Origin: Streptomyces tsukubensis
GTDB lineage: Bacteria; Actinomycetota; Actinomycetes; Streptomycetales; Streptomycetaceae
Length of the DNA: 64,000 nucleotides
Assembly (NCBI RefSeq): GCF_009296025.1
Contig: NZ_CP045178.1
Coordinates: 5,394,001-5,458,000 of the forward strand
Direction of reading: 5' to 3'
Below the pieces are notes generated by a model. That model was not told where the DNA came from. It did no database searches and saw only the letters and a list, made by a program, of their open reading frames with translations. The position numbers were made by a program, and so were the translations under genes. Shown piece after piece: positions 1 to 64,000 of the stretch. Position 1 is the first letter of the stretch; each line of letters opens with the position of its first letter.

Positions 1-1
1 C

Positions 2-1570
2 CTCGTCTGCGGCTTCCTCGGCATGTGGGTGCCGACCATGCAGACCCTCGCGCTGATGGTCGTCGCCGTCCTCGCCTCCGTGATCGTCGGCGGCCTGCTC
101 GGTCTCGCGGGCGGGCTCTCCGAGCGCACCCACAGGGCGCTGCGGCCGGTGCTCGACACCATGCAGGTGCTGCCCGCCTTCGCGTATCTGCTGCCCGTCG
201 TACTCGTCTTCGGCATCGGGGTGCCCGCGGCCGTCCTCGCCACCGTCATCTACGCGGCTCCGCCCATGGCCAGGCTCACCGCGCTCGGGCTGCGGGACGC
301 GGACGGCGGCGTCATGGAGGCCGTCACCTCGCTGGGCGCCACCGCACGGCAGCGGCTGACCACGGCCAGGCTGCCGCTGGCCCGCAAACAGCTCCTCCTC
401 GGCCTCAACCAGACGATCATGATGGCTCTCTCGATGGCCGTCATCGCCTCGGTGATCGGAGCGGGCGGCCTCGGCGACCGCGTCTACCAGGCGCTGGCCT
501 CCGTCGACGTCGGCGCGGCCCTCGCGGCGGGCATCCCCATCGTGCTGCTCGCCGTCGTCCTGGACCGTACGACCGCAGCCGCGGGTGAACGGATCGGCGC
601 GGGGCACCACGAGACGTCCCCGCTGCGTGGCGCGCGCGGCTGGGGTCTCGCCGCCGTCCTCACGGTCGCCGTCGCGCTCGCCGTTCGCGCGGCGGGCCGC
701 CTCGACTGGCCGGAGAGCTGGACCGTCACCATCGCGACGACCGTCAACGACGCCGTCGACTGGATGACCGACCACCTCTACTCCGGCATCCCCGTGATCG
801 GCGGCACCGCCGACTGGGCGGCGCACTTCACCACCTGGATACTCGACCCCGTACGCGACGGCCTCCAATGGCTGCCGTGGTGGTCGCTGCTGCTGATCGT
901 CGCCGCGCTCGCCTGGCTCATCGGCACCTGGCGCACCGCGCTCACCGCCGTACTCGCCATGGCCGCCATCGGTGTGCTGGGCAGGTGGAGCACGTCACTC
1001 GACACGCTGTCCCAGGTGCTCGCCGCCGTGGCCGTCACCCTTGTCGTCGGCTTCGCCGTCGGTATCGGCGCCGCGCGCAGTGAACGCGTCGACCGCATGC
1101 TGCGGCCCGTGCTCGACGTCTTCCAGACCATGCCGCAGTTCGTCTATCTGATTCCCGTCGTCGCGCTCTTCGGCGTCGGCCGGGCGCCCGCCGTGGCCGC
1201 CGCGGTGATCTACGCGCTGCCGGCCGTCGTACGGATCACCGCGCAGGGCGTACGCGGGGTGAACCCGGCGGCGCTGGAGTCCGCGCGCTCCCTCGGCGCC
1301 ACCACAGGGCAGCAACTGCGCCAGGTCCAGTTGCCCTTGGCGCGGCCCGCGCTGCTCCTCGCCGTCAACCAGGGCGTCGTCCTGGTCCTCGCCGTCGTCA
1401 TCATCGGCGGCCTCGTCGGCGGCGGCGCGCTCGGCTACGACGTGGTCTACGGCCTCGCCCAGGGCGACTTCGCGACCGGTCTGGTGGCCGGAGTCGCGAT
1501 CGTCTGCCTGGGACTGATGCTGGACCGGGTCACACAGCCGACGACACGCAGCGGACGGAAGGGCGCCTGA
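2..1570 (+). CDS. glycine betaine/proline ABC transporter permease, two fused permease units (5' partial)
   Basis: Inner-membrane channel of a compatible-solute (glycine betaine/proline/choline) importer. The frame is open to the left edge, so the true start lies upstream; 522 residues are visible. It contains two copies of the binding-protein-dependent permease fold: RPVLDTMQVLPAFAYLLP and RPVLDVFQTMPQFVYLIP mark the repeat, each followed by an EAA-type loop (TSLGATARQ and RSLGATTGQ) that docks on the ATPase. ProW/OpuAB proteins usually carry one such unit, so this is an internal duplication or fusion. The stop overlaps the ATG of the binding-protein gene (TGATG), indicating translational coupling. 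The ATPase is presumably just upstream, outside the window. Confidence 0.9.
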   Translation, partial: LVCGFLGMWVPTMQTLALMVVAVLASVIVGGLLGLAGGLSERTHRALRPVLDTMQVLPAFAYLLPVVLVFGIGVPAAVLATVIYAAPPMARLTALGLRDADGGVMEAVTSLGATARQRLTTARLPLARKQLLLGLNQTIMMALSMAVIASVIGAGGLGDRVYQALASVDVGAALAAGIPIVLLAVVLDRTTAAAGERIGAGHHETSPLRGARGWGLAAVLTVAVALAVRAAGRLDWPESWTVTIATTVNDAVDWMTDHLYSGIPVIGGTADWAAHFTTWILDPVRDGLQWLPWWSLLLIVAALAWLIGTWRTALTAVLAMAAIGVLGRWSTSLDTLSQVLAAVAVTLVVGFAVGIGAARSERVDRMLRPVLDVFQTMPQFVYLIPVVALFGVGRAPAVAAAVIYALPAVVRITAQGVRGVNPAALESARSLGATTGQQLRQVQLPLARPALLLAVNQGVVLVLAVVIIGGLVGGGALGYDVVYGLAQGDFATGLVAGVAIVCLGLMLDRVTQPTTRSGRKGA

Positions 1571-2595
1571 TGCCTGGGATACGCACACACGCCACGCGGG
1601 GCCTCGCCGGGCGAACAGGTAGGGCACGGGCCACCGCCGTGCGAAGGCGCGCCGCCGCCCTGCTGGGCGCGGGCACGCTGCTCGCCGCCACCGGCTGCGG
1701 CGCCGCCGACATGACCAAGCAGGCGTCCCCGTACGCCAATGCCAAGGGCGCCAAGACCGTGACGCTCTCCGTGCAGTCGTGGGTGGGCGCGCAGGCCAAC
1801 ACCGCCGTGGTCAAGTACCTGCTCGAACACAAGCTGCACTACCGGGTCGACACCGTCCAGGTCGACGAGGTGCCCGCCTGGGACGCCCTCAGCCAGGGCC
1901 GGGTGGACGCGATCCTTGAGGACTGGGGCCACCCCGACCAGGAGCAGCGCTACGTCAAGGACAAGAAGACCATCCGGCCCGCGGGCGACCTCGGTGTCAC
2001 CGGGCACATCGGCTGGTACGTGCCGACCTACTTCGCCAAGAAGCACCCGGACGTCACGGACTACAAGAACCTCAACAAGTACGCCGGCCAGTTGCGTACG
2101 GCGGAGAGCGGCGGCAAGGGCCAGCTCATGGACGGCTCGCCGTCCTATGTCACCAACGACAAGGCGCTGGTCAAGAACCTGAAGCTCAACTTCCAGGTGG
2201 TCTTCGCCGGTTCGGAGGCGGCACAGATCACTCAGATGAAGCAGTTCGCCAAGGAGAAGAAGCCGTACCTGACGTACTGGTACCAGCCGCAGTGGCTGTT
2301 CGAGCAGATCCCCATGACGGAGGTCAAGCTGCCCACGTACAAGGAGGGCTGCGACAAGGATCTCGCGGCGATCACCTGCGCCTATCCGAAGACGCCGCTT
2401 CAGAAGTACCTCAACACCGGCTTCGCCAAGAACGGCGGTGAGGCGGCGGAGTTCGTGAAGCGGTTCAAGTGGTCGACCACGGACCAGAACGAGGTCGCCC
2501 TCCTGATCGCCGACAAGAAGATGGCGCCGGAGGCGGCGGCCAAGAAGTGGGTCGACGGCCATGAGGACGTGTGGAAGGCGTGGCTCGGTAAGTAG
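1570..2595 (+). CDS. glycine betaine ABC transporter substrate-binding lipoprotein (OpuAC/ProX type)
   Basis: Extracytoplasmic binding protein of the betaine/proline importer whose permease precedes it. 341 residues. An Arg-rich N-terminus and hydrophobic stretch end in a lipobox, LAATGC (residues about 37-42), so the mature protein should be a lipoprotein anchored at Cys. The body fits OpuAC-type type-II binding proteins: it starts at TVTLSVQSWVGAQANT and contains VDAILEDWGHPDQ and TYWYQPQW, aromatic-rich segments of the kind that form the cation box for quaternary amines. The start overlaps the permease stop by one base. A strong rho-independent terminator follows at 2630-2662, closing the operon. 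Confidence 0.9.
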   Translation: MPGIRTHATRGLAGRTGRARATAVRRRAAALLGAGTLLAATGCGAADMTKQASPYANAKGAKTVTLSVQSWVGAQANTAVVKYLLEHKLHYRVDTVQVDEVPAWDALSQGRVDAILEDWGHPDQEQRYVKDKKTIRPAGDLGVTGHIGWYVPTYFAKKHPDVTDYKNLNKYAGQLRTAESGGKGQLMDGSPSYVTNDKALVKNLKLNFQVVFAGSEAAQITQMKQFAKEKKPYLTYWYQPQWLFEQIPMTEVKLPTYKEGCDKDLAAITCAYPKTPLQKYLNTGFAKNGGEAAEFVKRFKWSTTDQNEVALLIADKKMAPEAAAKKWVDGHEDVWKAWLGK

Positions 2596-2629
2596 CGGGC
2601 GGCCCGACGAGAGCCCGCGCAGCTGAAGG

Positions 2630-2662
2630 CGGCCGGTCCCTTTGAGGAGGACCGGCCGTTTT
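2630..2662 (+). terminator. rho-independent terminator of the betaine transporter operon
   Basis: A perfect 10-bp inverted repeat (CGGCCGGTCC, 2630-2639, paired with GGACCGGCCG, 2649-2658) with a 9-base loop is followed directly by TTTT. It lies 35 bases after the binding-protein stop and just before the convergent AhpD-like gene. Confidence 0.85.
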
Positions 2663-2683
2663 CGCGTGCGTGGGCCGTCCAGG

Positions 2684-3253
2684 TCACCCCCGGGCGGCGG
2701 GCGCCTGCGCCTTGTAGTGGCCGGGCACCATGCGGGTGGAGACCGCGAACCGGTTCCAGGCGTTGATGGCGACGACGGCGGCGATCAGACGTGTCAGCTC
2801 GGACTCCTCGAAGTGCTCGGCGGCGCGCGCGTACACCTCGTCGGGGACGAAACCGTCGGTGAGGAGCGTGATCGCCTCGGTCAGCTCGATCGCCGCGATC
2901 TCCTTGGCGGTGTAGAAGTGCTTGGACTCCTCCCACGCGCTGAGCTGGAAGATCCGCTCGGTCGTCTCACCGGCCGCGAGAGCGTCCTTGGTGTGCATGT
3001 CGACGCAGAAGGCACAGTGGTTGATCTGCGAGGCGCGGATCCTGACCAGTTCCCCGATCGTCGGGTCGAGGCCCTTGCCGGCCGACTGCTCGAACGCGGC
3101 CATGGCCTTGTACACGTCGGGGGCGAGCTTCGCCCAGTGCAGGCGGGGGGTGTGCTCGGGCAGCAGCGCGCCTCCGGGCGTCTGTGAGGTCCCCGCTCCC
3201 GCTCCCGTTCCAGTGCTGCCCGTGGTGTCCGTAACGTTCTCGTTTGTCGTCAT
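2684..3253 (-). CDS. carboxymuconolactone decarboxylase family / AhpD-like protein
   Basis: 189 residues from the ATG at 3253 (MTTNENVTDT); an upstream in-frame ATG at 3283 would only add ten residues toward the divergent gene. The CMD/AhpD core contains CAFCVDMHTKDAL, the CxxC plus downstream His signature of AhpD-type peroxidase-reductant proteins, and SAWEESKHFYTAKEIAAIELTEAIT, typical of this all-helical family. Such proteins act as small thiol antioxidants or alkylhydroperoxidases. Only 47 bases separate its start from the divergent MocR regulator, so the two probably share a promoter region and the regulator may control it. The physiological substrate is unknown. Confidence 0.85.
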   Translation of the reverse strand: MTTNENVTDTTGSTGTGAGAGTSQTPGGALLPEHTPRLHWAKLAPDVYKAMAAFEQSAGKGLDPTIGELVRIRASQINHCAFCVDMHTKDALAAGETTERIFQLSAWEESKHFYTAKEIAAIELTEAITLLTDGFVPDEVYARAAEHFEESELTRLIAAVVAINAWNRFAVSTRMVPGHYKAQAPAARG

Positions 3254-3300
3254 GTGTGCAAGTCTATGAGCGGACCAGCCCACGTGTATGGTCCATTCCC

Positions 3301-4716
3301 ATGCGCGATTCGTGGGCCACTTTGGGCGTCGACCTCCACCTGGACAGCGCGGCGGCGGGCTCGGGCAGGGGAGTGCGCGCGGGGCTCACGCACGCCCTTC
3401 GTGAAGCCGTACGCGGGGGAAGGCTCTCCCCCGGCACCCGGCTGCCCTCGTCCCGCACCCTCGCCGCCGACCTGGGCATCGCCCGCAACACGGTCGCCGA
3501 CGCCTACGCGGACCTCGTCGCGGAGGGCTGGCTCACCGCCAGGCAGGGATCGGGGACCCGGGTCGCCACCCGTACCGCGCCCCGCACGGAACCCTCCTCC
3601 GCCCGCCCCGGACGCGTCCCGGCGGGCCCCGCCCACGACCTGCGGCCCGGCTCGCCCGACCTCGCCTCCTTCCCCCGCGCGGCCTGGCTCAAGGCGGCCC
3701 GCCGCGCCGTGACCCACGCCCCGAACGACGCCTTCGGCCACGCGGACCCGCGCGGCAGACCAGAACTGCGCGCCGCCGTGGCGGAGTACTCGGCGCGCAC
3801 CAGGGGCGTGCACGCGGAGCCGGAACGCGTCATCATCTGCGCCGGATTCGCCCAGGGACTGCGGCTGCTCGGCACCGTCCTCGCGGCCGGGGGAGGACGG
3901 GAGGCGGCGGTCGAGGCGTACGGCCTCGACTTCCACCGGGAGATCCTCAGCGGTACGGGACTGAGGACCCACCCCCTGCCCTTCGACGCCCTCGGCACCG
4001 ACCCGCGGGGGCTCACGAGGGGCCAGAACGCCCCCGCCGCCGTACTGCTGACAGCGGCCCACCAGTTCCCGATGGGCCTGCCCCTCCACCATGAGCGGCG
4101 GGCGACCGTCGTCGACTGGGCGCGGAGCGGCGGCGGACTGATCATCGAGGACGACTACGACGGCGAGTTCCGCTACGACAGGCAGCCCGTGGGCGCGCTC
4201 CAGGGGCTGGCCCCCGACCGTGTGGCCTACCTCGGTACGGCGAGCAAGGCACTGGCGCCCGCCCTGCGCCTGGGCTGGATGATCCTGCCGAGGGGGCTGG
4301 CCGACGAAGTGGCGGCGGCGAAGGGGTGGGCGGACAGGGCGCCGGGCGCGCTGGAGCAGCTCACTCTCGCGGAGTTCATCACCTCGGGCGCCTACGACCG
4401 CCACGTACGGAGCATGCGGCTGCGCTACCGCCGCCGCCGCGACCAGCTGGTACGCACCCTCGCGGACCGCGCCCCCGACGTACGGGTCACCGGCATCGCG
4501 GCCGGTCTGCACGCCGTACTGGAACTGCCCGAGGGCACGGAGGCGGCCGTACTGAGGGCAGCGGCCTGGCAGCAGTTGGCCGTCGAGGGCCTGAGCGCCT
4601 TCCGTCACCCACAGGCCCCGCCGTACGGGCCGGACGCCATCGTGGTGGGGTACGGAACACCGGCCGACCACGGGTGGACGGGGGCGCTGGAGGCGCTCTG
4701 CCGGGCGCTGGCCTGA
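3301..4716 (+). CDS. MocR/PdxR-family transcriptional regulator (GntR HTH + aminotransferase-like domain)
   Basis: 471 residues from the ATG at 3301; upstream in-frame codons overlap the divergent gene. Residues about 10-85 form a GntR winged helix (LREAVRGGRLSPGTRLPSSR, LGIARNTVADAYADL). After a linker, residues about 115-470 are a type-I aminotransferase fold containing IIEDDYDGEFRYDR and GTASKALAPALRLGWM, where the Lys of SKALAP is the expected PLP-binding residue. MocR proteins sense PLP or amino compounds and often control a divergent gene, here the AhpD-like one. A PdxR role in vitamin B6 synthesis is possible, but no pdxST genes are visible. Confidence 0.88.
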   Translation: MRDSWATLGVDLHLDSAAAGSGRGVRAGLTHALREAVRGGRLSPGTRLPSSRTLAADLGIARNTVADAYADLVAEGWLTARQGSGTRVATRTAPRTEPSSARPGRVPAGPAHDLRPGSPDLASFPRAAWLKAARRAVTHAPNDAFGHADPRGRPELRAAVAEYSARTRGVHAEPERVIICAGFAQGLRLLGTVLAAGGGREAAVEAYGLDFHREILSGTGLRTHPLPFDALGTDPRGLTRGQNAPAAVLLTAAHQFPMGLPLHHERRATVVDWARSGGGLIIEDDYDGEFRYDRQPVGALQGLAPDRVAYLGTASKALAPALRLGWMILPRGLADEVAAAKGWADRAPGALEQLTLAEFITSGAYDRHVRSMRLRYRRRRDQLVRTLADRAPDVRVTGIAAGLHAVLELPEGTEAAVLRAAAWQQLAVEGLSAFRHPQAPPYGPDAIVVGYGTPADHGWTGALEALCRALA

Positions 4717-4864
4717 GGGGGCGGCTGCGGCGGGGGGTTCGGCCGGGCTGGTCGAGTGCTGGCAAAAGCGCGGATGTGGGCTGTTTCGCCCGCTCCTCAG
4801 GGAAGCCCGGCCTAGGCTGGTTCTCAGACACGAGCCGATGGACCACAGTGCGAAGGAGCCGATC

Positions 4865-5140
4865 ATGAGCACTGTCCCGAATCTGCCCCTCCCGCCGGGC
4901 AGACCGGAGGAGACCCATCCACTGCGGACCATCCGGGAGATTCGCCAGTCACTACCCGATCACCAGCTCGGACACTTTGATGCCGAGCTGGCCGACACCG
5001 ACATCGATGCCTTGCCCGGCATACTGCACCGATGGGCGACCCTGGGCGCCGACGGGTTCCTTGAACGGCTCACGGCGACTCCGTTCGATGGGCTTGAGTT
5101 CGGGCAGCGTTCCTACGACGATTCGGCGGACGGCGAGTGA
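4865..5140 (+). CDS. putative antitoxin partner of the adjacent PIN toxin
   Basis: 91 residues from the ATG at 4865, chosen because GAAGGAG sits six bases upstream; an earlier ATG at 4838 has no such site. The protein is acidic and helical (LADTDIDALPGILHRWATLG), ending in QRSYDDSADGE. I cannot assign a named DNA-binding fold. The antitoxin call rests on size, charge and the GTGA overlap with the PIN-domain gene, which is the usual antitoxin-toxin order. The pair probably autoregulates from the promoter upstream of 4865. Confidence 0.6.
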   Translation: MSTVPNLPLPPGRPEETHPLRTIREIRQSLPDHQLGHFDAELADTDIDALPGILHRWATLGADGFLERLTATPFDGLEFGQRSYDDSADGE

Positions 5141-5565
5141 TCTACCTGCTCGACACCAACGTGGTTGCCGAGATCACCACCCGGCCGAAGCCCGCCCCGG
5201 CCGTGGTTGCCTGGGCCCGGTCGGTTCCAGCGCCTGCCCTCCACCTCAGCGTCATCACGATCGCGGAGATCGAGGCGGGCATCGAGGGGACACGGGACCT
5301 GGTGCGGCGTACGGCCTTCGAGCGGGCGCTCACGGACGTCCGTGAGCGGTATCGCGACAGGATCGCCGCCATTGGAGAACGCGAGGCACTCGCCTACCTC
5401 GCACTTCATCGAAGGCTGAAAAGTGCCGGAACCAGCATCGATCCGCCCGATGCGTTGATTGCCGCCACTGCCCTGACGAACGGCTGGACACTGGTGAGCC
5501 GCAACACCAAGCATCTGGCGCGGTCAGGCGCCCTTCTGCTGAACCCCTGGGAGTACGAGGGGTAG
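5137..5565 (+). CDS. PIN-domain toxin, VapC/FitB-like ribonuclease
   Basis: 142 residues with a GTG start overlapping the antitoxin stop (GTGA at 5137-5140). The N-terminus YLLDTNVVAEI carries the first catalytic Asp of PIN nucleases; TIAEIEAGIEGTRDL supplies the conserved Glu; DPPDALIAATAL supplies the next acidic residue, and SRNTKHLA is the typical FitB/VapC end motif. These proteins are Mg-dependent RNases that cut tRNA or other RNA when freed from the antitoxin. The SRNTKHL...LLNPW ending resembles FitB more than mycobacterial VapC. Confidence 0.85.
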   Translation: MIYLLDTNVVAEITTRPKPAPAVVAWARSVPAPALHLSVITIAEIEAGIEGTRDLVRRTAFERALTDVRERYRDRIAAIGEREALAYLALHRRLKSAGTSIDPPDALIAATALTNGWTLVSRNTKHLARSGALLLNPWEYEG

Positions 5566-5654
5566 GCCGTGAAGGCTGGAACGCGGCCGAGTACTCCAGC
5601 GTGCGCCGGCCGCCCGCGCCGGCCAGAACCACCCCTCCGATCGGGCCATGGCTG

Positions 5655-6947
5655 TCACTCCGCTGAGGTCTTGCTCGGCAGCGGCTTGCCCAGCATGTCG
5701 CAGATCGCCGTGTCCACCAGCTTCTTGTTGGCCGCGGCCGCCTTCGGCTCCTTGATGTTGAAGTTGGTGGTGGTCAGGACCGCGACGCTGCGGTGGCCCT
5801 TCTTGTCGGTGTAGATCTCGCTCGAATAGCCGGGGTGACCACCGGTGTGGCCCCAGACCGTTCCGCAGGGGCTGTTCACCTTCATCAGCCCCAGGCCGTA
5901 GCCGCCGCCCTCCTCGGGTGCGGAGACGGTGTCGCGCATCTGCTTCATCTGGGCCTTGGGCAGCAGCTTGCCCGCGATCAGCGCCTTCTGGAAGGTCTGC
6001 CAGTCCTTCGCGGTGGAGACCATGCCTCCCGCCGCCCCTGCCCAGCTCGGGTTGATGCCGGTGGTGTCGATGTTGCCGCCCGAGCGCGCGGGGCCGTCGA
6101 AGCCTACGCCCTTGGGCAGGTCGGCGACGCCGGCGAGCAGCTTCCGAAGACGGTCGGAGTCGGGCTCGTAACCCGAGGCGTGCGGCTTTCCCGCGGTGAA
6201 CCCGGCGTCCGTGGACAGGAACGAGTCCTGCATCCCCAGCGGCTTGGTGATCTTCTCTTCGATCAGTTCGGCCAGGCTCTGCCCGGTGGCCTTCTCCAGG
6301 ATCAGGCCGAGGGCCGCGTAGTTGGCGTTGCTGTAGGAGTACTTCTCGCCGGGGGCCGTCGGCGGGTCCTGGGGCGGGGTGACGGCGAGCAGTTGCTCGG
6401 GCGTCCAGGTGCGCTTGTCCTGGCCGGTGAGCGAGGGCAGGAACTCCGGGGTCAGCAGGTAGTCGCCGAGACCGCTGGTGTGGTTGAGGAGCATCCGCAC
6501 GGTGATGTCCTTACCGCCGGGGACCACACCGGGCAGCCACTTCTCCGCCGAGTCGTCCAGGCTCACCTTGTGGCGCGCGACCTCCTTCAGGATCAGTGTG
6601 GCCGTCATCGTCTTGGTGTTGGACGCGACTCTGAACTGGTCGCCGGCCGCGAGGTGGTGGTCCTTCCTCGTCCAGGCGGTCTGCCGCGCGATTTCCAGCG
6701 GCTTGCCCGTGCCCTTGTCGATACGGACGACGACTCCGAGTGACCCCGTGTCCGCGGCCCGCTGCGCGAGGGCGGCCAGCCGCTCGCCGGCCGACTGCCG
6801 CTCGGCCGACACCTCCGCGGAGGCGTGCGTCTTCGTGTCCGCGTCCGCCTCCGAGCAGCTCACGAGCGCCCCGCCCAGACCCGCCGCGAGGGCGACGGCC
6901 AGTGCCCCGTGCAGGGCGCGGCGGCGAGACGGTGTGCGTACAGACAT
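5655..6947 (-). CDS. serine hydrolase, class C beta-lactamase/DD-peptidase family lipoprotein
   Basis: 430 residues from the ATG at 6947, chosen because GAAGGGAA lies just upstream. The signal region (Arg-rich, RALHGALAVALAAG) ends in a lipobox-like LVSC, so the protein is probably a membrane-anchored lipoprotein. All penicillin-recognising motifs of the family are visible: SxxK as SNTK, YxN as YSNAN, and HxG as GHTGGHPG. Members act as D-alanyl-D-alanine carboxypeptidases, esterases or beta-lactamases; which applies cannot be told from sequence. The gene is convergent with the toxin gene. Upstream lies a region with an 11-bp repeat array (7168-7255). Confidence 0.88.
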   Translation of the reverse strand: MSVRTPSRRRALHGALAVALAAGLGGALVSCSEADADTKTHASAEVSAERQSAGERLAALAQRAADTGSLGVVVRIDKGTGKPLEIARQTAWTRKDHHLAAGDQFRVASNTKTMTATLILKEVARHKVSLDDSAEKWLPGVVPGGKDITVRMLLNHTSGLGDYLLTPEFLPSLTGQDKRTWTPEQLLAVTPPQDPPTAPGEKYSYSNANYAALGLILEKATGQSLAELIEEKITKPLGMQDSFLSTDAGFTAGKPHASGYEPDSDRLRKLLAGVADLPKGVGFDGPARSGGNIDTTGINPSWAGAAGGMVSTAKDWQTFQKALIAGKLLPKAQMKQMRDTVSAPEEGGGYGLGLMKVNSPCGTVWGHTGGHPGYSSEIYTDKKGHRSVAVLTTTNFNIKEPKAAAANKKLVDTAICDMLGKPLPSKTSAE

Positions 6948-7167
6948 GACAGTTCCCTTCGAAGGACAGCTACTCGGCGCGGCGACCCCGGGGCTTCCCG
7001 GCCGGGTCGCCGCACAAGAACCATTCAGCCAGCGGGGCCCCTGCCACACATCGCTCGTTGGCGGGCCTTCCCTGGACCTCGGGTCACTCCGAGGAGTGAC
7101 GTGGAGCGACGTGGAGCGACAGGGCGGTCCGCACGCCGTCCGGGCTCTGTCGGGGCTCTGTTCGGGC

Positions 7168-7255
7168 GTCGTCCGAGCGTCGTGCGAGCGTTGTCCGGGC
7201 GTTGTCCGAGCGTCGTGCGGGCGTTGTCCGGGCGTTGTCCGAGCGCTGTCCGGGA
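7168..7255. repeat. array of eight 11-bp direct repeats
   Basis: Eight consecutive 11-base units follow each other without gaps, with the pattern G(T/C)(T/C)GT(C/G)CGRGC (for example GTTGTCCGGGC). They lie between the response-regulator stop and the serine hydrolase start. The period is close to one helical turn. The rest of 6948-7167 holds a few related imperfect units (GTGGAGCGAC twice) and no convincing gene. Confidence 0.85.
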
Positions 7256-7259
7256 AGGA

Positions 7260-7925
7260 TCAGGCAAGCGTGTTCCTGGCCAGTACCGCCGCCTGGGCCC
7301 GGCTCTGACAGCCGGTCTTCGCGAGCAGGCGGCTGACGTGTGTCTTGACCGTGTGCAGGCTCACCACGAGCCGGGCGGCGATCTCGGCGTTGCTCAGCCC
7401 GTCCCCGACCAGCCGCAGCACATCACGCTCACGGGCGGTCAGCTCCCGCAGCCGGGCCATCTCGCCGTCGTCGGGCCGCTGCCGCGTACGCAGATGCCCC
7501 TCGATGATCCTGCGGGTCACCGCGGGGCTCAGTGCGCTGTGCCCGGAAGCCGCCGCCCGTACCGCCCCGGTCAGCTCCTCGTAGGCACTGTTCTTCAGCA
7601 TGAACCCCGCGGCCCCGGCGGCCAGCGCGTCGTCGACGTACTCATCGAGGTCGAACGTCGTCAGCATCAGCACCTGGCTCCGACCGGGGCCGAGCAGCCC
7701 GCGGCGGCCCAGTTCCGCCAGCGCCCACAGCCCGTCCCGCCGGGGCATGCGGATGTCGAGCAACAGCACGTCGGGCTTCAGCCGCGCGCACGTCTCGACG
7801 GCCGCCTCGCCGTTGTCCGCGGTCCCGACCACGGTGAGGTCGGACTGGCTGTCCAGGATGGCGCTGAGCCCCGCGCGGATGATGGGCTCGTCGTCCACCA
7901 CGAGGACGCTGATCGGCTCAGACAT
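7260..7925 (-). CDS. two-component response regulator, NarL/LuxR family
   Basis: 221 residues from the ATG at 7925. The receiver domain (about 1-120) has the acidic pair in VVDDEP, the phosphoacceptor Asp in LLLDIRMPRRDG and the conserved Lys in GFMLKNSAYEEL. The C-terminal LuxR helix-turn-helix is TARERDVLRLVGDGLSNAEI with VSLHTVKTHVSRLLAK. Its start overlaps the end of the histidine kinase gene by eight bases, so the two are co-translated. Targets are unknown; the neighbouring serine hydrolase is one candidate, since the repeat array lies between them. Confidence 0.92.
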   Translation of the reverse strand: MSEPISVLVVDDEPIIRAGLSAILDSQSDLTVVGTADNGEAAVETCARLKPDVLLLDIRMPRRDGLWALAELGRRGLLGPGRSQVLMLTTFDLDEYVDDALAAGAAGFMLKNSAYEELTGAVRAAASGHSALSPAVTRRIIEGHLRTRQRPDDGEMARLRELTARERDVLRLVGDGLSNAEIAARLVVSLHTVKTHVSRLLAKTGCQSRAQAAVLARNTLA

Positions 7926-9180
7926 CGGCCAACTCCTGTGTATGTCGCGGCGCCTGGGAGTCCGGCATGCCGTGCGGTCCCCGCGCATCGAGGGGCACTG
8001 TGGCCAGGACGCGGAAGCCGCCGTCGGGGGTGGGCCCGGTGGTCAGCCGACCGCCCAGCGCGTCCGTCCGCTCCCGCATGCTGATCAGCCCGAGCCCCGT
8101 TCCCGCCACCACCGTGCCGGACGAGGTACCGGGGCCGTTCACCACATCGAGCCGCAGCTGCCCGGCGGTACGGTCGACCTCGACTGTGAGCAGTACCGGT
8201 GCCCCGGGTGCGTGCCTGCGGGCATTGGCCAAGGCCTCCTGCACGATGCGGTACGCGGTCGCCTGCACCAGCCCCGGCAGCCGATCCAGCCCTGCTCCGA
8301 CGCGCGCCTCGGCCGTCCCGCCGGTCACCCGATGACTGTCGAGCAGGGCGTCCAGTTCACCCAGTCCTGGCACCGGCCGCAGCGGAACCGCGTCCGCGGG
8401 GTCGCGCAGCATCCGCAGCAGATCACGCAGTTCGCCGCTGCTCTGCCGACCGGCCGAGGCCAATCCGTCGACCTGGGTACGGGCCCAGCCGGGCAGTTCG
8501 TCGCCGCGTGCGCGCAGGATCTCCGCGTGCACCACGAGCAGGGTGAGCGAGTGGGCGACCACGTCGTGCATCTCATGGGCGATCCGCGCCCGCTCCCGCT
8601 GCGCGGCCTGCTCCGCCCGCAACCGCTGCGCGCGCGTCGCGTGCTCCGCCCGCTGCTCGGCGGCGACAAGCAGCGCGCGCCTGGAACGCGTGGCGAAGCC
8701 CATGGCCCACGCCAGCGGCATCGGGGCCAGCTCGGCGAGTACGTCGAAACCGCCACGGAACTCGCTGGCGCTGGCCGTCAGCCGGTTCACACAGAGCCCG
8801 GCCACCACCATCAGGGCCCCACCGCCCACCGCCAGCATCGTCCGGCGCCCATGCATGGGCCGGCTGCCCAGGTTGTAGAGCAGCACCGCGAGCGGCAGAA
8901 AGACCAGCGGGGCCAGCTTGGCGTCCCCGCCCGCGCTTCCCACCAGGGCGAGCACCAGCGCGCCGAGGGCGACGACGAAGGCGGTGGCGGGCAGCCGCCG
9001 CCGCGCCATCACGGCTGTCCCGGCCACCACCTCGTAGCCGATGAGCCAGGCCCACGCCGCTCCCGAGGTGTCCGTGTACGTCTGCGACAGCGGCGGCGGC
9101 ACCAGCGTCAGCACCACAAGCCCGGCGCCAGTACCCCACCCCGTACCCCACGTGGGCCGACGGCGGAAAATTTGCTTCAT
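7918..9180 (-). CDS. two-component sensor histidine kinase, HisKA_3 (NarX/DesK-like) family
   Basis: 420 residues from the ATG at 9180 (MKQIFRRRPT). The N-terminal half holds several hydrophobic segments, giving a multi-pass sensor with little extracellular loop. The dimerisation/phosphoacceptor motif is IAHEMHDVVAHSL, with the His of the second H-D pair as acceptor. The ATPase domain ends with TGLGLISMRERTDALGG. It pairs with the overlapping LuxR-type regulator. The sequence directly upstream of 9180 is fused to a truncated TetR gene, so part of the ancestral promoter region appears rearranged. Confidence 0.9.
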   Translation of the reverse strand: MKQIFRRRPTWGTGWGTGAGLVVLTLVPPPLSQTYTDTSGAAWAWLIGYEVVAGTAVMARRRLPATAFVVALGALVLALVGSAGGDAKLAPLVFLPLAVLLYNLGSRPMHGRRTMLAVGGGALMVVAGLCVNRLTASASEFRGGFDVLAELAPMPLAWAMGFATRSRRALLVAAEQRAEHATRAQRLRAEQAAQRERARIAHEMHDVVAHSLTLLVVHAEILRARGDELPGWARTQVDGLASAGRQSSGELRDLLRMLRDPADAVPLRPVPGLGELDALLDSHRVTGGTAEARVGAGLDRLPGLVQATAYRIVQEALANARRHAPGAPVLLTVEVDRTAGQLRLDVVNGPGTSSGTVVAGTGLGLISMRERTDALGGRLTTGPTPDGGFRVLATVPLDARGPHGMPDSQAPRHTQELADV

Positions 9181-9269
9181 GAAGTGACAGTAAAAGCTCC
9201 GGTGACCTGCGCTCATCACTCCAAGGAGCGACATCGGCCACAGCGGGAAGAGCGCGACCAGCGTCGAGG

Positions 9270-9463
9270 CAGGGGGCGGCGACGGTCTCCAGCAGCGCCT
9301 CGGGGGTGGGGAAGTGCCGGTGGACGGTGGCGACCCCGAGGCCCGCCCGGTGTGCGACATCGTTGAGTTGCAGGGGGGTGCCCTGGTCGACCAGGGAACG
9401 GGCGGTCGCGACGATCCGTTCCCAGTCGCGGGCGGCGTCCTTGCGCAGCGGTGCGGCCGTCAT
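9270..9463 (-). pseudogene. TetR-family regulator, N-terminal stub only
   Basis: Reading leftward from 9463, the first about 62 residues are a TetR DNA-binding domain: WERIVATARSLVDQG, then LNDVAHRAGLGVATVHRHFP and TPEALLETVAA. After that the similarity to a TetR ligand domain ends, and the open frame only continues as an out-of-frame shadow of the kinase. A deletion has therefore probably joined the HTH to the region in front of the kinase. The stub could still bind DNA if translated, but it lacks the dimerisation domain. Confidence 0.7.
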
Positions 9464-9508
9464 GGGGAGTGTCCAGGTTGCTCGTCCTGGTTCGCGGGCG
9501 TCAGGTGA

Positions 9509-10039
9509 TCATAGGTGGCCGTTTCCGGGCGGCCGGTGGCTTCGATGGGCGGGCTGAGCTGGTCGTGGGCCATCCGGTCGCCGGTCGAGGGCGATCGCGC
9601 CCGGGTGGAGGCGGAGTCGATTGGCCGTACCGCCTCGGACCGGCCGTAGGGGGTGGCGTGGGTCCAGAACGGCGGGGGATCTCCGCCTGTCGTCCTCGTC
9701 ACGCGCCACGTTCTCCGTCACCGGAGGAGGTCCCGGGGGTGGCGGCTGCTCCGTCGTCGCTTCCGTGTTGCCGAGCAAGGCGTCCGACTCGGCCGCCCGC
9801 TCCGCCCACCGTGCGATGATCGCCGCGTCGAGCTGCGCGGAGAACACTTCGCGGAACTCGGGTTCCGACTCCAGCCGTTGTAGCTCGGCGAACGGCTTGT
9901 CCCGTACGGCCGGGCGCGGAACGAGCGCCCACATGAGCCGGGGGAAGCGCCGCCGCAAGTGGACCTCCATGGCTCCTGTGACGAGGGCGAGCCGGACGGA
10001 AAAGGGGGTGCTGGCCGTCACGGAGGCCTTGGCCGTCAC
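9509..10039 (-). CDS. hypothetical protein, downstream member of a two-gene unit
   Basis: 176 residues from a GTG at 10039 overlapping the stop of the preceding 86-residue gene (GTGA). The N-terminal half looks like an ordered domain (FSVRLALVTGAMEVHLRRRF, LQRLESEPEFREVFSAQLDA), and the C-terminal half is Pro/Arg-rich and probably disordered or out of frame. I do not recognise the family. It is transcribed away from the XRE/DUF397 pair. Confidence 0.55.
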   Translation of the reverse strand: MTAKASVTASTPFSVRLALVTGAMEVHLRRRFPRLMWALVPRPAVRDKPFAELQRLESEPEFREVFSAQLDAAIIARWAERAAESDALLGNTEATTEQPPPPGPPPVTENVARDEDDRRRSPAVLDPRHPLRPVRGGTANRLRLHPGAIALDRRPDGPRPAQPAHRSHRPPGNGHL

Positions 10040-10296
10040 AGCACGTCCCCCCGGCTCCGGGCGTTGCACAGCGCGACTTCGGCCCGCAGTCGCTCTATGG
10101 GTTTTGCCGGACGGACGCGACCGGGCTCCGCTTCCCACTCGCGCCCGCCGCCGACCGGGCGCAGCGCCCAGTACGGGCCTGCGAGGCCCCGGTACTCACC
10201 GACGCGGTTGTTGCGGCTTATGTCCACCATGAGGGTGCCGGGGGCTGGGGCGTGCGGCGGTTCCTGTTCGACGTGGGGTTCGTTCTCCGCAGGCAC
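10036..10296 (-). CDS. small hypothetical protein divergent from an XRE regulator
   Basis: 86 residues, GTG start at 10296 with GAGAGGAG upstream. A Pro/Glu-rich N-terminus is followed by a compact core (MVDISRNNRVGEYRG, GPYWALRPVGGGREWEAEP). I cannot name its function. It is divergent from the XRE gene at 10401, and the 104-base gap between them contains an inverted repeat (10312-10327), which suggests joint control. Confidence 0.6.
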   Translation of the reverse strand: MPAENEPHVEQEPPHAPAPGTLMVDISRNNRVGEYRGLAGPYWALRPVGGGREWEAEPGRVRPAKPIERLRAEVALCNARSRGDVL

Positions 10297-10311
10297 GGGC
10301 CGCTCCTCTCT

Positions 10312-10327
10312 GTAGTCATTCCACTAC
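10312..10327. promoter_or_regulatory. candidate operator between divergent genes
   Basis: GTAGT (10312-10316) and ACTAC (10323-10327) form an inverted repeat with a six-base spacer. It lies between the GTG of the 86-residue gene and a TACTCT -10-like box (10348-10353) in front of the XRE gene. The site fits autoregulation by the XRE protein, but this is inferred from position only. Confidence 0.35.
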
Positions 10328-10400
10328 CAAGACGGTTCACGGTGGCCTACTCTCAGAACACGTTCAACCTCCGCACGACGGAATGAAAGTTCGATAACGA

Positions 10401-11231
10401 GTGGCGAATCGCAAAGAGTTGGACCCTGAGGAAAGCCCACGCGCGGCCTTCGGGGCGCGTCTACGCAGGCTGCGGGAAGAACGCGGCTGGACACAGCACG
10501 AAATGGCCGAGCGCACTGGATACTCCGCCCCGCATATTTCGGGGGTCGAAACTGGTGTCCGAACTGCAACAGCCAAGTTCACTGTACGAGCGGACAGGGC
10601 GCTAGGCACGGGGGAGGCGTTGACCAGACAGGGGGCGGCGACCCGGGACAGCGCGATACTCGATGGTTTCCCGGAGTTCGTCGTGTACGAGGGGCGAGCT
10701 ACGGAGATCCGACTCTTTGAACTGGGCGTAGTGCCAGGGCTGTTCCAAACGCCGGAGTACGCGGCCGCCATCACTGGGGGTTCCGTACGACGCGGTGCGA
10801 TCACAGAGCAACAAGCGGAGGAACGACTGGAGCTACTGGAACGCCGACAGCGGGCGCTGCATCGTGTGCCACCCCCGCAGATCTACGTCCTGATGGATGA
10901 AAGCTGCATCAGGCAACGTGTGGGCGGGCCCCAAGTCATGGCAGACCAGATGGACTACCTCACTACAGTGGCCGACTGGCCCAACACCGTTGTTCAGGTG
11001 GCCCCGTTCGAACTTGGGGAACGCCGCTCGTTCTACACGCCCGTTACGTTGGTCGCCCTGTCCGACCGGTCTCAAGTGGCCTATGCGGAGTCCGTGCACT
11101 CGGGCCAGCTAGAGCGCGATATGCGCTTCGTCGGTCCGCTTCTCACGGCTTACCATCAGCTTCAGGCCGAAGCGCTATCGCAGACTCAGTCCGTGGCCAT
11201 GTTCAACCAGGTACGAAAGGGCACCTCGTGA
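10401..11231 (+). CDS. XRE-family regulator with DUF5753 domain
   Basis: 276 residues from the GTG at 10401. Residues about 10-70 form a Cro/C1-type helix-turn-helix (GARLRRLREERGWTQHEMAE, GYSAPHISGVETG). The remainder matches the DUF5753 domain typical of Streptomyces WhiJ-like regulators: LFELGVVPGLFQTPEYAAAI, VLMDESCIRQRVGGP, MADQMDYLT. The stop overlaps the GTG of a DUF397 gene (GTGA), the standard partner of this family. Such pairs affect development and antibiotic production, and some have been proposed to behave like toxin-antitoxin modules. Confidence 0.92.
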   Translation: MANRKELDPEESPRAAFGARLRRLREERGWTQHEMAERTGYSAPHISGVETGVRTATAKFTVRADRALGTGEALTRQGAATRDSAILDGFPEFVVYEGRATEIRLFELGVVPGLFQTPEYAAAITGGSVRRGAITEQQAEERLELLERRQRALHRVPPPQIYVLMDESCIRQRVGGPQVMADQMDYLTTVADWPNTVVQVAPFELGERRSFYTPVTLVALSDRSQVAYAESVHSGQLERDMRFVGPLLTAYHQLQAEALSQTQSVAMFNQVRKGTS

Positions 11232-11437
11232 CAGCCGAATCCCTCCATTGGTTCAAGTCCTCCTACAGCGCCAACGGTGGCCAGTGCGTAGAGGTGGCCG
11301 CCACCCTGATCGCCTCGCACGGCGTCGTCCCCGTGCGTGACTCCAAGGTTCAGTGCGGACCCGTTCTCGCCGTCGGCGTCTCCGCGTTCGACGGGTTCGT
11401 CGCCGGGGTCAAGGGCGGCACGTTCGGCGCCCTCTGA
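11228..11437 (+). CDS. DUF397 domain protein
   Basis: 69 residues, GTG start overlapping the XRE stop. The DUF397 signature is clear: LHWFKSSYSANGGQCVEVA near the N-terminus, VVPVRDSKV in the middle and AFDGFVAGVKGGTF at the end. These small proteins are partners of the XRE/DUF5753 regulators in front of them. Biochemical activity is not established. Confidence 0.93.
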   Translation: MTAESLHWFKSSYSANGGQCVEVAATLIASHGVVPVRDSKVQCGPVLAVGVSAFDGFVAGVKGGTFGAL

Positions 11438-11535
11438 ATCCGTGTGCGCATGCGGAACGCGTACGGAAAGGCCGAGCCCCGTCGTGCGTCGCGCGGTGGG
11501 GCTCAGCCATGGACCGGACCAGGCAGGTGGGGCGC

Positions 11536-12426
11536 TCAAGGCCTTACCGACAGGCGCCGCCCCGCGTCCACGCTCCGCCCCGCCTCCGGCTCCGGCTCCC
11601 CGAACCGCGCCACCACCAGCCCCCCGGCCACCGCCACCGCGAACCCCAGCACCGCCGGCCACGTCATACCGTCACGTGTCCTGTCGCCCATCCACACCAC
11701 GCCGACCAGCGCGGGGCCGACCGTCTCGCCGATGACCATGCCCGCGGTCGCCGTCGTCACAGAACCGCTGCCCAGCGCGGACGTCAGCAGCAAAAACGCC
11801 GCGCCCCCTCCCGCCAGCAGCGCGTACACCGCCGGGTTGGTCAGGAGCGCGACCGGCGACATTTCGTCGATCAGCCGGACCGCCACCTCCACCACCCCGA
11901 AGCCGAGCCCGGCCGCCAGGCCCAGCGTGAGCGCCCTGACGCGGCCCGGTAGCCGTCCCGCGACCGCTCCTGTCAGCAGGATGACGGCCACCACACCGAG
12001 CAGCGCCCACCGCAGGGCGCCGGGTGGGGACTGCTCGCCCTCCGCGCCCGAGGCGAGGCCCAGCATCCCGAGCCCGGCGCAGACCACGGCGACGGCGGTC
12101 CACTCGGCCGTGCTGAGCCGTACCCGGAGGACCAGTGACGCGACCGCCGCGGTGACGGCGAGACTCGCGGCGAGGGCCGCCCCCACGGCGTAGATGGGGA
12201 CGGACCGCAACGCGGCGACCTGGAAGACGAAGCCAAGACCGTCGAGGGCGAGGCCGAGCAGATAACGCCACTGCCGCACCGCCCTCAGCAGGAGCGCCGT
12301 GTCGAGCCCCGAGCCTCCTCGGTCCGCCGCAGGGGGCGCCGCCTCGCGCGCCGCCACCGCCTGAAAGACCGAGGCCGTACCGAAACAGACGGCGGAACCG
12401 AGCGCGTAATACATCCCAAGTGGCAC
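11536..12426 (-). CDS. EamA/DMT-type integral membrane transporter
   Basis: 296 residues. The GTG at 12426 gives MPLGMYYALGSAVCFG; the ATG at 12414 (MYYALGSAV) is an equally good start. There are about nine or ten hydrophobic segments in two homologous halves, the first opening with ALGSAVCFGTASVFQAVAAR and the second near LALGLAAGLGFGVVEVAVRL, as in drug/metabolite transporters. Substrate is unknown. It lies downstream of rocD on the same strand, but a hairpin at 12508-12548 separates them. Confidence 0.75.
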   Translation of the reverse strand: MPLGMYYALGSAVCFGTASVFQAVAAREAAPPAADRGGSGLDTALLLRAVRQWRYLLGLALDGLGFVFQVAALRSVPIYAVGAALAASLAVTAAVASLVLRVRLSTAEWTAVAVVCAGLGMLGLASGAEGEQSPPGALRWALLGVVAVILLTGAVAGRLPGRVRALTLGLAAGLGFGVVEVAVRLIDEMSPVALLTNPAVYALLAGGGAAFLLLTSALGSGSVTTATAGMVIGETVGPALVGVVWMGDRTRDGMTWPAVLGFAVAVAGGLVVARFGEPEPEAGRSVDAGRRLSVRP

Positions 12427-12507
12427 AGAAGGACTCTATGCCCGGCCAGTACGTCCCCCACATGGTGCGGGTGCCCAAGGCGGCACCGGGCGGGGAGGAG
12501 CGTGGAA

Positions 12508-12548
12508 GCCGGGGGCGAGGCGCGCCGGCGACTCTCCCCGCCCCCGGC
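12508..12548 (-). terminator. hairpin after rocD
   Basis: A perfect 10-bp inverted repeat (GCCGGGGGCG and CGCCCCCGGC) with a 21-base loop lies just beyond the ornithine aminotransferase stop. It has no U-tract, which is common for Streptomyces terminators. Confidence 0.5.
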
Positions 12549-12570
12549 CGCCCCTACGGGAACCCGCCGC

Positions 12571-15125
<2,555 letters not shown>

Positions 15126-15454
15126 CAACGCTCTGACCACGCACCGACCACGCATGACCAGGACATTCGGCACAGGGCGCACCCGGCTCATCCGCCCGCG
15201 CACACAGCCCGCGGACGGGGCGCGTGCGGCGCGCGAGCCGCGCGTGACACCAGCCACAGCCGAACGACCCTGGTCAGACGAGAACGGTGCGGGCACACTT
15301 GCGGCCGGGACCCGGCGGGCGGCGAACAGCCCGTCCGAGGCCCGCGCGGCAGCGGGGGACGGAAGGCACGACGCGGCACAGCACGTGCGGGGAAGGCGAG
15401 AGCCCGGCCCGGACGGCACCAGTCGGCACGGAGTCGAGATGACAGGAGTATGAC
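15126..15454. other. intergenic region between trpS and the 2H phosphoesterase gene
   Basis: About 330 bases with no convincing coding region. The open frame crossing it is Arg/Ala-rich and lacks any recognisable fold. I see no terminator with a U-tract. Confidence 0.5.
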
Positions 15455-16036
15455 GTGGGGACCGTAACGCTCGGCGTTTCGATCGCGGTCCCGGAGCCCT
15501 ACGGCAGCCTGCTCCAGGAGCGGCGCGCGGGCTTCGGCGATCCCGCGGCGCACGGCATCCCCACGCACATCACCCTGCTCCCGCCGACGGAGGCGGACTC
15601 CTCCGCGCTGGCCGCCATCGAGACGCACCTCTCGGAGGTCGCCGCCTCAGGGCGTCCCTTCCCGATGAGACTGGAAGGGACTGGCACGTTCCGCCCCGTC
15701 TCACCCGTCGTCTACGTCACGGTCGCCGAAGGCGCGGACGCCTGCGCCTGGCTCCAGAAGCAGGTGCGGGACGCGTCGGGGCCCGTGGCGCGCGAGCTGC
15801 TGTTCCCGTACCACCCGCATGTGACCGTGGCGCACTCCATCGCGGAAGAGGCGATGGACCGGGCCTACGACGAGCTGTCCGACTTCACCGCCGAGTGGGC
15901 CTGCACCGGATTCAGCCTCTACGAGCAGGGCTCGGACGGGGTCTGGCGTCGGCTGCGCACCTTCTTCTTCGGCGGTATCACCGTCCCGCCGCAGGCAGGC
16001 GCCCCCTCGACCCATGGAACCCTCCCGACCCGCTGA
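15455..16036 (+). CDS. 2'-5' RNA ligase / 2H phosphoesterase family protein
   Basis: 193 residues from the GTG at 15455, preceded by GACAGGAG. Two HxTx motifs define the 2H phosphoesterase superfamily: THITLLPP near residue 35 and PHVTVAHS near residue 125. These form a symmetric active site acting on 2',5' or cyclic phosphodiester bonds in RNA or nucleotides. The spacing fits the YjcG/LigT-like group. The real substrate in Streptomyces is unknown. Confidence 0.85.
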   Translation: MGTVTLGVSIAVPEPYGSLLQERRAGFGDPAAHGIPTHITLLPPTEADSSALAAIETHLSEVAASGRPFPMRLEGTGTFRPVSPVVYVTVAEGADACAWLQKQVRDASGPVARELLFPYHPHVTVAHSIAEEAMDRAYDELSDFTAEWACTGFSLYEQGSDGVWRRLRTFFFGGITVPPQAGAPSTHGTLPTR

Positions 16037-16094
16037 GCGTCCCAGCAGGGAAAGCCAGGGACAGTAAAAGCAAGCGGATACACGCGGGGTGCAA

Positions 16095-17366
16095 GTGACG
16101 AGGACCGCACGCGCAGGCATGGCCGTACTCGGCGTACTGGCACTGGCCGCCGCCGGCTGCGGCACCGGTGAAGGCCAGGGAACATCAGGGAGTGGCTCGG
16201 GGCCGGTCTCCGACTCGGCGGGCTCGGCGGGCTCGGCCGGCTCGGCGGGGAAGCTCTCCTGGGACAACGAGAAGGTCGTCGCCGGTCGCGGTGAGCTGAC
16301 GGACATCGCGGCCGTCGCCTCCGACGACGTCTGGGTCGCGGGGCACGACGAGAAGAACGGCGAGACCAAGGCGGACGACCAGTATCTGCTGCACTGGGAC
16401 GGCCGTACGTGGAAACGCCAGGCCATACCCGCCCCCCTGGGGGACAGCGTCTTCGAGGTGCGGCTGGACGTGGTGGGGAAGGACGGCGTCTGGATCTACG
16501 GGCTCGACGAGCAGGGCGACACCCAGCGGATCGCCCGACGGGACGGCGACCGGTGGAGCGCCGTGCCCGCGCCCGACCTCTCGAACGGGCGATTGACCGA
16601 CACGGCGGCCTTCGCCGAAGACGACGTATCGGTTCTCCTCACGTCACAGGGCGAGGGCAACGGGACCGTGGCGCACTGGGACGGGACGCGCTGGATCTCC
16701 GCCCACCTGCCCGCCCACGCAGACGCGCTCGACGGCACGTCGGGCACCGACCTCTGGGCGGTCGGCCTGCGGACCAGCGGCTCCGGCGTCGGCGGCAAGG
16801 GCAAGGAGTACGGCCAGCCCGCCGCCATGCACGGGAACGGACTGTTCTGGAGGCTCAAGGACACTCCCACCTACCGCTTCAAGGACCCGGTACCGCCGGA
16901 GCCGAGCGCCTCGCTGACCGATGTCGTGGCGCGCTCCGCCACCGACGTCACCGCCTACGGCAGCCACACGTACGACCACGGCGAGGTCGACAACGAGCCG
17001 CCGCCCGAAGAGGCCATCAGGCTCCACTGGGACGGATCTGCCTGGCACGCCCTCCCCGAACGGCACAAGGGCTGCGACGCCAGGTCGCCGCTGGGAGAGG
17101 ACGGCAGGAACGCCACGGACGGCAAGGGCGGGGTCTTCCTCAGCGGGCGCCGCTACAGCGCGGCTGACGGAAGCTGCGCGAAGATCGCCTGGTCCCCGCT
17201 GCCGGCCCGTGACGGGGTCACCGCCTCGGCCCAGCAGAGCGTTTGGCCCGCCGAGACGGCGCTCGTACCGGGCACGGACCGGGTACTCGCCGTGGGGCAT
17301 GTCCAGGTCAATCAGAGCGGCGACCCGCTGAGCAAGCCGGTGCTTCTCGAACTGAAGAAGCAGTAG
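16095..17366 (+). CDS. secreted lipoprotein with propeller-like HWDG repeats
   Basis: 423 residues from the GTG at 16095, preferred because GGGG lies six bases upstream; the GTG at 16089 adds two residues. A signal peptide (GMAVLGVLALAAAGC) ends in the lipobox LAAAGC. A Gly/Ser-rich linker follows, then repeats built around LHWDGRTWKR, AHWDGTRWIS and LHWDGSAWHA, alternating with DDVWVAGH or TDLWAVGL segments. This pattern resembles a beta-propeller exposed on the cell surface. No catalytic motif is visible and the function is unknown. Confidence 0.75.
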   Translation: MTRTARAGMAVLGVLALAAAGCGTGEGQGTSGSGSGPVSDSAGSAGSAGSAGKLSWDNEKVVAGRGELTDIAAVASDDVWVAGHDEKNGETKADDQYLLHWDGRTWKRQAIPAPLGDSVFEVRLDVVGKDGVWIYGLDEQGDTQRIARRDGDRWSAVPAPDLSNGRLTDTAAFAEDDVSVLLTSQGEGNGTVAHWDGTRWISAHLPAHADALDGTSGTDLWAVGLRTSGSGVGGKGKEYGQPAAMHGNGLFWRLKDTPTYRFKDPVPPEPSASLTDVVARSATDVTAYGSHTYDHGEVDNEPPPEEAIRLHWDGSAWHALPERHKGCDARSPLGEDGRNATDGKGGVFLSGRRYSAADGSCAKIAWSPLPARDGVTASAQQSVWPAETALVPGTDRVLAVGHVQVNQSGDPLSKPVLLELKKQ

Positions 17367-17402
17367 CGGACCGGCTACGGCGCCCATAGCGCAAGGACCC
17401 CC

Positions 17403-17440
17403 AGGGCCCGCCGGGCCGTGACCCGCTGCCGCCCGGCCCT
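17403..17440. terminator. possible bidirectional terminator
   Basis: AGGG and CCGGGC pair with GCCCGG and CCCT across this segment with a four-base bulge. It lies between the convergent lipoprotein and dprE2-like genes. There is no U-tract on either side. Confidence 0.4.
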
Positions 17441-17448
17441 CACCTCCC

Positions 17449-18204
17449 TCAGACCGGCAGCCGCCTGAACAGCGGGCGCGGTACGTGGCGCAGTCCGGCC
17501 ATGACGAGCCGCAGGGCACCGGGGACCCACACCGTCTCCGAGCGCCGCCGCAGCCCCGTCTCGATGGCGAGGGCCACCGCCTCCGGCGTGGTGGCCAGCG
17601 GCGTCTCTTCCCTGCCCGCCGTCATCTTCGAGCGTACGAAGCCGGGGCGCACCACCATCACGTGGACGCCCGTGCCGTGCAGCGCGTCCCCGAGACCCTG
17701 GGTGAAGGCGTCGAGCCCCGCCTTTGACGAGCCGTAGATGAAGTTGGCGCGCCTGGCCCGTTCACCGGCGACGGAGGAGAGGACGACCAGCGAACCGTGG
17801 CCCTGCGTCTGGAGGGCCGTGCCGCAGATCAGCCCGGCGGAGACCGCGCCCGTGTAGTTGGTCTGCGCCACGCGGACGGCGGCCAGCGGCTCCGCCTCGT
17901 CGGCGGTCTGGTCGCCGAGGACACCGAAGGCGAGCAGGACCATGTCGATGTCGCCCTCCGCGAATACCTTGCCGAGGGTCTCCTCGTGGGAGCCGGGGTC
18001 GAGAGCGTCGAAGGCGACGGTACGGACATCGGCACCGATCCGGCGCAGCCCCTCCGCCGCCGTTTCGAGCGCGGGGGACGGCCGTCCCGCGAGCCACACC
18101 GTGCGGGTGCGGCGGGTGATGAGGCGGCGGGCGGTGGCGAGACCGATCTCGGAGGTGCCACCGAGGACGAGCAGGGACTGCGGGGTACCGAAGGCGTCCT
18201 TCAT
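17449..18204 (-). CDS. dprE2: decaprenylphosphoryl-2-keto-ribose reductase (DprE2-like SDR)
   Basis: 251 residues. Short-chain dehydrogenase that would complete C2 epimerisation of polyprenyl-phosphoryl-ribose to arabinose, reducing the keto intermediate made by DprE1. The N-terminus LLVLGGTSEIGLATARRL has the TGxxxGxG-type NAD(P) motif in the GGTSEIG form typical of DprE2. The catalytic Ser is in VVLSSVAGERA and the YxxxK motif in FIYGSSKAGLDAF. It lies downstream of the dprE1-like gene on the same strand, with about 220 bases of repeat-rich DNA between them. Identity is supported by the neighbouring pathway genes. Confidence 0.88.
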   Translation of the reverse strand: MKDAFGTPQSLLVLGGTSEIGLATARRLITRRTRTVWLAGRPSPALETAAEGLRRIGADVRTVAFDALDPGSHEETLGKVFAEGDIDMVLLAFGVLGDQTADEAEPLAAVRVAQTNYTGAVSAGLICGTALQTQGHGSLVVLSSVAGERARRANFIYGSSKAGLDAFTQGLGDALHGTGVHVMVVRPGFVRSKMTAGREETPLATTPEAVALAIETGLRRRSETVWVPGALRLVMAGLRHVPRPLFRRLPV

Positions 18205-18428
18205 GGGGGCTCCTGGGCTGCTGGGCTCTGGGCTCTGGGATCTTGAACTCTGGGCTCTCGGGGTGTGCTTGTACTTCTGCCTGTGCTTCTGCCTGTGCTC
18301 GGGCTTCTGGTCCTTTGGCCCTTTGGGCTCTTGCGGCCGGCGGCTTTTGGGCTTCTTCGGCTGATCCGCTGTCCCGTTCCTGCGCTCCTGCGCTCCTGCG
18401 TTTGTGCGTTTGTGCGTCGGGGAGAGTT
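18205..18428. repeat. low-complexity direct repeats between dprE2 and dprE1
   Basis: The gap contains short tandem units: GGGCTCT three times near 18220-18262, CTTCTGCCTGTG twice near 18275, CCTGCGCT twice and GCGTTTGT twice near 18390-18415. It has strong strand asymmetry (T/G-rich on the plus strand). No gene or clear terminator is visible. Confidence 0.7.
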
Positions 18429-20036
18429 TCAGAGGGCCAGGCGGCGGGACAGGTCCGAGGTGAAGACCGAGCGCGGGTCGAGTTCGGCGCGCAGGGCGCG
18501 GAAGTCGGCGAGGCGCGGATACATCGCTTCGAGCAGTTCGGGCCGCAGCCGCGAGTCCTTGGCGAGGTAGACCCGGCCGCCCGCCTCGGCGACGCGCCCG
18601 TCCAGCTCGTCGAGGAAGGCGCCGAGGCCGGGCAGCCGGGCCGGGATGTCGAGGGCGAGCGTCCAGCCGGGAACGGGGAAGGACAGCCAGCCGGGGTCGC
18701 CCTCGCCGAACCGTTTCAGGACGGCGAGGAACGAGGGACAGCGGCGCCGTGAGATGAGTTCCACGATGTCGCGCAGCGCCTCCTCGTTGCCGTGGCCCAC
18801 CGCGAACTGGTACTGCACGAAGCCGCTGCGGCCGTACACGCGGTTCCAGTGCGGCACCCCGTCGAGCGGGTGGAAGAAGGCGGGGATCTTCTGTAGTTCG
18901 CCGGTCCTCGCCACGGGCGCCTTGCGGTACCAGACCTCGTTGAACAGCCCCACCGTGGTGCGGCCGAGCAGTCCCTCGGGCACGAAGGGAGGCGGCGCGG
19001 GCAGCCGCACCGTGCGGAAGGCGAGAGGCCTCCGCCGGGCGCGGCGGGGGAGCGCGTCCAGTGGGGCGTGATCGCCGCGGGTGAGGACGGAGCGGCCCAT
19101 GGCCGCGCCGCGCGCGAGGAGGTCGATCCAGGCGACCGAGTAGCGGTAGCGGTGGTCGCCCGCGGTGAGTCGGGCCATCAGGTCGTCGAGGTCGGTGGCG
19201 CGTTCCGTGTCCACCAGCATCAGGGACGTCTCGACGGGCTGGAGCCGCAGCGACGCCGTGAGGATCACCCCGGTCAGGCCCATGCCGCCCGCCGTCGCGT
19301 CGAACAGCGGGGTGCCCCGCTCGACCGTACGGATCACGCCGTCCGCGGTGAGCAGTTCCAGCGAGCGGACGTGGCGGGAGAAGGAGCCGGAACCGTGGTG
19401 GTTCTTGCCGTGGATGTCGGCGCCGATCGCCCCGCCCACCGTCACGTAGCGGGTCCCCGGTGTCACCGGCACGAACCAGCCGAGCGGCAGCAGCACCTCC
19501 ATCAGCCGGTGCAGGCTGACGCCCGCGTCACAGAGGACGACCCCGGCGTCTGCGTCGACGGCGTGGATCCTGTCGAGCCCCGTCATGTCGATCACGGCGC
19601 CGCCCGCACTCTGCGCCGCGTCTCCGTACGCCCGCCCGAGCCCCCGCGCGATACCTCCGCGCGCCCCCTGCGCCCCGCAGGCCACGACGGCCTCCGCTGC
19701 CTCCTCGTACGACAGGGGCCTGATCAGCCGCGCGGTGGTGGGTGCCGTGCGGCCCCAGCCGGTGACCGACCTGATGGAGTCCGCGTACCCGTCGTCGGCG
19801 TACTCGGCGTACTCGGCGTACTCGGGGTCTGCTTGCTCGGTGCCCGAGCGTCGGGCGTTCGCGGGCCGGGTGTCCACCTGCCCGGTGTCCGCGGACGTGT
19901 CGTCCGTGGCGGCCGACCCGCTCCCGGCGGCGCCTCGGGCCGATTCCACGGCCGGTCCCGCGTCCGGTTCCGCGGCCGGGCCGTCGGGGAGGGAGGGCGC
20001 CCGGGGCGCGGGGGCGGAGTCAGTGTCGGCGGACAT
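18429..20036 (-). CDS. dprE1: decaprenylphosphoryl-beta-D-ribose 2'-oxidase (DprE1-like FAD enzyme)
   Basis: 535 residues. VAO-type flavoprotein that oxidises polyprenyl-phosphoryl-ribose at C2. The FAD domain shows ARGLGRAYGDAAQSAGG and VTVGGAIGADIHGKNHHGSG; the C-terminal part contains SGFVQYQFAVG, SFPVPGW and VYLAKDSR, whose Lys (K493) matches the conserved active-site Lys of mycobacterial DprE1. The position matching mycobacterial Cys387 is Ala461 (GWTLALDIP). About 85 extra N-terminal residues are Ala/Asp/Glu-rich with a YAE-type repeat (residues 73-80) and are probably disordered; a later start is possible but no obvious internal one stands out. Confidence 0.9.
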   Translation of the reverse strand: MSADTDSAPAPRAPSLPDGPAAEPDAGPAVESARGAAGSGSAATDDTSADTGQVDTRPANARRSGTEQADPEYAEYAEYADDGYADSIRSVTGWGRTAPTTARLIRPLSYEEAAEAVVACGAQGARGGIARGLGRAYGDAAQSAGGAVIDMTGLDRIHAVDADAGVVLCDAGVSLHRLMEVLLPLGWFVPVTPGTRYVTVGGAIGADIHGKNHHGSGSFSRHVRSLELLTADGVIRTVERGTPLFDATAGGMGLTGVILTASLRLQPVETSLMLVDTERATDLDDLMARLTAGDHRYRYSVAWIDLLARGAAMGRSVLTRGDHAPLDALPRRARRRPLAFRTVRLPAPPPFVPEGLLGRTTVGLFNEVWYRKAPVARTGELQKIPAFFHPLDGVPHWNRVYGRSGFVQYQFAVGHGNEEALRDIVELISRRRCPSFLAVLKRFGEGDPGWLSFPVPGWTLALDIPARLPGLGAFLDELDGRVAEAGGRVYLAKDSRLRPELLEAMYPRLADFRALRAELDPRSVFTSDLSRRLAL

Positions 20037-20237
20037 GACCGTGACCGTATCGCCCAGAGCGTAAGAATTCGCCCTAAAACGACCCTTTCCTCACCGAAAC
20101 GGGTGATTGTGTGAGTGTCGTATCAAATGATCCTCATTCCGCGCGGCTGAACCGGAAGAGTCGCCACCAGCCGTGGCCGCACGCGGGGGCGGGTGACCCG
20201 GCGGCAGGCAGTCGACCCCCCGGGAAGCAGAGGCCAC

Positions 20238-20834
20238 ATGCACGACATGGACCACCGGTTGCTCGCGGCGCTGCGCGACTGCGGCGGCGACCCGCGCGTG
20301 GCGACGGTCGCGCGCGGCCTCTCGCTGGCGGGTGAACACGGCGCGCTCTGGCTGGTCGCAGGGCTCGCGGGCGCCGCATCCGACCGCCGACGGCGCGCCG
20401 ACTGGCTGCGCGCGACCGCCCTCACCGCCGCCGCCCACCTCACGAGCATGGCCGTCAAAAGGGTGGTGCGCAGGCCGCGTCCCACCCTCGACCCGCTGGT
20501 ACGTACCGCGGGCCGCCACTCCTTCCCCAGCTCCCACGCGACCTCCTCCGCCGCCGCGACCGTGGCGTACGGCGCACTCGGCCCCGTCGGCGCGCTCCTC
20601 GTACCGCCGATCGCCGCCGCCGTCTGCGTGTCGCGGCTCGTCGTCGGCGTCCACTACCCGTCGGACGTGGTGGCGGGCGCCGCCCTCGGCGCCCTGACCG
20701 TCCGGATCGGCGCCGCCTGGATGGCGGGAGCGAGGACGGCGGCGGGGGCGGAAGTGGGGGCGGGGACCAGGACCCGCGCCCCCACCCCCTGTCCGACAAG
20801 CCCGTCCCCGACTGGAGGAACAGCGGATGGCTGA
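20238..20834 (+). CDS. PAP2-family membrane phosphatase, probable polyprenyl-phosphoryl-5-phosphoribose phosphatase
   Basis: 198 residues from the ATG at 20238 (MHDMDHRLLA), behind an AGAGG; a GTG at 20193 is an alternative. The three acid-phosphatase motifs are present: KRVVRRPRP, SFPSSHAT (PSxH form) and SRLVVGVHYPSDV. Several hydrophobic segments make it an integral membrane enzyme. Its gene overlaps the UbiA-type phosphoribosyltransferase gene by eight bases, the same pairing as Rv3806c/Rv3807c in mycobacteria. It would remove the 5-phosphate from the product of that transferase before DprE1/DprE2 act. Substrate is inferred from context. Confidence 0.85.
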   Translation: MHDMDHRLLAALRDCGGDPRVATVARGLSLAGEHGALWLVAGLAGAASDRRRRADWLRATALTAAAHLTSMAVKRVVRRPRPTLDPLVRTAGRHSFPSSHATSSAAATVAYGALGPVGALLVPPIAAAVCVSRLVVGVHYPSDVVAGAALGALTVRIGAAWMAGARTAAGAEVGAGTRTRAPTPCPTSPSPTGGTADG

Positions 20835-21819
20835 GAGTGCCACAGAGCGTCCCGCGGACCCCGCGACGGGGGGCGCGCCTGCCGCGGAACCGGCCGCCCC
20901 GCCCACCGCGACCGGCCTCGTCGTCGGGGTGCTGCGCACCGCCCGCCCCCGTCAGTGGATCAAGAACGTCCTGGTGGTGGCCGCACCGGCCGCCGCGGGC
21001 GAACTCCTGTCGCGCCACGCCGCCGTCGGACTCACCATCGTCTTCGTCCTCTTCACCACCGCCGCCTCGGCCGTCTATCTGATCAACGACGCCCGGGACG
21101 CGGAGGCCGACCGGGCGCACCCGGAGAAGTGCCACCGCCCCGTGGCGGCCGGCCAGGTCCCCGTCGCCCTCGCCTACACGGTGGGCGGCACTCTCGCCGT
21201 GCTCGCCCCGCTCGCCGCCTATCTGTTCTGCACCCCCATGACGGCCGTGCTGCTCGCCGGATACGTGGTGATGCAGCTCGCCTACTGCGTCAGTCTCAAA
21301 CACGTACTCGTGGTGGACCTCGTCGTCGTGACCACCGGATTCCTGATGCGGGCGATGATCGGGGGCGTGGCACTCGACATCCCGTTGTCGCGCTGGTTCC
21401 TCATCACCGCGGGGTTCGGCTCCCTCTTCATGGTCTCCGCGAAGCGCTACTCGGAGGCCGTCATGGTCGCGTCGGCCGAACCGGAGGAGGCGGGCGCGAC
21501 CCGGGCGCTGCTCAGCCAGTACACCGTCGGCTACCTGCGCTTCGTGTGGCAGCTCGCGGCGGGCGTCGCCGTCCTCGCGTACTGCCTGTGGGCGCTGGAA
21601 GGCGGCGCCACCCCCGGCGCGGGCGGGGACAGCGGCGGGCTTCTGGCCTGGCGTCAGCTCTCCATGGTGCCCTTCATCCTCGCCGTCCTGCGCTACGCCG
21701 TCTTCGCCGACCGCGCCGCCGCGGGCGCTCCCGAGGACGTACTCCTGAAAGACAGGGCGCTCGCCCTGATCGGACTGGCGTGGGTCGTCCTCTTCGGACT
21801 CGCGGTCATCGACTGGTGA
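20827..21819 (+). CDS. decaprenyl-phosphate phosphoribosyltransferase (UbiA superfamily)
   Basis: 330 residues. Membrane prenyltransferase that moves phosphoribose from PRPP onto decaprenyl phosphate. After an Ala/Pro-rich N-terminus, RTARPRQWIKNVLVVAAPAAA opens the UbiA fold. The first Asp-rich motif is YLINDARDAEADRAHPEK, with NDxxDxxxD spacing; KRYSEA follows. About nine membrane segments. It overlaps the PAP2 gene upstream and the GtrA gene downstream (GTGA at 21816-21819), so all three are translationally coupled. UbiA of mycobacteria (Rv3806c) is the best-known relative. Confidence 0.9.
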   Translation: MAESATERPADPATGGAPAAEPAAPPTATGLVVGVLRTARPRQWIKNVLVVAAPAAAGELLSRHAAVGLTIVFVLFTTAASAVYLINDARDAEADRAHPEKCHRPVAAGQVPVALAYTVGGTLAVLAPLAAYLFCTPMTAVLLAGYVVMQLAYCVSLKHVLVVDLVVVTTGFLMRAMIGGVALDIPLSRWFLITAGFGSLFMVSAKRYSEAVMVASAEPEEAGATRALLSQYTVGYLRFVWQLAAGVAVLAYCLWALEGGATPGAGGDSGGLLAWRQLSMVPFILAVLRYAVFADRAAAGAPEDVLLKDRALALIGLAWVVLFGLAVIDW

Positions 21820-22364
21820 GCGTCCCGGTGAACCCGTCGAAGGAGCCGACCGGGCCGACGGAACCGACCGGGCCGACGGGGCCGACCGGGCCGGGCAGGG
21901 CGGGTCCGCCGAGCCGGACGCCTCCCGGCACAACCCGCACGTTCGGCCACGAGCTGCTCGGTTTCGCCGTCGCGGGACTCTGCGCCTACGCCGCCGACCT
22001 CGGCCTGTTCCTCTGGCTGCGCGGCCCGGCCGGGCTCGACCCGCTGACAGCGAAAGGACTGTCGTTCCTCGCGGGCTGCACGGTCGCCTACACCGGCAAC
22101 GCGCTCGGCACCTACCGGCGCGGCCGGGCAGGGGGCTCACGGCTGCGCCAGTACGGAATCTTCTTCGCCGTCAACGTCGCCGGGGCCGCCGTGCAGTTGC
22201 TGTGCATCGCCGTCTCCCACTACGGCCTCGGCCTCACCTCCCGCCGCGCCGACACCATCTCCGGGGCCGGTGTGGGTATGGCACTGGCCACAGTCCTCAG
22301 GTTCTGGGGTACCCGCACGTTGGTATTCCGTACGGAGGGCAGGCAGACGTCATGGACTGGCTGA
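21816..22364 (+). CDS. GtrA-family membrane protein with TGP-rich N-terminus
   Basis: 182 residues from the GTG at 21816, which overlaps the stop of the phosphoribosyltransferase gene and is in frame. Residues about 6-35 are a Thr/Gly/Pro repeat (TGPTEPTGPTGPTGP). Four membrane helices follow (GFAVAGLCAYAADLGLFLWL, LSFLAGCTVAYTGNALGTY and two more), the normal GtrA layout. GtrA-like Rv3789 lies beside dprE1/dprE2 in mycobacteria and was proposed to help move or use decaprenyl-phosphoryl-arabinose; the same role is likely here. Confidence 0.88.
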   Translation: MSVPVNPSKEPTGPTEPTGPTGPTGPGRAGPPSRTPPGTTRTFGHELLGFAVAGLCAYAADLGLFLWLRGPAGLDPLTAKGLSFLAGCTVAYTGNALGTYRRGRAGGSRLRQYGIFFAVNVAGAAVQLLCIAVSHYGLGLTSRRADTISGAGVGMALATVLRFWGTRTLVFRTEGRQTSWTG

Positions 22365-23752
22365 AAAGACTCCCCGTCATCGGGCCCCTCGCGACCCGGA
22401 TGATGATGACCAGGGCCTGGCGATCCTACGAGCGGCTCGACGAGGTGCGGTGGTCGCGGCTGGCCGCCGCGATGACCTTCATAAGCTTCATCGCGATCTT
22501 CCCGCTGCTGACGTTCGCGGCGGCAGTCGTCGCGGGGACGATGGGGGAGAGCAGACAGGGCGAGCTGGAGAACCGGATCAAGGACCAGATCCCCGGGATC
22601 GCCGACCAGCTCGACCTGCAAGCGCTGTTCGACAACGCGGGGACCGTCGGTGTGGTCGCCGCCGCCCTGCTGCTCGTCACCGGTATCGGCTGGGTCGGGT
22701 CGATGCGTGAGTGCCTGCGGGTCGTCTGGGAACTGCCGGACAAGTCGGAGAACCCTGTCCTGCGCAAGGTCAAGGACGCGGGCGTTCTCGCGGGGCTCGG
22801 CGCCGCGGGACTCGCCTCCGTCGCCGCGTCGACCCTCGCCTCCACCGCCGTCGGCTGGGCCGCCCGAGGCCTCGGTGTCAACGAGCACGGCTGGGGTGGC
22901 CTCGTACTCCAGGCGATCGGCTTCCTCGCAGCCGTACTCGCCGACTTCCTGTTGCTGCTCTACGTCCTGACGCTGCTGCCCGGGGTCCACCCCGACCGCC
23001 GCTCCCTGATCGTCGCCTCGCTGATCGGAGCCATCGGCTTCGAACTGCTGAAGCTGCTGATCGGCGGCTACATCAAGGGGGTCGCGGGCAAGAGCATGTA
23101 CGGCGCTTTCGGCGTGCCGATCGCCCTGCTGCTGTGGATCAACTTCACGGCCAAGCTACTGCTCTTCTGCGCCGCCTGGACCGCCACGAAGCGGGAGGAC
23201 AGGGGTGAGGGCAGGAACGAGAACGAGAACGAGCACGGGAACGAGCCCGGGAACGGGAACGAGCACGGGAACGGGAACGAGACGGACGGCAAGGGCGAGG
23301 CCGAAGGCGCCGGGACGGCCGGTGAGGTGATGGCGGCGCCCAAGAAACCGGTCTTCGAGAAGCCGACCTCCGAGAGGCCGACCGCTGAGACGCCCGCGTC
23401 CACCGCGTCCACCGCGTCCACCGCGGGCGCCACGTCCACCGCGTCCACCGCGGGCGCCACGTCAGCCGCGTCCGCCACGGACGGTGTGGACGGTGTGGAC
23501 GGAACTGGCGGGGCGGAGGAGACCGATGCCGCTTCCCCTTCCCGCCCCGCCGAAGCCAGTCCCGCTTCCCGCCCTGCCGAAGCCAGTCCCGCTTCCCGCC
23601 CCGGCGACGCCGGCCCCGCGTCCCCCGGCCCCCCGAGGACAGCGGCGGTCAGTTCCGGTGCGACCCGCGCGAACGGTTCGTCCCACGTGCCCGACGGCCC
23701 CCGCGAGACCCACCGGCCCCGCTGGCCCCGCCGACAGGACCGGACCCGCTAG
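22352..23752 (+). CDS. YihY/virulence factor BrkB family membrane protein
   Basis: 466 residues from the ATG at 22352, overlapping the end of the GtrA gene. Residues about 1-280 are the YihY core with six predicted membrane segments, including WSRLAAAMTFISFIAIFPLL and GAFGVPIALLLWINFTAKLL. Residues about 290-466 are hydrophilic low-complexity sequence with three kinds of repeats (NEHGNGNE-type, TASTAGATS-type, ASPASRPAE-type). Function of YihY proteins is unresolved; it was wrongly called RNase BN in older work. The last 104 bases overlap the 3' end of the convergent carboxypeptidase gene. Confidence 0.87.
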   Translation: MDWLKRLPVIGPLATRMMMTRAWRSYERLDEVRWSRLAAAMTFISFIAIFPLLTFAAAVVAGTMGESRQGELENRIKDQIPGIADQLDLQALFDNAGTVGVVAAALLLVTGIGWVGSMRECLRVVWELPDKSENPVLRKVKDAGVLAGLGAAGLASVAASTLASTAVGWAARGLGVNEHGWGGLVLQAIGFLAAVLADFLLLLYVLTLLPGVHPDRRSLIVASLIGAIGFELLKLLIGGYIKGVAGKSMYGAFGVPIALLLWINFTAKLLLFCAAWTATKREDRGEGRNENENEHGNEPGNGNEHGNGNETDGKGEAEGAGTAGEVMAAPKKPVFEKPTSERPTAETPASTASTASTAGATSTASTAGATSAASATDGVDGVDGTGGAEETDAASPSRPAEASPASRPAEASPASRPGDAGPASPGPPRTAAVSSGATRANGSSHVPDGPRETHRPRWPRRQDRTR

Positions 23753-24977
23753 CCCCGCCGGAGACCGGCCGAGCGCGCCGCAGGATGATGACGAAGCCGG
23801 CCAGCACCACGAGGACACCGCCCGCGATGGCGAGAGTGGTGCCGAGACCACTGGAACCCTGGGCCGTGGAGGCGGCGGCGGGCTTGCCCGCGGTGGAGCC
23901 GGGGTCGTCCTTGCCGTGCGAGGAGCCCGAGCCCGCCTGTTCCGTCCGCGCGTCGGCCGGGCCCACCAGCTTGCCGACCGGCTCGGCCTTGCCGTCCGCG
24001 GCGAAGCCCCAGTCGAGCAGCCGCTCCGCCTCCTTGTAGACGGCCTGGCTCTCGCCCGAGTCCGGGTTCATGACGGTGACGAGCAGTTCCTTGCCACCGC
24101 GCTTGGCCATGCCGGTGAAGGTGGCGCCGGCGTTGGTGGTGTTGCCGTTCTTGACGCCGCCGATCCCCTTGTACGGGTCGAGACCGTAGGCACCGGTCAG
24201 GAGACGGTTGGTGTTCTGGATCTGGAAGTGTTCGCGCTTCTTGCCCTCGCCGCCGCCAGGGAACTCCGCGACCGCCGTAGAACAGTATTCGCGGAAGTCC
24301 TTGTTCTGGAGACCCGACCGAGCGAAGAGCGTCAGGTCGTAGGCGCTGGAGAGCTGCCCGTCAGCGTCGTACCCGTCGGGGCTGATCACATGGGTGTCGC
24401 GGGCCTGGAGCTTGTCGGCCTGGTGCTGCATGTCCTTGACGGTCGCGGCGACCCCGCCGTTCATGGCGGACAGCACGTGCACCGCGTCGTTGCCCGAGCG
24501 GAGGAACACACCGAGCCACAGGTCGTGGACGCTGTAGGTCTCCGCCTCCTGCACTCCGACCAGGCTGCTGCCCTCACCGATACCGGCGAGATCGTCGGTG
24601 GCGACCCTGTGTGTCTCGGCCTTCGGGAACTTCGGCAGCAAGGTGTCGGCGAACAGCATCTTGAGGGTGCTCGCCGGGGGCAGCCGCCAGTGCGCGTTGT
24701 GCGCGGCGAGCACGTCACCCGATTTCGCGTCGGAGACGATCCACGAACGCGCCGACAGCTCCTTCGGCAGCGCGGGCACCCCCGCGCCGCTGTCCACCTG
24801 ACTGCCGGCTCTGCCGAGCCGTGAGCCGCCCAGATCGGACATGGATTGCGGCGGCCGAAGCGTGTCATCGCTTTTCGGCTTGTCATCAGCAAACGCGGAC
24901 GTGGCGGACGACACGGACAACAAGGTGGCACAGGTGACCAAAGAGATCGCCGATGCGAACTTTTTCGAGGCAGGCAC
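23649..24977 (-). CDS. D-alanyl-D-alanine carboxypeptidase (S11 family, membrane-anchored)
   Basis: 442 residues from the GTG at 24977, chosen because it opens a normal signal peptide (KKFASAISLVTCATLL, ending SAFADD); upstream starts overlap the divergent gene. The enzyme trims stem peptides in the wall. Catalytic motifs: SxxK as STLK (S103, K106), SxN as SGN (161-163), and KNG at 276-278 where the family normally has KTG. The C-terminus has one hydrophobic helix (TLAIAGGVLVVLAGFVIIL) and a basic tail. The 3' end overlaps the convergent yihY gene by 104 bases. Confidence 0.88.
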   Translation of the reverse strand: MPASKKFASAISLVTCATLLSVSSATSAFADDKPKSDDTLRPPQSMSDLGGSRLGRAGSQVDSGAGVPALPKELSARSWIVSDAKSGDVLAAHNAHWRLPPASTLKMLFADTLLPKFPKAETHRVATDDLAGIGEGSSLVGVQEAETYSVHDLWLGVFLRSGNDAVHVLSAMNGGVAATVKDMQHQADKLQARDTHVISPDGYDADGQLSSAYDLTLFARSGLQNKDFREYCSTAVAEFPGGGEGKKREHFQIQNTNRLLTGAYGLDPYKGIGGVKNGNTTNAGATFTGMAKRGGKELLVTVMNPDSGESQAVYKEAERLLDWGFAADGKAEPVGKLVGPADARTEQAGSGSSHGKDDPGSTAGKPAAASTAQGSSGLGTTLAIAGGVLVVLAGFVIILRRARPVSGGASGSGPVGGASGAGGSRGGRRARGTNRSRGSHRN

Positions 24978-25086
24978 GGTCGGAAACGTACAGGGACCCG
25001 GAGGGGGCGCGCCTGTCGAGGTAGTCCGTTCCGGCCTGTCCCCACCCCCGCGGAGGCGTCCCGGCCCCCGGCGCGATACTGGCTGC

Positions 25087-25338
25087 ATGAAGCTCAGCCG
25101 CCCCCTCTCCTGGTTCCTGCTCGTCTTCGGCGTATGGAGCTGGATCGTATGGATCACGTTCGCCAAGAATCTCTGGGCTGACGCGAGTGGACTCGCCTTC
25201 GACAAGGCGGGCGACCCCACCGCCTACTTCTGGATCCATCTGCTGCTTACGATCGTCTCCTTTGTCTTGGGGACGGTGGTGGGCGCCATCGGGTTCCGTG
25301 GGCTGCGCGCCCTGCGCCGAGCCAGTCTTCCCGTGTAG
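25087..25338 (+). CDS. small conserved membrane protein
   Basis: 83 residues from the ATG at 25087. Two hydrophobic helices: SWFLLVFGVWSWIVWITFA near the N-terminus and WIHLLLTIVSFVLGTVVGAI in the second half, with a basic end (GLRALRRA). The pattern is conserved in Streptomyces next to the divergent DD-carboxypeptidase gene as far as I recall. No function is known. Confidence 0.75.
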   Translation: MKLSRPLSWFLLVFGVWSWIVWITFAKNLWADASGLAFDKAGDPTAYFWIHLLLTIVSFVLGTVVGAIGFRGLRALRRASLPV

Positions 25339-25651
25339 CCACCGCGGCCCCCCGGTCCCCTTCCGGCGTAACGACCGAGGGGCCGATGTCGTACCGGCGC
25401 GGTGACGTAAGCAACACGGCCACACCGGCCGGGCGATGCGGGGCGAGGGGCGGCAGGGCCCGGTCACGTCGCCTGGGCCATGGTCAGGATGGACGGACGG
25501 ACCGCCGGTCGCGAACGCCGGGACGGGCGGGCGGTCGCACAGGTTTCGGGACAGGCAGCCGGTCGTGGGCGCGCCGGCACAGACGAGCGGTCACCCGGGC
25601 GTCAGGACAGACGGCCGGTCACACAGACGCAGAAGAGCTGACGGGGGCACC
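25339..25651. other. intergenic repeat-rich region
   Basis: About 310 bases with no convincing gene. The right part (about 25490-25635) contains scattered, imperfect units around CCGGTC and ACAGACGG, such as CAGACGGCCGGTCACACAGA. Similar units recur at 59890-60010. Confidence 0.5.
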
Positions 25652-27040
25652 ATGGTCATCCTTTACCTGCTCGCGGGTCTCGCCGCGCTCGCGGTACTCG
25701 CGGGGCTGCACTGGTACGCGTGGCGGCGGCTGGTGCGCGACACGACCGTGCCGCGCGGGGCGGCCCGCCGCCTCGGCACCGCCGTGTTCATCGTGGGCCC
25801 CCTGTTGATGGTGGGCGCCCTCGTGAGTTCGCGGACGGGTGTGCCGTTCGTCCTCCAGCAGATCCTGGCCTGGCCCGGTTACATGTGGCTGGCCCTCGCG
25901 ATGTACCTCCTGCTCGCGCTGCTGGTCGGAGAGGCGATACGGCCGCTGCTGCGCCGCTTCCTGGAACACCGGGCGTCCCGCGCGGCCGGGGCGGAACGGG
26001 ACGCGGCGATCCTCGTGGGGACGGCGGGCGGGCCGGCTTCCGGCGCGAATACCGACGCGGCTCCCGAGCCGTCGAGGGACGCGGAACCGTCGAGGGACGC
26101 GGAGGCGCAGGCGACGGCGGGTGCGACTGCGGCGGGTGCGACTGCGACGGGTGTGGCGGGTGCGGCATCCGCCGCAGAGCCCCAGCCCCTGACGACGGGG
26201 CCTCGCCCGTCCGCCCCCTCGCGCAGACTCTTCGTCTCCCGGATCATCGGAGGCGCGGCGGCGGTCGCCGCCGCCGGGGCGGTCGGGCAGGGCACGTACT
26301 CGGTCCTGCGCGGGCCCCGGGTGAAGAACGTCACCATCCCGCTGGCGAAACTGCCCCGCTCGGCGCACGGCTACCGGATCGCGGTCGTCAGCGACATCCA
26401 CCTCGGCCCGACCCTGGGCCGCGCCCACACCCAGCGGATCGTCGACACGATCAACTCGACGCAGCCGGACCTCGTCGCGGTCGTCGGCGACCTCGTGGAC
26501 GGCTCGGTGGCGGACCTGGGACAGGCGGCGCAGCCGCTGAGCCGGCTGGCCGCGAGACACGGCAAGTTCTTCGTCACGGGCAACCACGAGTACTACTCGG
26601 GCGCGGCCGAATGGGTCGACCACGTACGAGAGTTGGGCCTGCGCCCGCTGGAGAACGAACGGACCGAGCTGCACGGGTTCGACCTCGCGGGCGTCAACGA
26701 CATCGGGGGCGAGAGCCAGGGCGAAGGACCCGACTACGAGAAGGCCCTGGGTGACCGCGACCGCACCCGCGCCTCCGTGCTGCTCGCACACCAGCCGGTG
26801 ATGATCCACGACGCCGTCAAACACGGTGTCGATCTCCAGCTGTCCGGCCACACTCATGGTGGCCAGCTCTGGCCGGGCAATTACGTGGCCGAGCTGTCGA
26901 ACCCGACGGTGGCGGGGCTCGACACGTACGGCGACACGACGCTGTACGTGACCAGGGGCGCGGGCGCGTGGGGGCCGCCGGTCAGAGTGGGCGTGCCCTC
27001 GGACATCACGGTCGTACGGCTGGCTTCCAAGCAGACGTGA
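25652..27040 (+). CDS. membrane-anchored metallophosphoesterase
   Basis: 462 residues from the ATG at 25652, five bases after GGGGG. About four membrane segments fill the first 110 residues. An Ala/Thr-rich linker with repeats (EPSRDA twice, GATATG-like units) leads to a twin-arginine-like SRRLFVSRIIGGAAA helix near 190. The catalytic domain has the calcineurin-type motifs VVSDIHLGPT, VGDLVDG, VTGNHEYY and SGHTHGGQLWPG, which bind two metal ions. It resembles YkuE/YaeI-type phosphodiesterases facing the cell exterior. Substrate is unknown. Confidence 0.88.
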   Translation: MVILYLLAGLAALAVLAGLHWYAWRRLVRDTTVPRGAARRLGTAVFIVGPLLMVGALVSSRTGVPFVLQQILAWPGYMWLALAMYLLLALLVGEAIRPLLRRFLEHRASRAAGAERDAAILVGTAGGPASGANTDAAPEPSRDAEPSRDAEAQATAGATAAGATATGVAGAASAAEPQPLTTGPRPSAPSRRLFVSRIIGGAAAVAAAGAVGQGTYSVLRGPRVKNVTIPLAKLPRSAHGYRIAVVSDIHLGPTLGRAHTQRIVDTINSTQPDLVAVVGDLVDGSVADLGQAAQPLSRLAARHGKFFVTGNHEYYSGAAEWVDHVRELGLRPLENERTELHGFDLAGVNDIGGESQGEGPDYEKALGDRDRTRASVLLAHQPVMIHDAVKHGVDLQLSGHTHGGQLWPGNYVAELSNPTVAGLDTYGDTTLYVTRGAGAWGPPVRVGVPSDITVVRLASKQT

Positions 27041-27060
27041 ACGGGAGCGGGTCTGTCGGG

Positions 27061-27150
27061 GCCGGGCGTACGTACCGGCCGGGCGTACGGGCGGGAGAAC
27101 GGGGCGGGCGTACGGGCGGGAGAACCGGCCGGGCGGGAGAACCGGCCGGG
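27061..27150. repeat. tandem repeats upstream of a hairpin
   Basis: Imperfect tandem units based on GGGCGTACGGGCGGGAGAAC occur three to four times between the metallophosphoesterase and the convergent protease. Confidence 0.65.
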
Positions 27151-27178
27151 CCGGAGCACCGCGAAGGTGCCCCGGCCC
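27148..27178. terminator. bidirectional terminator between convergent genes
   Basis: GGGCCGGAGCACC and GGTGCCCCGGCCC form a 13-bp stem with one mismatch and a GCGAA loop. It lies between the stops of the metallophosphoesterase and the subtilase. No U-tract. Confidence 0.7.
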
Positions 27179-27237
27179 GCCCCCCGTTCCATGTCCCCCG
27201 TACGTCACGACTCGCCCGGATCAGTTGACGCCTGTGG

Positions 27238-28464
27238 TCAGCTCACGTTCAGGAGGCGGTTCGGGGAGCCTGTGCCCGCGCTGGTGACGACCCCCGTGGA
27301 GGAGGCGGCGATCAGCGCTGCCGAGACCTGCGCCGGGGTCGCCGACGTGTGGGCCCCGAGCCAGACGGCGGCGGCGCCCACTACGTGGGGGGTGGCCATC
27401 GACGTACCGGAGATGGTGTTGGTGGCTGTGTCGCTCGTGCCCCAGGCCGAGGTGATCGACGTACCGGGGGCGAAGATGTCCAGAGCGGGGCCCGAGTTGG
27501 AGTACCCGTCCTTGGCGTCGGTCTTGGTGGTGGCGCCGACGGTGATGGCCTCGGCGACGCGGGCGGGCGACTTGTCGCTGGCGCTGCCGTAGTCGTTGCC
27601 CGCGGCGACGCCGTAGGTCACCCCGGAGGCGATGGACTTGCGTACGGCGGCGTCCAGGACGCTGTCGGCCCCGCCGCCGAGGCTCATGTTGGCGACGGCG
27701 GGCTTGACCGCGTTGGCGGTCACCCAGTCGATACCGGCGACGACCTGCGCGGTGGTGCCTGAGCCGGCGTTGTTCAGTACGCGTACGCCGACGATCTTGG
27801 CCTTCTTGGCGACGCCGTACTTGGTGCCGGCGACGGTGGCGGCCACGTGGGTGCCGTGGCCGTTGCCGTCCTGAGCGGTGTCGTCGTTGTCGACGGCGTC
27901 GTAGCCGTAGGAGGCGCGGCCCGCGAGGTCGGTGTGGGTGATGCGGACACCGGTGTCGATGATGTAGGCGGTGACGCCCTGGCCGGCGGAATCGGGGTAG
28001 GTGTAGCTCTGGTTGAGGGGCAGTTGCTTCTGGTCGATGCGGTCGAGACCCCAGGACGGCGGGGCGGTCTGGGTGGCATCGGCGGTGAAGACGCGGTTCT
28101 GGCTGACGGTCGCGACCTCGGGGTCGGCCGCGAATCTCTCGGCCGCCGCGCGGGAGAGCTTGACGGCGTAGCCGTTCAGCGCGGAGCTGTAGGTCCTGTC
28201 GATCTTCGCGCCGTACTCCTTGGCGAGCGCCTTGCCCCGCGCGGAACCGGCCTTGGGGGCACCGGACTTGAAGGTGACTATGTAACTTCCGGAGATGGTC
28301 CCCGGGGCGCCCGCGTTGGCGATCGTACCGACGGGCTCGGGCGCCGGGGCGGCGGTGGCGGGGAGGGCGGAGACGGTGGCGAGGGCCAGTGCCGCTACGG
28401 CGGTCGCGCTGATACCGGCAAGTGTCGTCCGTCGGCCGTGACGCTTTGAAGCCATTACTGCCAT
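27238..28464 (-). CDS. secreted S8 (subtilisin/proteinase K-like) serine protease
   Basis: 408 residues from the ATG at 28464, with GAGGAGGA nine bases upstream. Signal peptide (TTLAGISATAVAALALATVS, ending ATAAPA), then an inhibitor-I9 propeptide (SYIVTFKSGAPKAG to about residue 120), then the mature domain. The triad is D170 (YIIDTGV), H203 (GNGHGTHVA) and S355 (SGTSMATPH); the oxyanion Asn is in AAGNDYGS. This is the extracellular proteinase K/aqualysin group. It ends at the domain boundary with no C-terminal extension. A broad-specificity extracellular protease is the likely role. Confidence 0.93.
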   Translation of the reverse strand: MAVMASKRHGRRTTLAGISATAVAALALATVSALPATAAPAPEPVGTIANAGAPGTISGSYIVTFKSGAPKAGSARGKALAKEYGAKIDRTYSSALNGYAVKLSRAAAERFAADPEVATVSQNRVFTADATQTAPPSWGLDRIDQKQLPLNQSYTYPDSAGQGVTAYIIDTGVRITHTDLAGRASYGYDAVDNDDTAQDGNGHGTHVAATVAGTKYGVAKKAKIVGVRVLNNAGSGTTAQVVAGIDWVTANAVKPAVANMSLGGGADSVLDAAVRKSIASGVTYGVAAGNDYGSASDKSPARVAEAITVGATTKTDAKDGYSNSGPALDIFAPGTSITSAWGTSDTATNTISGTSMATPHVVGAAAVWLGAHTSATPAQVSAALIAASSTGVVTSAGTGSPNRLLNVS

Positions 28465-28766
28465 GAGAGGGGTCCTCCTCGTCGATGGTGCACTGGTGGG
28501 GTGGAAGCGGAGGTACGGGTAGTACACACACGGCGACGACAGGAGCATGTCAACTCCCGTCGCCAGTAGCAGGATCGACCGAGGCGGAGACCCCGCACAA
28601 GAGGCTCTGGCGGGGTCGGGGCGTGATGTCACGGGGCGGATATCGGGGCGTCACGCGGCGATACGCGGTGACACGTGGCGGATACGGCGGGACATGTACG
28701 AGCGATGTGTGACGCTCCGGCGTACTCGCGCGGGGAGGGTCTCGGGGCGGCCGGTGGGAGGACGCG
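28465..28766. other. protease upstream region
   Basis: About 300 bases with no gene. It carries the protease ribosome binding site and, at 28620-28700, imperfect repeats around GGGGCGGATA and GCGGATACG. No promoter hexamers are convincing. Confidence 0.4.
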
Positions 28767-29265
28767 ATGACCAGAGAACGGGGAGAGGAACTGGGCGTAC
28801 CCCCCCCGGGAACCCGCGCCTGCCGGCCCACTGGCAGGACGAGACGCCCCTGGACCGGCTACCGATGCGGCTGACGGTATACGAGACCGACATCAACGGA
28901 GCGCCCGTACCGGCCACTGGGCCGGCCGAGACGCGGTGGGTCGGCGGGAGCAGTCGCGGGCGGGCCTCGCGTCGGCGACCTGTTCAGTACTCGTGTCGAG
29001 GATGTGGCAACCTGGCCGGCCCCCGGGCTCGGCCCGCGGCGGACCGGGTGGGGGAGGGGGGCCGGTACGGAGGCAAACTCAGCGGCGGGACTGAGGTACG
29101 GCCCGCCGCGACCGTCAGACCCTTTCGGTCGCTGTCCGCGAGCGCCCGGCCGTCACCCGGAACGAGGTCGAGGTCTACGTCGAGGTCGATGTCGTCAGCC
29201 ATGCCACGGTCGTGACCCATGAAGTGACGTGCGCGGGCGTGCTCATGACGTGCGCGTGCTCATGA
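28767..29265 (+). pseudogene. probable decayed gene with at least two frameshifts
   Basis: Starting at ATG 28767 (MTRERGEELGVPPPG), the coding-like signal changes frame at a run of eight C (28800-28807) into PRLPAHWQDETPLDRLPMRL and TVYETDINGAPVP, then to a third segment (VGDLFSTRVEDVATWP, near 28975) and finally to VRERPAVTRNEVEVYVEVDV, stopping at 29263-29265. Each piece has high third-position GC only in its own frame, which random sequence would not show. I do not recognise the family. Sequencing error at the C run is an alternative for the first shift. Confidence 0.4.
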
Positions 29266-29280
29266 CGTGCGCGGGCTCAT
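29226..29280. repeat. three tandem copies of a 17-21-bp unit
   Basis: GACGTGCGCG(GGC)GTGCTCAT occurs at 29226-29246, 29247-29263 and 29264-29280. It overlaps the end of the decayed gene, downstream of sdhB. Confidence 0.75.
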
Positions 29281-29318
29281 GAAGGGCGCAGCCCGTTGAG
29301 CAGCCCCCCGAACATACC

Positions 29319-29357
29319 CGGGCCCCGCCACCACCGAACCGGTGGCGACGGGGCCCG
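29319..29357 (-). terminator. hairpin downstream of the sdh operon
   Basis: CGGGCCCCG (29319-29327) pairs with CGGGGCCCG (29349-29357), and CCACC with GGTGG inside. It lies 30 bases past the sdhB stop. No U-tract. Confidence 0.6.
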
Positions 29358-29386
29358 AATACGTATGCGTAAGGTCGGCCGACCGG

Positions 29387-30148
29387 TCAGTACCGGCGCG
29401 TGATCAGCGCGCGCTTGACTTCCTGGATGGCCTTCGTGACCTCGATACCGCGCGGGCAGGCGTCCGTGCAGTTGAAGGTCGTGCGGCAGCGCCACACGCC
29501 GTCGCGGTCGTTCAGGATCTCCAGCCGCTGTTCGCCGGCCTCGTCACGCGAGTCGAAGATGAAACGGTGCGCGTTGACGATCGCGGCGGGGCCGAAGTAC
29601 TGCCCGTCGTTCCAGAACACGGGGCACGACGACGTGCACGCGGCGCACAGGATGCACTTCGTGGTGTCGTCGAACCGCTCGCGGTCCTCGGCGGACTGGT
29701 ACCGCTCACGCGTCGGCTCGTTGCCCGTGGTGACGAGGAACGGCATGACGTCGCGGAACGCCTGGAAGAACGGGTCCATGTCCACCACGAGGTCCTTGAG
29801 GACCGTGAGGCCCTTGATGGCCTCGACCGTGATGGGCTTCTCGGGACCGATGTCCTTGATCAGCGTCTTGCAGGCCAGACGGTTACGGCCGTTGATGCGC
29901 ATGGCGTCGGAGCCGCAGATGCCGTGGGCACAGGAGCGCCGGAAGGTCAGCGTCCCGTCGAGCTCCCACTTGATCTTGTGGAGAGCGTCGAGCACGCGCT
30001 CCTTCGGGTCCATCTCCAGCTGGAAGTCCTGCCAGGTGGAGTCGGCGGAGACCTCCGGGTTGAACCGGCGGATGCGGAGGGTGACCGTGATGAGGTGGTC
30101 GGAGGCGGCGCCCGCCGCCTCGACCTTGTCCATGGTCGGGGTAGCCAT
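29387..30148 (-). CDS. sdhB: succinate dehydrogenase iron-sulfur subunit
   Basis: 253 residues. Carries electrons from the flavoprotein to menaquinone in complex II. The N-terminal ferredoxin domain has SCAHGICGSDAM with a distal Cys in RNRLACKT for the [2Fe-2S] cluster. The C-terminal domain has CILCAACTSSCPVF and CRTTFNCTDACPRGI for the [4Fe-4S] and [3Fe-4S] clusters. Its ATG overlaps the sdhA stop (ATGA at 30145-30148). It is the last gene of sdhCDAB. Confidence 0.97.
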   Translation of the reverse strand: MATPTMDKVEAAGAASDHLITVTLRIRRFNPEVSADSTWQDFQLEMDPKERVLDALHKIKWELDGTLTFRRSCAHGICGSDAMRINGRNRLACKTLIKDIGPEKPITVEAIKGLTVLKDLVVDMDPFFQAFRDVMPFLVTTGNEPTRERYQSAEDRERFDDTTKCILCAACTSSCPVFWNDGQYFGPAAIVNAHRFIFDSRDEAGEQRLEILNDRDGVWRCRTTFNCTDACPRGIEVTKAIQEVKRALITRRY

Positions 30149-31902
30149 CAGTACTTACGCTCCATCGGCTGGTAGCGGGTCTGGACGACCGGCTTGTAGT
30201 CGAGACGGATGGACTCGGAGCCGTCGTCGCCGACCTCGCGGTACGCCATGGTGTGACGCATGAAGTTCACGTCGTCACGGTTCGGGTAGTCCTCGCGGTA
30301 GTGGCCGCCGCGGGACTCCTTGCGGGCCAGTGCGGAGGTGGCCATGACCTCGGCCAGGTCGAGGAGGTTGCCCAGCTCGACGGCTTCGAGCAGGTCGGTG
30401 TTGAACCGCTTGCCCTTGTCCTGGATCGCCACGTGCCGGTAACGCTCGCGCAGCTCGGCGATCTTTTCGACGGCCGTCTTGATGGTCTGCTCCGTACGGA
30501 ACACCATCACGTTGGCGTCCATGCACTCCTGCAGCTCGTTGCGGATCACGGCGACCCGCTCGGTGCCCGTGGAGTCGCGCAGCCGCTCGACCTGGTCGAT
30601 GACCTGGCGTGCCGGGTCCTCGGGGATCTCGACGAACTCGTGCGCGTGGGCGTACGCGGCGGCGGCGATGCCGGAGCGCTTGCCGAACACGTTGATGTCG
30701 AGCAGCGAGTTGGTGCCGAGACGGTTGGCGCCGTGCACGGAGACACAGGCCACCTCGCCCGCCGCGTACAGGCCGGGCACGACCGTCGTGTTGTCGGACA
30801 GCACCTCGCCCGTCACGTTGGTCGGGATACCGCCCATCGCGTAGTGCGCGGTCGGCTGGATCGGGATCGGGTCCGTGTAGGGCTCGATGCCGAGGTAGGT
30901 ACGCGCGAACTCCGTGATGTCGGGGAGCTTGGCGTCGAGCTGCTCGGGCGGCAGGTGGGTGAGGTCCAGGTAGACGTGGTCCCCGTCGGCGCCACAGCCC
31001 CGGCCCTCGCGGATCTCCGTGTAGATGGAGCGCGAGACGACGTCACGCGAGGCGAGGTCCTTCATGACGGGCGCGTACTTCTCCATGAAGCGCTCACCGT
31101 CCTTGTTGCGGAGGATGCCGCCCTCACCTCGGGCGCCCTCGGTGAGGAGGATGCCCATCCGCCAGATGCCTGTCGGGTGGAACTGGAAGAACTCCATGTC
31201 CTCCAGCGGCAGCCCGCGCCGCCACACGGCGGCCTGGCCGTCACCGGTCAGGGTGTGCGCGTTGGAGGTCACCTTGAAGAACTTGCCGGTGCCGCCGGAG
31301 GCGTAGATCACGGACTTCGCCTGGAAGACGTGGATCTCGCCGGTCGCCAGCTCGTAGGCGACGACGCCGGCGGAGTGCTTGACCCCGTCGACCTCGGTGA
31401 TGAGCTGGTCGAGTACGTAGAACTCGTTGAAGAACTCCACGCCCTCCTTGACGCAGTTCTGATACAGCGTCTGGAGGATCATGTGACCGGTGCGGTCCGC
31501 GGCGTAGCAGGAACGGCGGACCGGCGCCTCACCGTGGTTGCGGGAGTGGCCGCCGAAGCGGCGCTGGTCGATGGTGCCGTTCGGGGTGCGGTTGAACGGC
31601 AGGCCCATCTTCTCCAGGTCGAGGACCGAGTCGATGGCCTCCTTCGCGAGGATCTCGGCGGCGTCCTGGTCGACCAGGTAGTCGCCGCCCTTGATCGTGT
31701 CGAAGGTGTGCCACTCCCAGTTGTCCTCCTCGACGTTGGCGAGGGCGGCGGCCATGCCGCCCTGCGCCGCGCCGGTGTGGGAGCGCGTGGGGTAGAGCTT
31801 GGTCAGCACGGCGGTGCGGCTGCGCTTCGTCGCCTCGATGGCGGCGCGCATCCCGGCGCCGCCGGCGCCGACAATGACGGTGTCGTACTTGTGGATCTTC
31901 AT
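30148..31902 (-). CDS. sdhA: succinate dehydrogenase flavoprotein subunit
   Basis: 584 residues. Oxidises succinate to fumarate at a covalently bound [19 protein letters not shown] is the dinucleotide motif; [12 protein letters not shown] holds the His that normally carries the covalent flavin. Active-site elements include [27 protein letters not shown], and [30 protein letters not shown] is also typical. Full length. It sits 19 bases downstream of sdhD and overlaps sdhB. Confidence 0.97.
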
Positions 31903-31921
31903 CAGTCTTGTGGCCCCGGCC

Positions 31922-32404
31922 TTAGGAGATGTTCGGGTCGAAGGTGAAGATCACCAGCGTGCCCAGCAGAACGGTGAACCCCGTGGCGGCGTACAGCAGG
32001 ACCTTCAGCCACATACGGGTGGCAGGGCGCTCCGCGTAGTCGTTGATGATCGTGCGCAGTCCGTTGCCGCCGTGCAGCATGGCAAGCCAGAGCATCACCA
32101 GGTCCCAGACCTGCCAGAACGGGTTGGCCCACCGGCCCGCCACGAAGGCGAAGCCGATCTTGGAGACGCCGCCGTCGAGGTAGAGCTGGATCAGCAGGTG
32201 ACCCAGGACCAGGACGACGAGGACGACACCGGAGAGGCGCATGAAGAGCCACGCGACCAGCTCGAAGTTGCCGCGCGTCGACTTCGGGGTCTTCGCGGTC
32301 CTCTTGCGGGGCGGCTCGATGACGGGCGCCGGGTGGTCGGTGTCGTAGAGCGACACGCCCTCTACGGGGCCGACCGCGGAAGCGGAAGTGGTCTCGGTGG
32401 ACAT
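31922..32404 (-). CDS. sdhD: succinate dehydrogenase hydrophobic membrane anchor subunit
   Basis: 160 residues from the ATG at 32404. After a hydrophilic 50-residue N-terminus, three membrane helices follow ([59 protein letters not shown]). The His residues in VLGHLL and LHGGNGLR are the expected haem/quinone-site residues. It starts five bases after the sdhC stop. Confidence 0.93.
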
Positions 32405-32409
32405 CTGCG

Positions 32410-32790
32410 TCAGCTCCCGAACAGTTGACGGAAGGCGTGGCCGAGGACCGAGTACAGCGACCCGACCATCAGGACCAGCCAGATGACGACCGCGGTCCAC
32501 AGCATCTGCTTCTGATAGCGCGGACCCTTCGACCAGAAGTCGACGGCGATGATGCGCAGGCCGTTGAGCGCGTGAAAGAGGATCGCGGCCACGAGGCCGT
32601 ACTCCAGCAGCGCGACGACCGGATTCTTGTAGGTGGCCACGACGTTGTCGTACGCGTCAGGGGAGACGCGGACGAGAGCGGTGTCCAGCACGTGTACGAA
32701 CAGGAAGAAGAAGATGAGGACGCCGGTGACTCGGTGAGCCACCCATGACCACATTCCTTCCCGGCCGCGGTACAGCGTTCCAGCCGGCAC
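32410..32790 (-). CDS. sdhC: succinate dehydrogenase cytochrome b556 subunit
   Basis: 126 residues from the GTG at 32790 (VPAGTLYRGREGMW), chosen because GGAGGG lies nine to ten bases upstream and the N-terminus matches the family. Three membrane helices; WVAHRVTGVLIFFFLFVHVLD and FHALNGLRIIAVD contain the conserved His residues that bind haem b. First gene of sdhCDAB; its promoter should lie within 32791-32994. Confidence 0.93.
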   Translation of the reverse strand: MPAGTLYRGREGMWSWVAHRVTGVLIFFFLFVHVLDTALVRVSPDAYDNVVATYKNPVVALLEYGLVAAILFHALNGLRIIAVDFWSKGPRYQKQMLWTAVVIWLVLMVGSLYSVLGHAFRQLFGS

Positions 32791-32994
32791 GGAAGAACCC
32801 TCCGGGAAAAGGATTTGGGGCCGGCCGGTTTCTATGTCGGACTGACCCGGCCGGGTACGGTCCACCGGCCCCGGCCATCGTAGCGACGTGTTGTCGGTTG
32901 GCTCACACGGGGGCCGCTGGTGTGATCAATCGTGCACGGTTGGGCTACTCCTTCGCCCCGCACGGCCCCGTCCCGCGCGGCGCCCCGCCGGGGA

Positions 32995-33648
32995 TCACGC
33001 CAGGTGGGCGGCGTGCTCGGCGGCTCCGTGCGTCGCTTCCCCCGACTCGTCCCGCAGCGTGCGGCGGTTCCGGGCGAGTCGGGCGAGTCGGCTCCCGGCG
33101 ATCAGCCGCAGCTCGTCCGCCGCGACGGTGCGCTCGTCCTCCGGATGGTTGCCGAGCCGGGTCCTGATGTCGGACAGCACCAGGTCGAGGGACTCCTCCG
33201 GCGCCACGGCGTCCAGTGAGATGAGGAAGGGGTGGCCGAACCTGGCCTCGTACGCGGAGTGGGCCGCGCTCAGCGCGGTGTACGCCGCGCTGGCGCTCTG
33301 GGCGCTCCGCTTGGCGAGGTACGAGGCGGGGGTGAGCGGCATGGAGGGCTCGCTCCGCAGCGCCAGGTCCAGCTCGGCGCTGTTCAGGTCGTAGCTCGCC
33401 TCCTCCGCGGCGGCGAGCAGCGCCTCGATGTCGGGATAGGGGCGGTACGCGGCGATCCCCTCGGCCCAGGGGAGGCTCGCGCAGCAGGTCAGCAGCGCCG
33501 CGACGGCGTCCCGCCGGGGTGCGGCGTTGAGCGTCGCGAGCCCTGGTGGCGGCTCAGGGGGCTTGGCCCGCCCCGGTATGAGGAGGCCGCCGAGGCCCCC
33601 GAGACTGCCGAGACCTCCGGGCGGGAGCGGAGAACGGTGCGGTGGCAT
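32995..33648 (-). CDS. uraD: 2-oxo-4-hydroxy-4-carboxy-5-ureidoimidazoline decarboxylase
   Basis: 217 residues. Purine catabolism: converts OHCU, made from urate, to (S)-allantoin. The fold is all-helical with the family hallmarks YEARFGHPFLISLD and RLGNHPEDERTVAADELRLI. The first 40 residues are Pro/Gly-rich and poorly conserved, so the start may be later, around LATLNAAP. It stands upstream of sdhC on the same strand but is unrelated to it. Other urate genes are not visible here. Confidence 0.85.
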   Translation of the reverse strand: MPPHRSPLPPGGLGSLGGLGGLLIPGRAKPPEPPPGLATLNAAPRRDAVAALLTCCASLPWAEGIAAYRPYPDIEALLAAAEEASYDLNSAELDLALRSEPSMPLTPASYLAKRSAQSASAAYTALSAAHSAYEARFGHPFLISLDAVAPEESLDLVLSDIRTRLGNHPEDERTVAADELRLIAGSRLARLARNRRTLRDESGEATHGAAEHAAHLA

Positions 33649-33964
33649 CGGTGCTCCTCGGGGTGTCGGGGTGGTGGCGATGGCTCAGGCCCGCGGGTGC
33701 GGCCGGGTGGTCGTGCGGGGTGGCCGGGTGGTCCTGTGAGGTGGCCGTGGGGACGGCCGTTCCGTGCGAGGCTCATCTGCCGAGCGTCCGGACACGCTAG
33801 CCACCCGCGGCCGGAGCTGTCCTATGAATACACGACTTTCACCCGGACGGGAGCGTTTGGGGGCGTGTGACAGACAGTTCTGGTGGTGTGGGGCGTCGCG
33901 GTACGGCGAGGGCCCACAGTGCCCATAGTTTCGCTTGAACGCCTGAACACCGGAGGTGCATGAA
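33649..33964. other. intergenic region between uraD and the hexosaminidase gene
   Basis: About 315 bases with no convincing gene. GGTGGCCGGGTGGTC-type units occur twice near 33700-33735. The right part (33820-33950) is less GC-rich and should contain the hexosaminidase promoter. Confidence 0.4.
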
Positions 33965-35671
33965 GTGGCGCGCAACAGTCACCGGCGGGCCGGCGGCCCG
34001 GGATCCGGCCACGGATCCGGCCCAGGGTCCGGTCACGGATCCGGCCACGGGGACGGGACCGGCACGAGGACACGCAACACCGTCCTCGTGGTGGCCGCGG
34101 TCGTCGTGGCGGGCGCCGTGGTGGCGACCGTGGCCCTGTGGCCCGACGGGTCGGGCGGGGGCTCGGGAAGCGCGTCCGACGGCGGCTCCGCGAAGCCGTC
34201 GGCGGAAAGCTCCTCGCCGTCCGTCGCCTACCCCGTGTCGAAGGCGCCCCGCACCATCCCCTCCGTACGGAACCACGAGGCCGCCCGCGGCCCTGGCTGG
34301 AAACCGTCGGACGACGGCCGGGTCCTGGTCTCGGATCCGGGCCTCGCCGACGAGGGCAAGCTCCTCGCGCGGGAGCTGAAGCTGCGTTACGCGGGCAAGG
34401 GCGGCGCCCGGCAGGGCGACGTCGAGCTGGCCCTCACGTCAGGGGGCGGGGGGAGCGAGAAGGCCGGCGCCGAGTCCTACACCATGACGGTGCGTGAGGG
34501 GCGGGTCAGGATCACCGGGCGCGCGCAGGCCGGTGTGTTCTACGGCACTCGCACCCTCAAGCAGTCGGTGCGCGCGGACGGCGTGATGCCCGAAGGGGTC
34601 GTACGGGACGAACCGGCCAAACCGCAGCGCGGGTTCATGCTGGACATCGCCCGCAAACCGTACGACGCGGGATGGATCGAGGACCGGGTGCGGGAGCTGG
34701 CCGACCTCAAGTACAACCAGCTCGGTCTGCACTTCTCCGACGACCAGGGCTTCCGTATCGCCTCGGACTCGCACCCCGAGATCGTCTCGCGGGAGCACCT
34801 GACGAAGGCCCAGGTCCGGTCCATCGTGAAGCTGGCGACCGGCCTGCACATCACCGTGATCCCCGAGATCGACTCGCCCGGCCATCTCGGCGCCGTCATC
34901 GCCGCCCACCCGGGGCTCCAGCTCAAGAACACGAGTGGCGCGGCGACGCGCGGGGCGGTCGACATCTCGGAGGCGGAGGCCGGAAGCATCGTCGACGACC
35001 TGACGCGGGAGTACGTGAAGCTCTTCCCCGGCGCGTACTGGAACCTCGGCGCCGACGAGTACCAGGCGCTCGTGGTCTCCCACCCGGAGGCCTCCTTCCC
35101 GCAGCTCGCCGCCGCCGCGAGGAAGAAGTACGGGCAGGGCGCCACCATCAAGGACCTCGCCATGTCCTGGCTGAACGACCGGGCGGACGCCGTCCGCGAG
35201 GCGGACCCGAAGCGCGTGGTCAAGGCGTGGAACGACGGGTTCTTCGCGGGCGGCGCGGTCAAGGGCGACAAGGACGTCGAGGTCGGCTACTGGACCGGCA
35301 AGGAGATCGGCGCGAGGGGCCCCGAGGAGTATCTGCGCGAGGGCCGTGAGGTGCTCAACTACAACGACGAATACATGTACTACGTGCTCGGGCAGCCCAA
35401 CACCTTCACCTACCCGACAGGGCAGCGGATCTACGAGCAGTGGACCCCGCGCGTCATCCGGGGAACCAAGGCGGTGCCCGCCTCCTACGACAAGCTGATC
35501 CTCGGCGGCTCCTTCGCCGTCTGGGGGGATCTCGCCCAGGCGCAGACCCAGGACCAGGTCGCCGACGGCATCCGGATGCCGCTGCGCGCGACCGTGGAGA
35601 AATTGTGGAACCCGGACAAGCCCACCCTCTCCTGGGCGGAGTTCGTGAGCCTGGCGAAACGCACCGGCTGA
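33965..35671 (+). CDS. beta-N-acetylhexosaminidase (GH20)
   Basis: 568 residues from the GTG at 33965, eight bases after GGAGG. A Gly/Ser-rich N-terminus and one membrane helix (NTVLVVAAVVVAGAVVATVA) make it membrane-anchored or secreted. A GH20b-like domain precedes the TIM barrel (RGFMLDIARKPYDAGWIEDR, LGLHFSDDQGFRI). The catalytic Asp-Glu pair of the substrate-assisted mechanism is D364-E365 in NLGADEYQ. It would release terminal N-acetylglucosamine or N-acetylgalactosamine from chitin or wall fragments. It stands alone on its strand. Confidence 0.9.
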   Translation: MARNSHRRAGGPGSGHGSGPGSGHGSGHGDGTGTRTRNTVLVVAAVVVAGAVVATVALWPDGSGGGSGSASDGGSAKPSAESSSPSVAYPVSKAPRTIPSVRNHEAARGPGWKPSDDGRVLVSDPGLADEGKLLARELKLRYAGKGGARQGDVELALTSGGGGSEKAGAESYTMTVREGRVRITGRAQAGVFYGTRTLKQSVRADGVMPEGVVRDEPAKPQRGFMLDIARKPYDAGWIEDRVRELADLKYNQLGLHFSDDQGFRIASDSHPEIVSREHLTKAQVRSIVKLATGLHITVIPEIDSPGHLGAVIAAHPGLQLKNTSGAATRGAVDISEAEAGSIVDDLTREYVKLFPGAYWNLGADEYQALVVSHPEASFPQLAAAARKKYGQGATIKDLAMSWLNDRADAVREADPKRVVKAWNDGFFAGGAVKGDKDVEVGYWTGKEIGARGPEEYLREGREVLNYNDEYMYYVLGQPNTFTYPTGQRIYEQWTPRVIRGTKAVPASYDKLILGGSFAVWGDLAQAQTQDQVADGIRMPLRATVEKLWNPDKPTLSWAEFVSLAKRTG

Positions 35672-35816
35672 GGGTTTCCCAGGACCCCGCGGGCCCTCCC
35701 GGCCTGCGGGATCACCCCTACCGGTGGCGCAACCGTCCACCCGTGTGCTGGAGTCACCACAGATGTGCGGCCGTCGAGCGGACGGGTCTGCCGTCGCGCG
35801 TATGGGGGACATGGAC

Positions 35817-36572
35817 ATGGGCTACTGGGGCTACTACGTCGTCGCGAAGAGCGGACGGCCTCTCAGTCGACTGGCCGCGCTGAGCGGTGTACGGGACATC
35901 CTCCAGCCGCTGGAGGAACGGCCGGACGGCTGGCAGGTCTGGGAGTGCCCCGGCGGCGGGGCCCCCGACGGCGCGGCGCCCGACATCGGCGACATGAACA
36001 CCCTCGCCAGGGAGACCGGCGCCCCTGCCCTCTTCGGCTACGTCATGGACAGTGCCTGCGTCGTCGTGGAGGCGGCGGCGCCGGACAGCGGGACGTGGAC
36101 CGCGTGCATCGGCCGCGAGGCGATGGCCCGTTACCTCGGGGCGGGCGAGGACCGGTCGGGCCGGGACGCGGATCGCGCCCCGGCCCCGGACACGCGCCAG
36201 GACCCCGGTCCGTACGGTTCCGATGCCCCCGTGGACCGTACGGGGAGCGCGGGGACGTCCGTCGACGGCGAGGCGGGGGCGCTCGGGTCCGAGACGCCCC
36301 GGGCTGAGCTGCCGGAGGACGAGGCGCCGGAGGATGAGGCGCCGGAGGACGAGGTGCCGGAGGACGAGGCGCCCGGGGCGGACGGGCTGACGGTCGAGGA
36401 CTACTTCCTCGAACCGCGCGACGCGGTGGAACGCGCGGTCGGCTGGGCCGCCGAGGCGGGCACCACCGCGGAACGGGCCCGGCTGCTCGGCCTGCTCACC
36501 GCCGTACCCGAACCCTCCGCGGAACAGTTCTTCTTCCGCTTCCTCGACCGGTTGGGCGTCGTACCCATGTGA
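35817..36572 (+). CDS. hypothetical protein with acidic PEDEA repeat
   Basis: 251 residues from the ATG at 35817, six bases after GGGGGA; ATGs at 35811 and 35802 are alternatives. The N-terminal domain (MGYWGYYVVAKSGRPL, WQVWECPGGG) recurs as a stand-alone domain in Streptomyces, to my recollection. Residues about 165-188 are four copies of PEDEA/PEDEV, from a 15-bp DNA repeat (36308-36370). The C-terminal helix bundle is AVERAVGWAAEAGTTAERAR. Function unknown. Confidence 0.7.
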   Translation: MGYWGYYVVAKSGRPLSRLAALSGVRDILQPLEERPDGWQVWECPGGGAPDGAAPDIGDMNTLARETGAPALFGYVMDSACVVVEAAAPDSGTWTACIGREAMARYLGAGEDRSGRDADRAPAPDTRQDPGPYGSDAPVDRTGSAGTSVDGEAGALGSETPRAELPEDEAPEDEAPEDEVPEDEAPGADGLTVEDYFLEPRDAVERAVGWAAEAGTTAERARLLGLLTAVPEPSAEQFFFRFLDRLGVVPM

Positions 36573-36710
36573 GCCCGCGCGGTGACGCGGGACACCCACG
36601 GGTACGACGCCCGGACGGGGCCGCGGGGTCGCTCCGCGCTCACCCGCTACGTCGCTGCGTGGCTACGCCGCCGGGTCGCCACGGAGCGGGTGAACCGGTG
36701 AGCCGGTGCG

Positions 36711-39392
36711 CTACGGCGTGAGCGTCTCGCCCAGCCGTACGCCCGCGTCCGTGGCGAGCTGGGTCTTGCCGATGTAGACCGCCCCCGTGGTCGACACCCC
36801 CGCCGCGCCCGAGTCGAGCTGGAGGATGGTGCCGTTGCCGTCGTCCTCACCGGCGGCGCCGATCGCCAGGTCGGCCCGGCCCCAGCCCGACAGGTCCGCG
36901 AGGATCACGGCGGAACCGACCTTGTCACCGGTCTCGGAGACACCGCTGATGCCCGCCGTGTCCTGGTTGTAGGAGGCGGAGCCCGTACCGGTCAGGCCGG
37001 ACGCGCCGCCCCGCAGCAGCAGTGCGGCGCCCGCGTCCGCCTGGTTGACGCCGTCCCGGGTGAGGTCCTCGTCCGGTACTCCGGCGAGGACGTCCGTGTA
37101 GCCGTCGTTGTCGACGTCGCCGGCCGAGACGGACCAGCCCATCGCGTCGCCGTTCTCGGCCGCGCCCGGCACGCCCGCGGAGTCCTGATGGACCGTCGTG
37201 GCGCCGGAGAGCCCCGAGGCCGAGCCCGATACGACGGTGACCTGGCCGCCCGCGTGCGCGTCCGACTCGGAGGTGTACGGCTGACCGATGACCAGGTCGT
37301 CGTAGCCGTTGCCGTTCACATCGCCCGCGGCCACGGAACGGCCGCCCTTGACGGCGAGTGTGCCCGCCTTGACGAGACCGGAGGCGCTGCCCTTGAACCA
37401 CTGCACCCGGCCGATGTTCGCACCGTCGCGGTAGTTGACGGCCACGTCCGCGTAGCCGTCGCGGTCGAAGTCGCCGGTCGTCGCGTCCATGTAGGTCAGG
37501 GTGGCCGACTCGGTGGTGAGGGTGCCCGTCCGCTCGGCCGTCGCCGACTTCTGCGACCAGGTGCCGCCGTTGCCCGCGGCGGCCGCGAAGACCTCGGCCT
37601 TGCCGTCCGCGTCGAAGTCCCCGACGGTCACGGCGGAGCCGAAGGCAGCGCCCGACAGCGGGTAGGAGCCCCCCATCTGGTACATGAAGCTGGTGTTCAG
37701 CGCGGGGCCGTACAGCACGGTCACCGCGCCCCGGTCGGCGTGGCCCTCCGTGTCGTCCTCGCCGGGCGCGCCGACGGCGAGGTCCGCGTAGCCGTCGCCG
37801 TTCACATCGCCCCAGGCGCTCGCGGCGCCGAAGGCGTCACCGGTCTCGGATGCCCCCTCGACCCCCTCACTGCTCTGCGAGATCGTCTTCTTCTTCGTGG
37901 GCTCCGGGCCGCTCGTACCGCCGGGTACGACCGTCACCTTGCCCGCGCCGGCCAGACCGTTGCCGGCCGCCTTCGGGAGCCCCGCCACGATGTCGTTGAT
38001 GCCGTCGTGGTCCAGGTCCGAGGTCGGGATCGCGGAGTTCCTGCCAGGACTCGACGCGTACCTGCGGATCTCGCCGAGCTTCGCGTACAGGTTCTTGCCG
38101 GGGCAGGCGGTGGCGAAGCCGTCACGGTGACCGGAGATCACATTGAGCGAAGGCGTGTCGCCCTTCTTCCAGACGCCGGTGTCGTCGCCCGCCGTGAGCG
38201 TGACCTTGCCCGAGGGGTTGCCGCCGTACTGGCCCAGCTTCCACGCGGCCAGCCGCGCCACCGACTCCAGCGTCGCCCTGGTCGGCCGGCCCGCGGCCCT
38301 GCCGTCGCCCTCGAAGTCCCCGAGGACCGCGATGCCCGCGGACTCGGTGTTGAAGCCGTACGTGTGGGCGCCGAGCACCGGCAGGTCCACGCCGCCGCCG
38401 CGGCCCTCGAAGATCCGGCCGCACTTGTCGACGAGGAAGTTGTAGCCGAGGTCGTTCCACCCCTCGGTCTTCACGTGGTACGCCATGACGGCCCGTACAA
38501 GGGCGGGGGAGTCGGCGCAGCTGTACTCGTTGGTGTCGACGGTGTGGTGGACGAAGACCGCCTTCACCTTGTCGATGTACGAGGGCGGGTCAAGGACCAT
38601 CGACTCGTCCGCGCCCCACTGGGCCCTGCTGATGATGGGGGGCCGGGTGACGGTCGAAGGCGGGGCGGTCGGGATGTCGTCGGCGGCGGCGTTCGCGGTG
38701 GCTTGAGGTGCTTCCGCCGTGCCGGACGTGGCGGTGGCCGCGGGCTTGCCCGTCGTTTTGGATGTGCTCCCGGATGTGCTCGCCGCCGTGGTGGTGCCCG
38801 GGTCGACCAGGTTCACCTCAAGGCCCTTGGGGAGCCCGGCCGTCGTCGTGCCGTCCTCCGCCACGACCCGTACCTCGACGCCGTCCGAGGGGCCGACCCA
38901 CAACGGCTGCGACGCCGCCCGCGTACCGGCCTCGGCCTTCTCGGCTCGGTGCGCGTCCAGGTCGAGCTTCTTCCACCCGGTCCAGTCACCGGTCTCCGTG
39001 GCGCGGGTGCGGACCTCGGCGGTCCCCTCGATCCCCGCGGCCACGCCGTCCCAGGAGACACCGAGCAGCGAGAAGGGCTCGGTCTTCGTGCGGGGCAGCT
39101 CCTTCGAAGCCCTCCCCTCGGACTTCAGCGCCAGATCACGCACGCGCGACGGCCGCTTCACACGTACGGCGCCCGCCCGCTCCGACGTGCCGTCGGCCGC
39201 GGTGGCCACCGCTGTCCTGTCCTGCGGGGCCGCCTCCTGCGTCCCGCCGGGCGCCGGTGCGGCCACGGCGGGCGTGACGGCCCCCGCCGCACCGAGTGCG
39301 ACAACGGCGACAGCGGCCGTCAGCCACCCGCCGGATCTGTGCCCGCCACCGCGCGCGGGTCTCTTCCACGTACTCACGTATCCAACCCCCAT
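36711..39392 (-). CDS. secreted PGRP-type N-acetylmuramoyl-L-alanine amidase with FG-GAP repeats
   Basis: 893 residues from the ATG at 39392 (MGVGYVSTWK); a GTG three codons further in is possible. Signal peptide ends near AVAAPA. Residues about 250-440 form a peptidoglycan-recognition amidase domain: VFVHHTV and LGAHTYGFN supply zinc His ligands, and ATACPGKNLY the Cys ligand. Residues about 470-893 are FG-GAP/VCBS repeats with calcium-binding D-x-D/N-x-D loops (DLDHDGIND, DVNGDGYAD, DFDADGKAE, DFDRDGYAD, DVNGNGYDD, DVDNDGYTD), predicted to form a beta-propeller. It probably cleaves wall peptides and binds polymer through the propeller. Confidence 0.88.
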   Translation of the reverse strand: MGVGYVSTWKRPARGGGHRSGGWLTAAVAVVALGAAGAVTPAVAAPAPGGTQEAAPQDRTAVATAADGTSERAGAVRVKRPSRVRDLALKSEGRASKELPRTKTEPFSLLGVSWDGVAAGIEGTAEVRTRATETGDWTGWKKLDLDAHRAEKAEAGTRAASQPLWVGPSDGVEVRVVAEDGTTTAGLPKGLEVNLVDPGTTTAASTSGSTSKTTGKPAATATSGTAEAPQATANAAADDIPTAPPSTVTRPPIISRAQWGADESMVLDPPSYIDKVKAVFVHHTVDTNEYSCADSPALVRAVMAYHVKTEGWNDLGYNFLVDKCGRIFEGRGGGVDLPVLGAHTYGFNTESAGIAVLGDFEGDGRAAGRPTRATLESVARLAAWKLGQYGGNPSGKVTLTAGDDTGVWKKGDTPSLNVISGHRDGFATACPGKNLYAKLGEIRRYASSPGRNSAIPTSDLDHDGINDIVAGLPKAAGNGLAGAGKVTVVPGGTSGPEPTKKKTISQSSEGVEGASETGDAFGAASAWGDVNGDGYADLAVGAPGEDDTEGHADRGAVTVLYGPALNTSFMYQMGGSYPLSGAAFGSAVTVGDFDADGKAEVFAAAAGNGGTWSQKSATAERTGTLTTESATLTYMDATTGDFDRDGYADVAVNYRDGANIGRVQWFKGSASGLVKAGTLAVKGGRSVAAGDVNGNGYDDLVIGQPYTSESDAHAGGQVTVVSGSASGLSGATTVHQDSAGVPGAAENGDAMGWSVSAGDVDNDGYTDVLAGVPDEDLTRDGVNQADAGAALLLRGGASGLTGTGSASYNQDTAGISGVSETGDKVGSAVILADLSGWGRADLAIGAAGEDDGNGTILQLDSGAAGVSTTGAVYIGKTQLATDAGVRLGETLTP

Positions 39393-39513
39393 AACCCTGC
39401 TGCCTGCGGGGACACACCTGACGGCATAGGCCCCTCGGCATAGGCGTGTTGATGTACCGCACGGCATCGCCGCGAGTTCTTACGACTCGGCAGGGCGGGA
39501 AAGGGTTGTACGG

Positions 39514-39801
39514 GTGGGGGCGGTGGGGCGAGCGACTCGCGCCGGCCGCCGACGAGCGCCGCAGGCTCCCGACGCGAGGATCGCGCTGCTCGGCGAGACG
39601 AAGGCGACCGCAGCCCGTCGGGGCACAGGTGACCCGGAGCGACTGGAACGCGTCCGAGCCCTGCTCGCGGACCAGGGACACGACACCACTGCCGCCACTC
39701 CGGCCCTGTGCTCGCCGCACGGCCTCCACCCGGACCTGGTCGAGCCGGCCGGACGCCGTGACGACCTTCTGCTGGTGGATCTGTCGACGCTCTATGGCGG
39801 C
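39514..39801 (+). pseudogene. C-terminal remnant of a DUF234-like ATPase
   Basis: In this frame the sequence reads ALLGETKATAARRG, then PERLERVRALLADQGHD and GRRDDLLLVDLSTLYGG. That order (GExK motif, LxRLxxIRxLL, then a VDLxxLYG end) is what I remember from the C-terminal domain of Streptomyces DEXX-box ATPases of the DUF234 type. Third-position GC is high. The ATPase part is absent, because the region upstream is the start of the amidase gene. It is a fragment without a recognisable start. Confidence 0.45.
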
Positions 39802-40281
39802 TTACGCCCTCCTGGGGCGGAGGCGGGGTGGTCCGGGGCGCCATCGTGGGGCGTTCTCCCGAACAGGGGCCGCACCCCCGCCCGCAGGGCGGTCGGGTGT
39901 CGTGGGTCCGCGCGGGTGCGGGAGCGCCGCGCCCACCCCGGCGCGGCGCCCGGTCGGGGCCGGGAAACGAACGGCGGCCGGGATCGCCACCCCCCACAGG
40001 AGAGACCCCGGCCGCCGCACGGCGCGAGCCGCGAGCGGCCCGTACTCCCTACAGCGCCGCCGGTGCGGTTTCCGTCACACCGCGTTCTGTTACCCGGTGG
40101 TCGCAGCAGGTAGGAACATGGACGCACGCCGGTTCAGGCCGTAGCGTGCTGATTCGCGCCGGGACGTGCGGCAGGTGGTGACCACGCCGTGCAGACCGGG
40201 CCGGAGCCGGACGCGGCGGCCGTCCGTCCGTGTGGCGGCCTTCGCCGGGCGTACATCCGCGAGTGGGGGCAGGCAGAGGGA
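39802..40281. other. intergenic region upstream of the sigma factor gene
   Basis: About 480 bases of Arg/Pro-coding-like sequence with no recognisable gene. The segment 40050-40150 is relatively AT-rich and is the probable promoter region of the sigma factor gene. Confidence 0.4.
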
Positions 40282-40962
40282 GTGCAGGGGGACGACGCGG
40301 AGCTCACCGTCGCGGTGCTCGCGGCGCAGAACGGGGACGAGACCGCTTTCCGTACTGTGTACCGGGCCGTTCAGCCGCGGCTGTTGGGCTACATAAGGAC
40401 GCTCGTCGGCGAAGGGGACGCCGAGGATGTCGCATCGGAGGCGTGGCTGCAGATCGCCCGCGACCTGGACCGGTTCAGCGGCGACGCGGACCGTTTCAGG
40501 GGCTGGGCGGCGCGGATAGCCCGCAACCGTTGCCTCGACCACATACGGATGCGCGGCCGTCGGCCCGCCGTCGGCGCGGACGAGTCGGAACTCGCCATGG
40601 AACCGGGCGGTTCCGACACGGCGCTGGAGGCGATGGAGTCGCTGGCCACCGTCGAGACCCTCGCCTTCATCGCACAGTTGCCGCAGGACCAGGCCGAGGC
40701 GGTGGTACTACGGGTCGTCGTCGGGCTCGACGCGAAGAGCGCGGCCCACACCCTCGGCAAACGTCCCGGCGCTGTACGTACAGCCGCTCACCGCGGTCTC
40801 AAACGGCTCGCCGAACTCCTGGGCCCAGGGCCGGAAGCGGCGGCCGTGCCGACCGTACCGGCCCAGCGGGCGCCCAGCCCGGTGGTGGCCGCGAGCCCCA
40901 CCGCACCAGCCCGATCCGCGCGTGTGACGCAATCACCCGCCCGGACGCAGAAGGACATGTGA
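40282..40962 (+). CDS. ECF-type RNA polymerase sigma factor
   Basis: 226 residues from the GTG at 40282 (VQGDDAELTVAVL), where the family similarity begins; a GTG at 40189 would add 31 residues. Region 2: ETAFRTVYRAVQPRLLGYIR and DAEDVASEAWLQIARDLDRF. Region 4: LPQDQAEAVVLRVVVGLDAK with the helix-turn-helix SAAHTLGKRPGAVRTAAHRG. A Pro/Ala-rich tail of about 50 residues follows. The stop overlaps the next ATG (TGATG), so it is coupled to a membrane protein that could control it. Confidence 0.87.
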   Translation: MQGDDAELTVAVLAAQNGDETAFRTVYRAVQPRLLGYIRTLVGEGDAEDVASEAWLQIARDLDRFSGDADRFRGWAARIARNRCLDHIRMRGRRPAVGADESELAMEPGGSDTALEAMESLATVETLAFIAQLPQDQAEAVVLRVVVGLDAKSAAHTLGKRPGAVRTAAHRGLKRLAELLGPGPEAAAVPTVPAQRAPSPVVAASPTAPARSARVTQSPARTQKDM

Positions 40963-42380
40963 TGGCCGACGAGCGCAGCGCCTTTCCCGAGGACGGGGAG
41001 CCCCGGGACGGCTCCTCGCCCTCCAGCAGCCCGGGGCCGCCGCCGCCCCGCGCGACGCGGCGGGCGGCCCCGCCGCTGGACGAAGAGACCGTACGGCGGA
41101 TCCTGGACGGGGAGCGCCCCTGCGACCCGGGTGATCCCCGGTGGAACGACCCGCAGTGGGGCGGCGCCGCCCGTCTCCTGGCGGCGCTCGACACGTTGAC
41201 TCATGCGCCGGGGCCGGCAGGTGCGTCGGGGCGGGCAGGAGAACCGGGATCGGCAGGCACGTCCGGCACGTCCGCCACGTCCGGCGATTCGGGCGCATCC
41301 GGCTTGTCGGGTACGTCGGGCACCTCCGCCCCGTCGGGTGCGTCCGGCGCCCCTGCCCCGTCGGGCACCTCCGCCCCGTCGGGCGGGGGCGCGGAACCCG
41401 GCCCCTCGCGCGCCCCCGGCGGCTTTGGCGCGCTGCGCGGCGAGGACGCCGCCCTGGACGCCTACCGCGCGGCACGCGCCTCGGCGGCAGGGAGCGGTTC
41501 GACAGGCGGCGCGCCCTCGCGGTCGTGGTCGCGTGCCGGAGGCGGCCGGGCACCGTACCGGCTGCACCCCACCCGCTTCGTGCTCGCGTCGGTGCTCGCC
41601 GTGGGGATGGCCGGTGGGGTCGGGGTAGCCGCGTCCACGGGCGCCCTGCCGTCACTCTTCAACATCGGCAGCGCCGACGATCCGTCACCCGCCGCTTCGG
41701 TGTCGTCCGCCGCCTCGCCCGAGCCGTTGCTGTCGCCCGGAGCCACCCCGTCGCCGGACGCCACGGGGACGTACGGGAAGCCGCCGTCACGGCACTCGCC
41801 CTCCGCGCGGATCCCTGGCACGCCCGGTGCCCCCGAGGACGGTGGCACACCGGAGCCGGGCGGTTCGGGCGGTGCCAGCGGCTCGGATGGCTCGGACACC
41901 GAGGGCGCCGAGGGGCGGTCGGTGGAGGGGGACGGTCGGCGCGTCGAGGCCGAGTCCTGGTACCGGCGGATACTCGCGACCTGCCATACGTACACGAGCG
42001 GCGCCCCCATGAAGGAGGCCCGCAAGCAGTCGCTTGAGGCTGAGGCCAACGGGCCGGGGCGCGTCGAGCGTTTCTGCGAGCGGCTGCGCAACTCCCACGA
42101 CGACATCATCGACCGGTATCTGGACCCCGACTCCGACCTGGGAGGGTCGACCGGAGGCGGAACGGGACCGGACGCGGGGTCGGGGACCCACTCGGGTTAC
42201 GGCCCGCAGCCCTCGGGCTCCGGCTCGCCCGGCCACACCGACGTCCCGGTCTCCGCCACCTCTCCCGCGGTCACGCATGGCCCCACGCCCGAGGCGTCCC
42301 GCACGGCGTCCCCGGACGCGACAGGTACCGGCCCCCCGACCGCGGGCGCGGACCTCGGCGAACAGGCCCCCGCACGCTGA
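40962..42380 (+). CDS. single-pass membrane protein, probable anti-sigma partner
   Basis: 472 residues from the ATG at 40962, with AAGGA six bases upstream. The cytoplasmic N-terminus has a short conserved block (LDEETVRRILDGERPCDPGD, WGGAARLLAALD). A Ser/Gly/Thr linker of about 60 residues (TSGTSATSGDSG-like repeats) leads to one membrane helix (FVLASVLAVGMAGGVGVAAS). The outside part is Ser/Pro-rich with a small domain containing CHTYTSG and CERLRN. Coupling to an ECF sigma gene suggests an anti-sigma role, but no zinc-binding ZAS motif is present. Confidence 0.65.
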   Translation: MADERSAFPEDGEPRDGSSPSSSPGPPPPRATRRAAPPLDEETVRRILDGERPCDPGDPRWNDPQWGGAARLLAALDTLTHAPGPAGASGRAGEPGSAGTSGTSATSGDSGASGLSGTSGTSAPSGASGAPAPSGTSAPSGGGAEPGPSRAPGGFGALRGEDAALDAYRAARASAAGSGSTGGAPSRSWSRAGGGRAPYRLHPTRFVLASVLAVGMAGGVGVAASTGALPSLFNIGSADDPSPAASVSSAASPEPLLSPGATPSPDATGTYGKPPSRHSPSARIPGTPGAPEDGGTPEPGGSGGASGSDGSDTEGAEGRSVEGDGRRVEAESWYRRILATCHTYTSGAPMKEARKQSLEAEANGPGRVERFCERLRNSHDDIIDRYLDPDSDLGGSTGGGTGPDAGSGTHSGYGPQPSGSGSPGHTDVPVSATSPAVTHGPTPEASRTASPDATGTGPPTAGADLGEQAPAR

Positions 42381-42567
42381 GCGCACGCAGTCGGGGGTGC
42401 GGCGGGGGTGGGCGGCCGACACCGGCGGAAGCCGTGGGGCCGTGGCTCCCAGGCCCCCGGCCTCACCCGGTGTGACACTTTCCGGAGACGTGGCGCAGTA
42501 AGAAGTGAGCCGATTGGTCATCGGCGGTGCACGAGCCGGGGTTCCCCCCGTACTTCCGGCTCGGTGC

Positions 42568-42610
42568 TAAAAGCGCGGGCGGGGCACGTTCCCCCGGTCC
42601 CGCCCGCGCT
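42568..42610 (-). terminator. rho-independent terminator of the L,D-transpeptidase gene
   Basis: A perfect 12-bp inverted repeat (AGCGCGGGCGGG, 42572-42583, and CCCGCCCGCGCT, 42599-42610) lies directly after the stop. On the minus strand it is followed by TTTT. Confidence 0.85.
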
Positions 42611-42611
42611 C

Positions 42612-43703
42612 TCAATAGACGACGACCTTGTCGCCCTTGCGTACCTCCGTGTAGAGCGCGGCGATCCTCTTCTCGTCCCTGACGTTCACGCAGCCGTGCG
42701 AGGCGCCCGCGTAGCCACGGGCGGCGAAGTCCGAGGAGTAGTGCACCGCCTGGCCGCCGCTGAAGAACATCGCGTACGGCATGGGGGAGTCGTAGAGCGT
42801 GGACACGTGGTGGCGGGACTTCCAGAAGACGCTGAACACGCCGTCCCGGGTGGGGGTGTACTCCGAGCCGAACCGTACGTCCATCGACGACCGGACCTTG
42901 CCGTCGACCATCCACGCCAGCGTCCTGCTCTTCTTGCTGACGCACATCACCCGCCCGGTCATGCAGCGCCGGTCGGGCGTGGAGACCGGCAGGGCAGTGG
43001 AGGGATAGAGGTCGGCGCGGCTCGGTTCGCGGGAGACGGCGAGCAGCCTGCGCCAGGTCGCCGCGTCGTTCCCGCCGGTCGCGGGGAGGCCCTGTTTCTT
43101 CTGGAAGGCGGTGACGGCGGACGCGGTGACCGACCCGTAGAACCCGGTCGGTGTTCTGCCGAAGTGGCCGAGCGAGCGCAGACGCGCCTGGAGTTCACGT
43201 ACCCGGTCGCTGCGCTCGCCCACGGCGGGCGGCGGTGTGGTGGAGGGAGCGGCCGGGGCGACCGGGGTGGTGCGGCGCGGGGGTGGAGTGGGCTTGTTGT
43301 CGGTGGCGCCCCGCGCGGAGGTGTGGCGCGGTGCGGAGTACGAGGGGGTGGGCGGCGGGGGCGCGAAGGTGTGGGTGATGGAGGGGCTGGAGCCGGTGGC
43401 GGCGGTGGACGTCGCGCTCGCTCCCGCCGTCTCGATCCTGCAGCCGCTGAGTGCGCCGACGGCGATCGCGAGTCCGGCGAGGGACAGCGAGAGGGGCCGC
43501 AGGGCCGCCCCGGACGCGGAGCGCCGCCGTACGGAGCGCCGCCGTACGGGGCCCGTGGACGCGGAGCGGCGTCCGACGGGGACCCTGGCCGCGGGGTGCT
43601 GATCCGCGGGCGTGCGGTGCCGATCCGTGGGGCGCGGATCCGCGGGCGCGTCGGGCGGCGCGGAGGCTGATGCCACGGTCCGCCTCGTTCGGTCCCTCGT
43701 CAT
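42612..43703 (-). CDS. L,D-transpeptidase lipoprotein with peptidoglycan-binding domain
   Basis: 363 residues from the ATG at 43703. The N-terminus is long and Arg-rich (about 65 residues) before a hydrophobic stretch ending in the lipobox LSGC. After a Pro/Thr linker comes a PG_binding_1 domain (VRELQARLRSLGHFGRTPTG). The YkuD catalytic domain follows, with YSSDFAARGYAGASHGCVNV; the nucleophile is C338 in HGCVN, with H336. It forms 3-3 cross-links or attaches proteins in the wall. The domain order is normal for actinobacteria. Confidence 0.9.
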   Translation of the reverse strand: MTRDRTRRTVASASAPPDAPADPRPTDRHRTPADQHPAARVPVGRRSASTGPVRRRSVRRRSASGAALRPLSLSLAGLAIAVGALSGCRIETAGASATSTAATGSSPSITHTFAPPPPTPSYSAPRHTSARGATDNKPTPPPRRTTPVAPAAPSTTPPPAVGERSDRVRELQARLRSLGHFGRTPTGFYGSVTASAVTAFQKKQGLPATGGNDAATWRRLLAVSREPSRADLYPSTALPVSTPDRRCMTGRVMCVSKKSRTLAWMVDGKVRSSMDVRFGSEYTPTRDGVFSVFWKSRHHVSTLYDSPMPYAMFFSGGQAVHYSSDFAARGYAGASHGCVNVRDEKRIAALYTEVRKGDKVVVY

Positions 43704-43968
43704 ACGGCACGGCCCCCGTCTTCTCGTCCCGGCGGCACGGCGCCCCGGTGCGACACCCGGGAAGGCTGCCCGCGCGCGGGCGCCGCCGAACCTCGACTCC
43801 CGGTGAACGTCCCACAACCGCGCCCCGGCCCGCGCAGGGCAGACTCCGCGCAGGCCGCACGAGGTGCCCGCCGGGAGGATCCCGCGCGAAACCTGTGAGG
43901 AAGGTCCCAGCGTGGGCCACTCCACCGGCCGCTCGCACACCACTACAGTCCGTCGCGAGGACAGAGTT
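43704..43968. other. divergent control region of the L,D-transpeptidase and mutase genes
   Basis: 265 bases between divergent genes with no convincing coding sequence. It should carry both promoters; I cannot mark hexamers with confidence. Confidence 0.4.
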
Positions 43969-43984
43969 GCTACCTGTGGGTAGC
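43969..43984. promoter_or_regulatory. candidate operator in front of the mutase gene
   Basis: GCTACC-TGTG-GGTAGC is a perfect palindrome with six-base arms and a four-base centre. It sits six bases before the mutase ribosome binding site (GGGAGG, 43990-43995), where a bound repressor would block transcription or initiation. Confidence 0.5.
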
Positions 43985-44003
43985 CTTTCGGGAGGCAACG
44001 TAA

Positions 44004-45584
44004 ATGGTGCGTGAGTCTGAGTCGGGACTGCCCATCGAACCGGTCTACGGGCCAGAGGCGTTGAAGGACTGGGACCCGGAGCTGAAGGTCGGCGAGCCCG
44101 GTTCGTACCCGTACACGCGGGGCGTCTACCCGTCGATGTACACCGGCCGGCCGTGGACCATGCGCCAGTACGCCGGGTTCGGCACGGCCACCGAATCCAA
44201 CGCGCGCTACAAGCAGTTGATCGCCAACGGCACCATGGGGCTCTCCGTCGCCTTCGACCTCCCCACCCAGATGGGCCACGACTCGGACGCCGAGATCTCG
44301 GCGGGAGAGGTCGGCAAGGTCGGTGTGGCCATCGACTCGGTCGACGACATGCGGGTACTCCTCGGCGGTATCCCGCTCGACAAGGTCTCCACGTCGATGA
44401 CGATCAACGCCCCGGCCGCCCTGCTGCTGCTCATGTACCAACTCGTCGGCGAGGAACAGGGGGTCGCCGCCGACAAGCTCACCGGCACGATCCAGAACGA
44501 CGTGCTCAAGGAGTACATCGCACGTGGAACCTACATTTTCCCGCCGAAGCCCTCACTGCGCCTGATCGCCGACATCTTCAAGTACTGCAAGGCCGAGATT
44601 CCCAGGTGGAACACCATCTCGATCTCCGGCTACCACATGGCGGAAGCCGGGGCCACGCCCGCGCAGGAGATCGCCTTCACCCTCGCCGACGGCATCGAGT
44701 ACGTCCGTACCGCCGTCGCGGCAGGCATGGACGTGGACGACTTCGCGCCCCGGCTCTCCTTCTTCTTCGTCTCCCGTACGACGATCCTTGAAGAGGTCGC
44801 GAAGTTCCGGGCCGCGCGCCGCGTCTGGGCCAAGGTGATGCGCGAGGAGTTCGGCGCGAAGAACCCCAAGTCGCTGATGCTGCGCTTCCACACCCAGACG
44901 GCGGGCGTCCAGCTCACCGCCCAGCAGCCCGAGGTCAACCTCGTCAGGGTCGCCGTACAGGGCCTCGCCGCCGTACTCGGCGGCACCCAGTCCCTGCACA
45001 CCAACTCCTTCGACGAGGCCATCGCGCTGCCCACCGACAAGAGCGCCCGTCTCGCCCTGCGCACCCAACAGGTCCTCGCCTACGAGACCGACGTCACCGC
45101 CACCGTCGACCCCTTCGCCGGTTCGTACGTGGTCGAGCGCATGACCGACGACGTGGAGGCCGCCGCCCTTGAACTGATGGCCAAGGTCGAGGACATGGGC
45201 GGCGCGGTCAACGCGATCGAACGCGGCTTCCAGAAGAACGAGATCGAGCGCAGCGCGTACCGCATCGCGCAGGAGACGGACAGCGGCGAACGGGTCGTGG
45301 TCGGCGTCAACCGCTACCAGCTCGAAGAGGAGGAGCCGTACGAGCCGCTGCGCGTCGACCCGGCGATCGAGGCTCAGCAGGCGGCCCGCCTCGCCACCCT
45401 GCGCGCCGAACGCGACCAGGCGGCCGTGGACTCCGCGCTCGCCCGGATGAAGAAGGCGGCGGAGGGCACGGACAACATCCTGTACCCGATGAAGGAGGCG
45501 CTGGCGGCCCGCGCGACGGTGGGGGAGGTCTGCGGGGCGCTGCGGGAGGTGTGGGGGGCCTACGTGCCGAGTGACGTGTTCTGA
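44004..45584 (+). CDS. methylmalonyl-CoA mutase-type large subunit without B12 domain
   Basis: 526 residues, ATG eight bases after GGGAGG. Radical B12 isomerase catalytic subunit. [35 protein letters not shown] and [19 protein letters not shown] are family signatures. Y56 (RQYAGF) and R174 ([10 protein letters not shown]) match the methylmalonyl-CoA-specific Tyr89/Arg207 pair rather than the Phe/Gln of isobutyryl-CoA mutase. There is no cobalamin-binding DxHxxG domain, so a small subunit encoded elsewhere is needed. Role: interconversion of succinyl-CoA and methylmalonyl-CoA for propionate metabolism or polyketide precursors. Confidence 0.9.
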
Positions 45585-45599
45585 GGGGGCGGGCGCGCC

Positions 45600-45872
45600 G
45601 GGCTGTACGGGGGCGGGTGGAGCGTCGAGTTGGCCCGACGTGACGTCGAGGCACCGGGCGATCTTCGGGCGCTGCCAGGGCTGAGGGCCGGATCGCCCGC
45701 TCTCTCCCACCGCTGAACGGTGGTGCGATCGACGCCGACGGCCTCCGCGAACTCCTCCTGGCTGAAGCCGCACGCCATGCGTCGCTCGGCGAGCTTCCGT
45801 CACCCGGTGCCGGTGCCGGTGCCGGTGTTGGCGTTGGCGTTGGTGTCGGTGTTGGCGTTGGTGTCGCCCATT
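45600..45872 (-). pseudogene. XRE-family regulator broken by a stop codon and a frameshift
   Basis: From ATG 45872 the frame reads MGDTNANTDTNANANTGTG, then an in-frame TGA (45800-45802), then RKLAERRMACGFSQEEFAEA and VGVDRTTVQRWERA, a clear helix-turn-helix. After about 45695 the matching continuation (QPWQRPKIARCLDVTSGQLD) is in another frame. Both lesions are needed to explain the pieces, so this is a pseudogene unless the assembly is wrong. The N-terminus is encoded by a GT-rich hexamer-like repeat (45803-45868). Confidence 0.75.
45803..45868. repeat. hexanucleotide-type minisatellite
   Basis: Units of GGTGCC, GTTGGC and GGTGTC-like hexamers repeat about eleven times, encoding alternating Asn/Thr/Ala/Gly on the minus strand at the N-terminus of the broken XRE gene. 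Confidence 0.8.
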
Positions 45873-46232
45873 CCGTCTGCCCCTTCCCGCCCCCGAATCT
45901 TCCTTCTGTCGAATTCTGGGCTATTGAGCAGGCGTTGTGCATCGCCGTACCGGCCGTTATGGTTCCCCGGCCCGTGTGAGGGTTCTGTGAGAATGGCGCC
46001 GGGTTGCATGGGGGCTGAAACTTCCTGGCGAGGCCAATTAGGAAAAAGGGACTTCGGTCTTGTGGCTCTGTGGCTCGCGTGTTTGACTGACGATCACCTT
46101 CCGGTGGAAGGGCCTGGAACGCGTGGCCTCTGTGTATTTCCAAGGTGCGCGCATATCGCCTTCCCTGCATGGGTGATTCTCGCCTTTGGTGGGACGTGAA
46201 CGTTAACCGCATCACGATGGAGGAACGTGGTT
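45873..46232. other. AT-richer region between the broken XRE gene and a small secreted protein gene
   Basis: About 360 bases whose base composition is clearly less GC-rich than the surroundings. No gene with coding-type third positions is visible. It should hold the promoter of the gene at 46233; GGAGGAA (46219-46225) is its ribosome binding site. Confidence 0.5.
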
Positions 46233-46475
46233 ATGAAGACTCGACGGATGAAGGCCCTGGTGGCTACGAGTGCCCTCGCGGGTGCGATCGGCCTCACCGT
46301 CATGGGCGCGGGCTCGGCGTCGGCGAGCAACATCACCCCTCGCTATGGCCTGAAGTACAGCACCCTGGGTGAATGCCTGACCTACGGCAACGAGATGGCT
46401 CAGATTGGTGCCCTGCACGGGTACTCCTGCCCGCTCGAAGGGGACGGCAAGTACCACTTCTACTGGACTCCGTGA
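46233..46475 (+). CDS. small secreted protein with two cysteines
   Basis: 80 residues from the ATG at 46233, seven bases after GGAGGAA. A textbook Sec signal peptide (KTRRMKALVATSALAGAIGL, ending GSASAS) leaves a mature chain of about 48 residues beginning NITPRYGLKYSTLGEC. Two Cys residues (GECLTYG and GYSCPLEG) could form a disulfide. The chain ends GDGKYHFYWTP. I do not recognise a family. The strong ribosome binding site, own terminator and lower-GC surroundings point to a separately expressed gene. Confidence 0.8.
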   Translation: MKTRRMKALVATSALAGAIGLTVMGAGSASASNITPRYGLKYSTLGECLTYGNEMAQIGALHGYSCPLEGDGKYHFYWTP

Positions 46476-46506
46476 CCGATATCTGTCGCGGGTGACGCGG
46501 TAATCG

Positions 46507-46551
46507 CATGATGCGGGTGCGTCCGGGAATCCCGGGCGCACCCGCATCATG
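46507..46551. terminator. long-stem terminator after the small secreted protein gene
   Basis: CATGATGCGGGTGCGTCCGGGA (46507-46528) pairs with 46530-46551 over about 20 base pairs with one G-T wobble. No U-tract. It can end transcription from both sides. Confidence 0.8.
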
Positions 46552-46713
46552 TACTCGCACTGTCGGATATTGCCTCGGAATGTTCGGTGCGTTTCCCGGG
46601 ATTTACCGTGTGCGGCGCTGAGGCGCTTTCCGTCGGCCCGGCTGGGCGGAGGGGTGGCCCGGACGAAGATCGTCGCCGTGACGGCTGTCGTACCCGCGTG
46701 CGAAACTCGGCTC

Positions 46714-47370
46714 ATGTTTGGCGTCACAGACCTCCCCACGTACCTCGCGGGCCTGGCCCTGATCATCCTGCTGCCGGGGCCCAACTCCCTCTACGTACTG
46801 TCCGTCGGTGCCCGTAAGGGCGTACGTACGGGGTACAAAGCGGCAGCCGGTGTCTTCTGCGGTGACACCGTTCTGATGACCCTGTCCGCGGCGGGCGTGG
46901 CCTCGCTCCTCCAGGGGCACTCCGTGCTCTTCGCGATCGTCAAGTACGCGGGCGCCGGATACCTGAGCTGGCTCGCCTACGGGATGCTGCGCACCGCGCT
47001 CGGTATGTGGCGCACCCGGCGCGAGCGGGCCGAGGCGGCGGCCGGTGCGGTGGCCGACGACACGGCGGGTGAAAGGCCCTTCCGCAAGGCGCTGGTGATC
47101 AGCCTGCTCAACCCGAAGGCGATCCTCTTCTTCATCGCCTTCTTCGTGCAGTTCGTCGACCCCGCCTATGCCTACCCCGCCCTGTCCTTCGTCGTCCTCG
47201 GCGCCTTCGCGCAGGTCGCCAGCTTCCTCTATCTGACCGCGCTGATCTTCACGGGCACCCGCCTCTCCGCCGCCTTCCGGCGCCGCAAGCGCCTCTCGGC
47301 CGGAGCGACCTCCGCGGCGGGCGCCCTCTTCCTCGGCTTCGCGATAAAGCTCTCGCTCAGCAGCGTGTGA
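46714..47370 (+). CDS. LysE/RhtB-family amino-acid exporter
   Basis: 218 residues from the ATG at 46714 (MFGVTDLPTYLAG). Six hydrophobic segments. The N-terminal LALIILLPGPNSLYVLSVG and RKGVRTGYKAAAGVFCGDTV match the LysE/RhtB signature (PGP followed by GxxxGxxAAxG), and VISLLNPKAILFFIAFFVQF is the conserved fourth-segment motif. It exports amino acids or related compounds, and is closest in look to LeuE-type members. The exact substrate cannot be told. Confidence 0.88.
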   Translation: MFGVTDLPTYLAGLALIILLPGPNSLYVLSVGARKGVRTGYKAAAGVFCGDTVLMTLSAAGVASLLQGHSVLFAIVKYAGAGYLSWLAYGMLRTALGMWRTRRERAEAAAGAVADDTAGERPFRKALVISLLNPKAILFFIAFFVQFVDPAYAYPALSFVVLGAFAQVASFLYLTALIFTGTRLSAAFRRRKRLSAGATSAAGALFLGFAIKLSLSSV

Positions 47371-47463
47371 CAGTGCGGGGGTGATGACCGCGGGGGTACG
47401 CGGGGGCTCACAGGACCGGCCGCCCTCCGTCTCCCGCGTGCCCGTTCCCGTCGCCTCCTCCGG

Positions 47464-48567
47464 TCAGCCCAGCCGGTCCAGCCACTCGGCCAGTTCGCCT
47501 GCCGTCTCCTCCGTGCCCGCCCAGCCGACGTAACCGTCGGGGCGGATGAGGAAAAGCCCCTCGCCGTACGGTTCGTACGCCGGGACGCGGACCGTTCGCA
47601 CAGCGCCGGAAGCGGCGCCCGGTACCGACCGGGGTGGCCGCGTCGCGACAGCGAGCAGGGTCAGGTGCGGGCCCCTGAACGCGTCGAAGAGTCTGACCCC
47701 GCCGGGGCTGCCGTCCGGGGCGCGGTCACCCGCACGCAGCGCCCCCTCGGGCAGCTCCTTCCTGGTCTCCCGGGACAGGGACGAAGCACGGTAGCCGAGC
47801 CCGAGCTGGCGGGTGGCCGCACCACGCTTCGCCTCGCCCCGGTGGATACGGGTCGACAGGTCCAGCATCTCCGCCGCGTATCGCAGCCGTTCCTCCTCGT
47901 AGGTGTCGAGCAGCGTTTCGGCGGCAGCGGCCTTCGATCCGCTGCCGGCCTCCACCGCGTCCCGGGACCTCGACATGCCCCCCGCCTCCCGTGCGGCCGC
48001 CTCGGCCCTCAGCGCGGCGCCGAGCTTCCAGCCCAGGTTGTAGGCGTCCTGCACGCTGGTGTTGAGCCCCTGGCCGCCCGCCGGTGAGTGGACGTGCGCC
48101 GCGTCGCCCGCGAGGAACACCCGGCCCACCCGGAACCGTTGGGCCAGCGCCGCCCGCGCCGTGAAGTCCGAGGCCCACCTGACCTCCGTCACGTCCTCGG
48201 CCGCGAGATGGGTGCGGGCCGCCACGACCTCGCGTACGGCGTCCGGCGAGGTGTCGGGAGAACCGCCGGGCAACTGCGCGACCAACTGGATGTCCTCCGT
48301 ACCCGGCAGCGGGCACATCGACGTGAAGCCCTCGCCCTCGGCCCGCGGCGGGAACAGGTGCCAGTTGTCCCTGTCCAGCGAGGGGACGCGTACATCCGCC
48401 ACCAGGATCGGCGCGGGGTCCACCGTCTCGCCCTCCATGGCCACGCCCAGCAGCCGGCGCACGGTACTGCGCCCGCCGTCCGCCGCGACCGCAGGTCCCG
48501 CAGATCCCACCGGCCTCCCCGGCCTCCCCGGCGGCGCGTGCCCGCCGGGAAAGCCGTCCCGCGTCAC
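47464..48567 (-). pseudogene. FAD-dependent aromatic monooxygenase, N-terminal part missing
   Basis: The 367-residue frame contains the second half of a PheA/TfdB-type hydroxylase: VAADGGRSTVRRLLG, then RVGRVFLAGDAAHVHSPAGG with QGLNTSVQDAYNLGWKLGA, and a C-terminal thioredoxin-like domain (LFLIRPDGYVGWAG). The N-terminal GxGxxG nucleotide-binding half, normally about 160 residues, is absent; only 25 residues of unrelated Pro/Gly-rich sequence precede. Without it the enzyme cannot bind FAD normally. Repeats lie just upstream (48599-48661), consistent with a deletion. Confidence 0.75.
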
Positions 48568-48598
48568 GGAGCGGAGTTCCCGGCGGCGCGTGCCCGCC

Positions 48599-48661
48599 CC
48601 GCGCCTCAGCGCACGGCCTCCCCGCGCCTCAGCGCATGCCCGCCCCGCGCCTCAGCGCGCC
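48599..48661. repeat. 23-bp tandem repeat at the monooxygenase/glycosyltransferase boundary
   Basis: CCGCGCCTCAGCGCA-type units of 23 bases occur at 48599-48621 and 48622-48644, with a partial third copy at 48645-48661 that runs into the end of the next gene. A GGCGGCGCGTGCCCGCC motif is also repeated nearby (about 48530 and 48581). Confidence 0.75.
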
Positions 48662-50097
48662 GCCGCCGCGCGCCGCAACGACCGGGCGCGCCTGGCGACT
48701 TTCCTGATCGTCGCGTTGCGCGGAATGAAGGCGAGCTGCGGGGGAAGGCCGCCCGGCAGGGCGAGTGAGGTGAGCCTGCGCCGTTTGAAGTACCGCAGGG
48801 TGGCGGCGTCCGGCTGCGGGGAGAGAAAGCGTTCCGCCTCCGCGCGCAGCCCCGGATAGATCTTCGGCTGCATCGCGAAACCCACCGCCCGTACCAGCGC
48901 GCCAAGATGCTCTGCCGCCCCGCCCCGCCGCTGTTCCTCGACGGCCGCGCGGTCCGTCAGCTCGGGCACCAGCACGTCGACGATGGTCACGGGCACCCGG
49001 TTGCTGTTCTCGTACGGGGCGAGCCGTTCCAGTAGGAGCCGCGTACCGACGCGCGCGACCGGCAGGCCGTAGAAGGCGGACGCGGTCAGCAGCGCGGTGG
49101 AGAAGCACCCGACGACGAGGGCGGGCCTGGCCCGCTGGTAGAGCACCTCGGCGAGTACGGGTTCGTCCCGTACCGTCAGCCGCGCGCCGAGCCGTTCCGC
49201 CTCCTCCTCCAACGCCTTCGACCAGTGGGCGGGGGCCGTGGGATGCGGTTTGAAGACGAGGTGGCGGTGGCCGAGCGCCACCGCCCCCCGCACCATCCGC
49301 AGGTGCAGCTCCTCCTCCTCTTCCTGGGTGAGGATGGCGAGGGCCGACAGGTACTGGCCGAGCAGCAGGACCGGCGCCTCGTCGCCCGCACCCGTCGCTC
49401 GCGGGGCGTGCCCGTCCGAAAGGCTGGACCCACTTGCCCCGCTCGTCCCGCCCGTCCTGCTCGTCCCACCCGTCCAGTCCGTTCCGACCGTGGCCTCCTC
49501 CCCGTCCGCCGCCTCCGCCAGCTCCGCGAGGACCTTCAGGAAGACCTCGCTGGGCACCAGTTCGCCGCTCACCCCGAACTCCGTGAGCAGCATGGGCGTG
49601 AGCCCCGGCACCAGGTCGAGGTGGAGCAGTCGCCGTACGCGGGTGCCGACCAGCGGGTCGATCTTGCTGCGGGTCGGGCCGTAACTCATCAGCCCGTCCG
49701 CGTAGACGTCCACGGGCGCGCCCAGGAAGATCTGCGCGAGGGCGAGCGCCGGGTTGACCTGGATCGACTCGACGGTCAGCTCCAGATCGTCGTCGCCGAG
49801 CCGCCACAGCATCCGCAGATAGCGCTCCCACAGCGGCAGGTCGTTGCCGCGCGGGGACCAGCCGCCGGGGTGGAAGGGCGCGATGGCCTCGTTCCACGAC
49901 ACGACCTCGTCGAACCGGTCCCGCAGCCGCTCGAAACCGGCCATGGTGTCGACGGCGGGGGTCGTCTCGGGGGTGGCCGCGTTGTTGGCCACGATCAGAA
50001 CGCGCCGGTCGGCGGGGGTGAACAGCTCCGCGTCGAGGGCCGCGGCGAGTGTCGCCGTGCCGTAGAGCGTGGAGGCGAGGAAGAGCCGCGTGGTCAC
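48652..50097 (-). CDS. polysialyltransferase-like glycosyltransferase
   Basis: 481 residues, ATG overlapping the stop of the upstream GT2 gene (ATGA). N-terminus RLFLASTLYGTATLAAALDA starts a GT-B-like fold. VDVYADGLMSYGP (D134-G135) and VFKPHPT (KPHP 283-286) correspond to the acidic-Gly and HP motifs of bacterial poly- and oligosialyltransferases; CFSTALLTA could be the Ser/Thr motif. A Gly/Thr-rich insertion (about 205-240) interrupts the middle. It would transfer a CMP-activated nonulosonate in the cytoplasm. Context with neuA/neuB-type genes supports this. Confidence 0.78.
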   Translation of the reverse strand: MTTRLFLASTLYGTATLAAALDAELFTPADRRVLIVANNAATPETTPAVDTMAGFERLRDRFDEVVSWNEAIAPFHPGGWSPRGNDLPLWERYLRMLWRLGDDDLELTVESIQVNPALALAQIFLGAPVDVYADGLMSYGPTRSKIDPLVGTRVRRLLHLDLVPGLTPMLLTEFGVSGELVPSEVFLKVLAELAEAADGEEATVGTDWTGGTSRTGGTSGASGSSLSDGHAPRATGAGDEAPVLLLGQYLSALAILTQEEEEELHLRMVRGAVALGHRHLVFKPHPTAPAHWSKALEEEAERLGARLTVRDEPVLAEVLYQRARPALVVGCFSTALLTASAFYGLPVARVGTRLLLERLAPYENSNRVPVTIVDVLVPELTDRAAVEEQRRGGAAEHLGALVRAVGFAMQPKIYPGLRAEAERFLSPQPDAATLRYFKRRRLTSLALPGGLPPQLAFIPRNATIRKVARRARSLRRAAAAR

Positions 50098-51071
50098 GCC
50101 GCCACCCCCGCGCCGCCCGGCAGCCTGCGCAGTCGCCGCAGCCGGCTCGATCGTTCGAGGTCCATCGAGTCCAGGGCCTCGTCGAGGACGCCCTGCGGCA
50201 TGCGTTTCAGCGCCGCCGCGCTCATGGACTTCAGCGTGCGGGCCACGGGGGGTTCGAACCTCTCGATGGAGTTGAGGTGGTGCGAGATGATCGCGCAGTA
50301 CGTGCGGACGGCCTTCGGCAGCAGCGTCGCCGCGTCCCTGTCGGCGGCGGTCTCCCGTACCACCTGGTCGAAGGCGCGGATGAAGTCGAGCTGGCGGACG
50401 TCACCGATCTGCGTGAGGGACGAGGCCACCCCCCGCCGGTAGAAGACGCCGAGCAGCCCCACCACGGCGAAGGACTCCGCGGTGCGGTGCAGCTGCCAGA
50501 TCCACGGCCGGTCCTCCGCCGTACGCAGACCGTCGGTGAAGCGCAGCACACCCGCGTCGAGAAGTCTGCGGTGGTAGATCCCCGCCCAGGCGAAGGCGTA
50601 GTCCACCGAGGTGGACCGGTCCGCGGGGAGTATCGAGTCGCGCGGCGAGAGCACCACGGAGCGCCGCCCCTCGGGCACCCGGTGCACCGAACGGGCCCGC
50701 CCCGTGCACTGCACGTGGTCGGTGCGGACGAAGTCGCAGCCCAGTCCCCGCGCGACGGCGAGGAGTTCGGGGAAGTAGCCGGGGGCCACCCAGTCGTCGC
50801 CGTCGAGGAACGTCAGGTACTCACCGCGCGCCGCGTCGATTCCGGTATTGCGCGCGGTGGCGAGTCCGCCGTTGCTCTCGTGCGTGATGAGGACCGCGCC
50901 CGGCAATTCGCGGGCCGCGCGCCTGAGAATGTCAGGGGTCCCGTCCTTCGAACAGTCGTCGACGAGAATGAATTCAATCTCGTCGTGGGTGTTCGCGCGG
51001 AGACTTCGCAAAGTGTCGGGCGCGTACTGCCGCACGTTGTAGAACGGCACGATGACGGAGAGCTTGACCAC
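50094..51071 (-). CDS. family 2 glycosyltransferase
   Basis: 325 residues. GT-A enzyme: KLSVIVPFYNVRQYAPDTLR opens the nucleotide-sugar fold, IEFILVDDCSKDGT follows, and YLTFLDGDDWVAPGYF holds the DxD-type metal site. RTAEDRPWIWQLH includes the ED pair typical of the catalytic base. It is the first gene of the leftward branch of the nonulosonate polymer cluster and overlaps the polysialyltransferase-like gene by four bases. It probably adds a second sugar to the same polymer. Confidence 0.88.
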   Translation of the reverse strand: MVKLSVIVPFYNVRQYAPDTLRSLRANTHDEIEFILVDDCSKDGTPDILRRAARELPGAVLITHESNGGLATARNTGIDAARGEYLTFLDGDDWVAPGYFPELLAVARGLGCDFVRTDHVQCTGRARSVHRVPEGRRSVVLSPRDSILPADRSTSVDYAFAWAGIYHRRLLDAGVLRFTDGLRTAEDRPWIWQLHRTAESFAVVGLLGVFYRRGVASSLTQIGDVRQLDFIRAFDQVVRETAADRDAATLLPKAVRTYCAIISHHLNSIERFEPPVARTLKSMSAAALKRMPQGVLDEALDSMDLERSSRLRRLRRLPGGAGVAA

Positions 51072-51255
51072 CCGGGTGACGTTAGGCGGCCCCGCGTCCC
51101 AGGTCTTGACCCACGGCAGGACGGCGGGTGAACGGAATGTGGCGGGATGGTTAACCCACCCCGCGGAAAAGTCGAGGCGGGCCGATTCGCCATTCTGCGG
51201 CTCTCTGTTAACCCGCTGTTGCCCTCTCGTTGGGCCGCCAATCGGAATGCCTTTC

Positions 51256-51268
51256 TAGCGTCTTCCAT
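51256..51268 (+). promoter_or_regulatory. candidate promoter of the rightward nonulosonate operon, leaderless transcript
   Basis: TAGCGT (51256-51261) is a good actinobacterial -10 box, with TTGGGC (51230-51235) as a poor, widely spaced -35. The expected start site coincides with the GTG at 51269, which has no ribosome binding site. This fits a leaderless mRNA. Confidence 0.35.
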
Positions 51269-52690
51269 GTGCCAGCAAGTACCACGAACGCAGCGCGGGT
51301 CGCCGTACTCGCCGACTCGGACACCCGGTGGAAGTGGGGTGCGCTCACCGCGCGCCGTATCGCCCCTGACCGTGAGGAACAACAGCTCGACGGTTTTCTG
51401 CTGCGCGGCAGGGCCACCCCCACTCCGCGCCAGCTCCAGGAGATCGGCGTCCGCGCCGGATCACTGAGCGAGGTCACCGCCGTCGAGTTCCTGCGCCACA
51501 TGGAACGCGAGGACGCCCCCTACGACCTCGTGGTGCTCGCCCTCGTCGGCGGCGGCGTCCAGGCCCTGCTGCACGGCCTCGCGCGAGTGTGGGAGGGCCG
51601 CCCCCGGCGTCCCGTCGTCGTCACCGGCTATGTCGGGGTCGTCTACGAGAAGCTGGCCGACGGACTGCTCCTGCGGCACGGAGCCGACCTCGTCCTCGCC
51701 AACTCCCGCCAGGACGCCGAGCGGTTCCGCGGAGTGTACGAAGGGGTCGGAGCCGACCCGGCGGCCGTCACCGAGTGCGCCCTGCCGTTCCTCGACGGGG
51801 CGGCCGGGCGAACGGCCAAGGCCACGGCCGACGCCACGGCCGCAGACGCCGCCGACGCCACGGCCCATGCCGCACCCACCGACGCGGCGGACCCCGCGAC
51901 CCCCGCGTCCCCGGCAACCCCCACCACCCCCCTCACCGTCGTCTTCGCCGTCCAGCCCTCCGTGCCGGAGTCCCGCGCCGACCGCGTCTACCTGCTGCGG
52001 CGCGCCATCGCCCACGCGGGGCTGCACCCGGACCGCGAGGTCCTGGTGAAGCTGCGCAGCCGGCCCGGCGAGCACACCACGCACATCGAGGAGCACCCGT
52101 ACCAGAGGCTCGTCAGGACCGAGCGGACGCCCGACAACTTCCGCCTCGTCTACGGGCACATGGGCGAGGTCCTCGACCGGGCGGGGCTGCTCGTGACCGT
52201 CAGTTCGACGGCCGCCCTCGAATCGCTGCACCGCTCCATCCCCACCGCGGTCCTCACCGACCTCGGCATCCGCGAGCCGCTCGGCAACCACCACTTCATC
52301 GGCTCCGGCTGCCTCGCCTCCTGGAACCAGCTCGACGCGGGCCTCCTGCCCACCGCGGACCCCGCCTGGACCGCCCGCCAAGGGGTCGCCGCCGACCGGC
52401 CCTACGAGTCCTCCTTCGACACGGCACGCGCCCGGGTCGAAGAACTGCTCGCCGCCCCCTCGCTCGCCCCCGTCGAGCCGTACTACACCACCGTCACGGC
52501 CCCCGGTTACCTGCCTGGCATCCTCGCCCGCCACCACCTGGGGCCCGACGGCACCCCGCTGCCCGGCGCCGCCGCGGCGAGCGTCGAGCCGGGCCCGGTG
52601 CGCCAGGCCGTACGGCACGCGGCGCGCGGCGCCTACCGGCACGGCGTGCAGCGCGTGGCGCCCGTCATCCGGCGGATGGGCGGGCTGTGA
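51269..52690 (+). CDS. DUF6716-type putative glycosyltransferase
   Basis: 473 residues from the GTG at 51269 (VPASTTNAARVAVLADSDTR); no ribosome binding site is visible. The fold looks GT-B-like: RVAVLADSDTRWKWGALTAR at the N-terminus, RPVVVTGYVGVVYEKLADGL in the first half, and EEHPY (HP at 276-277) and LLVTVSSTAALES (SST 312-314) in the second, which resemble the HP and S-S/T motifs of bacterial sialyltransferases. An Ala/Thr/Pro-rich insert spans about 180-220. The stop overlaps the GTG of the CMP-sugar synthetase gene. Confidence 0.72.
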   Translation: MPASTTNAARVAVLADSDTRWKWGALTARRIAPDREEQQLDGFLLRGRATPTPRQLQEIGVRAGSLSEVTAVEFLRHMEREDAPYDLVVLALVGGGVQALLHGLARVWEGRPRRPVVVTGYVGVVYEKLADGLLLRHGADLVLANSRQDAERFRGVYEGVGADPAAVTECALPFLDGAAGRTAKATADATAADAADATAHAAPTDAADPATPASPATPTTPLTVVFAVQPSVPESRADRVYLLRRAIAHAGLHPDREVLVKLRSRPGEHTTHIEEHPYQRLVRTERTPDNFRLVYGHMGEVLDRAGLLVTVSSTAALESLHRSIPTAVLTDLGIREPLGNHHFIGSGCLASWNQLDAGLLPTADPAWTARQGVAADRPYESSFDTARARVEELLAAPSLAPVEPYYTTVTAPGYLPGILARHHLGPDGTPLPGAAAASVEPGPVRQAVRHAARGAYRHGVQRVAPVIRRMGGL

Positions 52691-54198
52691 CCTCACTGAA
52701 CGGCCTGCGGGCCATCACCGGCCGGGGCGGCAAGGCCGCCCGTGACCTGACCGCTTCGACCGCCCGGACCATCACCGGGTCCCCACGAGGAGCAGCACCC
52801 ATGATCCAGCAGGAGGACAGGAAGCCCACCCCGGTGCCCCGTGTGCTCGCGGTGATCCCCGCGCGCGGCGGCTCCAAGGGTGTGCCGGCCAAGAACCTCG
52901 CGCCGGTCGGCGGCGTACCGCTCGTGACACGGGCCGTACGCGAATGCCTCGCCGCCCGGCTGGTGACCGATGTCGTCGTCTCCACGGACGACGCCGCCAT
53001 CGCCGCCGCGGCCAGGGAGGCCGGTGGCGAGGCGGTGCGGCGCCCCGCCGACATCGCGGGCGACCTCGCCACCAGCGAAGCGGCCGTACTGCACGCCCTC
53101 GACTCCCACGAATCGCTGCACGGCCCCTTCGACGCCGTACTGCTCGTCCAGTGCACCAGCCCCTTCCTGGTCCGCGAGGACATAGACGGAGTGGCCGCCG
53201 CGGTCGTCGAGGACGGCGCGGACACCGCGCTGACCGTCGCCCCCTTCCACGGTTTCGTCTGGCGGGACGCGGAGGACGGGGCGGGCGCGGACGGCGGGGA
53301 GCTGAGCCGGGGCGTCAACCACGACAAGGCGTACCGCCCGCGCCGCCAGGACCGCCCCCAGGACCTGCTGGAGACCGGCGCCGCCTACGCGATGGACGCC
53401 GCCGGATTCCGTAAGCACCAGCACCGGTTCTTCGGCCGTACGGAGCTGGTGCGCACCGACCCCGCTCGGGTCCTGGAGATCGACGACCCGCACGACCTCT
53501 CCCGCGCCCGCGCCCTCGCGCCCCTCTTCGACAGCGTGCGCCCCGGCGCACTGCCCACCAGGGCCGACATCGACGCCGTCGTACTCGACTTCGACGGGAC
53601 CCAGACCGACGACCGGGTCCTGATCGACTCGGACGGCCGCGAACTGGTGGCCGTCCACCGCGGCGACGGGCTCGGCGTGGCCGCCCTGCGCAAGGCGGGC
53701 CTGCCGCTGCTGATCCTCTCCACGGAGCGGAACCCGGTGGTCGCCGCCCGCGCGCACAAACTCCGCATCCCCGTACTGCACGGCATCGACCGCAAGGACG
53801 AGGCCCTGAAGCAGTGGTGCGAGGAACAGGGCATCGCCCCCGAGCGGGTCCTCTATGTCGGCAACGACGTCAACGACCTGCCGTGTTTCGGGCTCGTCGG
53901 CTGGCCCGTCGCGGTCGCCGGTGCCCACGACGTCGTACGCGGCGCCGCGCGGGCCGTCACCTCACGCCCTGGCGGCGAAGGCGCGATCAGGGAGATCGCC
54001 TCCTGGATCCTCGGGCCTTCACTGGAGGGCCCGGCACCGGAGGCAGCCCCGCCATTGGGGGACCCGTCACTGAAGACCCCGCCGCTGGAGGGCTCCCCCC
54101 GGGAGCGCCCGTCCCTTGAGGACGCGCCGCCGCAGGACCGTCGGTCCGCGCACCCCACCCGCACCCGCACCCCCGTACCGCACGAGCAGCTCTCCTGA
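52687..54198 (+). CDS. CMP-nonulosonate synthetase fused to KdsC-like HAD phosphatase domain
   Basis: 503 residues from the GTG at 52687, which overlaps the previous stop; the ATG at 52801 (MIQQEDRK), eight bases after GAGGAG, is a strong alternative and would give 465. The first domain is an acylneuraminate cytidylyltransferase: VIPARGGSKGVPAKNLAPVG and LVQCTSPFLVREDIDG. The second is a type-C0 HAD domain: VVLDFDGTQTDD (D301, D303), LILSTERN, DRKDEALKQW and YVGNDVNDLP (D394). It should dephosphorylate a nonulosonate 9-phosphate and then activate it with CTP. The last 70 residues are Pro-rich. Confidence 0.88.
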   Translation: MTSLNGLRAITGRGGKAARDLTASTARTITGSPRGAAPMIQQEDRKPTPVPRVLAVIPARGGSKGVPAKNLAPVGGVPLVTRAVRECLAARLVTDVVVSTDDAAIAAAAREAGGEAVRRPADIAGDLATSEAAVLHALDSHESLHGPFDAVLLVQCTSPFLVREDIDGVAAAVVEDGADTALTVAPFHGFVWRDAEDGAGADGGELSRGVNHDKAYRPRRQDRPQDLLETGAAYAMDAAGFRKHQHRFFGRTELVRTDPARVLEIDDPHDLSRARALAPLFDSVRPGALPTRADIDAVVLDFDGTQTDDRVLIDSDGRELVAVHRGDGLGVAALRKAGLPLLILSTERNPVVAARAHKLRIPVLHGIDRKDEALKQWCEEQGIAPERVLYVGNDVNDLPCFGLVGWPVAVAGAHDVVRGAARAVTSRPGGEGAIREIASWILGPSLEGPAPEAAPPLGDPSLKTPPLEGSPRERPSLEDAPPQDRRSAHPTRTRTPVPHEQLS

Positions 54199-54239
54199 CC
54201 CGAACCCGAAGCCGAACCCGAGCACCTCAATACCCCAGC

Positions 54240-54300
54240 GCCTCCCCCCCCCGCATCCCCAACACCCCCAACACCCCCAGCACCCCCAACACCCCAACAT
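54240..54300. repeat. C-rich tandem repeat upstream of neuB
   Basis: CCCCCAACA-type nonamers repeat four to five times with a C8 run at 54246-54253. All C is on the plus strand, all G on the minus strand. It fills the 120-base gap before the neuB-like gene. Confidence 0.75.
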
Positions 54301-54318
54301 CTAAGGAATCCCCACATC

Positions 54319-55278
54319 ATGAGCACGCACCAGCACCCCACCGGCCGGCTGCGCACCTTCGGATCGCGTACCGCGGGCCCCGGCCACCCCGTCTACATCA
54401 CGGGCGAGATCGGCATCAACCACAACGGCGAGCTGGACAACGCCATCGCGCTGATCGACGTGGCAGCCGACGCCGGCTGTGACGCCGTGAAGTTCCAGAA
54501 GCGCACCCCGGAGATCTGCACCCCGCGCGACCAGTGGGACATCGAGCGCGACACCCCCTGGGGCCGGATGACGTACATCGACTACCGCCACCGCGTCGAG
54601 TTCGGCGAGGACGAGTACCGCGCCATCTCCGACCACTGCGCCAAGCGCGGCATCGACTGGTTCGCCTCTCCGTGGGACACCGAGGCCGTCACCTTCCTGG
54701 AGAAGTTCGACGTCCCCGCCCACAAGGTGGCCTCCGCCTCCCTCACCGACGACGAACTGCTGCGCGCGCTGCGTGCCACGGGTCGTACCGTCATCCTCTC
54801 CACCGGCATGTCGACCCCGCGCCAGATCCGGCACGCGGTCGAGGTCCTCGGCAGTGACAACATCCTGCTCTGCCACGCGACCTCCACCTACCCGGCCAAG
54901 GCCGAGGAGCTGAACCTCCGGGTGATCAACACCCTTCAGGCCGAGTTCCCGAACGTGCCCATCGGCTACTCGGGCCACGAGACCGGCCTCCAGACCACCC
55001 TCGCCGCCGTCGCCCTCGGCGCCACCTTCGTCGAGCGCCACATCACCCTGGACCGCGCGATGTGGGGCTCCGACCAGGCCGCTTCCGTCGAACCGCAGGG
55101 CCTCCAGCGCCTCGTACGCGACATCCGCACCATCGAGGCGTCCCTCGGCGACGGCGTCAAGAAGGTCTACGAGTCGGAGCTGGGCCCGATGAAGAAGCTC
55201 CGCCGTGTGCCCGGTGTCGTCGCGGAAGAGGCCGCGGGGAACACCGCCACCGACGGCCGCGAGCCGGTCGCGGTCTGA
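54319..55278 (+). CDS. NeuB-type nonulosonic acid synthase lacking the SAF domain
   Basis: 319 residues. Condenses phosphoenolpyruvate with a hexose or N-acetylhexosamine to a nine-carbon acid. TIM-barrel motifs: ITGEIGINHNGELDNA, AVKFQKRTPE, VILSTGMSTPRQIRHA, LLCHATSTYPA, IGYSGHETGLQTT and VERHITLDR. NeuB proteins normally have about 345 residues and end in an antifreeze-like SAF domain that closes the partner's active site; here only about 34 residues follow the barrel (GPMKKLRRVPG and an Ala-rich tail). Third gene of the rightward branch. Confidence 0.9.
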   Translation: MSTHQHPTGRLRTFGSRTAGPGHPVYITGEIGINHNGELDNAIALIDVAADAGCDAVKFQKRTPEICTPRDQWDIERDTPWGRMTYIDYRHRVEFGEDEYRAISDHCAKRGIDWFASPWDTEAVTFLEKFDVPAHKVASASLTDDELLRALRATGRTVILSTGMSTPRQIRHAVEVLGSDNILLCHATSTYPAKAEELNLRVINTLQAEFPNVPIGYSGHETGLQTTLAAVALGATFVERHITLDRAMWGSDQAASVEPQGLQRLVRDIRTIEASLGDGVKKVYESELGPMKKLRRVPGVVAEEAAGNTATDGREPVAV

Positions 55279-55307
55279 GCGGCGACCGGGACCCGGCGAA
55301 CAGGACG

Positions 55308-56537
55308 ATGAACACCAGCGCGAGGGCCGAGCGGCCCACCCCGGGCGCGGCGGCGCTCCGTATCCGCCGCCGCGCCCGGCTGACGGGCGCCGACGCGCAG
55401 CCGTTGCCCGCCCACACCCCGACCGTCGCCTTCGTGGAGAGCCCGGTGCAGCTCCTCAACGTCCTGGAATGGGCGTACGGACGGCGGCGGGACCGGCAGG
55501 ACCAGCAGCACAGGCAGCTGGAGAACAGCGGCCCCGCTGCGGCGCGGGAGACCCTCGCGCCCGACAGTCTCACCCTCGTGGTGCTCTCGCCCACCGATCC
55601 GATGTCCCGCGGCCAGCTCCGGCGGATGGCGGAGCTGGCCAGGGACGAGGGCATGCGGGTGCGCTGGGAGGAGGCCCGTGGCGGGGCCGCGGCGCCCCTG
55701 CACACCGTGCGCGGACTCGCTCCGCTGCTCAGGGGCGCCCGCCGAATCGTCATAGGTGACCCGTTCTCGCGGTACGTGCAGCTGCTGCTGACCATCACCC
55801 GCGCCCGTGACCTGGTCGTCGTGGACGACGGCACGGCCACCATGGAGTTCATCGGCCAACTCTCCCGGGGGGAGCGCCTGGTGCGCTGGCACCGGGGCGG
55901 TGGCAGGCCGGGCGCCCGCGATCTGGTCTTCGCGCCGGTCGCCGCCTCCGCACGCCGCAGGCTCACCCCTGGCGAGCGCGGGAGCGTCGAGGTGTTCTCC
56001 TCGATGCCCATCGACCCCGCGCCGGAAGGCGTCACGATCACCGCCAACGACTTCGCCTGGACCAGGGCCCGCTTCGGACCGCCGAACGTCGGCGACCACG
56101 CGGACCTGGTGGGTACCTCGCTGGTCGAGACGGGGGTGGTCGACGAGGACCACTACGTGACAGCCGTCCGCGCGCTGACCGAGGCCCATGGCGCCACCCG
56201 CTACTTCGCGCACCGCAGGGAGAGTTCCACCAAACTGCACCGCCTCGCCGTCGAGACGGGGCTCCAGGTCGTCCGCCCCGACCTGCCGCTCGAACTCATC
56301 GCCCGCAGAGGCCCGGTGGGCCGTACGGTCCTGAGCTTCCCCTCCACCGTCGTGCACACCCTGCCGCTGGCCCTCGCGGGGACCGGGGTCCGGGTGGCCG
56401 TCTGCGACATCGACCCCGCCTGGCTGACCGCCAACGCCTCACCTCGCGCCCAGGGATTCCTCTCCGGAGTCACCGGAACAGCCAGGGACGTGCACCGGCT
56501 GACATCGATCAGCACCCGGTTCGGCACCACCGCGTAG
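55308..56537 (+). CDS. putative sialyltransferase-like protein (GT52-type features)
   Basis: 409 residues from the ATG at 55308, preceded by AGGA. After a basic 35-residue lead, VAFVESPVQLLNVLEWAYG resembles the start of GT52 sialyltransferases. LVVVDDGTATMEF (D173-D174-G175), AHRRES (about 301-306) and FPST (344-347) match the order of acidic-Gly, His and Ser-Ser/Thr motifs in bacterial sialyltransferase families. A charged stretch (RRRDRQDQQHRQ) lies near 60. Last gene of the rightward branch; acceptor and linkage are unknown. Confidence 0.7.
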   Translation: MNTSARAERPTPGAAALRIRRRARLTGADAQPLPAHTPTVAFVESPVQLLNVLEWAYGRRRDRQDQQHRQLENSGPAAARETLAPDSLTLVVLSPTDPMSRGQLRRMAELARDEGMRVRWEEARGGAAAPLHTVRGLAPLLRGARRIVIGDPFSRYVQLLLTITRARDLVVVDDGTATMEFIGQLSRGERLVRWHRGGGRPGARDLVFAPVAASARRRLTPGERGSVEVFSSMPIDPAPEGVTITANDFAWTRARFGPPNVGDHADLVGTSLVETGVVDEDHYVTAVRALTEAHGATRYFAHRRESSTKLHRLAVETGLQVVRPDLPLELIARRGPVGRTVLSFPSTVVHTLPLALAGTGVRVAVCDIDPAWLTANASPRAQGFLSGVTGTARDVHRLTSISTRFGTTA

Positions 56538-56739
56538 CCGCCCGGGCCGGGCCGGGCCGACCGTGGCGGGGCAGGCGCCCTCCTTTAGCAGGTCCCGCCA
56601 CCAGACAGCGGGCGCGGGCGTAGCCCAAATGTACGGTCATACCCGCCCTACCGCCCCGGCATGCGGCGGAAGGCAGAATCACCAGCCCAATCCGATTGAA
56701 CTTTGATTGATCGTGGGACAGTTGTCCCCCTGTCCCCCC

Positions 56740-56752
56740 TACTCTTCGCAGG
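56740..56752 (+). promoter_or_regulatory. candidate promoter of the amidohydrolase gene, leaderless
   Basis: TACTCT (56740-56745) as a -10 box lies eight bases before the GTG start, and GGGACA (56715-56720) is a weak -35 with 19-base spacing. No ribosome binding site precedes the GTG. Confidence 0.35.
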
Positions 56753-58018
56753 GTGAACCTAGTGACACCCCGCGACCCCGAGACCCTCGCAGAGCCGATC
56801 CCGGCGGAGCCCTCGCCAGGAGCCGCTCTCCCCGGCGCGCTGACCGACATGCCGCCCGGTCTCGCCGCCGAGCTGACCGCCTTCAGGCGTGATCTGCACA
56901 TGCACCCGGAGCTGGGAAACCAGGAGTTCCGTACGACCGAGGCCATCAAGGCCCGGCTCGAAGAGGCCGGACTCGCACCGCGCGTACTCGCCATCGGCAC
57001 CGGGCTCGTCTGCGACATCGGCGACAGGGACGCCGAGGGCGTACGGCCGATGCTCGCCCTGCGCGGCGACATCGACGCCCTGCCGATCCCCGACACCAAG
57101 ACCGGCACGGCGTACCGCTCCACGGCCCCCGGACGCGCACACGCCTGCGGCCACGACGTGCACGCCACCGTGGTCCTCGGGGCCGGCCTCGTCCTCGCCG
57201 ACCTCGACCGGCGTGGGCTGCTGCCCAACCCGGTACGGCTGATCTTCCAGCCGGCCGAGGAGGTGCTGCCCGGCGGCGCGCCCGACACGATCCAGGCGGG
57301 CGTACTCGAAGGCGTGGGCAGGATCATCGCGCTGCACTGCGACCCGAAGGTCGACGCGGGCAGGATCGGCCTGCGCCACGGCCCGATCACCTCCGCCTGC
57401 GACCGGCTGGAGATCGTCCTGGGCGGTCCTGGCGGGCACACCGCGCGCCCGCACCTCACCACCGATCTGGTGACGGCCGCGGCCAAGGTCGCCACCGACG
57501 TTCCCGCGCTGGTCTCCCGCCGCGTCGACGCCCGCTCGGGACTCGCCGTGACCTGGGGGAGGATCGAGTCGGGCCACGCCTGCAACGTCGTACCGCAACA
57601 CGCCGAACTGTCCGGCACCGTGCGCTGCCTCGACCTGGACGCCTGGCGGCTCGCGCCCGACCTGGTGCACGGGGCCGTCACCGAGATCGCCGATCTCCAC
57701 CGCGCCAAAGCGGAGATCAACTACATCAAGGGCGTACCGCCCGTCGTCAACGAGCCCGCCACGACGGAGCTGTTGCGGGAGGCGATGACGGCCAGGCGTG
57801 GCGCCGCCTCCATCGAGGACACGGAACAGAGCCTCGGCGGCGAGGACTTCTCCTGGTACCTGGAGCAGGTGCCGGGGGCGATGGTCAGGCTCGGGGTGCG
57901 CAGGCCGGGCGACCGCGTCGCCAGGGACCTGCACCGGGGCGACTTCGACGTGGACGAGAGCGCCATCGCGGTCGGCGTGGAACTGTTCACCGCTGCGGCC
58001 CTGCTCGACGTGGGCTGA
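56753..58018 (+). CDS. M20-family amidohydrolase
   Basis: 421 residues from the GTG at 56753. Zinc-dependent aminoacylase/hippurate hydrolase-type enzyme removing acyl groups from amino compounds. Metal and catalytic motifs: LRGDIDALP, HACGHDVHATV, FQPAEEVLPGG, ALHCDPKVDAG and SLGGEDFSWYLE. The lid domain starts at VLGGPGGHTARPHL. It precedes the BmpA genes on the same strand, an arrangement suggesting use of an imported nucleoside-derived or N-acyl compound, although substrate is unknown. The first 40 residues are Pro/Ala-rich. Confidence 0.88.
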   Translation: MNLVTPRDPETLAEPIPAEPSPGAALPGALTDMPPGLAAELTAFRRDLHMHPELGNQEFRTTEAIKARLEEAGLAPRVLAIGTGLVCDIGDRDAEGVRPMLALRGDIDALPIPDTKTGTAYRSTAPGRAHACGHDVHATVVLGAGLVLADLDRRGLLPNPVRLIFQPAEEVLPGGAPDTIQAGVLEGVGRIIALHCDPKVDAGRIGLRHGPITSACDRLEIVLGGPGGHTARPHLTTDLVTAAAKVATDVPALVSRRVDARSGLAVTWGRIESGHACNVVPQHAELSGTVRCLDLDAWRLAPDLVHGAVTEIADLHRAKAEINYIKGVPPVVNEPATTELLREAMTARRGAASIEDTEQSLGGEDFSWYLEQVPGAMVRLGVRRPGDRVARDLHRGDFDVDESAIAVGVELFTAAALLDVG

Positions 58019-58214
58019 GCGGTCGCGGGGCGCCCCACTGCACCCGTCGAGGGCCCCATTGGCCCCCGTTCGTCGCACTGGTTCACCGGTACGTAACGGG
58101 GGCCCGGCACGAATCGATAACAGCCGGGCCCGTGGGGCGTGCCCGCCCTTCTGCGCGCGTACTGTGCGGCGCACACCAGCGCCCCAACAGCGCCACGGAG
58201 AAGGGGGGTTCCCC

Positions 58215-58598
58215 GTGCGATCCATACCGAGGATGTCCCGCGCGGCAGCCGTGCCCGCCACCCTGGCGCTGGCGGCGACCGCGTGCGGCGAGACCAGCGA
58301 CGAGTCCGCGGAGAAGGGTGACTCGGACTCGTCCGCCACTTCCGGCTACCACGGCAAGGGCGTCGGGCTCGCCTACGACATCGGCGGCAAGGGTGACCAG
58401 TCGTTCAACGACGCCGCCTTCCACGAGGTGGCGCGGCGCGGCGGGGAAGGCGCGGTGGCGGGGTGGGGACGGCGGCACGGCGGGGTGGGGACGGCGGCAC
58501 GGCGGGGTGGGGGGAGGGGTGGCGTGAAACGGCCCCGTCGCGCCACCCGTGCGACCGGGTGTGCGCGACCGGTGACGGTCTCAGGCACAGCTCGATAA
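58215..58598 (+). pseudogene. truncated BmpA-family lipoprotein (first of two paralogues)
   Basis: From the GTG at 58215 the frame encodes a signal peptide with lipobox LAATAC, a Ser/Asp-rich linker, and KGVGLAYDIGGKGDQSFNDA, nearly the same as the start of the intact copy (KGLAIAYDVGGKGDQSFNDA, from 58694). After AFHEVARR the similarity ends abruptly in a Gly/Arg tail of 127 residues total. The join is made of a 22-bp repeat. About 270 residues of the binding fold are missing. Confidence 0.85.
58457..58513. repeat. 22-bp tandem repeat at the bmpA truncation point
   Basis: GGCGGGGTGGGGACGGCGGC plus AC occurs at 58457-58478 and 58479-58500, with a partial third copy. It begins within 20 bases of where homology to BmpA is lost. 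Confidence 0.85.
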
Positions 58599-58693
58599 CG
58601 GGTGGACATACAGGGTTTTATGTTTTGTCTACGCGCGTTACGCTGCGGCGAAATCTGCGCCATGTAGGGCGCATGCACAAAGGAGTTCTCCCC

Positions 58694-59746
58694 ATGCGCC
58701 GCGTGTCCCGTATAGCGATTGCAGGCGTTGCGACCGCCGCTCTGGCTGCTTCCGTCTCCGCCTGTGGCGGTACTTCGAGTGATGCCTCCGCCAAGGACGG
58801 CAACAAGGACAAGGGCCTCGCCATCGCCTACGACGTGGGCGGCAAGGGCGACCAGTCCTTCAACGACGCCGCGTACGCCGGTATGAAGCGGGCCGAGAAG
58901 AAGTTCGGCATCGGCGGCAAGGCGCTGGAGCCGAGTGACGGCGAGTCCGACGCCGACAAGACCCAGCGCCTGACCGAGCTGGCCAAGCAGGGTTACAACC
59001 CGGTGATCGGCATCGGGTACGCGTACGCTCCCGCGATCAAGGAGACGGCGGCGAAGTTCCCGAAGACCTCCTTCGGCATCGTGGACGACTCCACCGTCAA
59101 GGCCGACAACGTCGCCTCCCTCGTCTTCAGCGAGCAGGAAGTCTCCTACCTGGCCGGCGTGGCGGCGGCGAAGACCAGCAAGGCCAAGCACGTGGGCTTC
59201 GTCGGTGGTGTGGATGTGCCGTTGATCCACAAGTTCGAGGCCGGGTTCGTGCAGGGCGTGAAGTCGGTCGACCCGAAGATCAAGATCGAGAAGCAGTATC
59301 TGACGGAGAAGGCGGAGGACGGCGGTTTCGCCAGCCCCAACCTCGGCAAGGAAGCGGCCAACGGCCAGATCGACTCCGGCGCGGACGTCGTCTACCACGC
59401 GGCGGGGCTGTCGGGTCAGGGCGTCATCGAGGCGGCGGCGAGCGCCAAGAAGTGGGCGATCGGCGTCGACTCCGACCAGTACGAGCAGAAGGCCCTCGCC
59501 AAGTACAAGGACCACATCCTGACCTCGGCCACCAAGGACGTGTCCGGAGCCGTGTTCAACCTGGTGAAGTCGGTCCAGGACGACAAGCCGGAGTCCGGCG
59601 TCATCCGCGCGGACCTCGCCTCGGGCGGCGTCGCGCTGGCCGACTCCAACCCTGACTTCGCCAAGGACACCGCGGTGCAGAAGGCCGTCGAGCAGGCCAA
59701 GAAGGACATCATCGGCGGAAAGATCAAGGTCAAGAGCACGTCCTGA
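58694..59746 (+). CDS. BmpA/PnrA-type nucleoside-binding lipoprotein
   Basis: 350 residues from the ATG at 58694, eight bases after AAAGGAG. Lipobox in LAASVSAC. The periplasmic-binding fold of the basic membrane protein family is complete: AYDVGGKGDQSFNDAAYAGM, YNPVIGIGYAYAPAIK, FGIVDDS, FSEQEVSYLAGVAAA, VGFVGGVDVPLIHKFEAGF and VVYHAAGLSGQGVIEA. Relatives bind purine nucleosides for ABC import. It serves the ATPase and permeases that follow, and a hairpin (59754-59784) separates it from them. Confidence 0.93.
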   Translation: MRRVSRIAIAGVATAALAASVSACGGTSSDASAKDGNKDKGLAIAYDVGGKGDQSFNDAAYAGMKRAEKKFGIGGKALEPSDGESDADKTQRLTELAKQGYNPVIGIGYAYAPAIKETAAKFPKTSFGIVDDSTVKADNVASLVFSEQEVSYLAGVAAAKTSKAKHVGFVGGVDVPLIHKFEAGFVQGVKSVDPKIKIEKQYLTEKAEDGGFASPNLGKEAANGQIDSGADVVYHAAGLSGQGVIEAAASAKKWAIGVDSDQYEQKALAKYKDHILTSATKDVSGAVFNLVKSVQDDKPESGVIRADLASGGVALADSNPDFAKDTAVQKAVEQAKKDIIGGKIKVKSTS

Positions 59747-59753
59747 ACGCGCG

Positions 59754-59784
59754 GGCCCGAGCCGCCGAGGTGACGGCTCGGGCC
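59754..59784 (+). terminator. hairpin between the binding-protein and ATPase genes
   Basis: GGCCCGAGCCG (59754-59764) and CGGCTCGGGCC (59774-59784) form a perfect 11-bp stem with a nine-base loop. Partial termination here would keep binding protein in excess over the membrane components. Confidence 0.65.
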
Positions 59785-60222
59785 GGCGTTCGACGCGGGC
59801 TTTCCTCGGCTGCGTATCGATCCGGCTGACCGCCGGGCCGTCCGATCACCGGGCAACCCGCGATCTCCCGGGCGGCCGGGCGGGCAGCCTGCCGGTCGGA
59901 ACCAGCCGGGCAGGCAGACAGCCGGACAGCCCGCCGGTCGGACAACCAGCCGGGCAGACGGCCAGACAGTCAGCCGGCCAGACAGTCAGCCGGTCGGACG
60001 TCCAGTCGGCAGGCGGAGAGACAGACCGGGTCCGGAACCCCCTCCGTGGGGGCGTCCGGACCCGGAGCCGGACTCGGACGCGTCGCGTGCGGTGCGGCGT
60101 CCGGGGTCAGGCCACGAGTCGGGCCGTACCGGGCCGACCCCAACTGAACGGGCCCCCACCAGGGCCCCCGCATCCGGGACGCCGACACCTACGGGCGGCC
60201 CCCCTTCCGAGGAGAATGCGCC
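59785..60222. other. intergenic region with CAGCCGG repeats
   Basis: About 440 bases with no gene. From 59885 to 60010 it contains imperfect units around CAGCCGG and CAGACAGTCAGCCGG (two nearly exact copies near 59960-60000). A further GC-rich inverted segment surrounds 60035-60070. The ATPase ribosome binding site is at 60209-60214. Confidence 0.55.
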
Positions 60223-61872
60223 ATCAACGCGTCCAGCAGCCCTCCGGCCGACGGTCAGGCGCCCGCTGTCGAACTGTCGGGCATCACCAAGCGCTTCCCC
60301 GGCGTCGTCGCCAACCACGACATCCACCTCTCCGTACGCAAGGGCAGTGTGCACGCCCTGGTCGGTGAGAACGGCGCGGGAAAGTCGACGCTGATGAAGA
60401 TCCTCTACGGCATGCAGAAGCCGGACGAGGGCACCATCACGGTCGACGGCACGACCGCGGTGTTCGGCTCCCCGGCCGACGCCATCAGCCGCGGTATCGG
60501 CATGGTGCACCAGCACTTCATGCTCGCCGACAACCTGACGGTCCTGGAGAACACGGTGCTCGGCAGCGAGAAGCTGCACGGCATCGGCGGCGCGGCCCGC
60601 CGCAGGATCAAGGAGATCTCCGACCGGTACGGTCTCGGCGTCCGCCCCGACGCGCGCGTCGAGGACCTCGGCGTCGCCGACCGCCAGCGCGTGGAGATCC
60701 TCAAGGTCCTCTACCGCGGCGCCACCACCCTCATCCTGGACGAACCCACCGCCGTACTCGTCCCGCAGGAGGTGGACGCCCTCTTCGGCAACCTCCGCGA
60801 GCTGAAGGCGGAGGGGCTCAGCGTCATCTTCATCTCCCACAAACTGGGCGAAGTCCTCTCCGTCGCCGACGACATCACCGTCATCAGGCGCGGTACGACA
60901 GTGGGCACCGCCATCCCGTCCGAGACCACCCCCCGCCAGCTCGCCGAGCTGATGGTGGGCAGCGAGCTCCCGACACCGGAGACGGCCGAGTCGACCGTCA
61001 CCGAGCGGGCGCTGCTCCAGGTCGAGGGGCTCAAGCTGCTCGCCGACGGCGGGCGCCCGCTCCTCGACGACATCTCCTTCACCATCCACGAGGGCGAAGT
61101 CCTCGGTATCGCGGGCGTCGAGGGCAACGGCCAGACCGAACTGGTCGACGCCCTCATCGGCCTCAAGGGCGCCGACTCGGGCACGATCGTCCTCGCGGAC
61201 GAGGAGATCACCGGCTGGGCCACGCGCAGGCGCCGCGAGAAAGGCGTCGGCTACATCCCCGAGGACCGCCACAGGCACGGCCTGCTGCTTGACTCCCCCC
61301 TCTGGGAGAACCGCATCCTCGGCCACGTCACCGAGCGCCCCAACTCCAGCGGCTTCTGGCTCACCCCGGGGCCTGCCCAGGACGACACCCGCCGCATCGT
61401 CGAGGAGTACGACGTCCGTACGCCCGGTATCGACGTCACCGCCGGGTCGCTCTCCGGCGGCAACCAGCAGAAGCTGATCGTCGGCCGCGAGATGAGCCAC
61501 AAGCCGCGCTTCCTGATCGCCGCGCACCCCACGAGGGGCGTGGACGTCGGCGCGCAGGCCCAGATCTGGGACCAGATCCGCGAGGCGCGGCGCGAAGGCC
61601 TCGCCGTACTGCTGATCTCCGCCGACCTGGACGAGCTGATCGGCCTCTCCGACACGCTCAGGGTCATCTACCGGGGCCGGCTGGTCGCGGACGCCGACCC
61701 GGCGACGATCACCCCCGAGGAACTGGGCTCGGCGATGACGGGCGCGGCGACCGGGCATCTGGAGCAGCACGCGCCGGCACCCCAGGCCGCTGAAGGGGAG
61801 GACCTGGACGACCCGGCCGTTCCAGCCCCTCGTACAGGTACCGCAGATGAGCCGGAGGGCGAGGCCCGATGA
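60223..61872 (+). CDS. nucleoside-type ABC transporter ATPase (two ABC domains), apparent ATC start
   Basis: 549 residues if initiated at the ATC at 60223, eight bases after GAGGAG. No ATG, GTG or TTG lies in frame between the upstream stop (60145) and GTG 60349; starting there would begin at VHALVGENGAGKST and lose the first strand and A-loop (ITKRFPGV). Two ABC domains: the first with GENGAGKST, LGVADRQRVEILKVL and LILDEPT; the second with VEGNGQTE in place of a normal Walker A and LSGGNQQKLIVGRE. Such asymmetry is usual in RbsA/YufO-type ATPases. It overlaps the permease gene (ATGA). Confidence 0.9.
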   Translation: MNASSSPPADGQAPAVELSGITKRFPGVVANHDIHLSVRKGSVHALVGENGAGKSTLMKILYGMQKPDEGTITVDGTTAVFGSPADAISRGIGMVHQHFMLADNLTVLENTVLGSEKLHGIGGAARRRIKEISDRYGLGVRPDARVEDLGVADRQRVEILKVLYRGATTLILDEPTAVLVPQEVDALFGNLRELKAEGLSVIFISHKLGEVLSVADDITVIRRGTTVGTAIPSETTPRQLAELMVGSELPTPETAESTVTERALLQVEGLKLLADGGRPLLDDISFTIHEGEVLGIAGVEGNGQTELVDALIGLKGADSGTIVLADEEITGWATRRRREKGVGYIPEDRHRHGLLLDSPLWENRILGHVTERPNSSGFWLTPGPAQDDTRRIVEEYDVRTPGIDVTAGSLSGGNQQKLIVGREMSHKPRFLIAAHPTRGVDVGAQAQIWDQIREARREGLAVLLISADLDELIGLSDTLRVIYRGRLVADADPATITPEELGSAMTGAATGHLEQHAPAPQAAEGEDLDDPAVPAPRTGTADEPEGEAR

Positions 61873-62990
61873 AGAAGTTCGACAGGGAACGGGTGCTGCT
61901 GGGGGTGGCCGGACCGGTCATCGCCCTGGTGGCGGCCGTGGTCCTCACCTCGGTCGTACTGCTCGCCTCGGGGAAGAACCCCGTCGAGCCGTATTCGCTC
62001 ATGTTCGAGCAGGCCACCTTCTCCGACGTCCAGGTCCTGATCGTCAACCAGGCGGCCATGTACTACCTGGCCGCCCTCGCGGTGGCCGTCGGGTTCCGGA
62101 TGAACCTGTTCAACATCGGCGTCGACGGGCAGTACCGTCTCGCCGCCATGGTCACCGCCGTCGTCGGTACCTCGATCTCGCTGCCTTCCGCGCTCCAGAT
62201 CCCCGTACTGCTCATCGTCGCGGTTCTGACGGGCGCGTTCTGGTCAGGGATCGCGGGCGTACTGAAGACCACCCGCGGGGTGAGCGAGGTCGTCTCCACG
62301 ATCATGCTCAACTCCATCGCCACCAGCCTCATCGCCTGGCTCACCATCAACGACAACTTCGGCGTCCCCGTGGGCAACAACCAGACCACCGGCGTGATGG
62401 AGAAGTCCGGCTGGTTCCCCGGCATCGGCCTCGGTGACGCGGGCGAGATCTACGGTTTCGTCTTCATCTCCGCCCTGGCAGGCATCGTCTACTGGCTCGT
62501 CCTCGGCAGGACCCGCTTCGGCTTCGACCTGCGCGCCACCGGCGCCTCCGAGTCCGCCGCGGCGGCCAGCGGGGTCGACGCCAAGCGGATGGTCTTCACC
62601 TCGATGGTGATCTCCGGAGGTGTCGCGGGCCTCGCGGGCCTGCCGACCCTGCTCGGCGATGTCCACACCTACAGCCTCAGCTTCCCCACCGGACTCGGCT
62701 TCACCGGCATTACGATCGCCCTGCTCGGCCGTAACCACGCCGGGGGGATCGCCTTCGCGGCCTTGCTCATCGCCTTCCTCGACAAGGCGTCCCCGGCACT
62801 CGACTACGCCGGGTACGACAAGGAGATCGCGGTGATCATGCAGGGGCTGATCGTCATCGCGGTCGTCGTCAGCTACGAGGCCGTCAGGGTCTGGGGGCTC
62901 CGCCGCCAGCAGCAGCGCGTCGGCGCGGAACTCGCCGCCGCCCTCTCGCAGAACACCGATCACCCCCAGAAGGAGGCGGCTGCCCGATGA
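61869..62990 (+). CDS. nucleoside-type ABC transporter permease 1
   Basis: 373 residues, ATG overlapping the ATPase stop. About ten membrane segments of the BPD_transp_2 (branched-chain amino acid/sugar) type. FRMNLFNIGVDGQYRLAAM is the conserved first-loop motif, LKTTRGVSEVVSTIMLNSIA and FDLRATGASESAAAASGVDA follow, as in YufP/NupP proteins. It forms a heterodimer with the next permease. Its C-terminal tail is polar. Confidence 0.92.
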   Translation: MKKFDRERVLLGVAGPVIALVAAVVLTSVVLLASGKNPVEPYSLMFEQATFSDVQVLIVNQAAMYYLAALAVAVGFRMNLFNIGVDGQYRLAAMVTAVVGTSISLPSALQIPVLLIVAVLTGAFWSGIAGVLKTTRGVSEVVSTIMLNSIATSLIAWLTINDNFGVPVGNNQTTGVMEKSGWFPGIGLGDAGEIYGFVFISALAGIVYWLVLGRTRFGFDLRATGASESAAAASGVDAKRMVFTSMVISGGVAGLAGLPTLLGDVHTYSLSFPTGLGFTGITIALLGRNHAGGIAFAALLIAFLDKASPALDYAGYDKEIAVIMQGLIVIAVVVSYEAVRVWGLRRQQQRVGAELAAALSQNTDHPQKEAAAR

Positions 62991-64000
62991 CCACGGTCAC
63001 CGACGTCAACAAGGCGCAGGTACGGCCGGGGGGCGGGCGCCGCAAGCTGACCCTGCCCGTCCTGCTGTTGATCATCGCGGGGGTGCTGATCCTGATCTCC
63101 GTGGTCAGGATGGTCACCGGCGCCGACGGCATCACCTCCACCGGTCAGATGTCGGCCGCGCTGCGGCTCGCCGTCCCCATCGGCCTCGCGGGGCTCGGAG
63201 GTCTGTGGGCAGAACGGGCCGGAGTCGTCAACATCGGCCTGGAGGGCATGCTCATCCTGGGCACCTGGTTCGGCGCCTGGGCCGGGTACCAGTGGGGCCC
63301 CTGGAGCGGCATCCTCTTCGGCCTCATCGGCGGCGCGCTCGGCGGACTGCTGCACGCGATCGTCACTGTCACCTTCCAGGTGAACCACATCGTCTCGGGT
63401 GTGGCCCTCAACATCCTCGCGCTCGGCACCACCCGCTACCTGTCGACCTTCACCTTCGAGGGGGTCGAGGGCGGTACGTCCAAGCAGTCCCCGCCCATCG
63501 ACTCGCTGGGCACCTTCACCGTGCCAGGGCTCTCCGACGGTCTCCAGAGCCTCAACGACAAGGGCTGGTTCCTCGTCTCCGACCTCGCCGGACTCCTCGG
63601 CGGACTGTTCACCGACCTCTCGCCGCTCACCGTCATCGCCGTCGCGACGGTCCCGCTGAGCTGGTGGATCCTGTGGCGCACCAGTTTCGGGCTGCGGCTG
63701 CGCTCCTGCGGTGAGAACCCGGTCGCCGCCGAATCGCTCGGCGTCAACGTGTACAAGTACAAGTACCTCGCGGTGATCATCTCCGGCGGCTTCGCCGGTC
63801 TTGGCGGCGCCTTCCTCTCCCTGGTCTCCTCCAACATCTACCTGGAGGGACAGACCGGAGGCCGCGGCTACATCGGCCTGGCTGCCATGATCTTCGGCAA
63901 CTGGATGCCGGGTGGACTCGCCCTCGGCGCCGGGCTCTTCGGCTACACCGACAGCCTCAAGATCCGTGGCGGCGGCACCAACGTCCACGCGCTCCTGCTC
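62987..64000 (+). CDS. nucleoside-type ABC transporter permease 2 (3' partial)
   Basis: 338 residues visible, open at the right edge; ATG overlaps the previous stop (ATGA). ERAGVVNIGLEGMLILGTWF is the permease motif, VNHIVSGVALNILALGTTRY and LRLRSCGENPVAAESLGVNV follow, matching the YufQ/NupQ partner. An insert with FTFEGVEGGTSKQSPP faces outside. Together with BmpA, the ATPase and permease 1 it completes a nucleoside importer. Nucleoside-salvage genes would be expected downstream of the window. Confidence 0.92.
   Translation, partial: MTTVTDVNKAQVRPGGGRRKLTLPVLLLIIAGVLILISVVRMVTGADGITSTGQMSAALRLAVPIGLAGLGGLWAERAGVVNIGLEGMLILGTWFGAWAGYQWGPWSGILFGLIGGALGGLLHAIVTVTFQVNHIVSGVALNILALGTTRYLSTFTFEGVEGGTSKQSPPIDSLGTFTVPGLSDGLQSLNDKGWFLVSDLAGLLGGLFTDLSPLTVIAVATVPLSWWILWRTSFGLRLRSCGENPVAAESLGVNVYKYKYLAVIISGGFAGLGGAFLSLVSSNIYLEGQTGGRGYIGLAAMIFGNWMPGGLALGAGLFGYTDSLKIRGGGTNVHALLL

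What the first reader, a model, noticed from the sequence alone, without database searches (positions are those of the whole stretch)
48652..56537. Divergent cluster for a nonulosonic-acid (probably Kdn-type) surface polymer
Seen: six genes in two divergent operons around 51072-51268 encode a NeuB-type synthase, a CMP-nonulosonate synthetase with a HAD domain, one GT2 and three proteins with sialyltransferase-like motifs. No hexosamine 2-epimerase (NeuC), N-acyltransferase or aminotransferase is present. Known: S. coelicolor walls contain a Kdn-bearing teichulosonic acid. Inference: the cluster starts from a neutral hexose phosphate plus PEP, giving Kdn 9-phosphate, then Kdn, then CMP-Kdn, and builds a Kdn polymer. 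No dedicated polymer exporter is visible, so export is unexplained.
Basis: partly seen in the sequence, partly recalled or inferred. Interest (0 to 1): 0.8.

Follow-up and report, generated by a model that had tools for sequence, protein, structure and literature searches.

The report
Streptomyces Kdn cell-wall polymer genes
These six genes look like a soil bacterium's version of a published Streptomyces gene cluster that makes an acidic, phosphate-free cell-wall sugar polymer (containing the sialic acid Kdn) when phosphate runs short; the cluster is ordinary for the genus, though some of its enzymes are still uncharacterised.

The parts
48652..50097 (-). A: polysialyltransferase-type glycosyltransferase (PF07388), 481 aa; overlaps B's end by 4 nt; proposed CMP-Kdn transferase
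   Evidence: E 4.5e-30; HP-type motif: H285 in 69 of 72 and P286 in 72 of 72 Streptomyces hits covering it
50094..51071 (-). B: GT2 glycosyltransferase, 325 aa; proposed hexose (Gal-type) transferase
51116..51155 (-). PHO-box-like array facing operon B-A: 11-nt units with GTTCACC (51127-51133) and GTTAACC (51149-51155); the unit between them is degenerate
   Evidence: GTTCA[CT][ACT] on this strand somewhere in 74 of 74 intergenic regions; 3-unit score 16 of 21, reached by 0 of 300 shuffles
51207..51235 (+). PHO-box-like array facing operon C-F: GTTAACCCGCT / GTTGCCCTCTC / GTTGGGC, 11-nt period
   Evidence: GTT[AC]ACC in the distal part of 60 of 74 regions; the 2-unit score 11 of 14 is reached by 1.3% of shuffles
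51269..52690 (+). C: DUF6716 putative glycosyltransferase, 473 aa, probably GT-B; donor unknown
   Evidence: model pLDDT 60.7
52801..54198 (+). D: CMP-nonulosonate synthetase (N-terminal) fused to KdsC-type HAD phosphatase (C-terminal, residues about 249-410)
   Evidence: best PDB hit of N-terminal part 9t4z 'PpNeuA' E 2.7e-35; HAD part 3mmz E 1.8e-92
54319..55278 (+). E: NeuB-type PEP-condensing synthase, 319 aa, no SAF (antifreeze-like) domain; proposed Kdn-9-phosphate synthase
55308..56537 (+). F: GT-B glycosyltransferase resembling GT38 polysialyltransferase, 409 aa, no Pfam family; proposed CMP-Kdn transferase

Best explanation
This is the Streptomyces teichulosonic-acid cluster (counterpart of S. 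coelicolor SCO4877-4882). Under phosphate limitation PhoP binds the PHO boxes in the divergent promoter region and switches on both operons. E joins mannose 6-phosphate (from the housekeeping phosphomannose isomerase) to PEP giving Kdn 9-phosphate; the HAD half of D removes the phosphate; the N-terminal half of D makes CMP-Kdn. A and F are CMP-Kdn transferases, B (perhaps with C) adds a neutral hexose such as galactose, giving a phosphate-free Kdn-hexose chain. The chain leaves the cell through a shared TagGH-type ABC exporter encoded elsewhere and is joined to peptidoglycan by LCP ligases. Shown here: gene content, conservation, PHO-box-like footprint, no SAF domain, substrate-supply pattern, predicted fold of F, natural fusions. 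Inferred: the Kdn product in this strain, PhoP binding, which transferase adds what, exporter, ligase.
Against: This genome does carry NanE, so ManNAc-6-P is not excluded in this strain. E and both halves of D score below the NCBIfam equivalog cut-offs, the KDN-9-P phosphatase model included (78.5 against 180). S. coelicolor DNA was not compared, so orthology rests on order, product names and regulation; PMC8269224 labels the SCO4880 orthologue 'sialic acid synthase' where gene order predicts the CMP-synthetase. No sigma-70-type promoter or terminator was found. Foldseek by E-value ranks UDP-GlcNAc 2-epimerases first for F, and F has no sequence match in the PDB.
Confidence: 0.86

Rival explanations
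1. The synthase uses ManNAc-6-phosphate (made from GlcNAc-6-P by NanE) and the polymer holds Neu5Ac rather than Kdn.
Against: NanE lies in a DHDPS-family / ROK / NanE / MFS run that looks catabolic. It is over cut-off in only 26 of 139 synthase-bearing genomes, and 58 of 139 show none of three epimerase families. The printed Streptomyces polymer is Kdn.
Confidence: 0.06
2. Another nonulosonic acid (pseudaminic or legionaminic type) is made.
For: PseI and PseF models match E and D weakly.
Against: Far below their cut-offs (207.3 against 340.25; 97 against 205.7); no aminotransferase, N-acetyltransferase or dehydratase family hit among the six genes; the HAD fusion fits a 9-phosphate pathway.
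Confidence: 0.03
3. The genes make a short Kdn cap or decoration on another wall polymer, not a separate chain.
For: No exporter or ligase in the six genes; the polymer is described as only up to seven repeats.
Against: Four glycosyltransferase-like proteins, two of them polysialyltransferase-like; the S. coelicolor polymer is reported as a repeating-unit chain.
Confidence: 0.1
4. C is a UDP-GlcNAc 2-epimerase-like enzyme supplying an amino sugar rather than a glycosyltransferase.
Against: The GT-B fold is shared by both; no profile similarity to six Streptomyces epimerases (hhalign probability 0.1%); PF02350 not hit and not found in this genome; Pfam calls DUF6716 a putative glycosyltransferase.
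Confidence: 0.03

Closest known systems
S. coelicolor M145 teichulosonic-acid locus SCO4873-SCO4882 (core SCO4877-4882)
   Same: Matching product types in matching order (from papers), PhoP control, widespread in Streptomyces
   Different: S. coelicolor sequence not compared; here FAD-monooxygenase and LysE-type genes lie left of A, without the methyltransferase or acyltransferase neighbours seen in some relatives
Bacteroides thetaiotaomicron / Prymnesium parvum Kdn-9-P pathway
   Same: Synthase + 9-phosphatase + CMP-Kdn synthetase logic; the P. parvum synthase accepted only mannose 6-phosphate of seven sugars (PMC6200933, passages)
   Different: Here the phosphatase is fused to the CMP-synthetase; the product is thought to enter a wall polymer
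GT38 bacterial polysialyltransferase (PDB 5wc6/5wcn; family number recalled)
   Different: F has 14% identity, no Pfam family and no sequence match in the PDB; acceptor probably a Kdn-hexose chain
Bacillus subtilis teichuronic-acid switch (named in PMC8269224; gene names tuaA-H recalled)
   Same: Phosphate-free acidic wall polymer replacing teichoic acid at low phosphate
   Different: Uronic acid there, Kdn here; enzymes not compared

Membership tests
Streptomyces teichulosonic-acid (SCO4877-4882) cluster | NeuB-type synthase, CMP-synthetase and several glycosyltransferases in two divergent operons | tested here: met
Streptomyces teichulosonic-acid (SCO4877-4882) cluster | PHO-box repeats in the divergent promoter region | tested here: met
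   sequence footprint only; PhoP binding and expression not testable here
Streptomyces teichulosonic-acid (SCO4877-4882) cluster | Direct sequence orthology to the S. coelicolor genes | not tested
   S. coelicolor DNA is not among what I fetched; order and product names from papers only
Streptomyces teichulosonic-acid (SCO4877-4882) cluster | Kdn-containing wall polymer | not testable with these tools
   needs wall chemistry
NeuB family (PF03102) | NeuB barrel domain over gathering score | tested here: met
   275.3 bits against 22.1
N-acetylneuraminate synthase equivalog TIGR03569 | Score over curated cut-off | tested here: not met
   253.4 against 399.65; no SAF domain
NeuC-type sialic-acid route | UDP-GlcNAc 2-epimerase (PF02350) in the genome | tested here: not met
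   none in own genome
GT38 polysialyltransferase, protein A | PF07388 over gathering score | tested here: met
   105.7 against 23.3
GT38 polysialyltransferase, protein F | PF07388 or PDB sequence match | tested here: not met
GT38 polysialyltransferase, protein F | Same fold | tested here: met
GT38 polysialyltransferase, protein C | Same fold or profile similarity to A/F | tested here: inconclusive
   low-confidence GT-B-like model; no hhalign similarity
KDN-9-P phosphatase NF058599 | Score over curated cut-off | tested here: not met
   78.5 against 180; the works-like reading rests on HAD/KdsC class and fusion

The most novel reading that the evidence does not exclude
Actinobacteria hold a distinct Kdn machine: a SAF-less Kdn-9-P synthase clade, a synthetase-phosphatase fusion, and a polysialyltransferase-fold transferase family (F) that Pfam does not hold, whose members are sometimes fused to the CMP-Kdn synthetase, so that activating and polymerising Kdn are physically coupled. 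It reaches beyond Streptomyces (Microbacterium, Ilumatobacter).
Probability: 0.45. Interest if true: 0.5.

Novelty: already known. Interest (0 to 1): 0.3.

Why it matters
It ties an almost genus-wide Streptomyces gene cluster to a defined wall sugar and to phosphate starvation, a signal that also triggers antibiotic production in many species, and gives testable jobs to proteins annotated only as hypothetical (C, F). A SAF-less, mannose-6-phosphate-using synthase plus two CMP-Kdn transferases, if confirmed, would be useful for making Kdn glycans.

Tried and rejected
Structure of C: mean pLDDT 60.7, so its matches were used only to say GT-B-like. Profile comparisons of C with A, F and six Streptomyces 2-epimerases gave nothing; A against F gave a weak match over part of the C-terminal half with aligned HP/HR and S-T motifs (probability 6.7%, E 0.0054), too weak to count. 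Sequence search of F's profile against the PDB found only chance hits, and of A none. The sigma-70 promoter and terminator scan found none. The PHO-type pattern was written after seeing the site, so its exact match at 51207 is no independent evidence; over the whole window it gave 11 matches with up to 2 mismatches against 4.4 expected. Exporter near ten high-GC synthase loci outside Streptomyces (L124-L133, +/- about 9 kb, crude gene calling): an ABC-ATPase motif was flagged in 3 (L125, L128, L132); those of L125 and L128 resemble the ATPase at window 60349 (29% identity), and L133 has a weak hit to it too; the L132 one I read as SufC-like from its neighbours. The founding paper (Ostash 2014, 10.1007/s12223-014-0306-6) is not held, so its mutants were not read. 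In the supply test two weak NanE hits below cut-off (G410, G428) were dropped before the count of 26; weak and partial PF07221 hits were kept. Seven of 80 named loci (L003, L018, L028, L045, L049, L057, L076) gave no usable intergenic region and are not in the 74. Of 240 listed homologues of F 44 went into the F model; of 120 listed for C 24.

Full report
What is there. The window is Streptomyces DNA: the best 80 named loci for its protein E are all Streptomyces records or [Kitasatospora] papulosa, and 139 of 150 sampled genomes of the window's genus carry E. The six genes exist as described. B and A overlap by 4 nt and run left; C, D, E, F run right; 197 nt separate the two starts. D's start is uncertain (GTG 52687 or ATG 52801). 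Of 68 loci with 6.5 kb left of E's start and 2.5 kb right of it, a best-hit script found 62 canonical; in four others it had picked a second copy of B and/or A. A check by position gives 66 of 68; L045 and L057 fail.

What is already known. The S. coelicolor region SCO4873-4882 is called the teichulosonic-acid cell-wall cluster and a PhoP target (PMC13011467, passages), citing Ostash et al. 2014, which I could not read. SCO4876-4882 except SCO4877 rise when phosphate runs out (PMC2824715, passage); SCO4873 and SCO4877-4881 are listed under the phosphate starvation response (PMC2267785, passage); the S. lividans proteins SLI_5146-5156 rise in a phosphate-limited mutant (PMC8003754, passages); Planobispora rosea has orthologues with a Pho-like profile, there labelled teichuronic (PMC8269224, passages). 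The polymer is described as up to seven repeats of Gal and Kdn, often with GlcNAc or methyl (PMC11481543, PMC7831098, passages). Six genes of matching kind and order make the identification with SCO4877-4882 very probable, but I did not compare S. coelicolor DNA. One mismatch: PMC8269224 lists the SCO4880 orthologue as sialic acid synthase, whereas order would make SCO4881 the synthase.

Regulation. PMC7244524 (passage) takes a canonical Pho box as at least two direct repeats of GTTCACCC with 9 bp between the CA pairs. In the divergent gap, three 11-nt units on the minus strand score 16 of 21 against GTTCACC, the middle unit being poor; 0 of 300 shuffles reach that. The plus-strand pair scores 11 of 14, reached by 1.3% (mononucleotide shuffles). 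In 74 regions (73 named loci plus the window; 7 of 80 loci dropped) a minus-strand GTTCA[CT][ACT] is somewhere in 74 and a plus-strand GTT[AC]ACC in the distal part in 60. These are related species, so shared descent explains part of it; but the GGTGAAC block and the GTTaACC...GTTG...GTTGggC blocks stand out from poorly conserved surroundings in the alignment.

Which sugar. E is NeuB-type but 319 aa with no SAF hit; in 80 of 80 loci the distance from the GEIGINHNG motif to the stop is 275-298 codons, too short for one. In N. meningitidis NeuB the SAF domain helps recognise ManNAc (recalled, not tested), so its lack fits, but does not prove, a non-acetylated substrate; 6ncs, deposited as a sialic acid synthetase, is also only 290 aa. 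D joins a CMP-sugar synthetase to a KdsC-like phosphatase; the HAD half has a close solved relative, 3mmz, and the N-terminal half is nearest to 9t4z 'PpNeuA', whose organism the output does not name. Such a phosphatase fits a 9-phosphate route, as in the Kdn-9-P pathway of B. thetaiotaomicron and P. parvum, where the algal enzyme accepted only mannose 6-phosphate (PMC6200933, passages). Supply test over 150 Streptomyces genomes (printed handles agree between searches; rows without a match were partly not printed): synthase 139; among these NanE over cut-off 26, PF02350 53, PF07221 26, none of the three 58, phosphomannose isomerase 137. So amino-sugar supply does not track the synthase. Against this: the window's own genome has NanE, though beside DHDPS-family, ROK and MFS genes, like a sialic-acid catabolic operon; it has no PF02350 and no PF07221.

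Beyond Streptomyces. 24 of 396 genomes of the phylum have E at E <= 1e-60, ten of them of the window's genus. Of 15 loci from the other 14 genomes, 13 have a D-like and 7 a C-like hit within about 1.5 kb. In the Ilumatobacter fluminis record (L132; name from P0247) the run is F, C', E, D, C. Exporter: none in the cluster. The genome has 15 ABC-2 permease hits; I looked at the ORFs around all 15 and scanned two permease-ATPase pairs, one beside a CDP-glycerol transferase gene (C2 about 3.21 Mb), one near an Fe-ADH-type gene (about 7.33 Mb). Calling them TagGH-like is my reading; they are candidates, nothing more.

Variation. Left of A the flank varies between species: a Methyltransf_24 gene in 14 of 71 regions, an acyltransferase of one type in 24 and of another in 7, a large protein with a pyruvyl-transferase domain in 16 (the 71 count the window, where none of these was found; the gene caller misses genes, E itself being called in only 60, so these are lower bounds). 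This fits species-specific decoration of a common core chain (inference).

Verdict. What remains open is which transferase does what, and export.

Noticed in passing
window 47464-48567 (-): FAD-dependent aromatic monooxygenase-type gene matching the FAD_binding_3 profile only from position 154 onward; the L062 relative is called as 465 aa, so this copy looks shortened at its N-terminus.
   Followed up: partly
window 48594-48674: 23-nt tandem repeat (3.5 copies) spanning the end of gene A and the gap after it.
   Followed up: no
L109 6609-10729 (own genome C2 about 405.6-409.7 kb): Apparent sialic-acid catabolic operon: DHDPS-family, ROK kinase, NanE, MFS transporter.
   Followed up: partly
L137 9328-11037 (-) and L136 (one unnamed Streptomyces, G352): Two synthase copies in one genome, with no HAD motif (DFDG[TV]) found at either; in L137 synthetase and NeuB lie in one open frame of 569 aa. 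Named locus L042 also lacks the HAD motif.
   Followed up: partly
L058, L060, L064, L066 left flank: Second diverged copy of gene B (all four) and of gene A (three of four) near the canonical pair.
   Followed up: partly
window 56753-63999: Right flank conserved: M20 amidohydrolase in 67, lipoprotein-type 58463 gene in 65 and ABC ATPase 60349 in 61 of 80 loci.
   Followed up: no
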